From Nocardiopsis xinjiangensis YIM 90004 (GTDB lineage: Bacteria > Actinomycetota > Actinomycetes > Streptosporangiales > Streptosporangiaceae): 64,000 nt of DNA. Where the stretch lies: assembly GCF_000341145.1 (NCBI RefSeq), contig NZ_ANBE01000033.1:1-64000 (forward strand), given 5' to 3'. Made by a program: the position numbers and the translations under genes. Shown here one piece after another: positions 1-64,000 of this stretch. Every line of letters begins with the position of its first letter. Position 1 is the stretch's first letter. A model generated the notes under the pieces. It did no database searches, was not told the DNA's origin, and worked only from the letters and a program-made list of their open reading frames with translations.

Positions 1-260
1 CCCGAGCAGTGCTCAGGACGGTGAAACCAGAAGAAAGGGATGAACCGGCACGCTCACGGGAGTCCGCGTTCGTTTCGCTCGGTCTTCTTCCACTATACCC
101 CCGCCGTACGAGTGCTCGTGACGCTTTCGGGAGGGCCCGTCCGTGGCGTGGTCTACACCGGGTCGGACACCCGCCTCACGAAGCTTCGGGGCTCACGTAC
201 GCCGCGTCCTCAGTGCATGACGAAGCATCCGGATCCGGTGTAACAGGGTCCCTCCCGTCG
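1..260. other. Left-edge non-coding stretch
   Basis: I see no gene I can support here. Open frames cross the stretch but show no family signature, no ribosome binding site and no conserved motif. It is probably the downstream flank of the HTH regulator that ends at 261, plus sequence belonging to whatever lies left of the window. Confidence 0.5.
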
Positions 261-719
261 TTATTCCCGGGTGTCGATGTCGCCGGCGAGAAGGTCCACG
301 AGTTTGGCGAAGGCCGACTGTGCGGTCGCGGACGTGAAGGGCCCCACGGCAACGAGTGCGGAGAGCAGGGCCGAGACCTCCCCCGGGGTGAAGGTCTGCG
401 CAGGGACCGCCGTGCGCGCGGCCAGGCGGTATCCGCCGCCGGGCCCGGAGGCCACCGTGAGGGGGATCCCGGCCTCGCGGAGCCGGGCGAGGTCGCGTTC
501 CACGGTGCGTGTGCTCACCCCGAGTCGCTCGGCCAACTGCCGTGCCGTCGTCACCTGGGGATCACGCACGCGCAGGTTCTCGATCAGGGCGTGCTGGCGT
601 TCGACCAGGGGCACGACCTGGTGTGCCTGGATCACAGGGCCGACGGCTTCCGACTCGTTCACGCGAGGAGCATGACACGTCAACGGCCCCTGTTCGACCG
701 TCACAGCCGTGTCGGTCAT
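261..719 (-). CDS. HTH transcriptional regulator, YafY/DeoR-type without WYL domain
   Basis: Predicted DNA-binding regulator of 152 residues. A winged helix of the YafY/HTH_11 type is visible around residues 40-105, with the recognition segment RLGVSTRTVERDLARL followed by the wing SGPGGGYRL. Family members normally continue into a ligand-binding WYL domain of about 200 residues. This protein stops about 45 residues after the wing, so it is an HTH-only or truncated form. It is divergent from the DinB gene at 771 and the two starts are only about 50 bases apart, so it may control that gene as well as itself. The ATG at 719 was chosen; a GTG at 662 would give a shorter protein lacking a non-conserved N-terminus. 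The function is inferred from the fold only. Confidence 0.8.
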   Translation of the reverse strand: MTDTAVTVEQGPLTCHAPRVNESEAVGPVIQAHQVVPLVERQHALIENLRVRDPQVTTARQLAERLGVSTRTVERDLARLREAGIPLTVASGPGGGYRLAARTAVPAQTFTPGEVSALLSALVAVGPFTSATAQSAFAKLVDLLAGDIDTRE

Positions 720-770
720 ACCCGTGCAGGATCGAAGGGACAGAAGACACACAGGAGACGGAGCACCCTC

Positions 771-1304
771 ATGACATGGACCCGTGAACTCATCGAACAG
801 CTCGACTTCTACTGGGACCACAGCTTGATGCCCCGGTTGGAGGGCCTCACCGACGACGAGTTCCTGTGGGAACCCGTGGAAGGGTGTTGGAGCGTGCGTT
901 CCCAGGACGACGGCACGGGGATGATCGATTGGTCGTACCCGGTCCCGGAACCGCCGCCGTTCACCACCATCGCCTGGCGCCTGTCGCACATCGCGGTCCT
1001 GATCTTCGGGATCCGGGCGAGCGCACACTTCGGGGACGGCTCGCTGACCCTGGAGACCGCGGAGTGGCCACTGACCGCCGCCGAGGGGTTGGAGTCGCTG
1101 CGCCGCTACCACTCCGAGTGGCGCGAAGGCCTGGCCACGCTCGACGACGATTCGATGCGCGTGCCGGTCGGTGAGGCGGAAGGACCGTGGGCCGAGTACC
1201 CGATGTCCGCGCTCGTGCTCCACCTCAACCGCGAGGTGGCCCACCACGGCGGGGAGATCGCACTGTTGCGCGACCTCTACCGCGACGGTTTCCGGCGCGG
1301 CTGA
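771..1304 (+). CDS. DinB family protein
   Basis: A 177-residue protein of the DinB/YfiT four-helix-bundle superfamily, which includes metal-dependent thiol transferases and many uncharacterised stress proteins. The metal-site histidines are visible as a central RLSHIA and a C-terminal VAHHGGEI. An N-terminal DFYWDHSLMPRLEGL precedes the FLWEPV segment common in actinobacterial members. The ATG at 771 follows an AGGAG about 13 bases upstream. It is divergent from the HTH regulator at 261-719 and probably shares its promoter region. No substrate can be named from sequence. It ends 72 bases from the convergent pcrA gene. Confidence 0.85.
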   Translation: MTWTRELIEQLDFYWDHSLMPRLEGLTDDEFLWEPVEGCWSVRSQDDGTGMIDWSYPVPEPPPFTTIAWRLSHIAVLIFGIRASAHFGDGSLTLETAEWPLTAAEGLESLRRYHSEWREGLATLDDDSMRVPVGEAEGPWAEYPMSALVLHLNREVAHHGGEIALLRDLYRDGFRRG

Positions 1305-1332
1305 ACACCGTCGGCGCGTTCGAAACCACGAC

Positions 1333-1372
1333 GGCGGCCCCGCGTCAGCAGTACAGGCCGGTCGGGGCCGCC
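1333..1372. terminator. Hairpin between convergent DinB and pcrA genes
   Basis: A 9-bp perfect stem (GGCGGCCCC at 1333-1341 pairing with GGGGCCGCC at 1364-1372) spans a 22-base loop. It lies between two convergent stop codons, so it could serve both strands. There is no T-tract, as is common in actinomycete terminators. The long loop lowers confidence. Confidence 0.45.
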
Positions 1373-1376
1373 CGGA

Positions 1377-3692
1377 TCACAGCTTCTGGATCGGGGCGTA
1401 CTTGACCATGAGGTCCTTCTCCCCGATGTCGGCCCCGAAGTCGATGCGGGCCTTGGTCTTGTCCCCGCCTCCCTCGACGAGCTCCACCCGGCCCATCCCG
1501 AAGGAGTCGTGGTTGACGAGATCGCCCACGCTCAGGCTCGGGGCCTGGGCCGCGGAGCCGCGCGAACGGCCGCCGCCCGGCCCCCCACCGAAGCCGGAGG
1601 AACCGAAACCGCCGCCGATTCCGCGGCTGGGCGGCGCGGCGAGTGCGGACCCCTCCCGCTTCCACTCCACGTGCTGCGAAGGGATCTCGTCGATGAAGCG
1701 CGAGGCCGGGTTGTAGGACGGGGTCCCCCAAGCGCTGCGTACCGCGGCGCGACTGACGTAGAGCAGCCGCTGGGCACGGGTGAGCCCCACGTAGGCCAGA
1801 CGCCGTTCCTCCTCCAGCTGCTGTTTGTCACCGAGGGTGCGGTTGTGCGGGAAGACACCGTCCTCGAGCCCCGTCAGGAACACGACGGGAAACTCCAGCC
1901 CCTTGGCGGCGTGCAGTGTCATCAGTGTGACCACGCCCCCCTCGTCGTCCTCCTCCGGGATCTGGTCGGTGTCGGCGACCAGGGCGATGCGCTCGAGGAA
2001 GTCGACGAGGGTGGGCTCGCCCGGGTCGGTGCCGGCTTCCTCCTCGTCGTCCTCGGGGGGTTCCTCCTCGACGAGCGCGGCGAAGGTGCTCTCGAACTCG
2101 CGGGCGACGTCGACGAACTCCTCGAGGTTCTCCACCCGCGTCTCGTCCTGGATGTCCTTGGAACCGGCGAGTTCGGACAGGTAACCGGTCTTGTCCAGCA
2201 CGGCCTCGACGACCTCGGCGGGGGTGCTGTCGGGCACGACCGCGGCGAGTTCGCCGAGCAGGGCCACGAAGTCACGGACGGCATTGGCGGAACGCTTGGC
2301 GATACCGGGCACCTCGTCGACGCGGCGCAGGGCCTGGGCGAAGGTGGCGCGTTCCCGGGCGGCGAAGAGCTCGACCGCTTCCTCCGCGCGTGCGCCGATG
2401 CCGCGCTTGGGCACGTTGAGGATACGCCGCAGGCTCACGGTGTCCTCGGGGTTGGCGAGCACCCGCAGGTAGGCGAGGACGTCGCGGATCTCCTTGCGCT
2501 CGTAGAAGCGCACTCCGCCGACGATCTTGTAGGGCAGCCCGGTGCGGATGAAGACGTCCTCGAAGACCCGGGACTGGGCGTTGGTCCGGTAGAAGATCGC
2601 GACCTGGGACGGGGTGGCCACGCCCTCGTCGGTGAGCCTGTCGATCTCGCCGGCGACGTAGGCGGCCTCGTCGTGTTCGTTGTCGGCCACGTACCCGACG
2701 AGCGGGACGCCCTCCCCCTGCTGCGACCACAGGTTCTTCGGAGGCCGGCCCTCGTTGCGTTCGATGACGGAGTTGGCGGCCGACAGGATCGTCTGGGTGG
2801 AGCGGTAGTTCTGCTCCAGCAGGATCGTGCGCGCGTCGGGGAAGTCGCGCTCGAACTCCAGGATGTTGCGGATCGTGGCGCCGCGGAAGGCGTAGATGGA
2901 CTGGTCGGCGTCGCCCACCACGCACAGTTCCGAGGGCGCCACCGTGCTGCTGTCGGGGTCCTCGGTGCTTCCGGCGAGTTCGCGCACGAGCGTGTACTGG
3001 GCGTGGTTGGTGTCCTGGTACTCGTCGACGAGCACGTGGCGGAACCGGCGCCGGTAGTACTCGGCGACGTCGGGGAACATCTGCAACAGGTTGACGGTGA
3101 CCATGATGAGGTCGTCGAAGTCGGCGGCGCCGGCCTGGTGCAGGCGGGTCTGGTAGAGGCGGTAGGCCTCGGCGAGCTTCTTCTCCTGGTCGTTCTGCGC
3201 CTGACCGGCGAAGGTGTCGTAGTCGATGAGCTCGTTCTTGAGGTTGGAGACCTGCGCCGAGAAGGAGCGGGGCGGGTAGCGCTTCGGGTCCAGGTCGAGT
3301 TCCTTGCAGACGAGCTGCATGAGCCGCTGGGAGTCGGCGGAGTCGTAGATGGTGAAGCTGCTCGGGTATCCCAGGCGGTGCCCCTCGCGGCGCAGGATGC
3401 GCACACACGCGGCGTGGAAGGTCATCGTCCACATCGTGTTGGCGGCGCGGGCGCCGAGGAGGGCCTGGATGCGCTCCTTCATCTCGGCCGCCGCCTTGTT
3501 GGTGAACGTGATCGCGAGGATCTCACCGGGCCGTACCCCGCGTTCGGCCATGAGGTAGGCGATGCGGTGGGTGAGGACACGGGTCTTGCCCGAGCCGGCA
3601 CCGGCCACGATGAGGAGTGGGCTTCCACTGTGCGTGACGGCGTCGCGCTGGGGACCGTTCAGACCTTCGAGAAGCTGTTCTTGGGACGACAC
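1377..3692 (-). CDS. pcrA: ATP-dependent DNA helicase UvrD/PcrA
   Basis: A 3'-5' superfamily 1A helicase of 771 residues, used in nucleotide excision repair, replication restart and removal of protein roadblocks. The Q-motif region (LNGPQRDAV), Walker A GAGSGKT at residues 31-37, Walker B/motif II VDEYQDTN near residue 221, motif III with GDADQSIYAFRGA, and motifs V/VI (TLHAAKGLEFP and VGLTRAQRLLYVS) are all present. A very acidic stretch near residue 547 sits in the 2B region. The last 50 residues (GDLVNHDSFGMGRV onward) form the Tudor-like RNA-polymerase-binding tail of PcrA. The start is a GTG at 3692, placed just before the conserved SQEQLLEGLNGPQ. The open frame extends further upstream but with no homology. 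The length is normal for actinobacterial PcrA. Confidence 0.95.
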   Translation of the reverse strand: MSSQEQLLEGLNGPQRDAVTHSGSPLLIVAGAGSGKTRVLTHRIAYLMAERGVRPGEILAITFTNKAAAEMKERIQALLGARAANTMWTMTFHAACVRILRREGHRLGYPSSFTIYDSADSQRLMQLVCKELDLDPKRYPPRSFSAQVSNLKNELIDYDTFAGQAQNDQEKKLAEAYRLYQTRLHQAGAADFDDLIMVTVNLLQMFPDVAEYYRRRFRHVLVDEYQDTNHAQYTLVRELAGSTEDPDSSTVAPSELCVVGDADQSIYAFRGATIRNILEFERDFPDARTILLEQNYRSTQTILSAANSVIERNEGRPPKNLWSQQGEGVPLVGYVADNEHDEAAYVAGEIDRLTDEGVATPSQVAIFYRTNAQSRVFEDVFIRTGLPYKIVGGVRFYERKEIRDVLAYLRVLANPEDTVSLRRILNVPKRGIGARAEEAVELFAARERATFAQALRRVDEVPGIAKRSANAVRDFVALLGELAAVVPDSTPAEVVEAVLDKTGYLSELAGSKDIQDETRVENLEEFVDVAREFESTFAALVEEEPPEDDEEEAGTDPGEPTLVDFLERIALVADTDQIPEEDDEGGVVTLMTLHAAKGLEFPVVFLTGLEDGVFPHNRTLGDKQQLEEERRLAYVGLTRAQRLLYVSRAAVRSAWGTPSYNPASRFIDEIPSQHVEWKREGSALAAPPSRGIGGGFGSSGFGGGPGGGRSRGSAAQAPSLSVGDLVNHDSFGMGRVELVEGGGDKTKARIDFGADIGEKDLMVKYAPIQKL

Positions 3693-3851
3693 GCCCCCCA
3701 GGTTACGGGCGCCCGGGGACGTTCGGGGCCGGTGCACCGTCCGTACGGAGCACCGGGGCCGTGGTGACGATCGCCTCGGTGTCCGCTTTAGGCTGGTTCG
3801 GTCCGGGTCCCTGTGCGGGACCGCAGCCATGTCTACGGGGGTTCCTTCACC

Positions 3852-4781
3852 ATGCGTGTGTTCGTCGACTGTGATCCGGGGATCGACGACGCGGTCGCGA
3901 TCGCCTACCTGGCGGCCCGGCCGGAGGTGGAGATCGCGGGGGTCGGCGCGGTCTTCGGCAACAACACCGTCGAGGTCACCGCCGACAACGCGCTGCGCTT
4001 GCTGGAGCTGTACGGACGTCCCGACGTACCGGTGGCCGTGGGCGCCTCGCGTCCGCTCGTGCAGGAACCGCGTCTGGCACCGCACGTGCACGGAGCGAAC
4101 GGCCTCGGCGACGTGGAACTGCCCGAACCGGCACGCAAAACCGTGGTGGAGTCGGCGCCGGAACTCCTGGTACGGCTGGCACGGGAGAACCCCGGTGAGC
4201 TGGACGTGCTCGCGGTCGGGCCGCTCACCAACCTGGCGGTGGCGTCGGGCCTGGAGCCGAAGCTGCCGCAGCTCGTCCGCAAGCTCGTGGTCATGGGCGG
4301 CGCGGTGGGTGTGCCGGGCAACGTCGGTCCGCACGCCGAGGCCAACATCGTCAACGATCCCGAGTCGGCCGAGAGCGTCCTGGGCGCCGGTTTCGACCTG
4401 GACCTGGTCGCGTTGGACGTGACGATGGAGACGGTCGCCTCCCCCGAGTGGCTGGCGGAGCTGGCGGAGACACCCGGGGAGAAGGCACGGCTCACGTCGG
4501 CCTTCCTCGACTTCTACGCGGGTTTCTACAACGGGATCTTCGGCGCGCACCAGTGTGCGATGCACGACCCGCTGGCTGCGGCCGTCCTGGCCGACCCGCT
4601 TCTGGTCACGGGGGCCTTCGAGGCGCCGCTGCGGGTGGAGACCACCGGCACTCTGACACGCGGTATGACCGTGGCCGACCGGCGTCCGGTGCCCGGCCGG
4701 GACGACCGCCGACCGGCTCGGGTCATCACGTCGGTGGCCGACACCGAGTTCCTGCGGCGGATGCTCGACGCATTGCGTTGA
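3852..4781 (+). CDS. Inosine-uridine preferring nucleoside hydrolase
   Basis: A 309-residue member of the IUNH family, which cleaves the N-glycosidic bond of purine or pyrimidine ribonucleosides in salvage. The N-terminal calcium-binding signature DCDPGIDDA lies at residues 5-13, and the VMGGAVGVPGNVGPHAEANI block with the conserved HAEAN/NDPE segment lies in the middle. A His-Asp pair near the C-terminus (CAMHDPLAA) completes the metal and substrate site. The ATG at 3852 was chosen because the DCDPG motif follows directly; upstream in-frame codons have no family match. A -10-like TAGGCT at 3789 lies about 60 bases upstream. The protein probably acts as a stand-alone cytosolic enzyme, since no transporter or kinase neighbour is present. 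The exact nucleoside preference cannot be read from sequence. Confidence 0.92.
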   Translation: MRVFVDCDPGIDDAVAIAYLAARPEVEIAGVGAVFGNNTVEVTADNALRLLELYGRPDVPVAVGASRPLVQEPRLAPHVHGANGLGDVELPEPARKTVVESAPELLVRLARENPGELDVLAVGPLTNLAVASGLEPKLPQLVRKLVVMGGAVGVPGNVGPHAEANIVNDPESAESVLGAGFDLDLVALDVTMETVASPEWLAELAETPGEKARLTSAFLDFYAGFYNGIFGAHQCAMHDPLAAAVLADPLLVTGAFEAPLRVETTGTLTRGMTVADRRPVPGRDDRRPARVITSVADTEFLRRMLDALR

Positions 4782-4837
4782 AACACGGCAGACGCGTGTG
4801 CCCCCGCGATGGGTCTCCTGCCCGCTTCCCCACCGAT

Positions 4838-4881
4838 ACGGCCGCGCCCGCTTCCTCGCAGAGGGAAGCGGGCGCGGCCGT
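4838..4881. terminator. Strong bidirectional terminator hairpin
   Basis: An 18-bp perfect inverted repeat (4838-4855 with 4864-4881, arms beginning ACGGCCGCGCCCGC) has an 8-base loop. It separates the nucleoside hydrolase from the convergent LuxR-type regulator and can fold on either strand. Confidence 0.85.
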
Positions 4882-4895
4882 GTCCGGGGACCGGG

Positions 4896-5567
4896 TCAGA
4901 CGAGGCGGCGCGCGGTCGCCCAGCGGCTGAGTTCGTGCCGATTGGAGAGCTGGAGCTTGCGCAGCACCGACGAGACGTGGGTCTCCACGGTCTTGACGGA
5001 GATGAACAGTTCCTTGCCGACCTCCTTGTACGCGTATCCCCGAGCGATATGGCGCAGGACCTCGCGCTCACGCTGGGTGAGGCGGTCCAGTTCGGGGTCG
5101 ACCGGCGGGGCGTCGGTCGCCGAGAACGCGTCGAGGACGAACCCGGCGAGACGGGGCGAGAAGACCGCGTCGCCGTCGGCGACCCGCACGATCGCGTTGG
5201 TGAGTTCGCGGCCGGAGATGGTCTTGGTGACGTAGCCCCGGGCGCCCCCGCGCACGATCCCGATGACGTCCTCGGCCGCGTCGGAGACCGACAGCGCCAG
5301 GAAACGGATCTGCGGGTGCCGGCTCAGGACCCGTCGGAGCACCTCGACCCCGCCGCCCCCGGGCAGGTGGACGTCCAGGAGTACCAGGTCGGGCTGTTTC
5401 TCACCGATGACGTGCACCGCTCCGTCGACGTCGCCGGCCTCTCCGACGACCTCCACGCCGTTGCCGAGTTCGCCGCGGACCCCGCTGCGGAAGAGGCGGT
5501 GGTCGTCCACGATCACGACACGGGGCACCGCGTCGCCTTCACTGAAGCTGGTCTTGTCATCGTCCAC
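4896..5567 (-). CDS. LuxR/NarL-family response regulator paired with PspC kinase
   Basis: A 223-residue response regulator. The receiver domain carries VIVDDHRLFR at the acidic pocket, the phosphoacceptor in LVLLDVHLPG near residue 62, and the switch region ending at TKTISG. The C-terminal 65 residues are a LuxR HTH (LTQREREVLRHIARGYAYKEVGKEL, here in part). It lies 67 bases downstream of the PspC-domain histidine kinase at 5635, the usual arrangement of the actinobacterial PspC-kinase/LiaR-like pair. The GTG at 5567 was chosen because an AGGG lies about 8 bases upstream and the receiver begins soon after. Its likely targets, by analogy with LiaR, are the divergent PspC/LiaF-like gene at 7074 and this operon. 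This is inferred. Confidence 0.9.
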   Translation of the reverse strand: MDDDKTSFSEGDAVPRVVIVDDHRLFRSGVRGELGNGVEVVGEAGDVDGAVHVIGEKQPDLVLLDVHLPGGGGVEVLRRVLSRHPQIRFLALSVSDAAEDVIGIVRGGARGYVTKTISGRELTNAIVRVADGDAVFSPRLAGFVLDAFSATDAPPVDPELDRLTQREREVLRHIARGYAYKEVGKELFISVKTVETHVSSVLRKLQLSNRHELSRWATARRLV

Positions 5568-5634
5568 ACTGCGGACCCTACCCACAGGAGCGCAGCACAC
5601 GGTTCCAGCTGTCCGGTTCCGGTCGCCTCGGGGT

Positions 5635-6837
5635 TCAGAACTGCGGGATGCGTGGCATACGGAGCTGGACCTCGGTGCCTTCCCCCGGGGCGGTGCGCAC
5701 TCGGGCGGTACCGCCGTGGCGTTCCATACGGCCGAGGATGGAGCCGCGCACACCCATGCGGTCCTCGGGCATCTCCTCCAGTTCGAAACCGACACCGCGG
5801 TCGCGCACGAACACCAGGACTTCCCCCTCCTCGACCTCGCCGAAGACGGAGATGGCGTCGGCATCGGCGTACTTGGAGGCGTTGACCATGGCCTCGCGGG
5901 CGGCCCGGAGCACAGCGCCGAGACCGTCGTCGATGTCGCAGTCGCCGACACACACCACCTCGATGGGCACACCGTGTTCTTCCTCGACCTCGGCAGCGAC
6001 CCGTTCCAGGCCGGGGCGGACCGTGGTCTCGGCGTCGGCGGGGCGCCGGTAGAGCCAGCTACGCAGGGCACGTTCCTGGACGCGGGCCAGGCGCTGGACC
6101 TCGCGGGGATCCTCGGCGCGGCGCTGGATCAGGGTGAGAGTGTGCAGGACTGAGTCGTGGATGTGGGCGGCGAGTTCGGCGCGTTCGGCGTTGCGGATGC
6201 GTTCCCGGCGCTCCTCGTCGCGTTCGCGTACCAGGCCGATGACCCAGGGGGCGGCGACCAGACCGATCCCGGCGATGATGGTGAAGGCGAAGGTGAGGCC
6301 GGCGCGGGCGTTCTGGAGTTGTTCCTGGAAGACGAGGAAGCCGATGACGCCCACGACGATGAGGAGCACACCCGCTCCGGCCCGCATGAGGGCCTTGCGC
6401 CCCACCGGGACGACGTTGGTGCTCATCCACTCGTCGCGTTGGGCGGGGTTGGCCTGCTGCCAGAGGATGACGGCGCCCAGGGTCCCGAAGACCATGAACC
6501 ACAAGAGCGGGTCGAAGACACCCCCGAACAGCAGGAACAGGAGCCCGAGGCCGAGGGCCAGGGCGGTGTAGGCGATGAGCTGGGAGACCTCACGGCCCTT
6601 GCGCTGGTGGTCGGGGCCCGCCTCCCCGCCCTCCGCTGTCTCCTCCTCGGGCACGAAGAAGTACAGGGCGAGGTAGATCGGTACACCGACACCGCCGATG
6701 GACAAGGCCATGAACGCCAGCCGGACCACGACGGGGTCCACCGCGAGGTGCCGGGCCAACCCGGAGGCCACCCCCACCAGAAGTCTGCCGTGCACCGCGC
6801 GGGTGTACCGCGGAGTGTCCGTGGGCGCTTGTGCCAC
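5635..6837 (-). CDS. PspC-domain sensor histidine kinase
   Basis: A membrane kinase of about 400 residues. An N-terminal PspC domain (GVASGLARHLAVDP, then a membrane helix) is followed by four more hydrophobic segments, a dimerisation helix with the phosphoacceptor in AHIHDSVLH near residue 224, and a HATPase domain with DRGVGFEL and a G-box near MGVRGSI. The layout matches the HisKA_3/LiaS-type kinases that sense envelope stress. The frame stays open to a GTG at 7038. The GTG at 6837 was preferred because it is preceded by GGAAG at suitable spacing and by the PspC domain with no extra unexplained sequence. It is transcribed with the response regulator at 4896. The ligand is unknown; PspC domains are thought to report membrane damage. 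Confidence 0.9.
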   Translation of the reverse strand: MAQAPTDTPRYTRAVHGRLLVGVASGLARHLAVDPVVVRLAFMALSIGGVGVPIYLALYFFVPEEETAEGGEAGPDHQRKGREVSQLIAYTALALGLGLLFLLFGGVFDPLLWFMVFGTLGAVILWQQANPAQRDEWMSTNVVPVGRKALMRAGAGVLLIVVGVIGFLVFQEQLQNARAGLTFAFTIIAGIGLVAAPWVIGLVRERDEERRERIRNAERAELAAHIHDSVLHTLTLIQRRAEDPREVQRLARVQERALRSWLYRRPADAETTVRPGLERVAAEVEEEHGVPIEVVCVGDCDIDDGLGAVLRAAREAMVNASKYADADAISVFGEVEEGEVLVFVRDRGVGFELEEMPEDRMGVRGSILGRMERHGGTARVRTAPGEGTEVQLRMPRIPQF

Positions 6838-7073
6838 CGCCCGATCACCGCTTCCGTCGTCGTCCTTGGTCCGGCGCGCCCCGCGCGGACCGGGCCTGCC
6901 ACCCAAGGATGCACGGTTCGGGCGCCACCGGTCATCGGGGCACGGCCCTGGCCGGCCCGTGGGGCAGGTCAGGGACACGGTCAGGGTCGTCCCCGATGTG
7001 TGTGGGAGCGGTGTCGGGCGAGGATGGAACGGTGCCACCGAGGGAAGACGGTGCTGCCGGGAAGGAAGGCGAC
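6838..7073. promoter_or_regulatory. Divergent intergenic region, PspC kinase / PspC-LiaF gene
   Basis: About 236 bases separate two divergent PspC genes, so promoters for both directions must lie here or just inside the kinase N-terminus. I could not fix clear -35/-10 boxes. The rightward gene has a strong ribosome binding site, GGAAGGAAGG, immediately before its ATG. Confidence 0.5.
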
Positions 7074-8429
7074 ATGGTTGACGGCGCGAGGCCGGGGGCG
7101 CCCGAGGACGGGGGGCCGCCGGGCCCGTCCGCCGGGCGCACGCCGGAGCTGCGCAAGGGCGAGGACCGTGTGCTCACGGGTGTGTGCTCGGGGTTGGGCG
7201 CCTACACGGGTGTGGACCCCGTGGTGTGGCGGGCCGCCTTCGTGTTGACGGCGTTCGCCGGAGCGTCGGGGCTCCTGCTCTACATCGCGGCGTGGATGCT
7301 CATGCGCGACACCGGGGGCGGGCCTTCGACACTGGAGCAGATGTTGAACCGGGCGTTCCCGTCGGCGGCCGTCATCAAGCTGTTGGCGCTGGGGTTGGCG
7401 TTGGCGACGGCGATGAGCCTGGTCGGCGGGTTCGGTTGGGGGACGATGGTCCTGGCGACCCCGCTGATCATCGGTCTGCTGGCGGCGCGCAACCGGGGGG
7501 TGGACCTGCGGGCGACCTTCCTGGGGTTGCGCGGGGAGATGCGCCGGACCGGACCCGCACCGTCGGTTCCGGCCCCCGAACCGTCGCCGTCCTACTACAA
7601 CCCGGCCCAGCCGTGGGCCTCGGCCTCATCGGGGCCGGTCGACCTGGCGGTGGTCTCGGAGCGTTCCGGACACGGCTCGGAGTCCGAGGAGGTGGAAGAG
7701 CCGCAGGAGGACGAGGGGGCCGACGGTGCCGTGCCGGAGCAGTGCGCGAAGGGGTTCCCGTTGGCGTCGGCCGTGTGGTGGTCGATGCTCGCGGCCGTGG
7801 TCCTCGCTCCGATGCTCTTCTTCGGGTGGGGGTCGCAGGTCTGGAGCGGGGAGACCGCGCGGCTGCTCATCGGACCGGACACGGGGGTCTTCTTCGTGGC
7901 GGGGGCCCTCACGCTCGTGGGGGTCCTCGCGGTCGTGGGCGCTTGGTGGGGCAACACGTCCGGGCTGTGGTTCCTGGGGGTGCTGCTGACCCTGTTGGCG
8001 GTGACGGCGTCGGTGGCCGACCTGACCCGGATCGGATCCGCCACGTGGGAGCCGCGCACCGCCGCCGAGTTGGAGGAGGGCGACCATCGGGTGACCTTGG
8101 GCAGCGGGGTCATGGATCTGCGGATGTTGCACGGTCTGGAGCCGGGTGAGGCGGTGGACGTGACGATGGCCGTCAACGGACACACCGAGGTGCTCCTGCC
8201 CGAGCACGCACGGGTGGTGCTCACCACACGTGTCGGGCTCGGAGGTGTCGAGGAGGACGGGGAGCAGGGGCCTTCCGGCGCCGGAGTGGAGTTCGACCGT
8301 GTCTACGAACCCGTCGAGGAGGCCGTCGAGGAAGCGGACGGTGACACTGCCGAGCCGCCGGTGATCAATCTGAGGACCGAGTCCTACGTCGGGCACGTGG
8401 AGGTGCAGCATGGCCGTTCGGGGAACTGA
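7074..8429 (+). CDS. PspC-domain membrane protein with LiaF-like C-terminus
   Basis: A 451-residue integral membrane protein. The PspC domain lies at about residues 20-85 (ELRKGEDRVLTGVCSGLGAY, then a helix ending in AAWMLMRD). A pair of hydrophobic segments, an acidic cytosolic linker and further membrane segments follow around residues 235-330. The soluble C-terminal region (residues about 330-450) has the beta-rich character of the toastrack/LiaF C-terminal domain, with VTLGSGVMDLRML and a paired VMAVNGH-like strand. The ATG at 7074 has GGAAGGAAGG five bases upstream. It faces the PspC kinase and regulator, so the three genes form a likely PspC/Lia-type envelope stress module. In such systems LiaF-like proteins restrain the kinase; that role is inferred here. 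Confidence 0.85.
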   Translation: MVDGARPGAPEDGGPPGPSAGRTPELRKGEDRVLTGVCSGLGAYTGVDPVVWRAAFVLTAFAGASGLLLYIAAWMLMRDTGGGPSTLEQMLNRAFPSAAVIKLLALGLALATAMSLVGGFGWGTMVLATPLIIGLLAARNRGVDLRATFLGLRGEMRRTGPAPSVPAPEPSPSYYNPAQPWASASSGPVDLAVVSERSGHGSESEEVEEPQEDEGADGAVPEQCAKGFPLASAVWWSMLAAVVLAPMLFFGWGSQVWSGETARLLIGPDTGVFFVAGALTLVGVLAVVGAWWGNTSGLWFLGVLLTLLAVTASVADLTRIGSATWEPRTAAELEEGDHRVTLGSGVMDLRMLHGLEPGEAVDVTMAVNGHTEVLLPEHARVVLTTRVGLGGVEEDGEQGPSGAGVEFDRVYEPVEEAVEEADGDTAEPPVINLRTESYVGHVEVQHGRSGN

Positions 8430-8649
8430 CTGGGGATCGGTGGTCGCCGGGCTGCTGTTCGTGGGCCTGGCGGTGGCCTTCGTCCTGCGCGGGACCGGTG
8501 ACTGGTCCTTCAGCGTGTGGTGGGTACTGCCGGTGCTCGTGGTGGGCCTGTCCCTGGCCGCGGTGGCCCGTCGGCTGTCGCGGCGCACCGCCGCGGCAGA
8601 GACCGGCAGGGTCACGGAAACCGACGACGGGACGGCGCCGAAGGACTGA
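8410..8649 (+). CDS. Small two-helix membrane protein
   Basis: A 79-residue protein with two hydrophobic helices (SVVAGLLFVGLAVAFVL and the segment around WWVLPVLVVGLSLAAVA) and a polar C-terminal tail. Its start overlaps the end of the PspC-LiaF gene by 20 bases, so the two are almost certainly translationally coupled. I do not recognise a named family. By position it is an accessory to the PspC module, similar to the small LiaI-type membrane proteins that accompany LiaF, but sequence alone does not prove that. Confidence 0.75.
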   Translation: MAVRGTDWGSVVAGLLFVGLAVAFVLRGTGDWSFSVWWVLPVLVVGLSLAAVARRLSRRTAAAETGRVTETDDGTAPKD

Positions 8650-9019
8650 GCCGGAGCACCGGGCCGGCGGGGACACGGACGGCCATCGAGCGCGTGGACG
8701 AGGAGCGGCGTTCGGTGGCCGTCCCTCGCGTGTACGGTCCGACCGTTCAGCGGATTCCTTCGCGGTAGACAGGCGGGAAGGCCTGGCGGGCCGGTGCAGG
8801 GGGCGGCCGGCGTGCGCGGTACGGGAAGGGCCCCGGCCTTGCCGGATCGTTGCCGGTACTGCTGTGACAGCACCGACGACAGTCGGGCGGAGACGAACCT
8901 CCGCCTCGCGGTCACTCTCGGCACCGAGGACGACCGCGAAGCGCGCCCGCACCCGCCTGCACCGCCGAACACGCCCACCCGAGCGCCCCGACCGAGAACA
9001 ACCACCCCGGACGAGAAGC
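8650..9019. other. Gap with no recognisable gene
   Basis: About 370 bases lie between the small membrane gene and rsmA. The frames that cross it are compositionally biased and match nothing I know. The only structure I see is a short perfect dyad TGCTGT-G-ACAGCA at 8860-8872, too short to interpret. Confidence 0.5.
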
Positions 9020-9898
9020 TCAGGACGGACGGTGCTCGGCGATGGCCGCGAACTGCTCCACGGTGAGGGATTCGCCGCGCGCACGGGGGTCGACCCCGGC
9101 GGCGCGCAGGGCCTGCTCTGCAGCGGGCGCGGACCCGGCCCATCCCGCGAGGGCGGCGCGCAGGGTCTTGCGGCGCTGAGCGAAGGCGGCGTCGATGGCC
9201 GTGAAGACCTCCTCCCGAGTGGCGGAGGTCGCGGGTTCGGGACGGCGGAGCAGCTCGACGAGGCCGGAGTCGACGTTGGGTGCGGGCCAGAAGACACTGC
9301 GCCCCACGGTCCCAGCGCGGCGTGCGGAGGCGTACCAGGCGACCTTGGCCGAGGGCACTCCGTAGATACGGCCGCCGGGCTGCGCGGTGATGCGATCGGC
9401 GACCTCGGACTGGACCATCACGAGGACCCTCCGGACGCCGGGCAGAAGTTCGAGCAGGTGGAGCAGGACCGGCACGGAGACGTTGTAGGGCAGGTTGGCC
9501 ACCAGGGCGGTGGGCTCGGGCCCGGGGAGTTCCTGCACGCGCATGGCGTCGGCGGGAACGACGGTGAGCCGGTCGGTGAGGTCGGGGGCGTGGTCGGCGA
9601 CGGTGCCGGGGAGGGCCTCGGCCAGGGTGGGGTCGACCTCGATGGCGGTCACGTGGCGTACGTGCGGGAGGAGGGCGAGGGTGAGCGATCCGAGCCCTGG
9701 TCCGACCTCGACGACCACGTCCTCCCCGGTGACGCCGGCCACGCGCACGATGCGGCGGACGGTGCCGTGGTCGATGACGAAGTTCTGGCCCAGGGTCTTG
9801 GTGGGCCGGACACCGAACCGCTCGGCGAGGGTGCGCACATCGGCGGGTGTGAGCAGGCGGGAGCGGTCGGCGGGATCGGGTTCGGGTGTCTGTGTCAC
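9020..9898 (-). CDS. rsmA: 16S rRNA (adenine(1518)-N6/adenine(1519)-N6)-dimethyltransferase
   Basis: RsmA/KsgA of 292 residues, which dimethylates two adjacent adenines in the 3' helix of 16S rRNA during small-subunit maturation. The signature [10 protein letters not shown] lies near residue 35, SAM motif [13 protein letters not shown] follows, the catalytic motif IV reads NLPYNVSV, and the late [12 protein letters not shown] is intact. The C-terminal helical domain includes FAQRRKTLR. The GTG at 9898 was chosen from homology, with AGGAT about 8 bases upstream. It lies 121 bases downstream of rpf on the same strand. The order rpf then rsmA is common in actinobacteria, usually followed by ispE, but ispE is not the next gene here. 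Confidence 0.95.
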
Positions 9899-9972
9899 CC
9901 CATCATCCTGCCATCCCCGCGGGACCGCCCCCGGGCGGTGGCTCCGGCGGTGACGCCCGCGCCCCGCCGGGG

Positions 9973-10017
9973 CGCGCGGCCCGTGCGCACGTGCAGGACG
10001 CGGGCACGGGCCGCGCG
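9973..10017 (-). terminator. Hairpin immediately after rpf
   Basis: A perfect 14-bp stem (CGCGCGGCCCGTGC at 9973-9986 with its complement at 10004-10017) starts three bases after the rpf stop codon. The loop contains a second small GCACGTGC palindrome. There is no T-tract, but the position and strength suggest termination or 3'-end stabilisation between rpf and rsmA. Confidence 0.7.
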
Positions 10018-10019
10018 GG

Positions 10020-11189
10020 TCACTCGTGCAGGTGGACCCCGCACTCCGGCCACTGGCTCTGCCAGTTGCCGCCGACGTCGTTGTAGAGCTGCTGGGCCCG
10101 CTGGGTCTGCTCGCCCGGGGGAGCCTCGGACGGCAGACCGGTACCGCCCACGGACTGCCAGGTCTGCTCGCTGAACTGGTAGAGGCCGTAGTAACCGCCT
10201 GCGGAGTTGACGGCGGTCGGGTCGCCGCCGGACTCGCATTCGGCCAGGCCGGCCCAGTTGAGGTCGCCCGCGGCTCCACCGCCCTCGGGCGCGGTGCCCT
10301 CTTCCTCTTCCTCCTGCGTACCGACCTTGACGAGGCCCTCGACGGGTTCGGTGACGATCTCCTCGTCGAGCTCGCGCTCGCGCTCCTCGCCGTTGTGGAG
10401 GATCGTCGCAGTCGTGACCTCCTTGACGCCGTCCTCGGCCTCGGTGACGACCTCGCGCTCACCCGCGGGCAGGTCGGGGTCCTCCTCCTCGACCTCCTCG
10501 GCCTCGATGGGGATCTCTTCGACCTCGGGCTCGCCCAGGACGGGGGTGATGTCGACGACCATCCCGTCGGTGGCGGGCTCGTCGGGTTTCGGGGAGACGA
10601 TGTCGTGCTCGCCCGGTTCCACACCGGCGGCGTCGAGGACGTCCTGGACGGTCTCGCCGGTGGTGCGTGTCTCGGTACGCACGGTGTCGTACATGACGCT
10701 CATCCGGGGCGCACGTTCGGCGGTGACGTCCAGCCCGTCCTCGGGGATCTCGGTCTCGGGGGCCTCGGACAGCTCGACGCCCTCGAGGTCCAGGCCGAGC
10801 TGGGGCAGGCCCTCCTCGAGGGTGGCCGCGTGCACGCCGCCGGAGACCTCGTGTCCGTCGATCTCGACGGTCAGGTCGCGCAGGGAACGCACGACGACGT
10901 GGTCCCCGGAGCCGATCTCGGTGTCCAGCGAGGGCGCGATGGCGTCGTCCTCCCCGAGGGTGATGTCGGCGGCGTCGAGGACGTCCTGGACGGTACCGCC
11001 GAAGGTGTGCACGGTCTGCTGTTCACCATCGGTGTCGAGGGTGACACTGTCGTCCATGGCGTAGGCGGTTCCACCGCCCACGGCGACCAGGGCCAGGGCG
11101 GCACCGGCGGCGACGAGCACCGCTGGTCTGATGCGCCGTCCGCGGCGCGTGCTGCCTCGGCGGCGAGCAGAGGTACGGGTTCCGGACAT
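10020..11189 (-). CDS. rpf: Resuscitation-promoting factor, DUF348-G5-Rpf
   Basis: A secreted muralytic enzyme of 389 residues that cleaves peptidoglycan and helps dormant cells or spores resume growth. An Arg-rich N-terminus and one hydrophobic segment ([23 protein letters not shown]) act as signal or anchor. Three DUF348 repeats follow; the first and third contain [11 protein letters not shown]5 domain comes next, then a very acidic linker (EEEEEEG), and finally the lysozyme-like Rpf domain with catalytic Glu in [10 protein letters not shown] and the GGYYGLYQF motif. The ATG at 11189 was preferred over a TTG at 11225 because GGAAGGG lies upstream and the Arg-rich signal then starts directly. 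Many streptomycete rpf genes carry a c-di-AMP riboswitch; I could not see one upstream. Confidence 0.93.
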
Positions 11190-11403
11190 GACAGGAGTTG
11201 CCCTTCCGAGGGACTGGAGCGACAAAAGTGTCTGGCGCGGGTCAACGCCTCACTGCGATTGCACATTAACACCCTTACCGAAACGCCTCGAGATGTCAGC
11301 CGAAACTCGACACCGAAGCTGCAGCACGCACGGGCGAAGTGACGGGCGCCGTACAGAGGCGGCACAATGAAACCGAGTCACGTTCTACTCAAGGAGAGCG
11401 CCC

Positions 11404-12510
11404 ATGGGCACGGGCCCCCTGCACGGAATCCGCGTCGTCGAGTTCACCGGGATCGGTCCCGCACCCATGGCCGGGATGCTCCTGGCCGACCTGGGTGCGA
11501 GCGTCATCCGCCTCGACCGCCCCGCGGCCGCGGACGCCATGAACGACGGTGCACCCGGACCGCACATGAGCGAGGGCCGGACCGTCATGGCGGCCGACCT
11601 GAAGTCCGAGGAGGGCATAGCCCTGGCCCACGACCTCGTCTCCCGCGCCGATGTCCTCCTCGAAGGGTTCCGGCCCGGGGTCATGGAACGCCGCGGACTG
11701 GGCCCCGAGGACGCCCTCGAGCTCAACCCGCGCCTGGTCTACGCGCGTGTGACCGGGTGGGGCCAGGACGGGCCGCTCGCCCACACCGCCGGCCACGACA
11801 TGAACTACGTCTCCCTCAACGGGGCCCTGCACTCGATCGGCCGCCGCGACCAGGCCCCCGTCCCCCCTGTCAACCTGCTCGGGGACTTCGCGGGCGGCAC
11901 CATGTTCGTGGTCACCGGCGTGCTCAGTGCCCTCCTCGAGCGCCAGACCTCCGGCCGCGGCCAGGTGGTGGACGCCGCCATGGTCGACGGCAGTTCCCTC
12001 CTTCTGTCGATGATGCTCGAGGACCGCCACCGGGGGAACTGGTCCGACGAGCGCGGCACCAACTACCTCGACACCGGCGCCCCTTGGTACGACGTCTACG
12101 AGTGCGCCGACGAGCGCCACGTATCGGTGGGCTGCATCGAGCCGCAGTTCTACGCCGCTTTCCTCGAGGGAGCGGGCCTGGCCGAGGAGGACCTGCCCGA
12201 CCAGTGGGACCGTGAGGGCTGGCCGGCCCTGCGGGCCCGCTTCGCCGAGGTCCTGCGCACCCGCACCCGCGACGCATGGGCCGAGGTCTTCGACGGCACC
12301 GACGCCTGTGTGATGCCGGTCCTCTCTCCCGAGGAGGCCCCCGACCACCCGCACGTGGCCGCCCGCGGCAGTCTCACGCGCGAGGAGGACGGACGGCTCG
12401 TCGCCGGAACCGCGCCGCGCTTCGACCGCACCCCCGGCCGGGTCACCCGCGGCCGGGAACAGCCCGACACCTCCAGGACCCTGAAGGAATGGGGCATCGA
12501 CCCGTCCTGA
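11404..12510 (+). CDS. Alpha-methylacyl-CoA racemase (CaiB/BaiF family)
   Basis: A class III CoA-transferase fold enzyme of 368 residues, most like the racemases that interconvert 2R- and 2S-methylacyl-CoA esters for beta-oxidation of branched lipids. The catalytic set of the mycobacterial enzyme MCR (His126, Asp156, Glu241 as I recall) lines up closely: His in AGHDMNYVSLNGAL near residue 129, Asp in LLGDFAGG near 159, and Glu in GCIEPQF near 242. That pattern separates racemases from true CoA transferases, which use a single Asp. The ATG at 11404 has AAGGAG upstream. It stands alone, divergent from rpf, with no adjacent beta-oxidation gene, so its physiological substrate is open. Confidence 0.9.
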   Translation: MGTGPLHGIRVVEFTGIGPAPMAGMLLADLGASVIRLDRPAAADAMNDGAPGPHMSEGRTVMAADLKSEEGIALAHDLVSRADVLLEGFRPGVMERRGLGPEDALELNPRLVYARVTGWGQDGPLAHTAGHDMNYVSLNGALHSIGRRDQAPVPPVNLLGDFAGGTMFVVTGVLSALLERQTSGRGQVVDAAMVDGSSLLLSMMLEDRHRGNWSDERGTNYLDTGAPWYDVYECADERHVSVGCIEPQFYAAFLEGAGLAEEDLPDQWDREGWPALRARFAEVLRTRTRDAWAEVFDGTDACVMPVLSPEEAPDHPHVAARGSLTREEDGRLVAGTAPRFDRTPGRVTRGREQPDTSRTLKEWGIDPS

Positions 12511-13276
12511 GCGGATCAGTGCCGAAAACGCCGCTTTCCCCCGTGGGAAAGGGCCGAGGCACTACCCTGAACCGCCGAAACAGCGGAGCACGAGGGGGCC
12601 GGGGGCATGATCGCCCTCGTACCCGGGACGGCGGTCCCACGCTGTCAGCGGGCGTGGACGCCGCGGGAGAGCGACGAAGGTCCCGTTCCGGCCGCCGCTA
12701 TCCAGAAGGCCTGAGGCCAGTCACATCGTCCACGGGGAACGGAACGGCACGGCCACGACCATGCGTCACTCACGTCACGAAACGGCCACATCGCTGTGGT
12801 ACAGTCCGGGGCTGGACGGTTCTCTCGGCCGCATGAAACGGTACCCGGTACCATGGAAGAGCGGCCGTCGACCCACCATCCCCGGACCCGCACGGCAGGC
12901 ACCCGCCGACCATCGGGACCCCCATCCGGCCATGGAAGGGGAATGCCCGCCCCCACGGGAGGGTTCTGGATTCTCAAGAGGCAAGGAACCGTCCGGTCCC
13001 GGCACACCGCGGACCGGTTCACCCGCCGAGACCGCCGATGGAGCTTCCACACGGAGCGGGACGTTCGACGGACGGCCGTGTTTTCCCAGACAGACCAGGA
13101 GACAACAGCGTTCCGTCCCCGACCCCGGCCCGGGCCACCACGCGAGGAACCTCATGAACCGACAGCTTGGCCTTCCCGGAAACACTCCGAAAGCAACGGC
13201 CGACACGCACGCCTGGAGCGGTGTTCTACCGCCCACTCCGACCCATCGGGTGCGTCCTGAACTCGCCGGAGTAGCA
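12511..13276. other. Long gap with no recognisable gene
   Basis: About 765 bases lie between the racemase and the STAS gene. Several frames are open on both strands, but the translated products are Arg/Pro/Gly-rich with no domain, no convincing start and no conserved motif. This is what random GC-rich sequence gives. A GGGAAAG element lies near 12543. The promoter of the STAS gene must lie at the right end. A decayed gene cannot be excluded. Confidence 0.5.
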
Positions 13277-13630
13277 ATGCCCGACCTGACCATCTCCTCC
13301 ACCCTGCACTCCGCCGGGCGTGTTCTGGCGCTGAACGGGGAGATCGACATGGCCACCGAGGACCGCTTCCAGGAGGCGGTCACCGAGGCCCTGATCACCC
13401 AGCCCCACGGCCGGGTCGTCCTCGACTGCACCGAACTCCGGTTCATCGACTCCAGCGGCCTGCGAGTCCTCATCCGGGCGCACAAGACCGCCAAGGAGCA
13501 GCAGGCGCGCCTGGCCATCGCCGCACCCATCCGCCGGGTGATGCAGACGCTGCGTGTGACCTCCCTGGACACCCGCATTCCCGTCTTCGGGACCGTCACC
13601 GAGGCGCTCACCGCCCCGAGCTCCCTCTAG
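13277..13630 (+). CDS. STAS-domain anti-sigma factor antagonist
   Basis: A 117-residue single-domain protein of the SpoIIAA/RsbV family. Such proteins bind RsbW-type kinases and release a sigma factor when unphosphorylated. The core LNGEIDMATEDRF and the phosphorylation loop RFIDSSGLRVLIRA at residues about 55-66 are canonical, with the DSSG motif intact. The ATG at 13277 has a GGAG about nine bases upstream. No kinase lies next to it. The RsbW-like HATPase proteins at 27828 and 36816 are the nearest candidate partners in the window. Which sigma factor it serves cannot be read here. Confidence 0.9.
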   Translation: MPDLTISSTLHSAGRVLALNGEIDMATEDRFQEAVTEALITQPHGRVVLDCTELRFIDSSGLRVLIRAHKTAKEQQARLAIAAPIRRVMQTLRVTSLDTRIPVFGTVTEALTAPSSL

Positions 13631-13694
13631 GGGCACGGCCGCCGCACCGTCGGCGGAGACGACCGGCATCCGTCCGCCGGCCGCCCCGGCGCTG

Positions 13695-14405
13695 CTACCG
13701 GAACAGCAGAAGCCACACGCCCAGCCCGGTCACACCGAGATTGACCAGGGCGAAGATCACCACCCACAGCGTGCCCGGAAGACCCGTGAGCCTGGCCAAC
13801 TGGTCGGCGTCGGAGTGGGGCGAGGGGTTGCGCAGACGCTGCGACTGCAGTTCGAAGACCGGGCGCACGCCGGCGAAGAGCAGGAACCAGATGAACACGT
13901 AGGCGAACGCCGCCTGCACCTCCGGTCCGGTGTACCAGCTCACACCGAAGACCACCGCACCCGTCGCGACGATCGAGACCACGCCGTAGACGTTGCGGAT
14001 CATCACGAGCATCAGCGCGAGCAGCGCGATACTCAGCCAGAGCAGCGCAGTGATCCGGTCGGCCATGAGCATGAGGATCCCCAACAGCCCGACCACCGAC
14101 GGCGCCACGTATCCCGCGAACACCGTCAGCATCATGCCCGGACCGGTGGGCCTGCCCCGGGAGACCGTCACCCCGGAGGTGTCGGAGTGCAGTCGGATCC
14201 CGGTGAGCTGTCGGCCGCTCAGCAGGGCCACGAGCGCGTGCCCGCCCTCGTGCGCGATGGTGACGACGTTGCGCCCCACACGCCAGGTCGGGCCGAGCAC
14301 GACCGCCAGCAGCGCCACGACCGCGGCACCGACGACGATCCACCGCTCCGGTTCCGGCTGGACCGCGAGGACCTCTTGCCACACGTCCCCGAAGGTTGTT
14401 CCCAT
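13695..14405 (-). CDS. M50-like membrane metalloprotease
   Basis: A polytopic membrane protein of 236 residues with an HExxH zinc motif, AHEGGHALVALLSGR, at residues 51-65 at the start of a hydrophobic segment. At least six hydrophobic helices follow. The arrangement matches the short actinobacterial M50-family (peptidase M50B-like) proteins, distant relatives of site-2 proteases. A second metal ligand motif is not obvious, so activity is uncertain. The ATG at 14405 is preceded by AGGGAG at good spacing. It lies between the STAS gene (convergent) and a run of minus-strand genes for SRPBCC and CPBP proteins. Confidence 0.8.
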   Translation of the reverse strand: MGTTFGDVWQEVLAVQPEPERWIVVGAAVVALLAVVLGPTWRVGRNVVTIAHEGGHALVALLSGRQLTGIRLHSDTSGVTVSRGRPTGPGMMLTVFAGYVAPSVVGLLGILMLMADRITALLWLSIALLALMLVMIRNVYGVVSIVATGAVVFGVSWYTGPEVQAAFAYVFIWFLLFAGVRPVFELQSQRLRNPSPHSDADQLARLTGLPGTLWVVIFALVNLGVTGLGVWLLLFR

Positions 14406-14550
14406 CGCTGCTCCCTGAGTCGACTGCGAGCGGACCCGACCGCTGCGCACACGACCTCGTGGGGGAGTCGCGGGGCGCGGGCCCTCGCCGAACTCTAGGA
14501 CATCTCAGAGATCTCCGCGTGACCGGAGCTTTCCGGGAGGAAGCGGCGCT

Positions 14551-14997
14551 TCATCCCCGGCTCTCGGCCTCTGCGAGCTCCCGCAGGCGCAGCAGCGTGT
14601 GCTCGATCGACTCGGCGTTCTTGCGTGGGAACCCGGTCAGAACGAACCAGAACGAGGGGCCGCGTGAGTAGTCGAAGGTCTCCTTCACCCGCGTCCCGCC
14701 GTCCGGGAGATCGCTGAGCTCGTACCCCCAGCGCTGCGGGCCCGCGGTCTTCCAGACCAGGCGGCGCCCCTCCTCGAACTCCACGACCTGGTTGCTCATC
14801 CGGTAAGGGACGCCGAACATACGCATGTCCACACCGAAACCGGTGTCCGGACCCAGGCGGTCGGGGCCGAAGGTCTGACCGCCCACCGACCCGGACCCGT
14901 CGATCTCGGAGTGGCGTGCGGGGTCGGCGATGATGTCGAAGACCACCGAGGCAGGAGCGTCGATGTCGATACTGCGGGAAACCTTGTGGTTGGCCAT
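14551..14997 (-). CDS. SRPBCC (START-like) family protein
   Basis: A 148-residue protein with the helix-grip fold of the polyketide cyclase/dehydrase superfamily, which binds hydrophobic ligands. The opening strand SRSIDIDAPASVVFDIIADPARHSE and the strand pair ending in LVWKTAG are typical. No catalytic residues can be assigned. The ATG at 14997 begins at MANHKVSRS; the frame runs further upstream but is poorly conserved there. Eighty-one bases separate it from the CPBP gene upstream on the same strand. Confidence 0.85.
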   Translation of the reverse strand: MANHKVSRSIDIDAPASVVFDIIADPARHSEIDGSGSVGGQTFGPDRLGPDTGFGVDMRMFGVPYRMSNQVVEFEEGRRLVWKTAGPQRWGYELSDLPDGGTRVKETFDYSRGPSFWFVLTGFPRKNAESIEHTLLRLRELAEAESRG

Positions 14998-15078
14998 GTC
15001 CCCATACTGCCAGTGACTTCTGCGCCGTCCTCCTCGGGCGGCATCCCCTTCGGGACCTCTCCCGGGCACGACCGGCGG

Positions 15079-16023
15079 TCACAACCCGATGATCCCGAAG
15101 GTCAGTTCGGGGGACACCAGGAGCACGAAGACCCCGACCCGCATCAGCACGTTGAGCCAGAGGTTGCGAAAGCACGCCCACAGGTACCCGTAGAACAGCC
15201 CGGCCGCACCGTAGGTGAGCATGGCCAGGCCGGTCTCGTGGACCAGCCCCTCATCGGGCAGCTGGGAGACCGCGTCGAAATCCTGGATCAGCGCGTAGGT
15301 GAGGGCGAAGACCACCGAGGCCGCGACGATGCCGCCCCAGCGCCCCATGTAGATCTCCAGGCGGGTCTGGAGCATGGCCCGGAAGAAGGCCTCCTCACAG
15401 ATCGAGATGACGGTGAAGGCGACCAGGAAACCGGTGAGGGCGAAGCTCACCTGCGGGTAACCGGTGGAAGGCAGGAACACCGCCCCCATGAGGCCCAGGG
15501 TGAGCACGACCGGGAGCAGCCCGCTCCACCTCCACAGCTCGCGCGGTTTGAGGACGATGTTCGGCATCTGTGTTCCGCGTCCGTCGGTGGTCACACCCGA
15601 GCGGTCCAGGACCAGCACCGGAAGAGTGAACAGGAACAGCAGCCGGCACACGAGCGAGACCGACATCGCCAGGTCGGCCCCCACCTCGGTCTCGAAGATG
15701 GTGAAGAGGCGGCTCAGCACCGCCATGGACAACAGGAACGCCATCAGCAGGAACAGGCACCACACCAGCTCGAAGCGGAGCGGATGCCCGACGAACGCGT
15801 GGACGACCTGTGCGTCCAGCCTGCGGCGCTCCCCCAGCGTCCGTACCAGGACCCAGATGAGCGTCCCACCGATCAGCATGGAGGCCCAGGAGCCGAGGTA
15901 GAACGGGAGACCGTCGCCGAACACGTGTGTGCGCAGCTCGACGTGCAGTCCCACCGTCAACGCGACGAGCACAACGGCTAGGGCGGCCCACGCCAGGAAT
16001 CCCCACCTTCGAACCGTGGTCAC
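15079..16023 (-). CDS. CPBP family intramembrane glutamic endopeptidase
   Basis: A polytopic protein of 314 residues with eight or more hydrophobic helices. The CPBP (Abi/Rce1-like) motif EExxxR is present as CEEAFFRAML near residue 215, followed by a helix with GGIVAASVVFALTY and a late GLFYGYLW segment. Rce1-like members cleave prenylated or lipid-linked peptides; many bacterial members have unknown roles, some in bacteriocin self-immunity. The start is GTG at 16023 with a G-rich SD (GGGGGG) six bases upstream. It could be co-transcribed with the SRPBCC gene. Confidence 0.85.
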   Translation of the reverse strand: MTTVRRWGFLAWAALAVVLVALTVGLHVELRTHVFGDGLPFYLGSWASMLIGGTLIWVLVRTLGERRRLDAQVVHAFVGHPLRFELVWCLFLLMAFLLSMAVLSRLFTIFETEVGADLAMSVSLVCRLLFLFTLPVLVLDRSGVTTDGRGTQMPNIVLKPRELWRWSGLLPVVLTLGLMGAVFLPSTGYPQVSFALTGFLVAFTVISICEEAFFRAMLQTRLEIYMGRWGGIVAASVVFALTYALIQDFDAVSQLPDEGLVHETGLAMLTYGAAGLFYGYLWACFRNLWLNVLMRVGVFVLLVSPELTFGIIGL

Positions 16024-16236
16024 AAGTGTCCCCCCTGTCTCAGAACACCCATTCTGCCTATGCCGCGACTAAACGCTGCTTAATCACCACGGCATGTCGC
16101 ATCGCGAAGAACTGGCAACAGCCATACGCAAAAGCACACAGAACGCACATCCCAGAAAAAGGGAAACTCCCTGCGGCACGTCGGAATGCGCCACACGGCG
16201 GTGTGAGCAAAAACAGGGAAAACGGCTCGGACACGA

Positions 16237-16267
16237 CACGGCCCCCGCGCGGTACGCGGGGGCCGTG
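16237..16267 (-). terminator. Terminator of the ehu operon
   Basis: A perfect 13-bp stem (CACGGCCCCCGCG at 16237-16249 with 16255-16267) has a 5-base loop, 28 bases after the ehuA stop codon. It can also act on the other strand, but no rightward gene ends here. Confidence 0.8.
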
Positions 16268-16294
16268 CGGACAGGTGCGCCCGGGGGCGAAACC

Positions 16295-17119
16295 TCAGTT
16301 CCCGTTCTCCAGGACGGACTTCAGGAAGGCCTGGGTCCGCTCGTGCCGGGGATCGTTGAACATCTGGTCCGGGTGCCCCTCCTCGGCGATCCGGCCCTTG
16401 TCGAACATCAGCACACGGTGCGAGACGTCACGCGCGAAGCTCATCTCGTGTGTCACGCACAGCATGGTGATGTCGGTGGTCTCGGCGACCTCGCGCAGTA
16501 CGTCGAGGACACCGGCCACGAGCTCGGGGTCGAGGGCGGAGGTGACCTCGTCCAGGAGCAGGATCTCCGGCCGCATGGCCAGAGCGCGGGCGATGGCCAC
16601 ACGTTGCTGCTGGCCACCGGAGAGCTGCGTGGGGTGCGCGTCGATCTTGTCTCCGAGACCGACGAGGTCCAGCAGTTCCTCCGCGTGCGCGTTGGCCTCC
16701 TCCTTGGGGGTGCCCAGGACGTTCACGGGGGCCTCGATGATGTTCTTGCGCACCGACATGTTCGGGAACAGGTTGAACTGCTGGAAGACCATCCCGATGC
16801 TCTTGCGGCGGCTGCGCAGGTAACTCTCGCTCGCCGGCGTGAAGCCGCTGCCCCGGGGCATGTGGCTGAACGGCTTCCCGCCGATCCAGATCATGCCCTC
16901 GGTGACCTTCTCCAGGGTCATGACCAGGCGCAGGATGGTGGTCTTGCCCGAACCGCTGGGACCGATGAGAGTGACACGCTCGCCGGGGGAGACACTGAAG
17001 TCCAGGTGATCCAGGACGGTGAGGTCGCCGAAGCGCTTCACCACCTGGTCGAACACGATCAGGTCCTCGCCCCCGACACCCTGGGGCCGGTCGTTGTCAT
17101 GGGTATCAGACGGCGGCAT
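16295..17119 (-). CDS. ehuA: Ectoine/hydroxyectoine ABC transporter, ATP-binding protein EhuA
   Basis: A 274-residue ABC ATPase of the polar-amino-acid (HisP/GlnQ) type. Walker A GPSGSGKT lies at residues 53-60, the Q-loop is MVFQQFNLFPNM, the signature LSGGQQQRVAIARAL is near residue 163, Walker B is ILLLDEVTSALDP, and the H-loop is VTHEMSFA. It is the last gene of ehuBCDA and its start overlaps ehuD by 14 bases. The ATG at 17119 was chosen because it follows the ehuD stop region closely. The assignment to ectoine rather than glutamate rests on the substrate-binding protein and on the adjacent ectABC genes. Confidence 0.93.
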   Translation of the reverse strand: MPPSDTHDNDRPQGVGGEDLIVFDQVVKRFGDLTVLDHLDFSVSPGERVTLIGPSGSGKTTILRLVMTLEKVTEGMIWIGGKPFSHMPRGSGFTPASESYLRSRRKSIGMVFQQFNLFPNMSVRKNIIEAPVNVLGTPKEEANAHAEELLDLVGLGDKIDAHPTQLSGGQQQRVAIARALAMRPEILLLDEVTSALDPELVAGVLDVLREVAETTDITMLCVTHEMSFARDVSHRVLMFDKGRIAEEGHPDQMFNDPRHERTQAFLKSVLENGN

Positions 17120-17741
17120 AACGCTTCTCCAGTCGACGGATGATGATCGCGGAGGGCACACTCACGGCCAGGAAGAGGAAGCCCACCAGGGTGTAGGCCT
17201 CCACGACCCGGAAACTCTCGCTCCCGACCCGCTGTGCCTGGGTGAGCAGCTCCGTCACACCGATGGCGAAGAGCAGCGGCGTGTCCTTGAACATCGAGAT
17301 CAGGTAGTTGCCCAGTGCCGGGATGACCTTGCGGATGGCCTGCGGCAACACGATGGCGCCCCAGGTCCGGCCGGTGGACAGGCTCAGCGCTCGTGCGGCC
17401 TCCCACTGGCCCTTGGCCACGCCCTCGATCCCCGACCGGTAGACCTCGGCCGTGTAGGCCGCGTAGTGCACGCCCAGGACCACCACACCGACCGTGAAGG
17501 CCGAGATGTCGGCGGGCGTCATGAGGAACACGAACACAACCTGGATGATCAGGGGCGTGGTCCGGATGAACTCCATGACGAAGTGCACGATGCCGCCGAT
17601 GATCGGCGTCCGCCGCACGACGGCGACCAGAAGACCCAGCACCAGCGCGATGGAGTACCCGATGAGGGTGAGCTGGATCGTGGTGAGGATGCCGCTGAGC
17701 AGGTCGGGCATGGCCTCATAGGTGAACTGGAAATCCCACAT
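17106..17741 (-). CDS. ehuD: Ectoine/hydroxyectoine ABC transporter permease EhuD
   Basis: A 211-residue permease of the HisM/GlnP type with five hydrophobic segments. The EAA loop, contacting the ATPase, is visible as EGVAKGQWEAARALSLSTG followed by LPQAIRKVIPALGN. It begins at an ATG (MWDFQFTYEAMP) directly after the ehuC stop codon, with no gap. Together with EhuC it forms the heterodimeric channel of the importer. Confidence 0.92.
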   Translation of the reverse strand: MWDFQFTYEAMPDLLSGILTTIQLTLIGYSIALVLGLLVAVVRRTPIIGGIVHFVMEFIRTTPLIIQVVFVFLMTPADISAFTVGVVVLGVHYAAYTAEVYRSGIEGVAKGQWEAARALSLSTGRTWGAIVLPQAIRKVIPALGNYLISMFKDTPLLFAIGVTELLTQAQRVGSESFRVVEAYTLVGFLFLAVSVPSAIIIRRLEKRYAAV

Positions 17742-18470
17742 CTACTTCGCCACCCCCACCTTGGTTCCGACCGACGGTGGACGCAGCAGGGACAGGATCC
17801 CCCCGCCGCCGGTGGGGGCGCGCCCCAGTTTCTTGCCGGCACGGTTCTCGAGTGCGCGCATGCCCAGGATCAGCACCTGCGCGAGCAGGTAGTAGAGCAC
17901 GAAGGCGACACCGAAGGCCACGAAGGTCTGGCCGGTGGCCGACCTGATCTGTTGGGCGACCGAGGTGAGGTCGACGATGCCCACGAGGTAGACCACGGCG
18001 GTGGCCTTCATGAGCTCGATGACCAGGTTGCCGAACGTGGGCAGCATCTGGGCCCAGGCCTGGGGCAGGACCACCAGCCGCATGCGCTGGGTCCACGAAT
18101 AGTTCAGCGCGACGGTGGCCTCCACCTGGGACGGGGGCACAGCGTTGATCGCCGCGCGCACGACCTCGGCACCGTAGGCGCCGACGTTGAGCCCCAGAGC
18201 GAGGATCGCCGCGAACCTCGGGTCCAGCTCGAACCCGGTGAGGTCCGGGAACGCGAAGACGAACCAGAACATCACGACCAGGGCGGCGATACCGCGGAAG
18301 GTCTCCACGAAGACCGTGGTGATGGCCCTGGCCCACCAGAACCGGGTGGTCCCCAGGATCCCGATGGCCATCGCCAGGACGAAGGCGAGCGCGGCACCGC
18401 CGACGGTGAGCTGGATCGTGATCCAGGCACCGTCGGCGTAGCGCGGTAGTTGTTGTTCGAGGAACTCCAA
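17742..18470 (-). CDS. ehuC: Ectoine/hydroxyectoine ABC transporter permease EhuC
   Basis: A 242-residue inner-membrane permease with the EAA loop (NAVPPSQVEATVALNYS, then VLPQAWAQMLPTFGN). The only sensible start is a TTG at 18470, six bases beyond the ehuB stop codon, with GAGGG inside the ehuB tail as the likely SD. This suggests translational coupling to ehuB. The C-terminus carries a short extra tail (GRAPTGGGGILSLLR) beyond the usual permease end. Confidence 0.9.
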   Translation of the reverse strand: MEFLEQQLPRYADGAWITIQLTVGGAALAFVLAMAIGILGTTRFWWARAITTVFVETFRGIAALVVMFWFVFAFPDLTGFELDPRFAAILALGLNVGAYGAEVVRAAINAVPPSQVEATVALNYSWTQRMRLVVLPQAWAQMLPTFGNLVIELMKATAVVYLVGIVDLTSVAQQIRSATGQTFVAFGVAFVLYYLLAQVLILGMRALENRAGKKLGRAPTGGGGILSLLRPPSVGTKVGVAK

Positions 18471-18476
18471 ACCGGA

Positions 18477-19397
18477 TCAGCCCTCGCCCGAGCAGAGCTC
18501 TTCGGTGGTGGTCCCGTCGGGCAGATCGTTCTCGGTGAAGCCCCACTGCTCACCGAGCTCGAGCAGGCGGCCGCTCTCGGTGAACTCGGCGATGACGCGG
18601 TTGATCTCGTCGAGCATCTCGGTGTCGCCCTGGCGGAGGCACAGGCCGCCCCAGCCCTTCTCCTCGAACCCGTCCATGACGGGGAAGAAGGGCTCGGTGA
18701 CGTCGAACTCGTCCTCCTGGCCGCGCTCCTGCAGCAGGTAGTTGTGCGAGACCGCCAGCATGGAGACCGCGTCCACACGGCCGGCCTCGAGGTGCTCGAA
18801 CCCGGTGGTCTGGTCCGGGATGAGCTCCATCTGGTCCTCGGTCACACCGAAGTACTCGGCGTAGGTCTGCTCGACCGAGGCGTTGAGGACCGCGAGCCGG
18901 ATGTCGGGGTCGGCCGCGATGTCCTCGAAGGTCTGGATTCCGGTGGGGTTGCCGGACTCGACCAGGAAGGCCTCGGGCGAGGTCGCGGTCGGTTCGCTGA
19001 AAGCGACCTCCCCGCAGCGTTCGGGGGTGATGAACACACCGGCGGCGAGGATGTCGAACTGATTGTTCTGCAGACCCGGGATCAGACCGTCCCAGCTGGT
19101 GGCCGTGGCGACGATCTCCGGGATGCCCAGCTCCTCGAAGACCGCCTTGGCCACGGCAGGCGACTGTCCGGCGGGGTCACCCGCGTCGTCGACGAAGCCG
19201 AAAGGGATCTCGTTGGCCAGACCCACCCGGACGAAGCCCTGCTCACGCAGATCGTCCAAGGAGGCGCCTTCCTCGGCCCTGGAACAGGAGGCGAGGGCGG
19301 GGGCGAGCGCCGCGGTGGCCAGGCCCGCTCCTCCCAGACGGAAGGCGTCCCGGCGGCCCCAGGTTCCACGGCCTCTCACTCGAACCTTCTTCTTCAC
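18477..19397 (-). CDS. ehuB: Ectoine/hydroxyectoine-binding lipoprotein EhuB
   Basis: A solute-binding lipoprotein of 306 residues. A twin-arginine segment GRRDAFRLGG (residues 14-23) and a lipobox ALASC (Cys38) suggest Tat export and lipid anchoring. The ligand pocket is recognisable: Glu63 and Phe66 in ANEIPF, and Phe122 and Arg127 in GVFITPER. The spacings (3, 56 and 5 residues) match Glu21, Phe24, Phe80 and Arg85 that I recall for Sinorhizobium meliloti EhuB, where aromatic residues hold the ectoine ring. The gene starts with GTG at 19397 behind AGGAG and leads the ehuBCDA operon, directly downstream of ectABC. Uptake would recover leaked ectoine or scavenge it from outside. Confidence 0.93.
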   Translation of the reverse strand: MKKKVRVRGRGTWGRRDAFRLGGAGLATAALAPALASCSRAEEGASLDDLREQGFVRVGLANEIPFGFVDDAGDPAGQSPAVAKAVFEELGIPEIVATATSWDGLIPGLQNNQFDILAAGVFITPERCGEVAFSEPTATSPEAFLVESGNPTGIQTFEDIAADPDIRLAVLNASVEQTYAEYFGVTEDQMELIPDQTTGFEHLEAGRVDAVSMLAVSHNYLLQERGQEDEFDVTEPFFPVMDGFEEKGWGGLCLRQGDTEMLDEINRVIAEFTESGRLLELGEQWGFTENDLPDGTTTEELCSGEG

Positions 19398-19829
19398 GAC
19401 TGCTCCTCAGAATCACTCGCGGAAGCGGGCCGCCGCCCGGGCAGAACGGGACGGCAGCACCGCGTGTGCGGATGGTGGGACGCCTGTTATGGGCGAACCG
19501 CGGTGTGGCACCGGTGAATACCCGCCGCCGGGACAGGGCGCGGCAGGAGCGGTACGGGGTGTCTCTCCCCGGCCCCAAACCCCAGTAACGACCACCATTT
19601 GGTCTGTTATGCACTGGTTACGCGATTCCCACCATCGGGTGACAGGATCATTCTGCTACTCAGGGTGCTTTACCTGTGCATTGTGACCCTGTGTCCCTCC
19701 TCTTGTCACTCAGGGAAATATTTTCCCATTCGAACCATTCTCGAGCGCGGAATCATTATTTTCTGCAAAGGAGCGGTCACACGAGGATCACACTTCCGGA
19801 ATTTGAGCCGGAAACTCCGGAAACGACAA
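19398..19829. promoter_or_regulatory. AT-richer promoter region upstream of ehuB
   Basis: About 430 bases without a gene. The part from about 19590 to 19800 is visibly richer in A and T than anything around it, as expected for a regulated promoter region of the leftward ehu operon. It holds the dyad at 19713-19727. I could not place a single convincing -35/-10 pair. Confidence 0.55.
19713..19727. promoter_or_regulatory. Candidate operator dyad GGGAAA-TAT-TTTCCC
   Basis: A 15-base dyad with perfect 6-base arms and a 3-base centre sits in the AT-rich part of the region upstream of ehuB, about 315 bases from its start codon. It has the form of a regulator-binding site. The regulator is not identified; ectoine regulons elsewhere use GntR- or MarR-type repressors, and none is encoded next to it. 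Confidence 0.4.
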
Positions 19830-19862
19830 GAGCGGGGCCGAGAGACTCTCTCGGCCCCGCTC
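19830..19862 (-). terminator. Terminator of the ectABC operon
   Basis: A 15-bp perfect stem (GAGCGGGGCCGAGAG at 19830-19844 with 19848-19862) has a 3-base loop, 47 bases after the ectC stop codon. It separates ectABC from ehuBCDA and implies that the importer has its own promoter. Confidence 0.85.
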
Positions 19863-19908
19863 CGAAGCAGTGCGCGCGTCGGGCGCGTGCCCGACAAGGA
19901 GGGATGTC

Positions 19909-20304
19909 CTACACGTCGTCCTCGACGACCAGCGGGTAGACACCGTTCTCGTCGTGGACCTCACGACCGGTCACCGGCGGGTTGAACACGCACAGGACAC
20001 GGAAGTCGGTCTTGGGCCGGACGGTGTGGTGCTCGTGGCCGTCGAGCAGGTAGAGCGTGCCCGGGGTGATGATGTGCTTCTCCCCGGTCTCCTCGTTGGT
20101 CAGCTCGGCCTCACCCTCGATGCAGTGCACGAGCTCGATGTGGTTGGCGTACCAGAACTTCGACTCGGTGCCCGCGTACAGGACGGTCTCGTGGAAGGAG
20201 AAGCCGACCTTGTCCTTGGCCAGGACGATCCGACGGCTGCGCCAGTTCTCCGTCTTGATGTCGGCGTCGGTGTCGTTGACCTCGTCCATGCTGCGAACGA
20301 TCAC
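19909..20304 (-). CDS. ectC: L-ectoine synthase EctC
   Basis: The 131-residue cupin that cyclises N-gamma-acetyl-L-2,4-diaminobutyrate to ectoine with loss of water. The cupin core shows [12 protein letters not shown] and [16 protein letters not shown], which supply the metal ligands of the family, and [19 protein letters not shown] closes the active site. The GTG at 20304 is the start: it is followed by the conserved [12 protein letters not shown] and preceded by GAGGAG at seven bases. The length is normal. It is the last gene of ectABC, separated from ectB by an unusually long 229-base gap. Confidence 0.96.
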
Positions 20305-20533
20305 TGGTGACTCCTCAATCGCGCTGCTGCGCCTCTTGGTGGTGGACGACACGGTGCGGGGCCGGCCGGGGTCCTGGCTCCAGGATCCTCCGACCGGCCC
20401 CGCTCCGTCAGTAGAAGTGGCGGCCATCCGGGAAAAATTCCCGTGGCCCCACACCGGCCGGGTCACGGCCCACGGTGTTCCCCGCCCCTCGGACCGGGCC
20501 GGCCCCGGGGGCGGGGAGCACCCGAGGCAGGCT
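20305..20533 (-). other. ectB-ectC intergenic spacer with hairpins
   Basis: The spacer holds a large GC stem (GGGGCCGG near 20356 pairing with CCGGCCCC near 20394) and a small dyad CGGGAA-AAA-TTCCCG at 20429-20443. In many ect operons ectB and ectC are close together. Here a processing site, an attenuator or a separate ectC promoter could be present. I cannot tell which from sequence. Confidence 0.45.
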
Positions 20534-21799
20534 CTAGGAAGTCCGGCTCTGCTTGACCGCGGCCCGGGCGGAGTCGGCGATGATGTCGAGGCCCGTGGTG
20601 AGCTCCTCGTCCGTCGCGGTCAGCGGCGGGAGCAGCTTGAGGACCTCGTCATCGGGCCCGGAGGTCTCCAGCAGCAGACCGCGCTCGAAGGCCTCGGCGG
20701 CGACGCTGTTGGCGAGGTCGGCCTGCTCGAAGGCCAGACCGCGAGCCATACCGCGGCCACGCACGTGAGCGCCGGTCTCGGGGTGCTCGGCGGCGACCTC
20801 CTGGAGACGGCCGGCGATCAGCTCGCCCTTGGCCTTGGTGGCCTCGGCGAAGGAGTCGTCGCTCCAGAAGCGTCGCAGGGACTCGCTGCCGGTCACCATC
20901 GCGGGGTTGAAGCCACGGAAGGTGCCGTTGTGCTCGCCGGGACCCCACACGTCGTGCTCGCGCTTGAACAGCGTGAGCGCCATCGGAAGGCCGTAGCCGC
21001 TGATGGACTTGGAGAGCGTGACGATGTCGGGAACGATGCCGGCCTCTTCGAAGGAGAAGAAGTCGCCGGTACGGCCGCAGCCCATCTGGATGTCGTCGGC
21101 GATCAGCAGGATGCCGTACTCCTTGCACAGATCGGCGAGCCCGCGCAGCCACTCGGCGCTGGCGGCGTTGATGCCGCCCTCGCCCTGGACGGTCTCGACG
21201 ATGACGGCGGCGGGGGCGTCCAGGCCCGAGCCGCTGTCCTCCAGGAGAGTACGCAGCCAGAGGAAGTCCGGGGTCTGCCCGTCGAGGTAGTTGTCGAAGG
21301 GCATCGTGGCGACATGGTCGAGCGGGACACCCGCGCCGCCACGCTTCATGGAGTTACCGGTCACGGCCAGGGCGCCCAGGGTCATGCCGTGGAAGCCGTT
21401 GGTGAAGTTGATGATCGTCTGGCGACCGGTGATCTTGCGGGCCAGCTTCAGCGCGGCCTCGACGGCGTTGTTGCCCGCCGGGCCGGGGAACTGGACCTTG
21501 TAGTCGAGGCCCCTCGGTTTGAGGATGACGTCCTCGAAGGTTTTCAAGAACTCGCGTTTGGACGCGCTGTACGCGTCCAGGCTGTGCACGATCTTGTCGT
21601 CGGTGAGGTAGTCGATAAGCTTGCTCTTCAGCTCCGGGTCGTTGTGCCCGTAGTTGAGGGAGCCGGCCCCGGCGAAGAAGTCCAGGTAAGGCTTGCCGCT
21701 CTCGTCATAGACGTGGCTTCCGAGGGCCTTGTCGAAAACGACAGGCCAGCTACGGCAGTATCCGCGGACTTCGGACTCGAGGCGCTGGAAGGTCTCCAT
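20534..21799 (-). CDS. ectB: Diaminobutyrate--2-oxoglutarate transaminase EctB
   Basis: A PLP-dependent class III aminotransferase of 421 residues that makes L-2,4-diaminobutyrate from aspartate semialdehyde, the first step of ectoine synthesis. The start [19 protein letters not shown] is typical of EctB. The [15 protein letters not shown] segment, [18 protein letters not shown], the cofactor Asp in [15 protein letters not shown] and the PLP lysine in [13 protein letters not shown] are all present. The ATG at 21799 has AAGGAAC upstream. It lies between ectA and ectC on the minus strand. Confidence 0.96.
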
Positions 21800-21891
21800 C
21801 GTGTGTTCCTTGGTTCCTTTCCCCAAGTTCGTGGGCTCATGGCTTGGACGACGGGGCGGTACAGGATCGGTCGATCCGGTGCGGATGGTCG

Positions 21892-22488
21892 TCACGCTTC
21901 TTGACTCGGCCGGGCCCCGAGGGGTCCGATACGGACGAGGTCCTCCGGCTCGTGCGGAGTGCCGTCCTTCGGGAAGTGCTCCTCCCCGAAGAGCGGGCTC
22001 CATACGGCCTCGGCCCCCCTGTCCCTGGCGAAGGAACCGAACAGCGCCCGGGAGGCCGAGTTGTCCGGAGTCACGGTCGCTTCGAGATAGCGCAGGCCCT
22101 GGTCGGCGATCGCGTCGCCGATGAAGTCGAGCATCCGGCGGGCCAGCCGCTGTCCGCGGTACGCGGAGTCCACGGCGACCTGCCAGAGGAAATACGTGTC
22201 CGGGCTGTCGGGACGCACGAATCCGGTGACGTAGGCGGCCACCCGGCCCTCGTCGTCGCGGGCGACGACGCTGGAACGGGAGAAGTCCCGGCACCAGAGC
22301 GTGTAGGAGTACGGGGAGTTGACGTCCATTCCCGTCTCGCCCGCCAGCCGCCACATGTGCGGCCCGTCCCCCGGGGACGGGTGCGACAAGCGCACGGCCC
22401 CCAGGCCCGCGGCCCCTGTGGCCTCAGAGCCCGTGGCCCCGTCGTCGGTCCGGTCGCGTGCTTGGAGGTCAGTTCGTTGATGTGGCAC
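21892..22488 (-). CDS. ectA: L-2,4-diaminobutyric acid acetyltransferase EctA
   Basis: A GNAT acetyltransferase of 198 residues, transferring acetyl from acetyl-CoA to the gamma-amino group of diaminobutyrate. The EctA hallmark [16 protein letters not shown] appears near residue 55, followed by the CoA-binding strand-loop [20 protein letters not shown] and [19 protein letters not shown]. The start is uncertain: the GTG at 22488 gives a usual total length but has no clear SD. The first 30 residues (rich in Ala, Thr and Gly) are not conserved. It is the first gene of ectABC. Confidence 0.94.
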
Positions 22489-22545
22489 GTCGATCGAACT
22501 TAGCCAACGATTACCGAGTAGGTTTCAGACCGCGCGTTCGGAGAT

Positions 22546-22570
22546 GTTTGGCCACTTCAGAAACGGGTAT
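22546..22570 (+). promoter_or_regulatory. Candidate SigB/SigH-type promoter
   Basis: GTTT at 22546-22549, a 15-base spacer, and GGGTAT at 22565-22570 match the consensus reported for stress sigma factors of the Streptomyces SigB family. It points right, away from ectA, and there is no obvious gene within 590 bases. It could drive whiB through a long leader, an antisense or small RNA, or be a chance match. Confidence 0.4.
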
Positions 22571-23016
22571 GGCTAGTCTATTTGGCAGCTTTCCGGGTTC
22601 ACCCTCGGCACTCGGGGCCCGCCGGGGCGGAGGGGCGACGGTGCGCTCCTTCCCTTGCCCACCAGGGACTCTCGGGTTTCACGCCGGGCCCGCACGCCCC
22701 GCTCCCGGCACAGAGCGTCACGGCTCGACAGCGCGCGCCACGGTCAAACATAGGGCCTCGAGGAGACAGTTCAGGCGTGCATTAAGTCACATCAATACGG
22801 TGGGAACCTGGGGACATAACACCCCGAGGACTTGAAGCGTACATCACACAGAGGTAACAGCGCAGGGGTTCGGCGCACGAAACCCCCCACCACCAGGGGC
22901 CTTCCATCTCTCGCGCCCCTCCCGGCGCGCGGCGACCCCGCCTCTTCCCCTGAGGGTCATGCCACTCGGCCCGGCGCCACAGGTCCTTGCCCTCACGCCG
23001 ACTTTCGAGCAGACTT

Positions 23017-23045
23017 CATGTAGTACGACCCCATGTAGTACTACA
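23017..23045. promoter_or_regulatory. Tandem operator-like repeats upstream of whiB
   Basis: The 10-mer CATGTAGTAC occurs at 23017-23026 and again at 23032-23041, a spacing of 15 bases. The second copy is part of a perfect 12-base palindrome TGTAGTACTACA at 23034-23045. The repeats lie about 115 bases before the whiB start and look like adjacent regulator-binding sites. The regulator is unknown. Confidence 0.45.
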
Positions 23046-23160
23046 ATTGGTCGCAACGCTGCGGAGGTCCTGGGGCCTCCCGGCGACCACAACTCTTCTC
23101 TGCGCCCACCGTGGATCCCCGGCACGGGCCAGGATCAGCACGACGGATCGGAGGCGTCCC

Positions 23161-23424
23161 ATGAACCGCCTGTACCACGACAGCGAGGACTGGGTCGCAC
23201 AGGGCAATTGCCGCTCCTACGACCCCGAGATCTTCTTTCCCGTCAGCACCACCGGAATCGGTCAGGCCGACACCGAACAGGCCGTCGCCGTCTGCCGCAG
23301 CTGTACTGTTCGCCAAGAGTGCCTGCGGTGGGCCCTGCGAGCCGGAGAGGCGCACGGCGTCTGGGGTGGTACCACCCCCGAGGAACGCCGCTACATGCGG
23401 CTCGAGCTGGCTCCGGCGAGCTGA
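23161..23424 (+). CDS. WhiB-family transcriptional regulator
   Basis: An 87-residue iron-sulfur regulator found only in actinobacteria. Four cysteines (17, 45, 48 and 54 in GNC, VCRSCTVRQEC) form the cluster site. The GVWGGTTPEERR turn and C-terminal basic residues contact DNA or sigma factor partners. The length and the spacing of the cysteines fit the short WhiB/WblE-type proteins, which act in sporulation or redox control. It starts with ATG at 23161, and a GGAGGCGTCCC ribosome site lies just upstream. The upstream region carries tandem palindromic repeats. Confidence 0.93.
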   Translation: MNRLYHDSEDWVAQGNCRSYDPEIFFPVSTTGIGQADTEQAVAVCRSCTVRQECLRWALRAGEAHGVWGGTTPEERRYMRLELAPAS

Positions 23425-23511
23425 CACGACGGCACGGGCCGCCGGGTGCGAAAACCACCCGGCGGCCCGCATTCACCGCCTGCACTGCCCTCGTCCCTCC
23501 TCCGAGGGCTC

Positions 23512-23540
23512 TTGCGGCAGCACAGGGCATTGCCTAGGTT
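23512..23540 (+). promoter_or_regulatory. Promoter for a leaderless membrane-protein gene
   Basis: TTGCGG at 23512-23517 and TAGGTT at 23535-23540 are separated by 17 bases. The GTG start codon of the next gene follows the -10 box by only 7 bases, so transcription should begin at or next to the start codon. Confidence 0.6.
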
Positions 23541-23547
23541 CGATCAC

Positions 23548-24153
23548 GTGCGACCCGCCCACGGCACACTCCACGCGCTGCGTACGGCTTTCCTCGCCGG
23601 CGCGTCCACAGGGCTCGCCTACGGCGGACACAACCTCTGGGCCCCCGACCCCGCCTCCACCGGCGGTTTCCTCGCCGCGACCGCTTTCCTGTTCCCCGTC
23701 CTGTTGTTCTTCACCCGCAGGATGCGCGGGATGGGCGACATCTTCGCGGTCCTGGCCGCCGCCCAGGTCGGCATCCACCTGATCCTGCAGGGCTCGGGAG
23801 GCCCCGACCACGAGCTCCTCCACCACGGCACCGACCACAGCGGCCACAGCGTGCTCGCGCACGTGCTGGGTTTCGCGCCGGGGATGCTGTTCGCCCACCT
23901 GTGGGCCGCCCTGCTGGCCGCCGCGCTGCTCGCACACGGGGAAGCCGCCCTGTGGGCCCTGGCCTCCCTGCTCACACGATGGCTGCCGCACGGTCCGGGT
24001 CCCCGGATCCCGGTCGTGCCCCGGCCCATCGCCCTTCCCCTCCCCCCGAACGCCCCTCTCTCCACGGTCGATCTCTCCACACACGGACCACGAGGGCCGC
24101 CCGCTCGGGCCTCCCGTGCCGAACCGGACCGCACCCCCGCGATCCGGCCGTGA
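23548..24153 (+). CDS. Integral membrane protein, His-rich, upstream of copC
   Basis: A 201-residue polytopic protein with about five hydrophobic segments and a His-rich loop (HHGTDHSGHSVLAH) between the third and fourth. The C-terminal 50 residues are polar and Pro-rich. I do not recognise a named family. It lies 21 bases upstream of the CopC-domain gene and is probably co-transcribed. The histidines and position suggest a role in metal (copper) handling, but that is inference. The GTG at 23548 was chosen because it sits at the expected transcription start of a clear promoter; a leaderless mRNA is likely. Confidence 0.7.
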   Translation: MRPAHGTLHALRTAFLAGASTGLAYGGHNLWAPDPASTGGFLAATAFLFPVLLFFTRRMRGMGDIFAVLAAAQVGIHLILQGSGGPDHELLHHGTDHSGHSVLAHVLGFAPGMLFAHLWAALLAAALLAHGEAALWALASLLTRWLPHGPGPRIPVVPRPIALPLPPNAPLSTVDLSTHGPRGPPARASRAEPDRTPAIRP

Positions 24154-24174
24154 ACCGAACCTGAGAGAAGGAAG

Positions 24175-24786
24175 ATGACCACCCAGAACCCCGCGGTCCG
24201 TACAGCCGCACTGGCCCTCGCCCCGTTCACCGCTGCCGCCCTCGCGCTGGCCCCCTCCCCCGCGCTGGCGCACGACGTGCTCACCGGCTCCACCCCCGAG
24301 GACGGCGAGACCCTGGAGGCCGCGCCCGAAGAGGTCGTACTGACCTTCAACAACGAGCCTCTGGAGACCGGGGACGGCAACGCCGTCTCCGTGACCGGGC
24401 CGGACGAGGAGACCACCTACGAGACCGGCGACCTGGTCTTCGACGGCAACGAGGTCAGCACCGAGCTCGAGCCCCTGGACCAGGCGGGCGACTACACCAT
24501 CGGCTTCCGCGTCGTCTCCTCCGACGGGCACCCGATCCAGGAGAGCCTGACCTTCACCGTCCCGGAGGAGGCCGTGGCCGACGCCGCACCCGAGGAAGAG
24601 CCGGAGGCCGGCGAGGACGCCCAGGAGGAGGACACCGGCGACGCCGCCGAGGACACCGCCACGGAGGAGGCCGCCGACGAGGGCGGGATCTCCGGCACGA
24701 CCGTCGGCATCATCGTCGCCGTCGCCGTCGTGGCGCTGGCCGCGGTCGTCCTGGTCGCCGTGCGCGTGCGCAAGAGCACGCAGTAG
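24175..24786 (+). CDS. CopC-domain copper resistance protein
   Basis: A membrane-anchored, secreted protein of 203 residues. A signal peptide ends at ALA-HDV, leaving His33 as the mature N-terminal residue. A free N-terminal His is the Cu(II) ligand of CopC proteins, and the second site (SSDGHPIQ) is also present. The CopC beta-sandwich covers residues 33-130, followed by a Glu/Asp-rich linker and one C-terminal transmembrane helix with a short basic tail (VRVRKSTQ). The ATG at 24175 has GAGAAGGAAG directly upstream. It probably binds copper on the outer face of the membrane, working with the membrane protein upstream. Confidence 0.9.
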   Translation: MTTQNPAVRTAALALAPFTAAALALAPSPALAHDVLTGSTPEDGETLEAAPEEVVLTFNNEPLETGDGNAVSVTGPDEETTYETGDLVFDGNEVSTELEPLDQAGDYTIGFRVVSSDGHPIQESLTFTVPEEAVADAAPEEEPEAGEDAQEEDTGDAAEDTATEEAADEGGISGTTVGIIVAVAVVALAAVVLVAVRVRKSTQ

Positions 24787-24810
24787 CGGCGCACCGGCCC
24801 TGAGGACACA

Positions 24811-24856
24811 GGAAGGCCCGGACCCCTTCGGCGGTTTCCAGGGGTCCGGGCCTTCC
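24811..24856. terminator. Bidirectional terminator between copC and PP2C gene
   Basis: A 16-bp perfect stem (GGAAGGCCCGGACCCC at 24811-24826 with 24841-24856) has a 14-base loop between two convergent genes. Confidence 0.85.
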
Positions 24857-24874
24857 GCATGCGCGGAGCCGCCG

Positions 24875-25636
24875 TCAGACGCGGCGCGCGAGCATGATGC
24901 TGATGTTGTCTTTGCCGCCGCCCTCCATGGCCGCCTGCCACAGGGCGTGCACGGCGGCCTCGTCGCTGCCGGCCTCGGCCATCATGCGCTCCATCTCATC
25001 GGTGGAGACCAGATCGGACAGGCCGTCGCTGCACATCAGCCAGGTGCTGGGGTCAGGGGCCTCGTCCCGGCCCACATGGGGGACCATCGTGCCGCCCGAG
25101 CTACCGCCCAGGGACTGCGTGATGAAGTTCGTGGTGACCGGACGCCCGTCCCCGGAAGGGGGCAGCGCCGGGGAGTCGTCCTCGCTGAGCTGGCGCAGCC
25201 GCCCACCCTCGACCCGGTAGGTGCGGGAGTCACCGACGTTGAACCAGAAGTTGCCGTCACCGTTGAGGAGCACACCCGCGACCGTGGTCCCCATGCCGGA
25301 GAACTCGGTGTGCTGTTTGGCGTGGTCCTTGATCTCCTCGTCGATGTTGCCGAGGATCTGGGCGACGTGGTCGGGGCCCTCCAGACGTGCCCCCACCTCG
25401 GCCATGCGGTGCACGGCGTGCTCGGAGGCGATCTCTCCGGCCGCTTGACCGCCGATGCCGTCGGCCACCGCGAGGATGACGGGCTCACCGACGGGGAGAA
25501 CGCACCGCACGGGCGAGGTCATGTTCGCGCCGGCGACGGTGAGAGCACCCATGACGACGGCGTCCTCGTTGGCAGGGCGGACCGCGCCCCGGTGCGTGAG
25601 GGCGGTGACAATGACTTCCCCACCAGCGACACCCAT
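24875..25636 (-). CDS. PP2C-family serine/threonine phosphatase
   Basis: A 253-residue soluble phosphatase of the PPM/PP2C type that reverses Hanks-type kinase phosphorylation. Metal-binding aspartates are visible in VRPANEDAV, AVADGIGGQAAGEIAS, LMCSDGLSD and GGGKDNISIML, in the standard order. No transmembrane segment is present, unlike PstP, so it acts in the cytosol. The ATG at 25636 was chosen for its excellent SD (GGAGGAAGGG) over an upstream in-frame start. No kinase gene lies beside it. It is divergent from the glycosyltransferase at 26421 across a long gap. Confidence 0.93.
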   Translation of the reverse strand: MGVAGGEVIVTALTHRGAVRPANEDAVVMGALTVAGANMTSPVRCVLPVGEPVILAVADGIGGQAAGEIASEHAVHRMAEVGARLEGPDHVAQILGNIDEEIKDHAKQHTEFSGMGTTVAGVLLNGDGNFWFNVGDSRTYRVEGGRLRQLSEDDSPALPPSGDGRPVTTNFITQSLGGSSGGTMVPHVGRDEAPDPSTWLMCSDGLSDLVSTDEMERMMAEAGSDEAAVHALWQAAMEGGGKDNISIMLARRV

Positions 25637-26001
25637 ACGCCCTTCCTCCGTTTCGTCGGCCGTGGCCGGTTGCCCGGCACGTGGTGCCGGACCATTGGTC
25701 GAGTCCCGTTCAACGTCTGGATTCTGCAACCGTACCGAGCTACCGGCGGAGTCGGTCAAAATCCGCGTACATCATGGCGGAAAACACCCGGATACGCAGT
25801 TCCCACCCAGTATTCCGCGCCCAGAAATGGGGCACCGGACACCGACCGGACGTCGCAGGTCCGTTCCGACAGTAACGGTGCGCGGGACCTCCTGGCAGAG
25901 GGCATCGGTCCTTGCGCCGGGTTCACCCTGGTTACAGGCCCGAATCGGATTACGGACAGTCCCGAAGCTGGGTTCGGGCCATGAGTGAGCCCGGTCTCAC
26001 G
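25637..26001. other. Gap upstream of PP2C gene
   Basis: About 365 bases without a supported gene. It should contain the leftward PP2C promoter. A small hairpin CCCGAA-GCTGGG-TTCGGG lies at 25961-25978, just before the rightward promoter at 26002. Confidence 0.5.
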
Positions 26002-26030
26002 TTGTCGCCCTCACGAACCTCTGGCAGAAT
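26002..26030 (+). promoter_or_regulatory. Vegetative-type promoter for glycosyltransferase leader
   Basis: TTGTCG at 26002-26007 and CAGAAT at 26025-26030 have 17-base spacing, a good match to the principal sigma consensus of actinobacteria. Transcription would start near 26037, giving a leader of about 384 bases before the GTG at 26421. Confidence 0.6.
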
Positions 26031-26048
26031 CGAAGCGTTGGGTGTCTA

Positions 26049-26201
26049 AGACGCAGACACACACGACCGGCCCGATCCGCACCGCCACGCGTGCGCCCGT
26101 AGGCCTCTCTTCGACGGTCGTTTGGTGTGATCCGAGTATGCGTCTGCCCTTCCCTCTTTCTTCCTCCTCCACGGAACCGCACGTGCGCCCTGCCCGCACG
26201 T
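26049..26201 (+). ncRNA. Structured leader RNA element upstream of glycosyltransferase
   Basis: A long nested hairpin can form just after the predicted transcription start. AGACGCA (26049-26055) pairs with 26139-26145, CACAC (26058-26062) pairs with 26125-26129, and ACGACCG (26063-26069) pairs with 26115-26121; a 45-base GC-rich apical region remains. An almost pure pyrimidine tract (about 26141-26170) follows, then a second hairpin ACGTGCG/CGCACGT (26181-26187 with 26195-26201). It could be a cis-regulatory leader or an independent small RNA. It matches no riboswitch class I can recall. Confidence 0.4.
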
Positions 26202-26420
26202 CTCACTCCGCCGTGCACACGCTCCCGCCCCCGCACGTACGCATGCACGGGCGCGCGGCGCCGTGTTCGCCCTCCCCGTGACCCTCGGCCGGTCCAGCCA
26301 CCGACGTTCCGGCCGAACACAGTCCGACCGCCCAGCGGACCCTGCCCCCCGCTCCGGGGTTCACTGGGCGGCCACCGATGCAGGACACCGACCCCAACCC
26401 GTGTCCAAGGAGCCATTCCA

Positions 26421-27695
26421 GTGAAGATCGCCCTGATCGCCGAACACGCCAACCCCTTGCCCGCCCACCGGGGTGAACCTGCGTGCCCGGCGAGCCTGCA
26501 CGCGTGCGCCCTGTCGCGGCAGCTCGCCAAACGCGGCCACCGGGTCACCGTCTACTCCCGCCGCAGCGATCCCGACCAACCCACCGGACGCACCCGCATG
26601 TCGCGCGGTGTCTCGGTCACCTACCTGGACGCCGGGCCGTCCCGTGTTCTGAAGGCCGACGAGGAGGCCCAGCACACCGGAGAGTTCGGCACCGCCCTGG
26701 CCGGGGCCCTGGACGAGGACGGCCCGGACGTCCTGCACGCAGTGGAATGGACCAGCGGCCTGGCCGCCCTCCACGCCCAGGCGCACAGCGACCGGGACCA
26801 GAGCGGGGTCCCCCTCGTGCAGACCTTCCACTCCCTCAACGCGAGCGAGCAGCGCGCGGGCCTGCCCGAACAACCCGAGCGGGTGCGCATGGAGGCGGTT
26901 CTGGCCTCGCGCGCAGACCACGTGCTCGTGGGGTCCACCGACCAACAGGTCGAACTGTCCCGTCTCGGGGTCTCCCGCCACCACATGAGCGTGGTGCCCT
27001 TCGGCGTCGACCCCGACCACTTCAGTGTCGAGGGCAGCTCCGCGACCGAACCGTGGAACAGCCGCCGCGAGGAGCGGACCCGGCTGGTGTCGGTCACCGC
27101 GCTGAGCGAGGGCGGTGGCGCCGGACGGCTCGTACGGGCCATGGTCCACCTGCCCGAGTGCGAGCTGGTGCTGGTCTCGACCGCCGGCGACCGCGACGTC
27201 GCCCTGGACGCCGACGCCCGGCGGCTGGAGCTCATGGCCAAGGAGGCCGGGGTCGACGACCGGGTGCACCTGACCGGACCGATGGAGCGCAAGGAGCTCC
27301 CCCGACTGCTGCGTTCGGCCGACCTCTACGTCTCAGCGGCCTCCTACGACCCCTACGGAGGCGGGGTCCTGGAGGCCATGGCGTGCGGTCTTCCGGTCGT
27401 GGCCACCGCGACCGGTGCGGTGCCCGAGGCGGTGCTGCACCGGACGAGCGGGGTGCTCATGCGGTTCGGTCGCCCGGAGGAGGTCGTGCGCGCGGTGCGC
27501 ACCGTCCTCAACACCCCCACCATGAGCACGGCCTACGGGATCGCCGGGGGCGACCGGGCCCGTTCCCGTTTCCCGTGGACACGGATCGCGATCGAGACGG
27601 AGCTGGCCTACGAGCGGGCCCGCCCCAGGACCTCCGACGGCCGCGGGGACGAGGGCGAGCACGACGACCTGGCACTTTCCGGTTCCACCCCCTGA
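26421..27695 (+). CDS. GT4-family glycosyltransferase
   Basis: A retaining GT-B glycosyltransferase of 424 residues. The N-terminal half begins KIALIAEHANPL with a glycine-poor loop unlike the usual GG motif. The C-terminal half has the nucleotide-sugar site: LVSVTAL at the domain start, a VHLTGPMERKELPRLL segment, and the E-x7-E-like region SYDPYGGGVLEAMACGLPVVAT. It resembles actinobacterial MshA/PimB-like GT4 enzymes, but donor and acceptor cannot be assigned. It starts at GTG 26421 behind AAGGAG. The gene sits alone, between a structured leader and a terminator, next to the signalling island. Confidence 0.88.
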   Translation: MKIALIAEHANPLPAHRGEPACPASLHACALSRQLAKRGHRVTVYSRRSDPDQPTGRTRMSRGVSVTYLDAGPSRVLKADEEAQHTGEFGTALAGALDEDGPDVLHAVEWTSGLAALHAQAHSDRDQSGVPLVQTFHSLNASEQRAGLPEQPERVRMEAVLASRADHVLVGSTDQQVELSRLGVSRHHMSVVPFGVDPDHFSVEGSSATEPWNSRREERTRLVSVTALSEGGGAGRLVRAMVHLPECELVLVSTAGDRDVALDADARRLELMAKEAGVDDRVHLTGPMERKELPRLLRSADLYVSAASYDPYGGGVLEAMACGLPVVATATGAVPEAVLHRTSGVLMRFGRPEEVVRAVRTVLNTPTMSTAYGIAGGDRARSRFPWTRIAIETELAYERARPRTSDGRGDEGEHDDLALSGSTP

Positions 27696-27725
27696 CATGG
27701 ACGGCTCCCTGCCCGACCGGTTCCG

Positions 27726-27751
27726 TCTTCCCGGGCTGCGGCCCGGGAAGA
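27726..27751 (+). terminator. Terminator after glycosyltransferase
   Basis: An 11-bp perfect stem (TCTTCCCGGGC at 27726-27736 with 27741-27751) and a TGCG loop lie 30 bases after the stop codon. Confidence 0.75.
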
Positions 27752-27827
27752 GCGGTCCGTTCCGGGTACATCCCGGACGGGGGCGCCCGAACCCGGGTGC
27801 CCGGAAGCCGGAGACGAAGCCACGACC

Positions 27828-28793
27828 ATGACCTTCATGCACCAGGGCCTGATCTTCGCCCACGAACACCGGTTCCGAGCGGTGGCAGGCGGCCGGTTGC
27901 GGGCCGCCGTCGCCTCGGAGCGGCCTGCCGTCCTCGCGGTCGCGCCGCACCGTTCGGCCCGCCTTCTCGCCACCCTGCCGCCCCAGGTGGCACGCGAGGT
28001 CCGTGTCATCGACCGGGACACCTTCTACGACGCTCCGGGGCGGATGCTCGCCGCGCTGCACCGCATCGTGCTCGCACACGCACCCGAACGCGTCACCGTC
28101 GTGGCCGAGCCCCCGACCGCACGCGGCCCCGAGCCGGCCCCCCGGGAATGGCGGCGCCTGGAGGCGGTCCTGGCCACGGCGTTGGGCGGTTCCGCCCTGG
28201 ACCTGTTGTGTGTGCACGACACCTGCGCCCTGACCGCGGCAGCGCGTACGACCGTGCACACCACCCACCCGGTCCTGGTCGGTGCGGGCGGCCCGCGTGC
28301 CAACCACGCCTATCTGGGGCCGGACGCGCACGGTGCACGTTCCCGGACGCCGGCGCCCCTCCCCCTCACCGGGCCGGTGCACCGTGTGGAGATCGGACAG
28401 TCACTGCCGCGCCTGCGCCGTGAACTGACCACCCTGGGTTCATCGCTGGATCTGGAACCGCTGCAGGTCGACGGGTTGGTCGTGGCAGCCAACGAGCTGG
28501 CCGCCAACGTGCTCGAGCACGGGGCCGGCAAGGGCAGCGTCTCGTTGTGGCGCTCCCACGACCGGTGGGTGTGCGAGGTCTTCGACGAGGCCGGACTGCT
28601 CACCGATCCGCTGGCCGGCTACCGTCCCGCCGACGGGGTGCGGTCCCGCGGATACGGGCTGTGGATCACCCGCCAGACCTGCGATTTCCTGGAGATCTGC
28701 GGGGACAGGGGCGGCACCCTGGTCCGGTTGCACTTCCTCGACCGTTCCGCGGAGCCGGAGCCCTCCGCCCGGGAGAGCCGGCTCAGCCGCTGA
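27828..28793 (+). CDS. MEDS-HATPase anti-sigma regulatory protein
   Basis: A 321-residue sensor kinase-like protein. The N-terminal 180 residues look like a MEDS (methanogen/methylotroph, DcmR sensory) domain, beginning HQGLIFAHEHRF with a later VLCVHDT-like strand. The C-terminal 130 residues are a RsbW-type HATPase with the N-box VVAANELAANVLEHG, a G1 box VFDEAGLLTDPL and GYGLWITRQTCDF. This architecture is typical of actinobacterial switch proteins that phosphorylate STAS antagonists or bind sigma factors. The adjacent convergent STAS gene (ends overlap by 11 bases) is the obvious partner. ATG at 27828 is the start; a second ATG lies three codons later. Confidence 0.85.
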   Translation: MTFMHQGLIFAHEHRFRAVAGGRLRAAVASERPAVLAVAPHRSARLLATLPPQVAREVRVIDRDTFYDAPGRMLAALHRIVLAHAPERVTVVAEPPTARGPEPAPREWRRLEAVLATALGGSALDLLCVHDTCALTAAARTTVHTTHPVLVGAGGPRANHAYLGPDAHGARSRTPAPLPLTGPVHRVEIGQSLPRLRRELTTLGSSLDLEPLQVDGLVVAANELAANVLEHGAGKGSVSLWRSHDRWVCEVFDEAGLLTDPLAGYRPADGVRSRGYGLWITRQTCDFLEICGDRGGTLVRLHFLDRSAEPEPSARESRLSR

Positions 28794-29127
28794 GCGCCCC
28801 CACGGCTTCGTCCACGGTCGCTTCGACGGGGATGATCTGGTCGATGCCCGAGATCACGAAGAGCCGGTTGACCTGCTGCTGGGGGTCGGCCGTGCGCAGG
28901 CCCACACCGAGGTCGCGCGCCTGGCGGTAAGCGGCCACGAGCACACCGATGCAACGGGAGTCGCAGAAACTCACCTTCGCGAGGTCGACGACGATCCCCC
29001 GCGCGGGCCGCTCACCCAACAGGCCGTCGATGACGTCGGCGAGCTCCGGTGAGGCGATCGCGTCCATCTCCCCGACGGGAACGACCACGGCGATGTCGCC
29101 CTCGCGGCGGATCGATATGTTTGACAT
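28783..29127 (-). CDS. STAS-domain protein with altered phosphorylation loop
   Basis: A 114-residue STAS protein of the RsbV/SpoIIAA type. The fold is clear (VVVPVGEMDAIASPELADVI, then VVDLAKVSFCDSRCIGVLVAA). The usual D-S-[ST]-G-L loop reads D-S-R-C-I, so one of the two hydroxyl residues and the glycine are replaced. Phosphorylation by a kinase may still happen on the remaining Ser, or the protein may be a constitutive or sensing variant. The start is ATG 29127 behind AAGGAG. It is convergent with the MEDS-HATPase gene and 94 bases from the GAF-ANTAR gene upstream on the same strand. Confidence 0.88.
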   Translation of the reverse strand: MSNISIRREGDIAVVVPVGEMDAIASPELADVIDGLLGERPARGIVVDLAKVSFCDSRCIGVLVAAYRQARDLGVGLRTADPQQQVNRLFVISGIDQIIPVEATVDEAVGALSG

Positions 29128-29221
29128 CACACTCGGTTCTCCTTGTCGAGAGACGGCCCCCGCACCATCATTGCCTCCTCCGGTCACGCTGCGGACTCGG
29201 TAGGCATCCACCGAACGGGCC

Positions 29222-29959
29222 CTAACGCCGTCGGGCGGCCGAGTTCTCGGCGACCAGGTCCCGGGCCACCTCCACGACCTTCTTGCGGTTGCGCTGCGCG
29301 ACCTCGCGCAGGGACACGAAGGCCTGGTCGGGACTGCACCCCCGGGCGTGCATGATGATGCCTTTGGCCTGATCGATAACGGTCCGGGCCGACATCGCAC
29401 GGCGCATGTGCGCGGTCTCGCGCGCGGCGTCGGTCTGCCGGTCCACGGCGTGCAGAGCGGCCGCCGCGTGTTCGGCGAGCAGGGCCGCCAAAGGGTTCAG
29501 GGTCTGTTCATCGAAGGTTTCGGCCCGGCCCGAGTGCATGCCGAAGGTCAGTACACGTTCTCCCCCCGGCAGCGGGCTGGACTGTGTCAGGGAGGAGCGG
29601 TCACCGCACTGGATCGCCGTGCTCGTGTACCGGGGCCAGCGGTGCCGCTCGCGCAGGAGGTCGCGCACCTGCACGGGACGGACCCGGCGCACCGCCTCGA
29701 CCGCGGGCCCCTGGCCGCTGGTGTACTGCTGTTCCAGGGCGGTGGACAGGTCCGCGTGTGAGGCCCCGTAATCGGCGACCACATGCCGCACCGACCCGTC
29801 CGGCCCCATGACCTCGCGCCAGACCACCACCAGTGCCGCCGAACATCCCGGCACGTTCGCGGCCGTGCTGCGGCTGATCTGGTCCAGAGCGCGTTCGACC
29901 GTCGTACTCTCGGAGTGCCCCAGTTCCCTGAACTCCCGGGCCAGGCGCTCGAACCACAT
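29222..29959 (-). CDS. GAF-ANTAR domain RNA-binding regulator
   Basis: A 245-residue protein with an N-terminal GAF sensor (about residues 15-165, with SSLTQSSPLPGGERVLTFGM) and a C-terminal ANTAR domain. The ANTAR coiled helices show ARTVIDQAKGIIMHARGCSPDQAF and end with the conserved Ala and aromatic positions. ANTAR proteins bind tandem RNA hairpins and prevent termination. The ATG at 29959 is preceded by AGGAGGGG. Its RNA target is not adjacent in any obvious way; the hairpin-rich leader at 26049 is one candidate within 3 kb, purely by proximity. Confidence 0.9.
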   Translation of the reverse strand: MWFERLAREFRELGHSESTTVERALDQISRSTAANVPGCSAALVVVWREVMGPDGSVRHVVADYGASHADLSTALEQQYTSGQGPAVEAVRRVRPVQVRDLLRERHRWPRYTSTAIQCGDRSSLTQSSPLPGGERVLTFGMHSGRAETFDEQTLNPLAALLAEHAAAALHAVDRQTDAARETAHMRRAMSARTVIDQAKGIIMHARGCSPDQAFVSLREVAQRNRKKVVEVARDLVAENSAARRR

Positions 29960-30156
29960 CCGGCCCCTCCTGAAAACGGTCATCGGTCGTGGGACGGGCC
30001 ACGGTGTCACCGGGTTCCGGCCACGCATCAACCGTAACCTCGGGCGTCCACCCGCCCACACATCCATTAACGTCGGAGGGCGTACCAACGTGCCGGTGTC
30101 CGTCTCAGCGGGTGCTGGTGCTCCGCCGCCCCCTACGAGTACCGGGAGACCTGAGC

Positions 30157-31299
30157 GTGTCGGAGAACCTGGCCGGGCTGCAACGCGAGATCACGGCCCT
30201 GGGTGAGCGGGTACGGGCCCTGCGCTCCGCACACACGATGTATCCCGACGACGCACGGAGCACCGCAGAGGCATCACTTGCCGAACTGGAGTACGCCGAA
30301 CGCCTGCTCAAGGACGCCGGGTCCGAGCTCGCAGGTGCCCTGTCGAACCGTTCCGGACAGCGCCGCGAGGGCGGCAGCGACGAGCGTGCCCTGCTGCGGG
30401 CGGTCTTCTCCGAACTGCCCGTGCCCGTCATCCTGCTCGACCAGGACGGGTACATCCGGCGCATCAACAACGCCGGGGCGGACCAGCTCGGCGGCGCCCC
30501 CGGCTACCTGGCGGGCAAACCCTTCGCCCACTTCGTGGACCTGCGCAACCGTGCCGCCCTGCGGTCCTGGTTGGCGTCGGTACTGCGCGGGGACGGACCC
30601 GCCTCACTGGACACCCGGACCGCCCAGCGCGGGTGGGCCGAGGACGTGCATCTGACCCTGACCCGGTTGGAGCTGCCCACCGAACCGCACCCGCTGGTGC
30701 TGGTGGCGCTCTCCCCGCCGATGCACGGGAGCGAGGACGAGGGACCCGCTCCCCTGGAGCCCGAGGTCGAGGACCAGGTCGTGGTGCTGGCCGCGCGCCG
30801 CTTGGACGTGCTCACCCGGATGACGCGCCTGCTGCTGCGCCGTCCCGGCCTGGCCCTGGACGAGATCGCCGACCTGCTCGCCGACTCCTATGCCGACTGG
30901 GTCGTCCTCGACGTGCTCGACCGGCCCGAACCCGCTCGCGCCCGCCGTGCCGCGGTGGCCGGTCCCGCCGACGCGCCGGACGATCTGCGCTCGAGTGTGG
31001 AGCAAGCAGTGACCGAGGAGACCGACGTACCCGGCCGGGTGTTGGCCGAGGGCGAGTCGCTCCTCCATCCCCTCATCGAGGACGAGGAGGTCCTGGGCCA
31101 CGACGGCGCCGGCGCTCCCCTGCTGGGCCTGATCGGCGCCGGATCGCTGCTGTCGGTGCCCCTGCGCGGGAGCCGGGGCGTGCGCGGCACGCTCACGTTG
31201 ATCCGGCGCAGCAACCGGAGCAGCTTCCGCCTGGCCGACCTCGGGCTCATCGAGGAGATCGGCGAGCACATCGGCCTGGCGTTGCCGCCGCGCGCGTAG
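30157..31299 (+). CDS. PAS-GAF sensory protein
   Basis: A 380-residue soluble protein without a recognisable output domain. Residues 1-75 are a helical, probably coiled-coil segment (LAGLQREITALGERVRAL). A PAS domain occupies about 85-195 (FSELPVPVILLDQDGYIRRINNAG), and a GAF domain about 220-378 (DEIADLLADSYADWVVLDVLD to SSFRLADLGLIEEIGEHIGLAL). The GTG at 30157 has GGGAG about ten bases upstream. It is divergent from the GAF-ANTAR gene and convergent with osaB. SpoIIE-type phosphatases often carry this PAS-GAF front end, so this may be a phosphatase-less relative acting by protein contact. Confidence 0.85.
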   Translation: MSENLAGLQREITALGERVRALRSAHTMYPDDARSTAEASLAELEYAERLLKDAGSELAGALSNRSGQRREGGSDERALLRAVFSELPVPVILLDQDGYIRRINNAGADQLGGAPGYLAGKPFAHFVDLRNRAALRSWLASVLRGDGPASLDTRTAQRGWAEDVHLTLTRLELPTEPHPLVLVALSPPMHGSEDEGPAPLEPEVEDQVVVLAARRLDVLTRMTRLLLRRPGLALDEIADLLADSYADWVVLDVLDRPEPARARRAAVAGPADAPDDLRSSVEQAVTEETDVPGRVLAEGESLLHPLIEDEEVLGHDGAGAPLLGLIGAGSLLSVPLRGSRGVRGTLTLIRRSNRSSFRLADLGLIEEIGEHIGLALPPRA

Positions 31300-31365
31300 G
31301 GCCCGGCCGGAACTCAGCCCGGGCCAGGCCGGAGTTGGGCGGAGCCGGCCGGAGCAGACACACCT

Positions 31366-32004
31366 CTACTCGGGCCCGTGCAGGGTCTCCACGAGGGTGC
31401 CCAGACGGGTGATGGAACGGTCGAGGCGGTGGATCTCCTCCACCAGGGCCCGGTCCTTGTCCCCGTAGGTGTCCTGGACACGTTCGCGGACGGCCGCCAG
31501 ATCGGCCTGCACCTGTCCGGTGCGCTGCGCGAGCTGTTCGGCCAGGACCTTGCCGGGCTCTCCGGTCTCCTGGCCGAGGTCGCGCTGCAGGGTGCGGGCC
31601 TGCTCGCGCATCTGTGCCTGGAGCTGGTGCAGTTCCACGAACACTTCGACCTTGGAGCGCAGCACCCACGGGTCGAACGGTTTGAGGAGGAAGTCGACCG
31701 CTCGGGACGCGTAGCCCCGGAAAACCTGGTGCCGGTCGATCTCCTGAGCGGTCAGGAAGATGATCGGCACGTCCTTGGTCTTCTCGCGCTGCTTGATGTG
31801 CGAGGCGGTCTCGAATCCGTCCATGCCGGGCATGATGACGTCCAGCAGGATGACCGCGAAGTCGGTGCCCAGAAGGTGCTTGAGCGCTTCCTCACCGGAA
31901 TTGGCCCTGACCAGGTTCTGGTCGAGGGAGGTGAGGGCCGCCTCCAGCGCGATCAGGTTCTCGTCGCGGTCGTCGACGAGGAGGATGTTGGCCTTCTGGG
32001 TCAC
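31366..32004 (-). CDS. osaB: OsaB-like response regulator with coiled-coil tail
   Basis: A 212-residue response regulator with a receiver at residues 1-125 (ILLVDDRDENLIALE, phosphoacceptor in VILLDVIMPGMDGFE near residue 55, Lys in LLKPFDP). The tail is not DNA-binding; it is a long Gln/Glu/Arg-rich coiled coil. That combination matches OsaB of Streptomyces coelicolor, needed for growth and sporulation under osmotic stress (from memory). It starts with GTG at 32004 and lies 49 bases downstream of the hybrid kinase, so the two are probably one transcript. The gene symbol is given by homology and context. Confidence 0.85.
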   Translation of the reverse strand: MTQKANILLVDDRDENLIALEAALTSLDQNLVRANSGEEALKHLLGTDFAVILLDVIMPGMDGFETASHIKQREKTKDVPIIFLTAQEIDRHQVFRGYASRAVDFLLKPFDPWVLRSKVEVFVELHQLQAQMREQARTLQRDLGQETGEPGKVLAEQLAQRTGQVQADLAAVRERVQDTYGDKDRALVEEIHRLDRSITRLGTLVETLHGPE

Positions 32005-32053
32005 TGCTCGTTACTCCAGGTCTTCGTTCGGGTCTCTGCCGCTGCGGCCGGTC

Positions 32054-36472
<4,419 letters not shown>

Positions 36473-36815
36473 CAGACCCCTCCTCAACCTGCCTGTCACC
36501 CGTCCCCGTCCGGCCCCGGACAGAAGGCCCCACACCCGCCCCGAGGCAGGGCAAGGCCCGGCCCGCGGCGAGGTGGAAGACACGAACGTGCCCTCGCGCA
36601 GCCCGGTGGCACCACGTCACGCTACCGGCGCGAAGTACCACCCGAAAGAAACGGATGTGTCGACTTACACTAACCGGCCACGCCGAGCGTCACAGGCCAG
36701 TTGTGCAGACTCGTCCGCACGCAGGACCAGGGGACGGCCACCACGCTGGGGTCACATCCGCGTATCGTGGCAGTGATACCCCCTCCATGGCCCGGCTACG
36801 AAGGACACTGACGGC
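36473..36815. promoter_or_regulatory. Divergent osaA / osaC promoter region
   Basis: About 343 bases between two divergent signalling genes. An AT-richer part (about 36645-36675) is the likely core. The leftward strand has GGGTAT at 36777-36782 but no matching -35 at the right distance, so I do not assign a stress promoter. The osaC ribosome site is AAGGA at 36801-36805. Confidence 0.5.
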
Positions 36816-39005
36816 TTGCCACCACACGACGCGTTGAAGGTTGCTCGACGAGAGTTCCCCGCTGCTTCGGAGACCGCTGCGGCCGCCCGTGAGTTCGTTC
36901 ACGACACCCTGTTGAGCTGGGGTGTCCCCGACCCGTTCGACGACGTGATCCTGTTGGTCAGCGAACTCGTCACCAACGCGGTCATCCACGCGCGCTCGAG
37001 CCTGGAAGTGACCGTGCGCCGCGGGGAGGGCTCCACCGAGATCATGGTGACCGATTCCGCACCCGAGCGCCCCGTTCCCCAGGCCGGGCCGCTGTCCGTG
37101 GACGCCTCTCCCTCCGACGGAGAGGAGCGGGTCGGGGGCCTGGGTCTGGCCCTGGCCTCCGCGATCGCCTCCAGCTGGGGTGTCAGTTACGGCCGCAGCG
37201 ACAAGGCCGTGTGGTTCCGTATCGAGGACCAACCCAGCGAACAGCCGTCCCTGCAGTCCCCGCAGGTACGCAAGGGCGGTTCGCGCCCCGCCCGTCCCAG
37301 TGCGTGGTCGGCGCTGGACTCCGCACTCGGGTCGCGCCTGAGCCTGCCCCAGCTGTTGGAGCGCACCGTCGAGCACTCCACCAGTGCTCTGGGCGGGGAT
37401 GCCGCCTACATAGCGTTGGCCACCTCCGACGAGACGATGTGGGAAGTGCGCTCGGCCGTCGGCCTCACCCCGGACGGCGCCCCGTGGAAGCCGATCCGGA
37501 TCCGGACCGAGGAGGCCTTCCCCTCGGCCGCCCCCGAGCCGGGCCCCGCCATCAACGACGACCTCATGATCGCCCGCGCCAACCGGGGCGCCCTGGCCCG
37601 TGCGGGCATGCGTTCGCTGGTGACCGCGCCGCTCATCGTGGACGGCCGTGTCACCGGGCTGCTCGGGGTCGCCTCCACCCGCACCCGCCACTTCGGCAAC
37701 GTCGCCGCCAAACGCCTGCAAGAGGGCGCCGACCTCATTGCGCTGCCGGTGGAACGCTCCCGTCTGGCCGAGGTGGAGCTGGCCCGGCGCGCCTCCCTGA
37801 GTTTCCTCGCCGAGGCCAGCGACCTTCTCGCCGGCACACTCGACGAACGGATGACCGGGGCGCTGGCCGCCCAGCTCATCACCTCCCGGCTCGGCCGCTG
37901 GTGCGCGATCCACACCACCAACGACCTGGGGCTCTCCCAGCTGACACACGTGGTGCACAGCGACGAGAACCTCAACGACGCGCTCCGGTCGCTGCTGACC
38001 ACACTGCCCCCGCGTGAACAGCGCGTGCCGCAGGCACTGTGGAACCCCGCCGAGCTGGCCGCCGAGGGCCTGGACGAGCAGTCCGTGCGCGACCTCGCCC
38101 GCAGCCCCGCGATCAGCGTCCCCCTGGTGGCGCACGGACGCCCCCTGGGACGGATGACCATCGGCAAGGACGACAGCGACGAGTTCACCCGCGAGGACAT
38201 CGACGTCACCGACGACCTCAGCCGCCGGGTTGCCTCCGCGATGGAGAACGCACGCCTGCACGAACGCCAGGCCGCGATGAGCGAGGCACTGCAGCGCAGC
38301 CTGCTCCCGGCCAAGGAGAAGGAGCCGGTGATCCCCGGCGTCGATCATGCCGTGTACTACCGGCCCGCCGACGAGAAGAACGTGGTCGGGGGCGACTTCT
38401 ACGACGTGTTCAAGGCCGAGGAGGGCCGGTGGTGCTTCGCCATCGGCGACGTGTGCGGGACCGGCCCGGAGGCGGCCGCCATCACCGGCCTGGCCCGTCA
38501 CACGCTCCGCGCCCTGGCCAAGGAGGGCCTGGCACCGGCCGACATCATGAGCCGGCTGAACCTGGCCATCCTGGAGGAGAGCATCTCCACCAGGTTCCTG
38601 ACGATGCTCTACGGCGAGATGACGCCCAACTACGACGACGAGGGCGGCATGCGGGTCCGTATGGTCTCGGCCGGCCACCCGTTGCCGTTGCGGTTGAACC
38701 AGAAGGGCGAGGCGTCCACGTTCGGCGGTTCGCAGCCGCTGCTGGGCGCCTTCGACGACGTCGGGTTCGCCACCGAGACGTACATGGTGCGGCCGGGCGA
38801 GCTCGTGCTCGCGGTCACCGACGGGGTCACCGAGCGGCGCAACAACAACGACATGCTCGGTGAGGAAGGCCTGCTGGAGATCTTCGGCCACGCCCAGGGG
38901 CTGAGCGCCCAGGCGGTCATCAGCCGCATCGACCGGGAGCTGGAGGAGTACGCGCCCGGCGGGAGCAAGGACGACACCGCGATGCTGGTGCTGCGGTTCC
39001 TCTAG
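36816..39005 (+). CDS. osaC: OsaC-like RsbW kinase-GAF-GAF-SpoIIE phosphatase
   Basis: A 729-residue protein that combines both halves of a partner switch. Residues about 10-140 form an RsbW-like HATPase (LLVSELVTNAVIHA, then GGLGLALASAIASSWG). Two GAF domains follow (about 165-320 and 335-480). The C-terminal 240 residues are a SpoIIE/PP2C phosphatase with GGDFYDVF, AIGDVCGTGPEAAA and GSKDDTAMLVLRFL. S. coelicolor OsaC has this composition and helps switch off SigB after osmotic stress (from memory). The start is a TTG at 36816 with AAGGA ten bases upstream; no better in-frame start is visible. It is divergent from osaA-osaB, consistent with one osmotic signalling locus. Confidence 0.88.
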   Translation: MPPHDALKVARREFPAASETAAAAREFVHDTLLSWGVPDPFDDVILLVSELVTNAVIHARSSLEVTVRRGEGSTEIMVTDSAPERPVPQAGPLSVDASPSDGEERVGGLGLALASAIASSWGVSYGRSDKAVWFRIEDQPSEQPSLQSPQVRKGGSRPARPSAWSALDSALGSRLSLPQLLERTVEHSTSALGGDAAYIALATSDETMWEVRSAVGLTPDGAPWKPIRIRTEEAFPSAAPEPGPAINDDLMIARANRGALARAGMRSLVTAPLIVDGRVTGLLGVASTRTRHFGNVAAKRLQEGADLIALPVERSRLAEVELARRASLSFLAEASDLLAGTLDERMTGALAAQLITSRLGRWCAIHTTNDLGLSQLTHVVHSDENLNDALRSLLTTLPPREQRVPQALWNPAELAAEGLDEQSVRDLARSPAISVPLVAHGRPLGRMTIGKDDSDEFTREDIDVTDDLSRRVASAMENARLHERQAAMSEALQRSLLPAKEKEPVIPGVDHAVYYRPADEKNVVGGDFYDVFKAEEGRWCFAIGDVCGTGPEAAAITGLARHTLRALAKEGLAPADIMSRLNLAILEESISTRFLTMLYGEMTPNYDDEGGMRVRMVSAGHPLPLRLNQKGEASTFGGSQPLLGAFDDVGFATETYMVRPGELVLAVTDGVTERRNNNDMLGEEGLLEIFGHAQGLSAQAVISRIDRELEEYAPGGSKDDTAMLVLRFL

Positions 39006-39132
39006 ACGCGGTGTTCGTCCTCGCGTCGGGCGTGGCCCGGCCGGGGCTCCCCGCAATCCGCTTCGGCACCGGCCCCGCCTGCGTCCCGCGGGGAGGGTGG
39101 TGGGGTTTCACGGCGCCTCGGGGTACCTCGGT

Positions 39133-40071
39133 TCAGGATGTGCGGACCCGGCGTCGTTCCACGCGGCGCACCACGGGTTCTGCGCCCATCGAGACCACCA
39201 GGACGACCGCGCCCACCAGGCCCAACGCCGTCATCTGCTCGCCCAGCAGCGCCGCCGACAGCAGGGCCGCGGTCAGCGGTTCGGCGATGGTTCCCACGGC
39301 CACGCCGGTGTCGGACGCGGTCCGCAGACCCGTGAAATAGGCCAGATAGGCGAGCACCGTCGGGACGAGTCCGAGGAAGAGCAGGAGACCGAGCGCCGGC
39401 GCTTCCGCCGGCGCGGACATACCGAACACCAACGCACCCGGCAGGAGCAGCAGGCCGCCCAGGAGCATGCCCAGGCCCGCGTTGCTGAGAGCATCCAGCC
39501 CCTCGACCGGACGGCGGTTGACCAGGCCCATCACGGAGAAGGTCAGGCCCGCGCCGAGCGCACACGCCAGGCCGGCCGCCAGCTGGGCGGGCGGGGCGCC
39601 GGTGCTCGGGAACCCGGCGAGCAGAGCCAGGCCCGCCACCGCCAGCACCACCGGAACCGTGAGTACGACCGTGGGCCTGCGGCGGGCCAGCAAGCAGACC
39701 CCGACCGTGACGAACACCGGGACACTCCCGATCTTGACCAGGGTCGCGAGTCCGACCGGGATCAGGGCCAGGGAAGCGAAGTAGAGCAGTTGGAAGCCGG
39801 CGTGCAGCACGCCGTTGAGGACCAGGCGCCCCACGAGCGGGCGTGACCAGGCCAGCCGGTGGAGCCGTCCCGTGAGCAGGAGGACGAGGGTGATGACCAC
39901 ACCGGCGATGAGCAGACGGTAGACGGCCGCGGACATGCTCGAGAGCCCGTGATCGGTCTGCAGAACGGCCGCCGCGGGCCCGCCGGTCCCCCACAGGACG
40001 CCCGCGAGCACGAGCAGCGCGAACCCGCGCTGGGCCGTGCCGCCCCCGGAGGAGGAAGGGGAGGATGCCAC
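39133..40071 (-). CDS. EamA/DMT-family transporter
   Basis: A 312-residue membrane protein with ten hydrophobic helices in two EamA repeats, beginning FALLVLAGVLWGTGGPAAAVLQ and, in the second half, ACALGAGLTFSVMGLVNRRP with AEPLTAALLSAALLGEQM. Such proteins export amino acids, metabolites or drugs; nothing in the sequence fixes the substrate. The start is a GTG at 40071 with GGAAGAAGG upstream. A basic C-terminal tail (RRVERRRVRTS) faces the cytosol. It is convergent with osaC. Confidence 0.9.
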   Translation of the reverse strand: MASSPSSSGGGTAQRGFALLVLAGVLWGTGGPAAAVLQTDHGLSSMSAAVYRLLIAGVVITLVLLLTGRLHRLAWSRPLVGRLVLNGVLHAGFQLLYFASLALIPVGLATLVKIGSVPVFVTVGVCLLARRRPTVVLTVPVVLAVAGLALLAGFPSTGAPPAQLAAGLACALGAGLTFSVMGLVNRRPVEGLDALSNAGLGMLLGGLLLLPGALVFGMSAPAEAPALGLLLFLGLVPTVLAYLAYFTGLRTASDTGVAVGTIAEPLTAALLSAALLGEQMTALGLVGAVVLVVSMGAEPVVRRVERRRVRTS

Positions 40072-40226
40072 GTCGGGGACCTTCTTCCTGGGGCCGGGGC
40101 TTCGGGCGTGGTATGCGGTGGGCGGGACTTCATCCGACCACAGGATCTCTCACGTGCGGGACACCGGGGTCGCTTCCGGTACCCGGTCGGCAGAGACGGG
40201 GTGCGGTCAGATCGCGAGCATGCGGC

Positions 40227-40832
40227 TCAGAGCCAGCCCATGTCCTGCGCGGTGCGGATCGCCGCCATCCGGTTGTCGGTCTGCGTCTTGCCGATGGCGT
40301 TGGACAGATAGTTGCGGACCGTGCCCTCCGACAGATGCAGGCGGGCGGCGGTCCGGGAGACCGATGCACCGTCGGAGGCCGCGCGCAGCACCTCGGTCTC
40401 ACGGTCGGTCAGGGGACTCTCCCCACCCGCCATCGCGGCCGCGGCGAGCTCTGTGTCGATGTAACGCCCGCCCTCGTGGACCTTGCGGATCGCCCCCGCC
40501 AGCTGCTCCACCGGGGCGTCCTTGGCGAGGAAGCCGCGGGCACCGGCGGCAAGGGCCCGGCGCAGGTAGCCGGGCCGCCCGAAACTGGTGAGGATGACGA
40601 TCCCGCAATCGGGCGCCGACGTGCGCAGCCGCTGGGCCGTCTCCAACCCCGTCGCGCCCGGCATCTCGATGTCGAGCACGGCGACCTGTGCCCCGTGTTC
40701 ATGGACCGCGTCCACGACCTGGTCACCGCGGCCGACCTGGGCGACCACCTCCAGGTCCCCCTCCAGGCCCAGTAGGGCGGCGATGGCCCCGCGCACGAGG
40801 TGTTCGTCATCGGCGAGCACGATATTGATCAA
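40227..40832 (-). CDS. Orphan LuxR/NarL-family response regulator (DesR-like)
   Basis: A 201-residue response regulator. The receiver has VLADDEHLVRGAI, the phosphoacceptor in VAVLDIEMPGATGLE and the Lys in FLAKDAP. The C-terminal HTH shows LTDRETEVLRAASDG and LHLSEGTVRNYLSNAIGK. DesR-type regulators are normally encoded beside a DesK-like kinase; none is next to this gene, so it is an orphan here. The TTG at 40832 was chosen because AAAGG lies seven bases upstream and the product then begins at the receiver. An ATG at 40850 would add six residues but has no SD. Confidence 0.88.
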   Translation of the reverse strand: MINIVLADDEHLVRGAIAALLGLEGDLEVVAQVGRGDQVVDAVHEHGAQVAVLDIEMPGATGLETAQRLRTSAPDCGIVILTSFGRPGYLRRALAAGARGFLAKDAPVEQLAGAIRKVHEGGRYIDTELAAAAMAGGESPLTDRETEVLRAASDGASVSRTAARLHLSEGTVRNYLSNAIGKTQTDNRMAAIRTAQDMGWL

Positions 40833-40839
40833 GGTCAGG

Positions 40840-40844
40840 CCTTT
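40840..40844 (-). promoter_or_regulatory. Ribosome binding site deciding start of orphan regulator
   Basis: AAAGG lies seven bases before TTG 40832 and falls inside the codons that would follow an upstream ATG at 40850. It supports the shorter form. Confidence 0.5.
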
Positions 40845-41079
40845 CACCATGTGTGAGCAGCGACAGCACGGTATCGTTTTTTCCGGACATTACGGTGGGT
40901 TGTTCTCAGAGATGCCGGACCGTCACAAGGAGCGACGGGCGGGACCGGCCGGCGGCGGGGCGCCGAGATCGGACCGGACTCGAAACCCTGCTGTATCGGC
41001 CTCTCACCCGGTTCTAACCCACCCGGAGCATGATGGTTCCCGACATCGACCACCACCAGTAGACACCGTCCGGCCAGTC

Positions 41080-41084
41080 GGAGG
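41080..41084 (+). promoter_or_regulatory. Ribosome binding site deciding htrA start
   Basis: GGAGG directly abuts an ATG at 41085, which is too close to use. It has a proper 6-base spacing to the in-frame TTG at 41091. The TTG is therefore the likely start. Confidence 0.6.
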
Positions 41085-41090
41085 ATGAGT

Positions 41091-43064
41091 TTGAGTCCCA
41101 ACGAACCCCACGAGGGAAACGAGCCCGGCGAGGCGGCCGGGGACGAGGGCCCCGAGCAGCGTCCGTCCGAGCCCGCCGACCGAGGGGAAACCGAACAAGA
41201 CCCCCGTGACGGGGCCGGGCAGGTCGACGAGCACAGCCCGGAACAGCCCCAGGCGCCCGTACAGGCCGAGCGGGTCGAGCAAGCCGATGAGCAGGCCGAG
41301 CAGGGTGCGGACGGACCGCGCCCCGACGACGACGGCACCACCGGGGTCCGCGGGGGCGGCTCCGAGGAGGCGTCGCGGCGTTCCTTCGAGGACGAACTCT
41401 TCGAGGGTGAGTCCGAAGGGGAGCTGAGCGGTTCCGCCGCGCCCGGTGGAGCGGGGGATTCCGGCGCACCTGTCCCGCCCGGGATCCCCACCACACCCGG
41501 TGATTCCGCGCCGTGGCAGCAGCCGCCCGGGTGGGCTGCCGGTCCCAGCGGCGAGGAGCGCCCCGGGTTCGCCCCGCACGCGGAGCAGCAGAGCGGGCCC
41601 CCTGCGGGGGCGGGCGGCCCGTTCAGCGGTGCGTCCGGATGGCAGCCGCCGACCGGACACGGGGGTTCCGGCGCGTCCGGATGGCAGCCGCCGGCCGGGC
41701 ACGGGGGCTCCGGCGCGTCCGGATGGCAGCCGCCGACCGGACACGGGGACACCGGTTCGTTCAGTCGGCCCGAGGACGCCTACGCCGCCTATCGCGGGGG
41801 TTTCGCGGGCGGCTACGCGGGCTCGGGCGGGCAGGCCCCGCCTCCCGGGGGACACGGAGGCCCGGGTGAGACCGCCTCCTTCGGGATGGGTGGCCACGGG
41901 CAGCCGCCCGGGGGCATGCCGCCCTACGGTCCGGGCCATCCACAGGGGCACGTCCCGCCCCAGGAGCCGCGCAGGCGCACCGGCCATGTGATCACCGTCG
42001 CGGCGATCACCGCCCTGGTCACCAGCCTCGTCGTCGGCTCGGTCGCCGCCGTGGGGAGCGCGTTCCTGTTCTCCGGCGGGCTGGGGTCCCCGGTGAGTTC
42101 CCTGGAGCAAGAGGGCGAATCCACCGCCACCGAGGGCGAGGCCGGCGACGTCGCCGAGCAGGTCCTGCCGAGCGTGGTCTCCATCCAGGCCTCAGGCGGC
42201 GGAGGCAGTGGCGTCGTCATCTCCTCCGACGGCAAGATCCTCACCAACTCCCACGTGGTGCAGGCAGCCGAAGGCGGAGAGCTCGAGGTGATGTTCAACG
42301 ACGGTTCAGGCGCCCGCGCCGAAATACTCGGGGCGGACCCGGTCTCCGACATCGCCGTGATCCAGGCCGAAGGGCAGAGCGGGCTCACCCCCGCACAGCT
42401 CGGCGACTCCGACCAGGTCGGCGTCGGCGGCGAGGTCATCGCGATCGGGTCACCGCTCGGGCTCTCCGGAACGGTGACCACCGGTATCGTCAGCGCGCTC
42501 GACCGCCCCGTCAACACGGGGGCGTCCGAGAACCAGAACATGCAGACCTCGACGGTGATCAACGCGATCCAGACCGACGCGGCGATCAACCCCGGAAATT
42601 CCGGGGGGCCGCTGGTGAACATGGCCGGCGAGGTCGTCGGCATCAACACCGCGATCGCCGGGGTCTCCCAGGAGAGCGGCTCGGTCGGGCTCGGTTTCGC
42701 CATCCCGATCAACCAGGTGCAGCCCATCGCCGAACAGCTCATCGAGGACGGCAGCGCCAGTTACCCCGCGATCGAGGCGACCGTCTCCGGCAACCTCGCG
42801 GGCGGTGCGCAGATCGTCGAGGTCAGCGACGGCGGTGCCGCCGACCAGGCCGGTCTGGAGCCCGGCGACGTAGTGGTGGCCGTGGAGGACCGGGAGGTCA
42901 ATGCACCCGACCAGCTCATCGCGGAGATCCGCTCGAACCAAGCCGGCGACGAGATCTCCCTCGGGGTCCTGCGCGGGGGCAACGGTGACGAGGAAGAGGT
43001 CCGGGTGACACTCGGCGAACAGAGCGGCGCGAGTGTCGAGGAGGGCGAGCAAGAAGAGGACTGA
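41091..43064 (+). CDS. HtrA/PepD-type membrane serine protease
   Basis: A trypsin-like S1C protease with one PDZ domain, 657 residues. The first 290 residues are a long cytosolic, low-complexity region rich in Gly, Pro, Gln and acidic residues, including three tandem 14-residue repeats (SGWQPPTGHGG). One transmembrane helix (VITVAAITALVTSLVVGSV) follows. The catalytic triad is His in ILTNSHVVQ near residue 388, Asp in PVSDIAVIQ near 419 and Ser in NPGNSGGPLVN near 503. The PDZ domain (GGAADQAGLEPGDVVVAV) ends the protein. It faces an MprAB-like two-component pair, the mycobacterial regulator of PepD, so a role in envelope protein quality control is likely. Confidence 0.92.
   Translation: MSPNEPHEGNEPGEAAGDEGPEQRPSEPADRGETEQDPRDGAGQVDEHSPEQPQAPVQAERVEQADEQAEQGADGPRPDDDGTTGVRGGGSEEASRRSFEDELFEGESEGELSGSAAPGGAGDSGAPVPPGIPTTPGDSAPWQQPPGWAAGPSGEERPGFAPHAEQQSGPPAGAGGPFSGASGWQPPTGHGGSGASGWQPPAGHGGSGASGWQPPTGHGDTGSFSRPEDAYAAYRGGFAGGYAGSGGQAPPPGGHGGPGETASFGMGGHGQPPGGMPPYGPGHPQGHVPPQEPRRRTGHVITVAAITALVTSLVVGSVAAVGSAFLFSGGLGSPVSSLEQEGESTATEGEAGDVAEQVLPSVVSIQASGGGGSGVVISSDGKILTNSHVVQAAEGGELEVMFNDGSGARAEILGADPVSDIAVIQAEGQSGLTPAQLGDSDQVGVGGEVIAIGSPLGLSGTVTTGIVSALDRPVNTGASENQNMQTSTVINAIQTDAAINPGNSGGPLVNMAGEVVGINTAIAGVSQESGSVGLGFAIPINQVQPIAEQLIEDGSASYPAIEATVSGNLAGGAQIVEVSDGGAADQAGLEPGDVVVAVEDREVNAPDQLIAEIRSNQAGDEISLGVLRGGNGDEEEVRVTLGEQSGASVEEGEQEED
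41631..41756 (+). repeat. Three 42-bp tandem repeats in htrA
   Basis: Units begin with GCGTCCGGATGGCAGCCGCC at 41631, 41673 and 41715. They encode three copies of a 14-residue Gly/Trp/Pro/His motif in the cytosolic linker. Confidence 0.85.
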
Positions 43065-43092
43065 CGGGTTACCGGTTCTCACTCGCCCACCT

Positions 43093-43126
43093 GAGGGGCC
43101 CGGGTTTCGCCACACCCGGGTCCCTC
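43093..43126 (+). terminator. Terminator after htrA
   Basis: A 13-bp stem with one G-T pair (43093-43105 with 43114-43126; the inner arms are CCCGGGT/ACCCGGG) and an 8-base loop lie 29 bases after the stop codon. Confidence 0.75.
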
Positions 43127-43170
43127 GCTCATGCTCTCCCCCACCCACAGGGGCCAGGTCCGCACAAGGG

Positions 43171-43275
43171 CCGAACCCCAGCGCACGTACACGGTGCAAG
43201 GTCTCCTGAGCCACAAGAGACCCGGACGCCCAACCACACAAAGAGCCGATCCCCAGAGCACGTGCACCGTGCAGA
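43171..43275. repeat. Imperfect 30-bp direct repeats between htrA and the kinase
   Basis: CCGAACCCCAGCGCACGTAC at 43171 recurs with a few changes at 43246, a period of 75 bases. Both copies continue into a GTGCA-containing end, and a third partial copy lies near 43281. Between them GGTCTC and GAGACC can form a hairpin. The function is unknown; these may be remnants of a small repeat element. Confidence 0.55.
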
Positions 43276-43347
43276 CTCCCCGGCACCGTGCACCTGCATG
43301 AGGCTCAACCCCTCACATGGCCGAGCGTTCTCCTCGGGTGCCCGTGG

Positions 43348-44826
43348 TCAGGGCTCGGGCGGGGCGGACAACGGCAGCCAGAAGCCGATGACCGAACCGC
43401 CGCCCTCGCGGTTGCGGGCGAACACGTCGCCCCCGTGGGCGCGGGCGATCTCGCTCACCATCGACAGCCCCAGGCCGGAACCGGGCATCCCGCGGGCCTC
43501 CGTGGCCCGGTAGAAGCGCTCGAAGACCCGGCCGAGCTCCCCGGGGTCCACCCCGGGCCCGCGGTCGAGCACCTCGACGACACCCTCGCGCACCCGGATC
43601 TCGATGGGCTGCGACCCGTCAGGGTCGAACTTCGCGGAGTTCTCCACGGGGTTGGCAAGGGCGCGCTCCAACGACCCGGGCCGGCCCCACACCACGCTGT
43701 CGTCGGCGTCGACCACGATGTCCCGGCCGGTGCGCCGACGGGTCCGCTTGGCCACACGGTCGGCCACGTGCCGGAGTTGGACGGACACCATGTCCTCGTC
43801 CTCGTGGTCGCCGGTCGCCAGGCCGACGAGCTCGTTGACCAGGCCGGTCAGCTCACGGGTCTCCCCCTGGAGGTCGTCGATGAGCCGGTCGCGCGCGGGC
43901 GGGGTCAGGCGGTCCGCGTGTCCGAGCACCTGCACGTTGGTGTGCAGGCTGGTCAGAGGCGTGCGGAGTTCGTGTGCGGCGTCCTGGACGAGGCTGCGCT
44001 GTTCCTCCTTCGAGCGGGTCAGGCGCGCGAGCATCGCGTTGAAGGCGTCCCCGAGCCGGCTGACCTCGTCGTGGCCGCCGACGCCGTTGCGGGTCTCTCC
44101 GCCGTTGCCGTCGGGGGCGACCGGGTCCAGGCGCCCGGTGGAGCTCACGTACTCGGCGGCGTCGGTCAGGCGCACGAGCCGGTCCGTCATCCGGTGGCCG
44201 ACCAGCCAGCCCACCGCGGCCGCGCACAGCGCCACGAACAGTCCCACCCACAGGATCTGGGTGGCCAGGCGGTCGATGATGCCCTCGGTGGGCGAGATGC
44301 GCTGCACGAGCTGGACGGCGCCGGTTCCGTCCCCGAGGGAGACCGTCGCCACGCGCAGGCGCTGCTCGTCGGCCTCCGCCTCTCGGATGTCGACCTCGCC
44401 GGGGGTCCGGGAGCCCGCGACGTCCATGTCCCGTTGTTCGGGCGGGAACTTGAGGATCTCCGTCGTGCTCTGGTCGGCGACGGCCACGGTACGGCTGCCG
44501 TCCGGCCCCAGGTACTGCACCTGGGAGTGGCCGCCGGGGACGATGAGCGCCCCGGAAGGCCCCAGCCCTCCGTCGCGCTCGTAACGGTCCACGACCGCGT
44601 CGGCGACCTCGCCGACGGTCCGCTCGAACTCGTTCTGCACATCGGTACGGATCAGTGTCGCGGCCGTGGTGTAGGCCAGTGATCCCACCAGGGCGATGGT
44701 GACTGCGGCGACCAGTGCGAACAGGACCGCGAATCGGGTTCCCAGGCGCCAGCTGCGCGGCTTCAACAGCACACCGGTCCGGTGGTGCTCGGGCTGTCGG
44801 GTGTCCGGAGCGGTCACGGGACTCAC
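43348..44826 (-). CDS. MprB-like sensor histidine kinase
   Basis: A 492-residue membrane kinase. Two transmembrane helices (ALVAAVTIALVGSLAYTTAATL, and the one around LWVGLFVALCAAAVGWLVG) flank an extracytoplasmic sensor of about 130 residues. HAMP, HisKA (phospho-His in VQDAAHELRTPLTSL near residue 280) and HATPase (LDRGPGVDP, GSGLGLSMV) domains follow. The N-box reads LANPVENSAKF, with Pro where most kinases have Leu and Glu for Asp, a mild departure. It starts at GTG 44826, overlapping the regulator stop codon by four bases. Gene order regulator-kinase next to an HtrA gene parallels mycobacterial mprA-mprB-pepD, but here htrA is convergent. Confidence 0.88.
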   Translation of the reverse strand: MSPVTAPDTRQPEHHRTGVLLKPRSWRLGTRFAVLFALVAAVTIALVGSLAYTTAATLIRTDVQNEFERTVGEVADAVVDRYERDGGLGPSGALIVPGGHSQVQYLGPDGSRTVAVADQSTTEILKFPPEQRDMDVAGSRTPGEVDIREAEADEQRLRVATVSLGDGTGAVQLVQRISPTEGIIDRLATQILWVGLFVALCAAAVGWLVGHRMTDRLVRLTDAAEYVSSTGRLDPVAPDGNGGETRNGVGGHDEVSRLGDAFNAMLARLTRSKEEQRSLVQDAAHELRTPLTSLHTNVQVLGHADRLTPPARDRLIDDLQGETRELTGLVNELVGLATGDHEDEDMVSVQLRHVADRVAKRTRRRTGRDIVVDADDSVVWGRPGSLERALANPVENSAKFDPDGSQPIEIRVREGVVEVLDRGPGVDPGELGRVFERFYRATEARGMPGSGLGLSMVSEIARAHGGDVFARNREGGGSVIGFWLPLSAPPEP

Positions 44827-45518
44827 CCCTCGGGTCGGATCGTGTACCCGACGCCGCGCACGGTCTGGATGAGCGGTGACCCGTCGTCCTCCAGTTTGCG
44901 GCGCAGGTAACTGATGTAGACGGCGAGGTTCTTCGATTCGGGGCCGAAGTCGTAACCCCAGATCCGGTCGTAGATGGTGGTGTGGTCGAGGACGATGCCG
45001 GCGTTGCGCACCAGCAGTTCCAGGAGGTCGAACTCGGTCTTGGACAGCTCGACCTCGCGGTCGTCGCGCCAGACGCGGCGGGCCCGCGGATCGATACGGA
45101 GTCCACGCACGGCCAGTGGCCCGTCCTCGCCCGCCTCGGTCGCGGGGGTGGCCCGCCGGAGCAGGGCCCGCAGCCGGGCGAGCAGTTCCTCGAGCTCGAA
45201 CGGTTTGGCGAGGTAGTCGTCGGCGCCCGCGTCGAGCCCCGCCACCCGGTCGGAGGTCTCCACCCGAGCGGTGAGCATGAGGATCGGGGTGCGGTCGTTC
45301 TCGGCCCGCAGCACCCTGGCCACGCCGAGCCCGTCCACGCCCGGCATCATGACGTCGAGGACCAGCAGGTCGACGGGTTCGGCGTGCACTTCGGCGAGCG
45401 TGCGCACACCGTCCTCGGCCGTCCGTACCCGGTAGCCCTCCAGTTGGAGTGCGCGTTCCAAGGAGTCCCTGATGGCACGGTCGTCGTCGGCTACGAGCAC
45501 GGTGGACGTGGATTCCAT
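44823..45518 (-). CDS. MprA-like OmpR-family response regulator
   Basis: A 231-residue regulator with a receiver (VLVADDDRAIRDSLERAL, phosphoacceptor in LLVLDVMMPGVDGLG, Lys in YLAKPFELEELLARL) and a winged-helix DNA-binding domain (VELSKTEFDLLELLVRNAG, with YISYLRRKLEDDG and TVRGVGYTIRP). It is translationally coupled to the downstream kinase by a GTGA overlap. The ATG at 45518 was chosen by homology; it has no strong SD. In mycobacteria MprA responds to envelope stress and controls pepD and sigma factor genes. The same link to the nearby htrA is inferred. Confidence 0.9.
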   Translation of the reverse strand: MESTSTVLVADDDRAIRDSLERALQLEGYRVRTAEDGVRTLAEVHAEPVDLLVLDVMMPGVDGLGVARVLRAENDRTPILMLTARVETSDRVAGLDAGADDYLAKPFELEELLARLRALLRRATPATEAGEDGPLAVRGLRIDPRARRVWRDDREVELSKTEFDLLELLVRNAGIVLDHTTIYDRIWGYDFGPESKNLAVYISYLRRKLEDDGSPLIQTVRGVGYTIRPEG

Positions 45519-45606
45519 GGCGCCATGCTGCCGTATCCGGGTGAGAGGCCGGTAAGAGCTCACCGAGATCCCGGTGGAGGTCAGAGCCGGGTGTGCGTGT
45601 TCCGGG

Positions 45607-46557
45607 TCAGTTCTCGGGAGGGGTGAATTCCTTGGTGCGCACCATGCGGGCGGCACGGCCCTTGCCGGCCACGACCAGCGCCATCTTCCGGGAGGCCTCG
45701 TCGAGCATCTCCCCGCCCAGCATCACCGCACCGCGCCGGTCCACGGTCGTGGCGTGCTCGTAGGCGTCCAGGATCAACTCGGCGTGGTCGTAGTCGTCCT
45801 GGCCGGGTGCGTACACCTCGTTGGCGGCCTCCACCTGCAAGGGGTGCAGCACCCATTTCCCGTCGAAACCCAGGGCGGCGGTGCGCCCGGCCGAACGGCG
45901 GAACGCGTCGACGTCCTTGATCTGCAGGTACGGGCCGTCGATGGCCTGCACACCGTGCGCACGGGCCGCCATGAGGATGCGCATGAGGATGTAGTGGTAG
46001 GCGTCGCCGACGTCGTAACCGGGCGGCTGTTCCCCCACGACCAGGGACCTCATGTTGATGGAGGCCATGAAGTCCGCGGGCCCGTACACCAGGGTCTCCA
46101 CGCGCGGGGAGGCCCCGGCGATCGCGTCGACGTCGACGAGTCCGCGCGCGTCCTCGATCTGCGCCTCGATACCGATCCGGCCCACCGGCAGGTCGTGGGC
46201 GCGTTCGATCTGGGTGAGGAGGGTGTCGAGCCACTGCACGTCGCGGGCGGCGGTGACCTTGGGCAGTACGAGGGCGTCGAGCCGGGCCCCGGCGCCCTCC
46301 ACGACGGTGATGACGTCGCGGTAGCACCACTCGGTGGTGATGTCGTTGACCCGTACGGAACGGATCTTCTCGCCCCAGCCGCCCTCGTTGAGCGCCTCGA
46401 CGACGGTTTCGCGGGCGGCGGCCTTGGCCAGGGGTGCGACGGCGTCCTCCAGGTCGAGGAAGAACGCGTCCACGTCGAGCCCCCGCGCCTTCTCGATGAA
46501 CCGGGGGTTGGACCCGGGGACCGCGAGGACCGACCTGCGCGACCTGAGCTCAGCCAT
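45607..46557 (-). CDS. HpcH/HpaI aldolase family CoA ester lyase (CitE-like)
   Basis: A 316-residue TIM-barrel lyase of the CitE/malyl-CoA lyase group, which cleaves or forms C-C bonds in 3-hydroxyacyl-CoA-type substrates. RSVLAVPGSNPRFIEKA opens the barrel, the metal-binding Glu and Asp are visible in FFLDLEDAVAP and in IGIEAQIEDARGL, and LVYGPADFMASIN with WVLHPLQVEAANEVYAP is typical. No citrate lyase alpha or gamma subunit is encoded nearby, so it is a stand-alone CoA ester lyase. The ATG at 46557 was chosen over longer open frame upstream. The exact substrate is not resolved. Confidence 0.9.
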   Translation of the reverse strand: MAELRSRRSVLAVPGSNPRFIEKARGLDVDAFFLDLEDAVAPLAKAAARETVVEALNEGGWGEKIRSVRVNDITTEWCYRDVITVVEGAGARLDALVLPKVTAARDVQWLDTLLTQIERAHDLPVGRIGIEAQIEDARGLVDVDAIAGASPRVETLVYGPADFMASINMRSLVVGEQPPGYDVGDAYHYILMRILMAARAHGVQAIDGPYLQIKDVDAFRRSAGRTAALGFDGKWVLHPLQVEAANEVYAPGQDDYDHAELILDAYEHATTVDRRGAVMLGGEMLDEASRKMALVVAGKGRAARMVRTKEFTPPEN

Positions 46558-46695
46558 GTTCCGCCACCACTCCGTTACAGCGAGTTCGTCTCCGCCCCGT
46601 ACCGGGACGTCCTTCCCATGCTCGCAGCACCCGGTGCGTAGAGTGAGTTCCGGTCCCGTATGGGCAAAATGTGAGGATTCGAGGGAGGAGCCGGG

Positions 46696-49035
46696 ATGGG
46701 TGCGAAAGCACACCCGACGAGCGCACACTGGGGCAGCTACCAGGTGGTCGTGGACGAGGGCCGGGTGGTGGGTGTGCGCCCGAACACGGACGACCCGGCT
46801 CCCGCCCCCATCATGAACAACGTTCCCGCCGCGCAGCACCACAAGATCCGGGTGGCTCGTCCGGCCGTGCGCCGGCGCTGGCTGGACCACGGTCCCGGTC
46901 CGGACCCGCACCGGGGCGACCCCGGGGACGAGTACGTCGAGGTCGAGTGGGAGACCGCCCTGGACCTGCTCGCCCGCGAACTCGACCGGGTGCGCACCGA
47001 GCACGGGAACCAGGCGATCTACGGCGGCTCCTACGGCTGGGGCAGCGCGGGCCGGGTGCACCACGCGCAGAGCCTGGTGCACCGGTTCCTGAACTCCATC
47101 GGCGGGTACACACGCTCGCGCACGACCTACAGCCACGGCGCGATCGAGATCCTCTTCCCCCGGATCCTGGGCGCCCCGTCGCTCCACCGTCTGCTGCACC
47201 AGGCACCGTCGTGGAAACAGATCCGGGAGCACACCGAGCTGCTGGTCACCTTCGGGGGTCTACGGCTGTCGAACACGTGGAACTCCTCGGGCGGCCGTGC
47301 CGCCCAGACCGCGGGCCCGGCGATGAAGGAAGCCTCCGACGCGGGGGTGCAATACGTGTCGCTCTCCCCTCTGCGCGACGACGTGCCCGACCACGTCGAG
47401 GCCGAGTGGGTTCCGGTACGGCCGGGCACGGACGCCGCGATCATGCTCGCCCTGATGTACGTGCTGTTCACCGAGGACCTGGCCGACACCGGTTTCCTGG
47501 ACCGTTACACCGAGGGCGCCGACGTGGTGCGTTCCTACGTCCTGGGCAGTCGTGACGAGCACGGGAACCGGCCCGGCCTGGCCCGGACCCCGGAGTGGGC
47601 CGAGCGTGTGAGCGGGGTACCCGCGGACGCTCTGCGCTCGCTGGCGCGGCAGATGGCCGAGAAGCGCACCCTGGTGAACGTCGGCTGGTCGGTCCAGCGC
47701 GCCCGGTACGGGGAACAGCCGCTGTGGGCCGGGGTCGCGCTGGCGGCCTGCCTGGGGCAGATCGGACTGCCCGGAACCGGGTTCGCGTGCGGCTACGGTT
47801 CCGTCGGCGCCTACGGGGGCGGGTCGACGCCGCTCGGACTGCCCCGGTTGCCCCAGGGCCAGAACCCGGTCTCGGAGTTCATCCCGGTGACCGGCATCTC
47901 GGACGCGCTGTTGAAACCGGGCGAGCTCTACCGGTACGACGGCCAGGAGCGCCGATACCCGGATCTGCGGTTGGTGTACTGGGCCGGCGGCAACCCCTTC
48001 CACCACCACCAGGACCTCAAGCGGCTCACGCGCGCTTTCGGACGTGCGGAGACGATCGTGGTCAACGAGACACACTGGACCGCGTCGGCCCGCCACGCCG
48101 ACATCGTCCTTCCGGCGACCTCCTCCTTGGAACGCGACGACATCGCCACGAGCCAGGGGGACCTGAGTGTGCGGGTGATGGCCAGAGCCGTGGAACCGCA
48201 CGGGCAGGCCCGCGACGAGTACGACACCTTCACCGCCCTGGCCGAACGCCTGGGGGCCGGGGAACGGTTCACCGAGGGCCGCACGAGCGGCGAGTGGATG
48301 CGCCACATCTACGAGCAGTGGCGGGCGATGATGGCCCGCAACGGCTTCGAGGTGATCCCCTTCGACACGTTCTGGGCCGAGGGCCGGGTGGAGATGCCCG
48401 GACGTGTGGACGACGAGGTGCTGTTCGCCGAGTTCCGCGCGGATCCGGAAGGAAACGCGCTGCAGACGCCGAGCGGGCGTATCGAGCTGTTCTCCTCGAC
48501 CATCGACTCGTTCGGGCTCGAGGACTGCCCGGGTCACCCCGTGTGGTTCGCCGGGCCGTCGGTGGCAGACCGGACGGGCGAGTACCCGCTGGTCCTGGTG
48601 GCCAACCAGCCGAGCGGGCGGTTGCACGGGCAGCAGGACATGGGCGCGCACAGCATGTCGCAGAAGGTGCGGGGGCGTGCGCCGCTGCGCCTGGGCCCCG
48701 TCGACGCCGCGGCGCACGAGGTGGCCGACGGCGATGTCGTGCGGGTCAGCAGTGCGCAAGGATCGTGCCTGGCCGGGATCGTGGTCAGCGATGCGGTCAG
48801 TGAAGGTGTCGTGCAGCTCTCGACCGGCGCCTGGTACGACCCGTCCTCGCCGGACGCCGATTGTGTGCACGGGAACCCGAACGCGCTCACGGCGGACGTG
48901 GGGACGTCGGCGTTGAGCCAGGGCTGCACGGGCCAGTTGCTGCGGGTGCGCCTGGAGCGCTTCGCCGGCCCCGAGGACCGGCTGCCTCCGGTACGGGCGT
49001 TCGATCCGCCCGCGGGTGTCCCACCCGTGGGGTGA
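46696..49035 (+). CDS. Molybdopterin-dependent S/N-oxide reductase (BisC/TorA/DmsA type)
   Basis: A 779-residue molybdenum enzyme of the DMSO reductase family with bis-MGD cofactor. It lacks the N-terminal Cys cluster that would bind a 4Fe-4S centre. GGSYGWGSAGRVHHAQS and the Ser in TTYSHGAIEI (the likely Mo ligand) place it with TMAO, DMSO and biotin sulfoxide reductases. Cofactor loops such as VYWAGGNPFHHHQDL and NQPSGRLHGQ are intact. There is no Tat signal, so it should be cytosolic like BisC, perhaps reducing methionine sulfoxide or biotin sulfoxide. The ATG at 46696 follows GGGAGGAG. It is divergent from the CoA ester lyase. Confidence 0.9.
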   Translation: MGAKAHPTSAHWGSYQVVVDEGRVVGVRPNTDDPAPAPIMNNVPAAQHHKIRVARPAVRRRWLDHGPGPDPHRGDPGDEYVEVEWETALDLLARELDRVRTEHGNQAIYGGSYGWGSAGRVHHAQSLVHRFLNSIGGYTRSRTTYSHGAIEILFPRILGAPSLHRLLHQAPSWKQIREHTELLVTFGGLRLSNTWNSSGGRAAQTAGPAMKEASDAGVQYVSLSPLRDDVPDHVEAEWVPVRPGTDAAIMLALMYVLFTEDLADTGFLDRYTEGADVVRSYVLGSRDEHGNRPGLARTPEWAERVSGVPADALRSLARQMAEKRTLVNVGWSVQRARYGEQPLWAGVALAACLGQIGLPGTGFACGYGSVGAYGGGSTPLGLPRLPQGQNPVSEFIPVTGISDALLKPGELYRYDGQERRYPDLRLVYWAGGNPFHHHQDLKRLTRAFGRAETIVVNETHWTASARHADIVLPATSSLERDDIATSQGDLSVRVMARAVEPHGQARDEYDTFTALAERLGAGERFTEGRTSGEWMRHIYEQWRAMMARNGFEVIPFDTFWAEGRVEMPGRVDDEVLFAEFRADPEGNALQTPSGRIELFSSTIDSFGLEDCPGHPVWFAGPSVADRTGEYPLVLVANQPSGRLHGQQDMGAHSMSQKVRGRAPLRLGPVDAAAHEVADGDVVRVSSAQGSCLAGIVVSDAVSEGVVQLSTGAWYDPSSPDADCVHGNPNALTADVGTSALSQGCTGQLLRVRLERFAGPEDRLPPVRAFDPPAGVPPVG

Positions 49036-49047
49036 ATCCGTCCCTCG

Positions 49048-49076
49048 ACGCCCGCACGCCTCTGGCGTGCGGGCGT
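49048..49076 (+). terminator. Terminator after molybdenum oxidoreductase
   Basis: A 13-bp perfect stem (ACGCCCGCACGCC at 49048-49060 with 49064-49076) and a TCT loop, followed by TCTCGT, lie 13 bases after the stop codon. Confidence 0.85.
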
Positions 49077-49309
49077 TCTCGTGCGCGCAATGCGCTCCGG
49101 GTAGGCCATCGAAAGCCGAGGGTGAAAACCGAATTCACCGCTGTCCGTCACAGCAACGTCAATTACGGCCACCTCATCAGCGCCCTTCTAGGGGCTTAAA
49201 CGGTGAACCTTGTCGACAATGAGGGAATTTACTTTTTTCTCTCCGGGGCCGTGAAAGCCGCGGCGCAAGGCCGGGCTCCCACGGGTGACGGAAGAAAGGG
49301 AACGATGAA

Positions 49310-50221
49310 TCAGAGCTGGTAGCGGTGGATGCCCCAGGCGAGGTCGCCGGCCTCGCCGCGAGCGACCCACTCCCGCAGCCCGGCCTTCATCTTCTTCAGG
49401 TACTCAGCGCTGATGGTCCCGGAGAGCTCGCTGTCACGGCGCTCGGTCTCCTCCAGAACACGCCCGTAGTGGAGGGGGAGCTGCTTGCTGAGGTCGTCGA
49501 AACCCAGGTCCTTGAAGCCCGCATCGGCGGTGGACTTCCGGTAGAAGCCGAGCGTGCCCATGGACGTCAGGTGCAGCCGCTCCAGGATCGGCCCGAGGGT
49601 GTCCACGGGGGTGTCGTCGTCGGCCATGAGGTCGGTGAAGACGAACTGACCCCCGGGGGCCAGCACACGGGCGACCTCGCGGACGACGAGGTCCCGCTCG
49701 GCGCTGTGGGAGAAAGCGTCCTGGGACCAGACGACGTCGAAGCTGTCGTCCTTGAACGGGATGTCCTCGAAGACGCCGTCCACCACATCGATGAGGTGGT
49801 CGAGCCCTGCTGCGCGGTTGGCCTCGCGGTTGCGCTCGTTCTCGACCTCACTGAGGTTGAGGCAGGTCACCTTGCAGCCGTACTTCTCGGCGAGGTGACG
49901 GGCCGAACCACCGTAGCCGGCACCAACGTCCAGGATCCTGGTGGAGCTGTCCGGGCCGACGTAGGAAGCCATACGCTCGACGGTCCGCGCGCTGGCCTTG
50001 GGGATGTCGTCGGTGTCGGTCAGCCCGTCCACGCCGCGGTAGAGCCCGACGTGGATGTCGGTCCCACCCCAAATCTCGTAATAGAAGGTATCGGCGTCGG
50101 TGCTGTTGTAGTAGTCCCGTGCGGTCTGGACGGCGGACGAATACTCGGGGTCTTGAACCGGACGGTTAATGGTCCCTCTCCTTGTGATCGCTGTTAGGTC
50201 CTGATCCATTGAAGGGGACAT
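49310..50221 (-). CDS. Sarcosine/dimethylglycine N-methyltransferase (betaine synthesis)
   Basis: A SAM-dependent methyltransferase of up to 303 residues, close in pattern to the halophile SDMT enzymes that convert sarcosine to dimethylglycine and glycine betaine. ARDYYNSTDADTFYYEIWGG and DIHVGLY are hallmark segments; SAM motif I is LDVGAGYGGSARHL, and VWSQDAFSHS follows. The glycine-methylating partner (GSMT) is absent from the window. The start is doubtful: ATG 50221 and ATG 50209 have no SD, while AAGGAG lies seven bases before an in-frame ATT at 50170, close to where homologues begin. It stands alone, leftward, after an AT-rich upstream region. Confidence 0.88.
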   Translation of the reverse strand: MSPSMDQDLTAITRRGTINRPVQDPEYSSAVQTARDYYNSTDADTFYYEIWGGTDIHVGLYRGVDGLTDTDDIPKASARTVERMASYVGPDSSTRILDVGAGYGGSARHLAEKYGCKVTCLNLSEVENERNREANRAAGLDHLIDVVDGVFEDIPFKDDSFDVVWSQDAFSHSAERDLVVREVARVLAPGGQFVFTDLMADDDTPVDTLGPILERLHLTSMGTLGFYRKSTADAGFKDLGFDDLSKQLPLHYGRVLEETERRDSELSGTISAEYLKKMKAGLREWVARGEAGDLAWGIHRYQL

Positions 50222-50650
50222 TTCGGCACGGGTCTAGTGCCAAGCGGCGACAACTTATGTTAAAGCTTCACAAAAATTCCCATCCGGCGGTGCGCGACCA
50301 TGCCGCTCGGAGCGGCCTCGGAGCCACCCCGGAGCAGGCATGCCGGGAGCGGTACCAGTGCTGGTGAACGCGCGTGCACGGGAAGATTCGCATGCGCGGA
50401 CGAGCGCGCCGGGAACCGCTGCCGATCGAGCGCAAAACCAGCGCGCGGAGACGGCCCCTCCCGACCCATGAGACTTCGGTCACATCGGCTTCTTCCGAAT
50501 GCGGCCGCAGACACCACCACTCCCGTCACATGCGCCACAAACAACGCGAAAACGCCCACCCGACCCCATGCCCCCACGAAGCCCCACAGAGCGCTCAGCG
50601 CTCGGACAGATGCGGGCGCTGCGGCGGCGGATGCGACGGCAGCCGCGGCC
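50222..50650. other. Gap upstream of the methyltransferase
   Basis: About 430 bases without a supported gene. The first 60 bases are AT-rich (TTAAAGCTTCACAAAAATT near 50260-50278) and should contain the leftward methyltransferase promoter. A small GGCAC/GTGCC hairpin (50225-50229 with 50237-50241) sits against the first start codon. The rest is GC-rich and uninformative. Confidence 0.55.
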
Positions 50651-52804
50651 TCAGCGGTACAGGAGGCCCTCGACACGGCGCGGCAGCACCAGACCGAGGA
50701 GGCTCGGAACGGCGTACCCCACCTGCCCGGGAGCGAGCATTCCCAGTACCGCGCCCGTGTTCGCGGTGGGTGTGCGCAGGAACGAACCGGCCCTCGGGTG
50801 CGCGTGCGGAACCCCGTTCCCGGCGGCGAGCAGGCTCAGCACGGCAACCAGGGCAACCCCCGCCCACGCCTGATCGGCGGCGCCCAGACCGGCCAGCCAC
50901 CGCTGCAGGTGCGCGAACGCGCTGAGGGCGTAGGCCCCGCCGCCCCCGGACGGTGCCTCAGCGACGGGGAACACGAGCGCGAGGGCCATCCCTCCGGTGA
51001 TCCCCCCGGTCGCTGCCAGGCCGATTCGGCGGGCGATGTCGCGTGCCCCGCTGGTCAGTTCGTCCTCGGACGGCCAGTGGCGCCACTCCCGCCCGCGCGA
51101 ACGGGCCTCCCCCATGGCATTGGCGCGCCGCCACCGCAGGAACCTCAACGTGTCGCAGTACACGGCGGGACCGCGGCACAGGGCGATGAGAGCGACGGTC
51201 AGTTCGTGCACGATCATCGACACGGTCGTGGCGAGCACCGTGGGCAGCTCCACCCACCACAGAGCCATGCGCCGGAACGTCGGGGCGATGTCGGCCGGCA
51301 CCCGCACACGCCACGCCACCGAACGCCCGCGTGTCCAACGGCGCAGCGGCGCCATGGGCGGCTGCCCGGGCAGCGGCGGGGTGGACTCGGCGGCGGTCGC
51401 GATGAGCCGGTGGTCCGTGGCCACCGCGCACACGAGCACCAGGAGCAGGAGTCCGACCGTGAGCGATCCCCCGCCCAGGAGGGTGTGCACGACCTCGGTC
51501 GCCGGGTGCAGCGCGGCTCCGGACACCTGCGCGTTGAACGCCAGGTGATCGAGGTGGGCGACGGCGGCCGCGAGCACCGGCAGCGCCCACAGCCACCCAC
51601 GGCGTCCGACGATCGCGAGCCCGAGCGCACCGCCGAGGAGCCCGCTGGTGACAGCGTGGCCGGCGAACACGGTGAGCTCCTCCCCCGGCCCGGCCACGAG
51701 TCCGCTTCCGGGCAACAGGATCCCGCCCGTGGCCATGGGACCGTCGGCACCGGGCGGGATCTGCACGAAGAGGCGTTCGGCCAGTTGGAGCCCGGCCCCC
51801 GTGGCGGCGGCGAGCAGCAGATGGTCGACGGCGGCCAGGCGGCGAGCCCTCCGGCGCGCGAACACGAACACGAGCAGGAGCGGGGCGAGTTTGCCCAGTT
51901 CCTCCACGGTGACGGCGATGTAGGTGTGGGCGTACACGCCGGCGGGATCGAGGCCGAGCACTCCGGCGAGCGTCCCCTCCGCCAGGGCGAGCGGCCACAC
52001 GAGGACGAAGCCGACGGCGGTGAAGCGCAGCAGGGTCGCGAACGAGACGGTGCGCGAGCGCGAGACCCAGGCGATCTGGAACAGCAGCACGTAGGTGGTC
52101 AGCAGCACCGGCAGGGCCACACCCAGATCGGGCAGGAACCACGGCACCGCCAAGAGCGCGGCGACCATGAGCCAGCTCCACGCGCCGCGCAGGGCCCGTG
52201 CGACGCGTACGGGCCCGGGGGCGTTCTCCCGGATCCCGGAGGCACCGCGGGCGAGGCGTTCGGCCAGGTCGGGTCCGGGTCCTCGGGCGCGGGTGTGCTT
52301 CGCGCCCGAGGGCAGGCACCGGTAGGCCTGCGCGGCGCGCTGGAGCTCGGGGCCGCCCTCGGCACGGACCCGGTTGCCGAACCGGCGCCGGGCCTGGGGG
52401 ATGTCGGCGCCGACGAGTTCGCGCACGAAGTCGGCCGGGCCGGCGGCCACGGTCAGTTCGGTGGAGGTGACCAGGACGGCGGCGGAGAAGTCCTCCACGC
52501 ACACGAGGAAGTCGGTCGGTTCGCGTCCCCAGCCCCGGACGAGGTCGATGAGGACGTCGGTGTCCAGGGGGATCTGGGTGACCGGTTCGTAGGAGTACTG
52601 CGGCCGGGTACGGCAGACCAGGAGCCGGTCCACGCCCATGGCGCGTCCGGCGCCGATGATCGCGCGTACGAGGTTGCGGTCGCGGGGCACGAGGAAGGGT
52701 GTCGTGACCTTGCCGTCGACACGGATCCACGCGGGGTCGAGCTCGCTCGGGCCGGCGCAGACCCGCAACACGAGGTCGCGGGTCAGCATCGCCTGGTCTT
52801 CCAT
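50651..52804 (-). CDS. PrsW-family intramembrane protease with N-terminal soluble domain
   Basis: A 717-residue protein. Residues 1 to about 185 form a soluble domain I do not recognise (RDLVLRVCAGPSELDPAWIR onward). A polytopic membrane region follows with the PrsW/M82 signature: VTVEELGKLAPLLLV near residue 300, a second Glu in LQLAERLFV, His in FAGHAVTSGLLGGALGLA and His in HLDHLAFN. PrsW of Bacillus cleaves the anti-sigma factor RsiW. The C-terminal 250 residues are unusual, with three or more further hydrophobic segments and an Arg-rich loop. The ATG at 52804 has GAGGA upstream. It is the third gene of a leftward run beginning at 55191. Confidence 0.82.
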   Translation of the reverse strand: MEDQAMLTRDLVLRVCAGPSELDPAWIRVDGKVTTPFLVPRDRNLVRAIIGAGRAMGVDRLLVCRTRPQYSYEPVTQIPLDTDVLIDLVRGWGREPTDFLVCVEDFSAAVLVTSTELTVAAGPADFVRELVGADIPQARRRFGNRVRAEGGPELQRAAQAYRCLPSGAKHTRARGPGPDLAERLARGASGIRENAPGPVRVARALRGAWSWLMVAALLAVPWFLPDLGVALPVLLTTYVLLFQIAWVSRSRTVSFATLLRFTAVGFVLVWPLALAEGTLAGVLGLDPAGVYAHTYIAVTVEELGKLAPLLLVFVFARRRARRLAAVDHLLLAAATGAGLQLAERLFVQIPPGADGPMATGGILLPGSGLVAGPGEELTVFAGHAVTSGLLGGALGLAIVGRRGWLWALPVLAAAVAHLDHLAFNAQVSGAALHPATEVVHTLLGGGSLTVGLLLLVLVCAVATDHRLIATAAESTPPLPGQPPMAPLRRWTRGRSVAWRVRVPADIAPTFRRMALWWVELPTVLATTVSMIVHELTVALIALCRGPAVYCDTLRFLRWRRANAMGEARSRGREWRHWPSEDELTSGARDIARRIGLAATGGITGGMALALVFPVAEAPSGGGGAYALSAFAHLQRWLAGLGAADQAWAGVALVAVLSLLAAGNGVPHAHPRAGSFLRTPTANTGAVLGMLAPGQVGYAVPSLLGLVLPRRVEGLLYR

Positions 52805-52954
52805 GGGGGTCCTCGTACCGGGGGGTGTATACGACACGGCCGACCCTTCCGGGGCGTTCCGGCCCGGATCGGCTCGCCCGAGCATAGCCGCGGGTCTCGG
52901 GGCGGGACCACGCCTGCCCTGTTCCGCGCGAGCCCCGGCCCCGTGCCCGTGTCG

Positions 52955-54226
52955 CTACGGAGCGGCGGGTTCCCGGCGGGAAGGCCGGGGGCCGGCCCCG
53001 AGGGCGTCGGTGCACAGCTGCACCGCGTGCCGTACCAGGGGCAACGACAGCGCCCATCCGGCGAGAGCCCACCCCAGGTGGAGGTGGTCCATCGCGCGGG
53101 CCAGGGCGGCGATCCCGCTCCACCGGTTCCCTCTCGTGTCCTCGTAGGTGAGCCGGTACAGCACCTCCGGGTGGCCGGCGGCCGGGAGCACCCGCAACCG
53201 CACCGGGCCGCGGGCCTCCACCCACGCACCGGTCCCCCGGCACACGGCACAGTCCGCGGCCACGTACAGGTTCCCCTCGGCCCGGTCGGGCCACGGACGC
53301 CACCGGGGGACCCAGGGACGTACACCGCGTCGGTAGTGCTCCCAGCTCTTCCCGAAGGCCGCGCGCAGCTGTCCGCCCTCGTGCCACGCCGCGAGGCCGG
53401 CCCCGTAGGCGAGTACGGCCGCGGCCCCCAGGAACAGGGGCGGGTGCAGCGCGCCCAGCACGGTGTAGAGGCACACCATGGTGACCTGCATCGGGTTGCG
53501 CACGTAGGCGTAGGGGCCACTGGTGACGAGCCGCACGGGCGGATCGTAGGGCAACGGGGTCCCGCCGCCCACGGCCGCGAACTCCCGGGCGGCAGCGAGC
53601 CCGGGCAGGCAGGCGAGCGCCAAGGCCTGCAGCGCGACCGAGAGCACAGGGGCCGATGGGGCCGCCGCTACCGGTGCGACAGCGGCGACCGGCAGCACGA
53701 CCGTCGTTCCCAGGGCCAGGAACGCCTGCGCCCACACACGTGCGTGCACGAGGGCCCCGCACCGGGTCCAGTGCGCGAGCAGCAGCGCGGGGATCAGACC
53801 GGCGAGGGCCCCGGCCGACTCCCCGAGGATCCACCACGGGCCCAGCACCACGACGGGTTCGGCCAGAGGCATGAAGAGCGTGTCGATCCACACCAGTGAC
53901 ACCACGAGCAGTGGCACGGGAAGACAGCGCAGGGCCAAGGCGGGCAGCGCGCCCCACAGCACGGCCCACCCGAGCAGGAGGTCCACGGGGATCCCCTTCC
54001 ACACGGCGCCCTCCGCGTGGAAGCTCCACCACCCCACGTGCAGCGCCACGAGATTGAGCGGCACGAGGGCGAGCAGCGACCACGCGGTCGCCACGATCAT
54101 CGCGGCCGTCTCCCGCCGCCCGGGCGCCCGCCACAGGCACAGGGCGACCATCGGCAGGAGGGGGGGGAACAGGGCGGCGCCCCGGACCGCGAGCGCGGGC
54201 AGTTCCGCGGGGGCTCCGGCGGTCAC
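52955..54226 (-). CDS. Membrane fusion: ICMT-like methyltransferase with DCC (DUF393) domain
   Basis: A 423-residue protein in three parts. Residues 1 to about 190 are polytopic, with WWSFHAEGAVWKGIPVDLLLG. Residues about 235-310 match the isoprenylcysteine O-methyltransferase/PEMT fold: VTSGPYAYVRNPMQVTMVCL, a GAGLAAWHEGGQL-like turn and FGKSWEHYRRGVRPWVP. Residues about 315-415 resemble a DCC (DUF393) thiol-disulfide domain, with CxxC as ADCAVCRGTG near residue 325, and ALARAMDHLHLGWALAGWAL. The start is GTG 54226, overlapping the upstream gene by four bases (GTGA), so translation is coupled. A methyltransferase joined to a thiol-redox domain is not an arrangement I know. Confidence 0.75.
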   Translation of the reverse strand: MTAGAPAELPALAVRGAALFPPLLPMVALCLWRAPGRRETAAMIVATAWSLLALVPLNLVALHVGWWSFHAEGAVWKGIPVDLLLGWAVLWGALPALALRCLPVPLLVVSLVWIDTLFMPLAEPVVVLGPWWILGESAGALAGLIPALLLAHWTRCGALVHARVWAQAFLALGTTVVLPVAAVAPVAAAPSAPVLSVALQALALACLPGLAAAREFAAVGGGTPLPYDPPVRLVTSGPYAYVRNPMQVTMVCLYTVLGALHPPLFLGAAAVLAYGAGLAAWHEGGQLRAAFGKSWEHYRRGVRPWVPRWRPWPDRAEGNLYVAADCAVCRGTGAWVEARGPVRLRVLPAAGHPEVLYRLTYEDTRGNRWSGIAALARAMDHLHLGWALAGWALSLPLVRHAVQLCTDALGAGPRPSRREPAAP

Positions 54227-55191
54227 CGGCCGCCCCGCGCGTGTTCGAGTGCGGCCTCGCCGAAGGTGTCGGCGAGGTACTCGGCGGCCAGGTCGGTGGC
54301 GTAGGACTGCACCGGTCCGAAGTACCAGGAGGGTTCGAAGGTGCGTTCGTACTCCACGGTCCAGTCGATGCGGGTCCCGCCCCCGGCCCGGCGTTCCCAG
54401 ACGACCTCGGCCCCGCTCATACGCATCCAGCGGTCGAAGGCCGTGCCGTCGGTGACGGCGAAGACGATCCGGCCCCCGTAGGCGTAGGTGTGGCTCTCCA
54501 CGACCTCGAGCTCCATGTGGCGCGGGGTGGGCTCGGTTCCGGGACGCAGGACCCGCCGGTCGGTGAAGGTGACGTGGCGGGTCTCGCCGACCGCGGATCC
54601 GCCGCCGACTGCCTCGACGGGTTCGGGGAAGGGCACGGCCCTCAGGAACAGGGCGTCGGGCGCACCGAACTCGGGCGGCGCTGCGAGGGCGGCGGCCACG
54701 TGCTCGGGTTCGGCCGCGACGGTGCGGCCGCCCTCGCCCCGATCGTCCCGGGGCAGCAGGGAGAACCCGCCGACGCCCTCGACCGTGAGCACGATCAGCA
54801 GCGGCAGGCCGATCAGGACGTGCGAGGAGCGGTCGTCGGGGCCCCGGGTGATCCGTACCAGGAGCCAGGCCACCAGCGCGGTGATCCCGTACAGGAGCGG
54901 CGCGGCGATGACGAGGCAGACCACACCCTCGCCGAGAAGCGGGCCGGCCAGAAGGAGCGCGAGGGTCAGGACCGCGAGGGCGAGACCGACGGCGCTGCGC
55001 GGGCGGGCGAAAAGCACCACGAGGACGGCGAGCAGGGCGGGCAGGCCGACGTAGAACAGCGCGGTCTGGTCCAGGCCTCCGAAACCGCTCACCCGGAGCC
55101 AGAGCAGGAAGGCGAAGAGGGTCGTGATCAGGGCGGCCGACAGCAGGCGTGCGCGCCATTCCCGCCCCGGGGACGGCTCGGGTCTCGTCAT
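54223..55191 (-). CDS. Polytopic membrane protein with START-like C-terminus
   Basis: A 322-residue protein with about five hydrophobic helices in residues 15-170 (LLSAALITTLFAFLLWLRVSG; LALAVLTLALLLAGPLLG) and a C-terminal soluble region of about 150 residues. That region ends in a long helix (VQSYATDLAAEYLADTFG) and shows strand patterns of the SRPBCC fold (RIVFAVTDGTAFDRWMRMSG, then GGTRIDWTVEY). I do not recognise a named family. The ATG at 55191 has AGGAG six bases upstream. It leads the operon and is divergent from the TetR gene, with a palindrome in between. Confidence 0.75.
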   Translation of the reverse strand: MTRPEPSPGREWRARLLSAALITTLFAFLLWLRVSGFGGLDQTALFYVGLPALLAVLVVLFARPRSAVGLALAVLTLALLLAGPLLGEGVVCLVIAAPLLYGITALVAWLLVRITRGPDDRSSHVLIGLPLLIVLTVEGVGGFSLLPRDDRGEGGRTVAAEPEHVAAALAAPPEFGAPDALFLRAVPFPEPVEAVGGGSAVGETRHVTFTDRRVLRPGTEPTPRHMELEVVESHTYAYGGRIVFAVTDGTAFDRWMRMSGAEVVWERRAGGGTRIDWTVEYERTFEPSWYFGPVQSYATDLAAEYLADTFGEAALEHARGGR

Positions 55192-55242
55192 GGGGGCTCC
55201 TCGTTCCGGAGAACCGTGTGCGGCCCTGTTTTGATCGGATGA

Positions 55243-55260
55243 TTTAATCGCTCGATTAAA
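55243..55260. promoter_or_regulatory. TetR operator palindrome
   Basis: TTTAATCG-CT-CGATTAAA: perfect 8-base arms with a 2-base centre lie between the divergent TetR gene and the membrane operon. The AT-rich arms stand out strongly in this GC-rich DNA. This is the probable binding site of the adjacent TetR protein, controlling both directions. Confidence 0.75.
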
Positions 55261-55302
55261 CAGTATGATGCACTCGACCGTCGACGAGATCAAGGGAGGG
55301 CC

Positions 55303-55947
55303 ATGGCCAAGAGCGGCGGGAACCGCAGGAGCAGCACCGAGACGAAGGAACGCCTCGTCGCGGCCGCGGGCGAGGTCCTGCGAGAGGAGGGCCGGGCCGG
55401 GGCATCAGCCCGCGCAATCGCGACCCGGGCGGGGGCCAACTCGGCACTGGTCTTCTACCACTTCGGCGGCGTCGACCAACTGCTCCTGGCCGCGCTCGAC
55501 CACTCCAGCACCGAACGCATGCGCCTGTACGAAGAGCTCGCCGGACAGGCGCGCACGCTGGAGGAACTCGTCGAGGCGGCCACACGCATCTACCGCACCG
55601 ACCTGGAACGCGGCTACATCACGGAGTTCTCCGAGCTGGTGGCCGCGGCCGTGACCCAGCCGGAGCTGCGACCGGAGATCCGGACCCGTGCCGAGCCCTG
55701 GGTCGCCTTCATCGAACGCCACTGGGACCGGATCCTGGGCGGCTCGGCGCTGGGCCGCTTGCTCCCGGCCCGCGAGGTCGCCAACGCCGCGATCACGTAC
55801 TACCTGGGCGTCAACCTGTTCTCGGTGCTGGACGAGGACCACAGCCGCACCGAGGCCGTGCTCGACCTGGCCGGGGGCCTCGCCCCGCGCGCCAAGCTCC
55901 TCACACTGCGGCTGCCCGGGGCCGGCGAACGGCGCTCCGGCACCTGA
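55303..55947 (+). CDS. TetR/AcrR-family transcriptional regulator
   Basis: A 214-residue repressor. The N-terminal HTH is clear (TKERLVAAAGEVLREEG, then ARAIATRAGANSALVFYHFGG). The C-terminal ligand domain is helical and ends in a Pro-rich region; TetR_C-type helices run from about residue 85. The ATG at 55303 has GGGAGGG just upstream. It is divergent from the membrane operon at 50651-55191, with a perfect palindrome between them. It probably represses that operon until a small, possibly lipid-like, ligand appears. The ligand is unknown. Confidence 0.92.
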   Translation: MAKSGGNRRSSTETKERLVAAAGEVLREEGRAGASARAIATRAGANSALVFYHFGGVDQLLLAALDHSSTERMRLYEELAGQARTLEELVEAATRIYRTDLERGYITEFSELVAAAVTQPELRPEIRTRAEPWVAFIERHWDRILGGSALGRLLPAREVANAAITYYLGVNLFSVLDEDHSRTEAVLDLAGGLAPRAKLLTLRLPGAGERRSGT

Positions 55948-56042
55948 GCCCGCACCCGCTGCCCCGGAGAACCCCGCGTGCGGCCCCGTCGCCCCCGGAC
56001 CTCTCCTAGGCTGGCCGGGGCACACGAGCGGTGAGGAGCAGG

Positions 56043-56528
56043 ATGGACAGGATCACGGTCGCGCCGGGGATCACGTTCCCCGACACCTCCGACGGCCGAA
56101 CGTACGTGGCGGGCGCGGTGATCACCGACCCCCAGGGGCGGGTGTTCACACAGCGGCGCTCGCCCCACCGCAGGATCTTCCCGCACTGCTGGGACATCGT
56201 CGGCGGGCACGTCGAGCACGGCGAATCCATGCTCCAGGGCCTGGCCCGAGAGGTCACCGAGGAGACCGGGTGGCGCGTGAGCGAGGTCCTCGCCGAACTG
56301 TTCAGCATCGAATGGGACCCGGGCGACGGGATCACACGCCACGAGAGCGACTACCTGGTGCGGGTCGAGGGCGACCTGCAGGCCCCGCAGCTGGAGCCGG
56401 ACAAACACACCGAGTACATGTGGGTGGACGACTCCCTCGTGCACCGGCTGCGTGATGAACGCGACCCCGGCGACTACTTCATCACCGACATCGTCCAGCG
56501 CGGCCTCGACGCGGCCCGCGGCCTCTGA
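56043..56528 (+). CDS. NUDIX hydrolase
   Basis: A 161-residue pyrophosphohydrolase. The Nudix box is complete: GGHVEHGESMLQGLAREV followed by TEETGW, near residues 60-83. It may sanitise oxidised nucleotides or hydrolyse a nucleotide-sugar or prenyl diphosphate; the substrate is not resolved. FTQRRSPHRRIFPHCWDIVGG resembles the IDI-like and (d)NTPase subgroups. The ATG at 56043 has GAGGAG just upstream; a GTG at 56031 would add four residues. Its 3' end overlaps the convergent NnrE/NnrD gene by 47 bases. Confidence 0.88.
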   Translation: MDRITVAPGITFPDTSDGRTYVAGAVITDPQGRVFTQRRSPHRRIFPHCWDIVGGHVEHGESMLQGLAREVTEETGWRVSEVLAELFSIEWDPGDGITRHESDYLVRVEGDLQAPQLEPDKHTEYMWVDDSLVHRLRDERDPGDYFITDIVQRGLDAARGL

Positions 56529-58026
56529 TCCGGCCCGCACGGTGGGCCTCGGCGACGGCGAGCGGGAGCCCGTCCAACAGGTCCGAGGCGCTGACCGGTG
56601 CACCGCCGCGCGCCAGGTGAGCGGCGCGCCCGTGCAGATAGGCGCCGCACAGGGCCGCCTCCACCACCGGTGCACCGCTCGCCAACAGCGCACCGACCAC
56701 TCCGGAGAGCACGTCCCCGGTCCCGGCGCTGGCCAACAACGGGGTACCGGTGGGGTTGACGACGGTCGGCGCGTCCGGGTGCGCGATCACCGTGGTCGTC
56801 CCCTTGAGGAGCACCGCGCACCCGAAGGAGCGGGCGGCGCGGCGGGCGTGCTCCAGCCGACGGGCCTCCACGTCCTTGCGCTCCACGTCACCCAGCAGAC
56901 GGGCGAGCTCACCGGCGTGCGGGGTCAACAGGGTCGGCGCGGCACGCTCCCGCACCCGGTCGGCGAGGTCGCGGCCGTCCTCTCCGGACATCAGGGTCAG
57001 TCCGTCGGCGTCCACGAGTACCGGGACGTCGCTGTCGAGCACGGCGTCCAGCTCGTCGGCCTCTCCGGGGTCGGTACCGCGCCCGGACCCGACGACGGCG
57101 GCGGCCGCGCGCCCGAGGCCGAGACCGGTGCTCCGGCGCGGGTCCAACGGAACGGCGACGGCCTCGGGCCAGCGGGCGAGCACCTGGTCCATCGCACGCT
57201 CGGGGCCGCCGTACCTGACCATGCCCACGCCGGTGCGCAGCGCCCCGCCCACGGCGAGCACGGCGGCGCCCCGGAAACGGTCCGATCCGGCACGGACCGC
57301 GAGTACACCCCGGCGGTACTTGTCGGCCTCGGCGCCGGGTCGCGGGAGCAGCCGGGCGATGTCCACAGCCTGTGGGCGAAGCACGTCCGCACCCGGAAGC
57401 TCCGGGACGAGCCCGGTGTCGACCAGCCGCACCCGCCCGGCCCGCGCGGAGCCGGGATCGACGAAGAGCCCGGGTTTGTGGGTGCCGAAGGTGACGGTGA
57501 GGTCGGCGCGCACCGCGTGCCCGGTCACCTCACCGGTGTCGGCGTCGACCCCGCTGGGCAGATCGACCGCCACCACGGGCGCGGGGGCGTTGGCCGCCTG
57601 CGCGGCGAGGCCCGCGTGGAGTTCGCGCAGGCCACCGCGCCCACCGATGCCGAGGAGCCCGTCGACGATCAGGTCCGCACCGAACAGGTCCGAGCCGTCG
57701 GCGTCGGAACCGGTGAAGTCCCGCACACGCCCGCCCGCGGCACGCAACGCCGCCGCGCCCGCCTCGTGCACCCGCGAACCGGCGGTCAGGGCTCGGACCA
57801 TGGCGCCGCGCCGGGCGAGGTCGGCCCCGGCGTACAGGGCGTCGCCGCCGTTGTCGCCGCTGCCGACCATGAGCACGACGCGCGCCCCGTACACCGACGG
57901 CAGCAGTCGGACGCACTCCACCGCCAGGCCGGCCGCAGCCCTGCGCATGAGCGCCCCTTCCGGCGAGCGCGCCATGAGTGCGCCCTCGGCCTCGCGGACG
58001 ACATCGACAGTGTGTGCGTTGAGCAC
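56482..58026 (-). CDS. nnrD: Bifunctional NAD(P)H-hydrate epimerase / ADP-dependent dehydratase
   Basis: A 514-residue metabolite-repair enzyme, fusing NnrE (epimerase; residues 1 to about 220) and NnrD (dehydratase; about 225-500). It restores NAD(P)H from its hydrated form. The epimerase part shows VLMVGSGDNGGDALYAG and VDLPSGVDADTGEV. The dehydratase part shows KYRRGVLAVRAGSDRF, LLTPHAGELARLLG, LLKGTTTVIAHP, and the catalytic ASAGTGDVLSGVVGALLASG. It is a normal full-length fusion. The GTG at 58026 has GGAGG at seven bases. The C-terminal extension is Arg-rich (RIRGRGPRRGRAG) and overlaps the NUDIX gene on the other strand. Confidence 0.92.
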   Translation of the reverse strand: MLNAHTVDVVREAEGALMARSPEGALMRRAAAGLAVECVRLLPSVYGARVVLMVGSGDNGGDALYAGADLARRGAMVRALTAGSRVHEAGAAALRAAGGRVRDFTGSDADGSDLFGADLIVDGLLGIGGRGGLRELHAGLAAQAANAPAPVVAVDLPSGVDADTGEVTGHAVRADLTVTFGTHKPGLFVDPGSARAGRVRLVDTGLVPELPGADVLRPQAVDIARLLPRPGAEADKYRRGVLAVRAGSDRFRGAAVLAVGGALRTGVGMVRYGGPERAMDQVLARWPEAVAVPLDPRRSTGLGLGRAAAAVVGSGRGTDPGEADELDAVLDSDVPVLVDADGLTLMSGEDGRDLADRVRERAAPTLLTPHAGELARLLGDVERKDVEARRLEHARRAARSFGCAVLLKGTTTVIAHPDAPTVVNPTGTPLLASAGTGDVLSGVVGALLASGAPVVEAALCGAYLHGRAAHLARGGAPVSASDLLDGLPLAVAEAHRAGRIRGRGPRRGRAGRCR

Positions 58027-58172
58027 GGGTCCACCTCCGGGATCGGTCGGCACCCATCGTGCCGCACGGAGGAGCGGCCGTCGGCCCGCCACACACGCCG
58101 GACGGTCATTGTCACCGCACCCTTCGGCGGCCATGCTGTCGGTACCCACGCCCGCTCACGAGGAAGACACCG

Positions 58173-58601
58173 ATGCCCGGCCACCACTGCTTCGTCAGGT
58201 CCAGCGAACTCCAGCTCCGCCCCGGTGAATGGCACGACATCGGGTTCGACTGGCGCGACGACGGCCTGATCTCGGTCTCCGCCCTGGCCGGGACGGGACC
58301 GGAGGCCCTCGGCGGCGTTCTCTACGACCTCTCCGTCGGTGTGGTCCTGCACGGAACCACCCCCGGGACCGAGGTGCAGTTGCGCGCGGCGGAGTTCGAG
58401 CCCGACGGCGACGACGGCCGGGTCCGGCGCGAGCGCCCGGCCCTGGGGCTCGTGCACGCCGCCGGGCACGGCCGCTTCACCCACCACTGGAAGGGCTCAC
58501 TCGCGGTCGGCCACTGGGTCGGTGTGCAGGTGGCGCAGTTCGGGGCCTCCGACGCGCGCCTGGTCTCCGCCGAGGCCGACGTGTTCACCTGGCGCCACTG
58601 A
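58173..58601 (+). CDS. Hypothetical protein, beta-rich
   Basis: A soluble 142-residue protein with regular strand-like alternation (WHDIGFDWRDDGLISVSAL; LYDLSVGVVLHGT; AVGHWVGVQVAQFGAS) and a high content of His and Trp. I do not recognise a domain. The ATG at 58173 has AGGA at suitable spacing, and codon use matches real neighbours. It is divergent from nnrD and convergent with the PASTA-like gene. No function is proposed. Confidence 0.7.
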   Translation: MPGHHCFVRSSELQLRPGEWHDIGFDWRDDGLISVSALAGTGPEALGGVLYDLSVGVVLHGTTPGTEVQLRAAEFEPDGDDGRVRRERPALGLVHAAGHGRFTHHWKGSLAVGHWVGVQVAQFGASDARLVSAEADVFTWRH

Positions 58602-58616
58602 TCCGGTCCGCTGACG

Positions 58617-59579
58617 TCAGGCCGCCCTCCATCTGAACCTGTCGTCGGTGTCCGTGGTCGTGCACTGCATGCGTGTGCCGGCGCTGGTGTACCCGTACTG
58701 CCAGTGCTCACTGCAGAACGCCCCGGGATGCACCCCTGGGACGGGACCGGGTTCGGGCTCGGGCTCCGGCTCCGGCTCGGGCTCCGGCTCGGGCTCCGGC
58801 TCGGGCTCCGGCTCCGGCTCGGGCTCCGGCTCGGGCTCCGGCTCGGGCTCCGGCTCCGGCTCGGGCTCCGGACTGGGGTCCGGACTGGGGTCCCCCATGG
58901 TGTCCGGGCAGTCCTGTCCCGAGGCAACAACGAAGAGTTCCATCTCGAGCGTGTCCGCGTAGGGCGCGGTCTCGCCGTCTTCCTCGGGGTCATGGGCACA
59001 CACCGAAACGGAGTCGGCATCCCCGTCCTCCGGCGCGTCCACGTCACCGAACGCACTGCTGATGACGGTCTCCGCGAGGCCGGCCTCGTCAGCCCATCCC
59101 GATGCGTCGGCAGCAGTCCCCTCTGTCAGGTCGGGGAAACTCGGCCAGGGCACTGCTTCGCCGGGCTCCTCGGGGCAGTCGCTGCCCTCTGGGACCAGGC
59201 CGAGCACGACCTCCCCCTCCGGTGCGCCCTCGGCACCCGAGCAGACCAGCATCGCCGATTCGGTCCAGGGACCGTCTTCGCCGTCCGCCCAGAGCTCCGT
59301 CCCGGCGACCTCGATGCCGGCCGAGTCGAGCTCCTCCAGAGCTTCGGGGAGGAGCGTCCCGATTACGTCGGGGACCGGGTCCTCGGCAGGTTCGGAGGTC
59401 GCGGTGGACTCCGGATCCGGGATATCGGCCAGAGCCGCAACGCATCCGGCGAGCAGGAACATGGAGAGCACTGTTCCGCCGCAGCCCAGGCATCCGAGGC
59501 CGACCTTGACCCCGAGCGACGTGGGTTTGCGACCGTGCGGTCCAGGGGGCGGGGAAGGAGCCCGAGGGGGAGAAGCCAT
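58617..59579 (-). CDS. Secreted or anchored protein with PASTA-like domains and Pro-Glu repeat
   Basis: A 320-residue protein. One hydrophobic segment near the N-terminus ([25 protein letters not shown]) anchors or exports it; the AGC could be a lipobox. Two PASTA-like segments follow ([20 protein letters not shown] and a second around [20 protein letters not shown]). A run of about 20 Pro-Glu dipeptides forms a rigid spacer. The last 40 residues ([19 protein letters not shown]) resemble a small Cys-containing wall-associated module common in actinobacteria. PASTA domains bind peptidoglycan, so a cell-wall location is likely. ATG 59579 is the start. Confidence 0.8.
58751..58875 (-). repeat. 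Low-complexity Pro-Glu-coding microsatellite
   Basis: About 125 bases are built from the hexamers GGCTCG and GGCTCC. They encode the Pro-Glu spacer of the PASTA-like protein. Length may vary between strains by slippage. Confidence 0.85.
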
Positions 59580-59790
59580 GGGAATGCTCCATTGTGTGTC
59601 ACGGGGCGGCGGAGCGGGAGCCGCTGGGGGACGATCGGACCGTGTCCAGGGCGCGACCGGAGGCTCAGATTAGCCCTCCAGCCCCCCGCGCACCATCGAT
59701 ATGCCGGAATTGCCCAAGAACCCGTTCCCGGGTACACGACGGTGACCGCAAAGTACTACGCTGTGTCGTTGACAGGAGCGGACCGCTGAC
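59580..59790. other. Divergent gap, PASTA-like gene / membrane pair
   Basis: A 211-base gap between divergent genes. It contains AT-richer sequence near 59740-59775 ahead of the rightward pair, with a GACAGGAG-type ribosome site. No gene is seen. Confidence 0.5.
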
Positions 59791-60189
59791 ATGGGCGGAC
59801 GCGTGGTTCTCGGAAGCGGAGGCGGCGTGGTCGACTGGCTCACCATGACGATCCAGATGGTGTCGCTGGGCGTGGCCGTCTGGTGTCTGGTCTCGTTCTT
59901 CCAGGACCGCCCCATGCTGGTCCCCCACCTCATCGGCACGGGTGTGCTGTGGTTGCTCGTCCTCGGCCAGGTCGGGGCCGCCGTCGCCGCCATGGTGGGC
60001 GGGGACCGCCCCGACGAGCTCCCCATGTTGATCTCCTACCTGGCCACCATCGCGCTCCTGCCGCCTGCCTGTGCGGTGTGGGGTTTCATGGAACGCAGCA
60101 AGTGGGGTCCGGCCGTCATCGCCTTCGCGTGTTTCGTCCTGCCCGTGCTGCTGGTCCGTATCGAGCAGCTCTGGAGCCCCGTTGCCTGA
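59791..60189 (+). CDS. Small integral membrane protein (1)
   Basis: A 132-residue protein with four hydrophobic helices (MTIQMVSLGVAVWCLVSFF; HLIGTGVLWLLVLGQVGAAVAAMV; MLISYLATIALLPPACAVWGF; AVIAFACFVLPVLLV). It resembles common uncharacterised actinobacterial membrane proteins. The start could be ATG 59791 or GTG 59827; the latter has GGAGG four bases upstream. Its stop codon lies within the start region of the next gene, so the two are coupled. Confidence 0.75.
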   Translation: MGGRVVLGSGGGVVDWLTMTIQMVSLGVAVWCLVSFFQDRPMLVPHLIGTGVLWLLVLGQVGAAVAAMVGGDRPDELPMLISYLATIALLPPACAVWGFMERSKWGPAVIAFACFVLPVLLVRIEQLWSPVA

Positions 60190-60625
60190 GACCGCCGCGA
60201 CGACCACCGACGCCACTCTGCGCTCCGGCCCGGGCCGCCTGCTCGTGGCCGTGTACGCGGTCTTCGCCCTGGCCGCCACCGCGCGCGGCACCTATCAACT
60301 CCTCACCAGGTTCGACGAGGCGCCGCTGGCCTACGGGTTGTCGGTCTTCGCCGGAGCCCTGTACCTCGTGGCCGCTGTGGGTCTGGCGCGGGCCGGCCGC
60401 ACCTCCCGCATGGTCGCTCTGGTGTGCGTGTGCGTGGAGATGGCGGGTGTGCTCGTCGTCGGTGCGCTGACGCTGTTCTGGAGCGCGGGTTTCCCCGACG
60501 ACACGGTCTGGTCGAACTTCGGCAGCGGGTACCTGTTCGTCCCGCTGGTCCTGCCGGTCCTGGGCCTGTGGTGGGTCCTCGAGGTCCACCGCGGGGACCG
60601 GCGAGAGACAGCGCCCACCTCCTAG
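60182..60625 (+). CDS. Small integral membrane protein (2)
   Basis: A 147-residue protein with four hydrophobic helices (LLVAVYAVFALAATARGTYQLL; LSVFAGALYLVAAVGLA; ALVCVCVEMAGVLVVGALTLF; LFVPLVLPVLGLWWVL). It begins with TTG at 60182, overlapping the end of the preceding gene by eight bases, and has TGGAG at seven bases. The function is unknown. The two proteins probably work together in the membrane; the pairing is conserved in my recollection of related actinomycetes, but I cannot check that here. Confidence 0.75.
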   Translation: MPETAATTTDATLRSGPGRLLVAVYAVFALAATARGTYQLLTRFDEAPLAYGLSVFAGALYLVAAVGLARAGRTSRMVALVCVCVEMAGVLVVGALTLFWSAGFPDDTVWSNFGSGYLFVPLVLPVLGLWWVLEVHRGDRRETAPTS

Positions 60626-60634
60626 GCTGACCGT

Positions 60635-61489
60635 ATGAACCAACCCCAGAACCTGCCCGTGGCCGTGTCGGCCGACTGGCTGCGCGACCACAGCGACCGT
60701 GTGGTCGTCGTCGACTCCCGCTGGTACCTGGACGGCCGCTCCGGGCGGGAGGCCCACCTGAACGGCCATCTGCCGGGCGCGGTCTTCGCCGACGTCGACA
60801 CCGACCTGGCCGCGCCCGCGAGCGCCGATGGAGGCCGCCATCCGCTGCCCTCCCCAGAGGACTTCGCCACCGCCCTGGGCCGCCTCGGCATCGGCGACGG
60901 GTCGACGGTGGTGGTCTACGACGACGCCGGCGGCTCGGTGGCCGCGCGGCTGGTGTGGATGCTGCGTGTGCTCGGCACCCCGGCGGCCTTCCTCGACGGT
61001 GGTGTCCAGGCCTGGAACGGTCCTCTGGAGACCGGTGAGGTCGCATCCGGACCCGCCGAGCGCACACCCGTGCCCTGGCCTTGCGACCGTGTCGCCGACA
61101 CCGGGACCGTGAGCGCGCGTGCCGGGGAACCCGAGCACCTGCTCCTCGACGCCCGTACGTACGGCCGCTACACCGGCGAGCAGCCTGCCCCCGTCGACGT
61201 CCGGCCCGGCCACGTCCCGGGTGCCCGCAGCGCGGCCTGGCAGGGAAACCTCGACGGCGAGGGGTTCCTCGCGGCCCCCGAGACCCTGTGGGAACGCTTC
61301 TCCGTCCTGGGCGCTGACACGGCCGAAACGGTCACCGCCTACTGTGGTTCTGGAGTAACCGCTTGCCATGACCTGCTCGCCCTCGAGCACGCAGGGATGG
61401 CCGGCGCACGCTTGTATCCGGGATCCTGGAGCCGGTGGGGAGGTGACGAGAGGCTGCCAGCGGAGACCGGAGATCCGCACCGGACGTAA
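60635..61489 (+). CDS. Two-domain sulfurtransferase (rhodanese)
   Basis: A 284-residue tandem rhodanese that moves sulfane sulfur from thiosulfate or 3-mercaptopyruvate to an acceptor. The inactive N-terminal repeat starts VVVVDSRWYLDGR, and the C-terminal repeat carries the active Cys in TAYCGSGVTA near residue 240. The layout matches CysA/SseA-type enzymes. The ATG at 60635 lies just six bases after a -10-like TAGGCT (60623-60628) and has no SD, so a leaderless mRNA is likely. It sits 9 bases after the small membrane gene. Confidence 0.92.
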   Translation: MNQPQNLPVAVSADWLRDHSDRVVVVDSRWYLDGRSGREAHLNGHLPGAVFADVDTDLAAPASADGGRHPLPSPEDFATALGRLGIGDGSTVVVYDDAGGSVAARLVWMLRVLGTPAAFLDGGVQAWNGPLETGEVASGPAERTPVPWPCDRVADTGTVSARAGEPEHLLLDARTYGRYTGEQPAPVDVRPGHVPGARSAAWQGNLDGEGFLAAPETLWERFSVLGADTAETVTAYCGSGVTACHDLLALEHAGMAGARLYPGSWSRWGGDERLPAETGDPHRT

Positions 61490-61537
61490 CGGGGGCCTCT
61501 TCAACGGTCACCGTCCGTAGGAAGTTCCCCTTCGGGT

Positions 61538-61556
61538 CCCCTTCGGGCGGTTTTTT
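61538..61556 (+). terminator. Probable terminator after sulfurtransferase
   Basis: CCCC-TTCG-GGCGG (61538-61550, with one bulged base) forms a UUCG-capped hairpin followed by six T residues (61551-61556). A second C(TTCG)G hairpin precedes it. This is one of the few T-tracts after a hairpin in the window. Confidence 0.65.
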
Positions 61557-61706
61557 CTGTCCGAATCAGGTCACGAACGAAACCGAAGGCGCTTCTGCGG
61601 CGTCCGACCCAGTACAGGACAGTGCCGCACCACGCGGCCCGCCACCAGCGATCCCTACCCTTGGTCGCCCCCGCGCTCAACGCGTAAGACCACGAAACGA
61701 GGAACC

Positions 61707-62312
61707 TTGACCGTCGAATTCGTGCTGCTAGTCATCCTGCTCGCCGTTGCCATCGTCGTGGGGATCATGCTCTACAAACAGCGCGCGAAGGCACAGCAGA
61801 GCCAAGCCCCTGTTCAGTCCACGGCCCCGGCCGACCCCTTCGCCACAACCACCGAGACCGAGGGAGACCCCCGCGGCATCAAGGCCGGCGACATGATCGA
61901 CTGGGGCAACGAACGCACCTGGATCCGCGGCTCGCTGCGCCTGTCCGAGGGCGGGGCCGTGTGGGCCGAGCACTTCCTGGAGGTCGAGGGCGGCCGCCGT
62001 TGGCTGTCGGTCGAGGAGGACCCCGACCTGCAGCTGTCCCTGTGGTCCGCCCGCCCCGACCTCGATCTCGTCCCCCAGGGCAAGGCCATGGAGGTCGAAG
62101 GCACCGTCTACAAGCTCCAGGAGAAGGGCTCCGGCTCCTACCGTTCCGAAGGCACCACGGGCCTCAAGCCCGAGGGCGGCCTCGACTACGTCGACTACGA
62201 GGCGGACGACGGCAGCCTGCTGTCCTTCGAGCGCTTCGACCACGGCAGCTGGGAAGCCAGCACCGGCAAGACGATCATGCCCGGCACCTTCACGATCTAC
62301 CCCGGGAGCTGA
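61707..62312 (+). CDS. DUF4178 domain protein, membrane-anchored
   Basis: A 201-residue protein with one N-terminal hydrophobic helix (FVLLVILLAVAIVVGIMLY), a short linker and a soluble DUF4178 region (IKAGDMIDWGNERTWIRGSLRL; RRWLSVEEDPDLQLSLW; LDYVDYEADDGSLLSFERFD). The start is TTG at 61707 with GAGGAACC immediately upstream. DUF4178 genes are often found beside DUF350 and membrane spermidine-synthase-like genes, as here. The domain has no known biochemical activity. It begins a five-gene run that continues beyond the right edge. Confidence 0.85.
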   Translation: MTVEFVLLVILLAVAIVVGIMLYKQRAKAQQSQAPVQSTAPADPFATTTETEGDPRGIKAGDMIDWGNERTWIRGSLRLSEGGAVWAEHFLEVEGGRRWLSVEEDPDLQLSLWSARPDLDLVPQGKAMEVEGTVYKLQEKGSGSYRSEGTTGLKPEGGLDYVDYEADDGSLLSFERFDHGSWEASTGKTIMPGTFTIYPGS

Positions 62313-62319
62313 GCAGACC

Positions 62320-62826
62320 GTGCACACGAACATCAGCACGCCCTTCGTCGACACCAAGGCCAGCGACCTGGTGTGGACCCTGGACCATCCGGTGGTCGAA
62401 CCGCTGGCCGCCCGCACCTGCCGGGTGCACGGCGTCACGGTCGAGCTCCGGGTCCTGGGCGCCTCCCACCAGACCGTCGTACGGTCGGCGGGCGGTGAGC
62501 TGGTGGAGACGGTGGCCTGCCTGCCCGGTGTCGAAGGCGGCCTGCCCGAGCAGGGCGAGCCCACCGGGACCCCGGCGGGCCACTACCGGTTCTCGTCTTC
62601 CGTGCACCACCTGGCCCACACCGACCTGACCCGCCGGGTGGATCTTCTGCACCGCGAGGTGGCCGACACACCCGGCGGACTCCTGGTCACCTTCCCGGGG
62701 GACCCGCTCGCGGTGACCGCACTGCACCTGTCCCCCGATCCCGGCGGGCCGGTGCGGTGGACCACCTGGCACGTGTATCCGCAGAGCGGCGAGTTGGTGA
62801 CGACCGCCGCCACACTGACTCCCTGA
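62320..62826 (+). CDS. DUF2617 domain protein
   Basis: A 168-residue soluble protein matching the DUF2617 pattern (LAARTCRVHGVTVELRVLGASHQ split over two strands, and TRRVDLLHREVADTPGGLLVTFPGDP). The function is unknown. The GTG at 62320 lies eight bases after the DUF4178 stop codon, with GGGAG in the tail of that gene as the likely ribosome site. It is the second gene of the cluster. Confidence 0.85.
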   Translation: MHTNISTPFVDTKASDLVWTLDHPVVEPLAARTCRVHGVTVELRVLGASHQTVVRSAGGELVETVACLPGVEGGLPEQGEPTGTPAGHYRFSSSVHHLAHTDLTRRVDLLHREVADTPGGLLVTFPGDPLAVTALHLSPDPGGPVRWTTWHVYPQSGELVTTAATLTP

Positions 62827-62836
62827 GATTCCGAGG

Positions 62837-63259
62837 ATGCCCATCGTGGTTGACACCATGCGCGGGGCCACGGCGCCCCGAACGACCAAGACGAAGTCCT
62901 CCGTGTTGTGCGGAGGAGCCCTGGCCCTGACCCTGCTGCTCTCCGCGTGCGGGGGCAGTTCGAACAACGAGGACTGCGACAACAACTCGAGCGCCGCGGC
63001 CTCCCCGTCCGCCTCCCCTTCCGCCTCGCCCTCTGCTTCCCCGTCCGCCTCGCCCTCCGCCTCACCGTCACCGGTGTTCGGGTCCTCCCCGTCGCCATCG
63101 GCCTCGGCGTCCCCGACAGCGGACGACTGCAACAGCAGCAACAGCAACAGCGGTGGCGGCGGTGGTTTCTTCTTCTTCGGTGGCGGAGGCGGTAGCTCCA
63201 ACGACAGCGGCGGCAGCGGCAGCAACACGCGCGGAGGCGGCACCGGGACGGGCAAGTAA
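62837..63259 (+). CDS. Low-complexity lipoprotein
   Basis: A 140-residue lipoprotein. A signal peptide ends in the lipobox LLLSACGG (Cys near residue 38). The rest is low complexity: a Ser-Ala-Pro repeat, a Ser/Asn-rich part, and a C-terminal Gly-rich tail containing FFFF. This position is filled by a DUF4247 protein in related clusters (from memory), but the usual conserved core of that family is not visible, so I do not use the name. The start may be ATG 62837 or ATG 62858. It lies 10 bases after the DUF2617 gene. Confidence 0.75.
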   Translation: MPIVVDTMRGATAPRTTKTKSSVLCGGALALTLLLSACGGSSNNEDCDNNSSAAASPSASPSASPSASPSASPSASPSPVFGSSPSPSASASPTADDCNSSNSNSGGGGGFFFFGGGGGSSNDSGGSGSNTRGGGTGTGK

Positions 63260-63327
63260 ACTGCAGGTCGGGGAGCGCATGCTTCCCGACACAGTCAATC
63301 CCTCAATCCCTCTCTTGGACCAATTTC

Positions 63328-63756
63328 ATGGACGAGATCCTCACCAGTTCCCTGTCCGCGCTCGGCTACGGGGCGGTCGGAACGGCCATCATGCTGCTCG
63401 GCTACCTGACCACCGACCTGCTCACCCCCGGCAAGCTGCACGAACTGATCTGGGAGGAACGCAACCCCAACGCGGTCCTGCTGGTGTCGGCCAACACCCT
63501 GGGTGCCGCCGTGGTGGTCGTGTCCGCGATCCTGTCCAGCTACTCCGAGCTCGGCCTGGGCGCCGGCCTGCTCTCCGCCGCCGCGTTCGGGCTCATCGGT
63601 CTCGCCGTGATGGCTGCCTCGTTCCTGATCATCGACCTGATCACCCCGACCAGCGTGAGGGCCGTCATCTCCAGTTCCGAGTTCCACCCCGCGACCTGGG
63701 TGAGCGCCACCGCCCACCTGTCCGTCGCTTTGGTGGTGGCCGCCGCCATCTCCTGA
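63328..63756 (+). CDS. DUF350 membrane protein (YjfL-like)
   Basis: A 142-residue membrane protein with two DUF350 repeats, each of two helices: [24 protein letters not shown] and [23 protein letters not shown]350 proteins are predicted to act with polyamine or ATP-grasp enzymes in cell-envelope modification systems; no activity is proven. The ATG at 63328 follows a spacer containing a small hairpin. It is 37 bases from the aminopropyltransferase start. Confidence 0.88.
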
Positions 63757-63793
63757 GGCCCTGCGCCTCCCTCTCCGAAGAAAGCACCCCGAC

Positions 63794-64000
63794 TTGACCG
63801 AGACCCCGACAGGCGCCCGAACCAGGCTCCCGATCCGTCCACGCGCAGCACGGTTCTTCGTGATGCTGGCGGTGTTCATCTGCGCCGCCTGCGGCCTGGT
63901 GTACGAGCTCGCTCTCGTCGCGATCGGCAGTTACCTCCTCGGCGACACCATCACGCAGGCCTCCGTGGTCCTGTCGGTCATGGTGTTCGCGATGGGTGTG
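63794..64000 (+). CDS. Membrane polyamine aminopropyltransferase (N-terminal part only)
   Basis: The first 69 codons of a gene cut by the right edge. It starts at TTG 63794 and reads [15 protein letters not shown], then a transmembrane helix ([21 protein letters not shown]) and a second ([15 protein letters not shown]). This is how the membrane-anchored spermidine-synthase-like proteins of actinobacteria begin; their catalytic domain lies further right and is not visible. Position after DUF350 supports the call. An AGAAAG about ten bases upstream may be the ribosome site. Confidence 0.7.

Follow-up and report, generated by a model that had tools for sequence, protein, structure and literature searches.

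A TetR-controlled cassette of a START-like membrane protein and a methyltransferase-DCC fusion in Nocardiopsis, and its PrsW-like neighbour

Which of the genes that face a TetR-family regulator in Nocardiopsis xinjiangensis YIM 90004 belong with it to a single unit, and what might such a unit do? The locus lies in a stretch of 64,000 nucleotides (contig NZ_ANBE01000033.1, positions 1 to 64,000), referred to here as the window. A sequence-only reading had described a TetR repressor facing, across a perfect palindrome, an operon of three coupled genes that encode a PrsW-like protease, an ICMT-DCC fusion and a START-like membrane protein. Its four genes and its palindrome are confirmed at their positions, and that account is largely right on the parts and wrong on the boundary of the unit. 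The real unit, termed the cassette below, is composed of the divergent TetR, a dyad operator of about 42 bp, the START-like protein with five transmembrane (TM) helices and the PEMT/ICMT-DCC fusion.

50651-52804, minus strand: PrsW-like (PF13367) membrane protein, 717 aa; a neighbour outside the cassette
52955-54226, minus strand: ICMT/PEMT-fold methyltransferase with a C-terminal DCC1-like CxxC domain, 423 aa, GTG start
54223-55191, minus strand: START-like membrane protein, 322 aa; five predicted TM helices with the N-terminus in, then a helix-grip (START/SRPBCC) domain
55230-55272, no strand: extended dyad of about 42 bp with outer half-sites TTTGATC (55230-55236) and GATGCA (55267-55272)
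55243-55260, no strand: core operator TTTAATCG-CT-CGATTAAA, an exact palindrome; family consensus TTTAATCA-NN-TGATTAAA
55264-55269: conserved TATGAT, a -10-like box of tetR
55303-55947, plus strand: divergent TetR-family regulator, 214 aa (TetR_N, 1.7e-7)
56031-56528, plus strand: NUDIX hydrolase (NUDIX, 3.6e-19), found beside PrsW in cassette-free genomes too

The cassette and its neighbours

Coupling holds for part of the proposed operon. The START and ICMT-DCC genes overlap by 4 bp (GTGA), an overlap that is kept in most loci, and about 150 bp lie between ICMT-DCC and the PrsW-like gene, which is thus not translationally coupled to it. An alternative start of the PrsW-like gene at an upstream ATG (52885) is possible, and a sigma-70/terminator scan returned no hits. 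Beside the PrsW-like gene the window carries a sarcosine/dimethylglycine N-methyltransferase-like gene (49310-50221, minus strand; NF041675, E 1e-107, under the curated cut-off), possibly a glycine-betaine gene judging from this match, and on the far side of the locus an ORF with a long Pro-Glu dipeptide repeat (PEPEPE...; 58617-59579, minus strand) that encodes a putative surface protein.

The START-like protein and full-length ICMT-DCC are found in the identical 22 of 395 actinomycete genomes sampled across the class and are adjacent every time, and they also go together in the 121 genomes sampled from the family; the pairing is therefore obligate in these samples. Weaker matches to the ICMT-DCC profile elsewhere span the methyltransferase region only. 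The pair is distributed over families f1, f4, f26 and f37, and it is retained by divergent members from other families (L135, L136, L137 and L138). TetR orthologues that are 59-89% identical flank the cassette at nearly all loci, and the regulator and operator together accompany the pair in many different genomic settings. Within Nocardiopsis the cassette is nearly fixed, being present in about 37 of 40 genomes, and outside the genus it is patchy. One locus (L064:6912-10766) holds a decayed cassette in which TetR and a 220-residue ICMT-DCC fragment persist without START, the operator has one mismatch and PrsW is intact. The patchy spread and this decayed copy fit a dispensable accessory function; near-fixation such as that in Nocardiopsis is less usual for a gene that serves detoxification alone. 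Neither an efflux pump nor a natural-product cluster is consistently found beside the cassette across loci, and no conserved small peptide gene is seen within it. In a distant pair (L138:1804-3953) the START gene is preceded and overlapped by 4 bp by the gene of an M48 (Ste24-type) peptidase, a single case that recalls CAAX processing. A complete genome of the same genus as the window (G426) has no cassette, operator or PEMT-family match of any kind and lends itself to comparison where lipids are concerned.

The PrsW-like protein is a genuine member of its family, as had been proposed: PF13367 is matched by 8 of 23 orthologues (best 2.2e-14), and the residues EExxK (E297, E298, K301), E339, H379 and H416 are invariant. 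Its gene is nevertheless a separate resident of the locus. In 19 sampled genomes of the family it is present (strong PrsW match) and the cassette is not (no START), and 12 genomes have the cassette without an adjacent PrsW, 10 of them lacking a strong PrsW match anywhere. In cassette-free genomes it is conserved beside genes that we interpret from representative sequences as nnrD and alr-tsaE-tsaB-rimI-tsaD, and PrsW and NUDIX are direct neighbours without the cassette in three loci (L069, L071 and L072); in Nocardiopsis the cassette sits between these two genes. Within the genus, anything between 27 and 1447 bp separates ICMT-DCC from PrsW; L141 and L142 carry inserted genes there, as do L049 and L059. 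Evolutionary distances do not discriminate, as all gene pairs correlate (r 0.6-0.93), PrsW included. Independent synteny and distribution thus rule out PrsW as a member of the cassette, and the suggestion that the protease is a functional partner in the operon is not supported. Read-through transcription into PrsW is possible in Nocardiopsis. The sequence-only reading had made its case depend on the genes occurring together elsewhere, which START, ICMT-DCC and TetR do and PrsW does not. As a separate observation, a PrsW-like protein with an extra N-terminal domain of about 200 residues is fixed in the nnrD...alr-tsaE-tsaB-rimI-tsaD locus of many family genomes (L067-L083), the protein encoded at 50651-52804 in the window being of this kind.

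Operator and TetR regulator

The core operator TTTAATCGCTCGATTAAA (55243-55260) is the sole site of its kind in the 5.33-Mb genome, even when two mismatches are allowed. With at most one mismatch, the more general form TTTAATC-N4-GATTAAA has a single site in each of 21 out of 22 cassette-bearing relatives and no site in four cassette-less genomes, and across the genus the operator is present in 37 of 40 genomes, in 36 of them as a single copy. These counts place the palindrome well beyond chance. In 31 aligned operator regions the columns of GTATGATGA reach a conservation of 0.81-1.0, and the same loci reveal a longer dyad, roughly TTCATC-N6-TTTAATC-N4-GATTAAA-ccgtat-GATGAA, that includes the TATGAT box before tetR. 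From its sequence, this extended dyad may be bound by two TetR dimers.

A conserved operator in the divergent intergenic region alongside its regulator is the arrangement of an autoregulated TetR operon, and its conservation together with the cassette supports the TetR control that had been claimed. Single-site, autoregulating TetR proteins usually serve as local ligand-responsive switches; one operator per genome likewise indicates a local, single-target regulator, as for a dedicated switch of this type. With its divergent repressor, its palindrome over the intergenic promoters and its single target the cassette resembles TetR-controlled one-operator resistance or modification operons, but the target here is a membrane pair, neither an efflux pump nor a soluble enzyme. 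Among the distant pairs, an analogous palindrome, TTTGAGC-N4-GCTCAAA, lies upstream of START in L136, with near-matches at the same place in L135. In the latter (L135:7091-9821) TetR is not divergent but follows as the operon's third gene, and the TTTGAGC-type half-sites stand upstream; no regulator was found near the pairs of L136 and L138.

Domains of the paired membrane proteins

Taken singly, the window proteins score under the Pfam cut-offs, TetR_N excepted, and the domain calls needed sets of orthologues. ICMT-DCC contains a TM core (residues 1 to about 310) with a SAM motif, GPYAYVRNPMQ, at 237-247 and a glutamate at position 283, followed by the CxxC at 326-329. The PEMT profile is matched by 21 of 21 orthologues (best E 3.6e-9). 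Like PEMT and ICMT proteins (PF04191, PF04140) it has a membrane core, GPYxYxxNPM and an invariant Glu followed by FGxxWxxYR; unlike them it adds an N-terminal TM region of about 150 residues without a Pfam match and the C-terminal DCC domain. It also has MQ after RNP, where we take MY to be usual in the family. N244-P245-M246-Q247, E283, C326 and C329 are invariant, even in relatives from other families that are only 37-42% identical, and the protein is a candidate for SAM-dependent methyl transfer. The protein reaches 16.9 bits against the 160-bit equivalog cut-off of NF040696 (protein-S-isoprenylcysteine O-methyltransferase), and that name is therefore inappropriate for it. A lycopene-cyclase (CarR) domain, considered for the N-terminal region from a GWWxF...PVD resemblance, was rejected at an hhalign probability of only 3%.

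The C-terminal domain is matched by the DCC1-like profile in 14 of 21 orthologues (best E 0.0027). When compared profile to profile by hhalign with DCC proteins of related genomes it gives a probability of 87% (E 4.2e-6) over 87 columns that include the CxxC, and two other ICMT-DCC regions stay below 1%. It thus shares domain-length homology, CxxC included, with the DCC1-like oxidoreductases of the YuxK type (PF04134), although compared with these it is weak to single-sequence search, the window protein scoring 14.8 bits against a Pfam cut-off of 27.8. Two further differences from the stand-alone DCC proteins of relatives are its fusion to a methyltransferase and the absence of their acidic D-x-D/C lead. 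Both the methyltransferase and the DCC part, claimed earlier as real domains, hold as such on the PEMT and hhalign matches.

The START-like protein is predicted by AF2 to comprise five helices followed by strand-helix-six strands-helix (E-H-E6-H), at a low mean pLDDT of 54.6. All listed top Foldseek matches of this low-confidence model in the PDB are of the START/Bet v 1 type (best E 2.1e-5), and Polyketide_cyc2 is matched by 5 of 20 orthologues (best 4e-5). The beta-alpha-beta6-alpha helix-grip topology and these fold and profile matches are shared with the START/SRPBCC superfamily and bear out the START-like lipid-binding fold claimed for the protein, with the low pLDDT as a caution; it is unlike other members in its five-TM-helix anchor, its predicted extracytoplasmic position and its constant pairing with ICMT-DCC. 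START domains bind lipids, and by analogy the protein is predicted to bind a lipid or other hydrophobic ligand. A sequence search of the PDB gave zero matches for all three profiles. The structure predictions were built from alignments of three sequences each, and that of ICMT-DCC (pLDDT 37.7) is too poor for active-site inspection and was left out of the fold search. By simple hydropathy and positive-inside counts, 19 of 20 orthologues of the START-like protein would have the N-terminus in and the START domain on the extracytoplasmic side. For ICMT-DCC such counts would put the SAM-binding loop in the cytoplasm in most cases; the side of the membrane on which the DCC domain lies is less sure.

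Possible functions of the cassette

It is tentatively proposed, as the likeliest reading although one somewhat short of probable, that the self-regulated START and ICMT-DCC operon acts as one unit, an inducible membrane module for modification or detoxification. A TetR dimer, or possibly two, on the single operator would repress transcription in both the tetR and the START/ICMT-DCC directions, and a ligand would release TetR and allow the pair to be expressed. The START-like domain, on the predicted outer side, would then bind a hydrophobic molecule such as a lipid, quinone, thiol or aromatic natural product; on the cytoplasmic side the ICMT/PEMT-type enzyme would use SAM to methylate that molecule or a derivative, and the attached CxxC DCC domain would contribute a thiol/disulfide step.

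Since the PrsW-like gene is independent of the cassette, the main basis is gone for the earlier idea that the locus could process and methylate a prenylated peptide, which had stood beside a conceivable role in membrane repair. That idea would have the protease, ICMT-DCC and START cleave and methylate a prenylated or lipid-linked peptide, much as ICMT in eukaryotes acts after an Rce1 or Ste24 protease. The likeness of an ICMT-like enzyme near a PrsW-type protease, on the same strand and close by in the window as in most loci of Nocardiopsis, remains an analogy of folds, to which the M48 gene overlapping the distant pair L138 may be added. Against these points stand the genomes that have the protease or the cassette without the other, the variable and interrupted gap between them and the absence of a conserved small peptide gene. 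Across genomes the protease and the methyltransferase differ in distribution and synteny and are not genetically linked, and we regard this line as very improbable.

The main rival, and a serious one, is regulated phospholipid methylation, in which ICMT-DCC would be a PEMT-type N-methyltransferase of phospholipids (or act on another membrane lipid), START would present or move the lipid and TetR would sense the membrane state or a lipid precursor. The lipid binding of START domains and the near universality of the cassette in the genus are in keeping with it, as is the best Pfam match of the enzyme, PEMT (phospholipid methyltransferase). ICMT-DCC is moreover the sole PEMT-family protein found in the genome of the window, and N. 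dassonvillei has phosphatidylcholine and phosphatidylmethylethanolamine among its lipids (PMC3035300). However, Rossmann-type Pmt enzymes could make phosphatidylcholine, and G426 lacks any PEMT match. Proteins, thiols and other molecules are also methylated by enzymes of the PEMT fold, from which the substrate can therefore not be read. A DCC fusion and a single-target TetR are unusual for constitutive lipid synthesis, and the spread outside the genus is patchy; on balance we think phospholipid methylation unlikely. Less likely still is S-methylation of reactive or toxic thiols, in which DCC would reduce a disulfide to the thiol, the methyltransferase would cap it and TetR would sense the compound. 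The fusion of a CxxC thiol domain with two invariant cysteines to a membrane methyltransferase suggests such chemistry, and a precedent exists in MddA, a membrane-bound S-methyltransferase for H2S and methanethiol with a proposed role in detoxification (PMC12904073), but volatile thiols would leave the START partner unexplained.

To return to the inducible module, a more far-reaching version of it, which we hold to be rather doubtful, has the extracytoplasmic START domain pass its hydrophobic substrate through the membrane to the SAM methyltransferase, which brings along a thiol-redox domain of its own, with a dedicated single-site TetR as the switch. This would be an undescribed actinomycete system with new lipid- or metabolite-modifying chemistry. 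The open-licence full-text literature that was searched holds no description of the domain combination, in line with the earlier statement that no such gene set was known; each domain family is already known, and it is their fusion, obligate pairing and single-site control that appear to be undescribed. The finding corrects a plausible but wrong grouping by placing the adjacent protease outside the system. What remains is a compact cassette, nearly genus-wide in Nocardiopsis and otherwise scattered, that brings together two uncharacterised membrane families and an exact operator, the definition of which opens both the inducer and the substrate to direct search.
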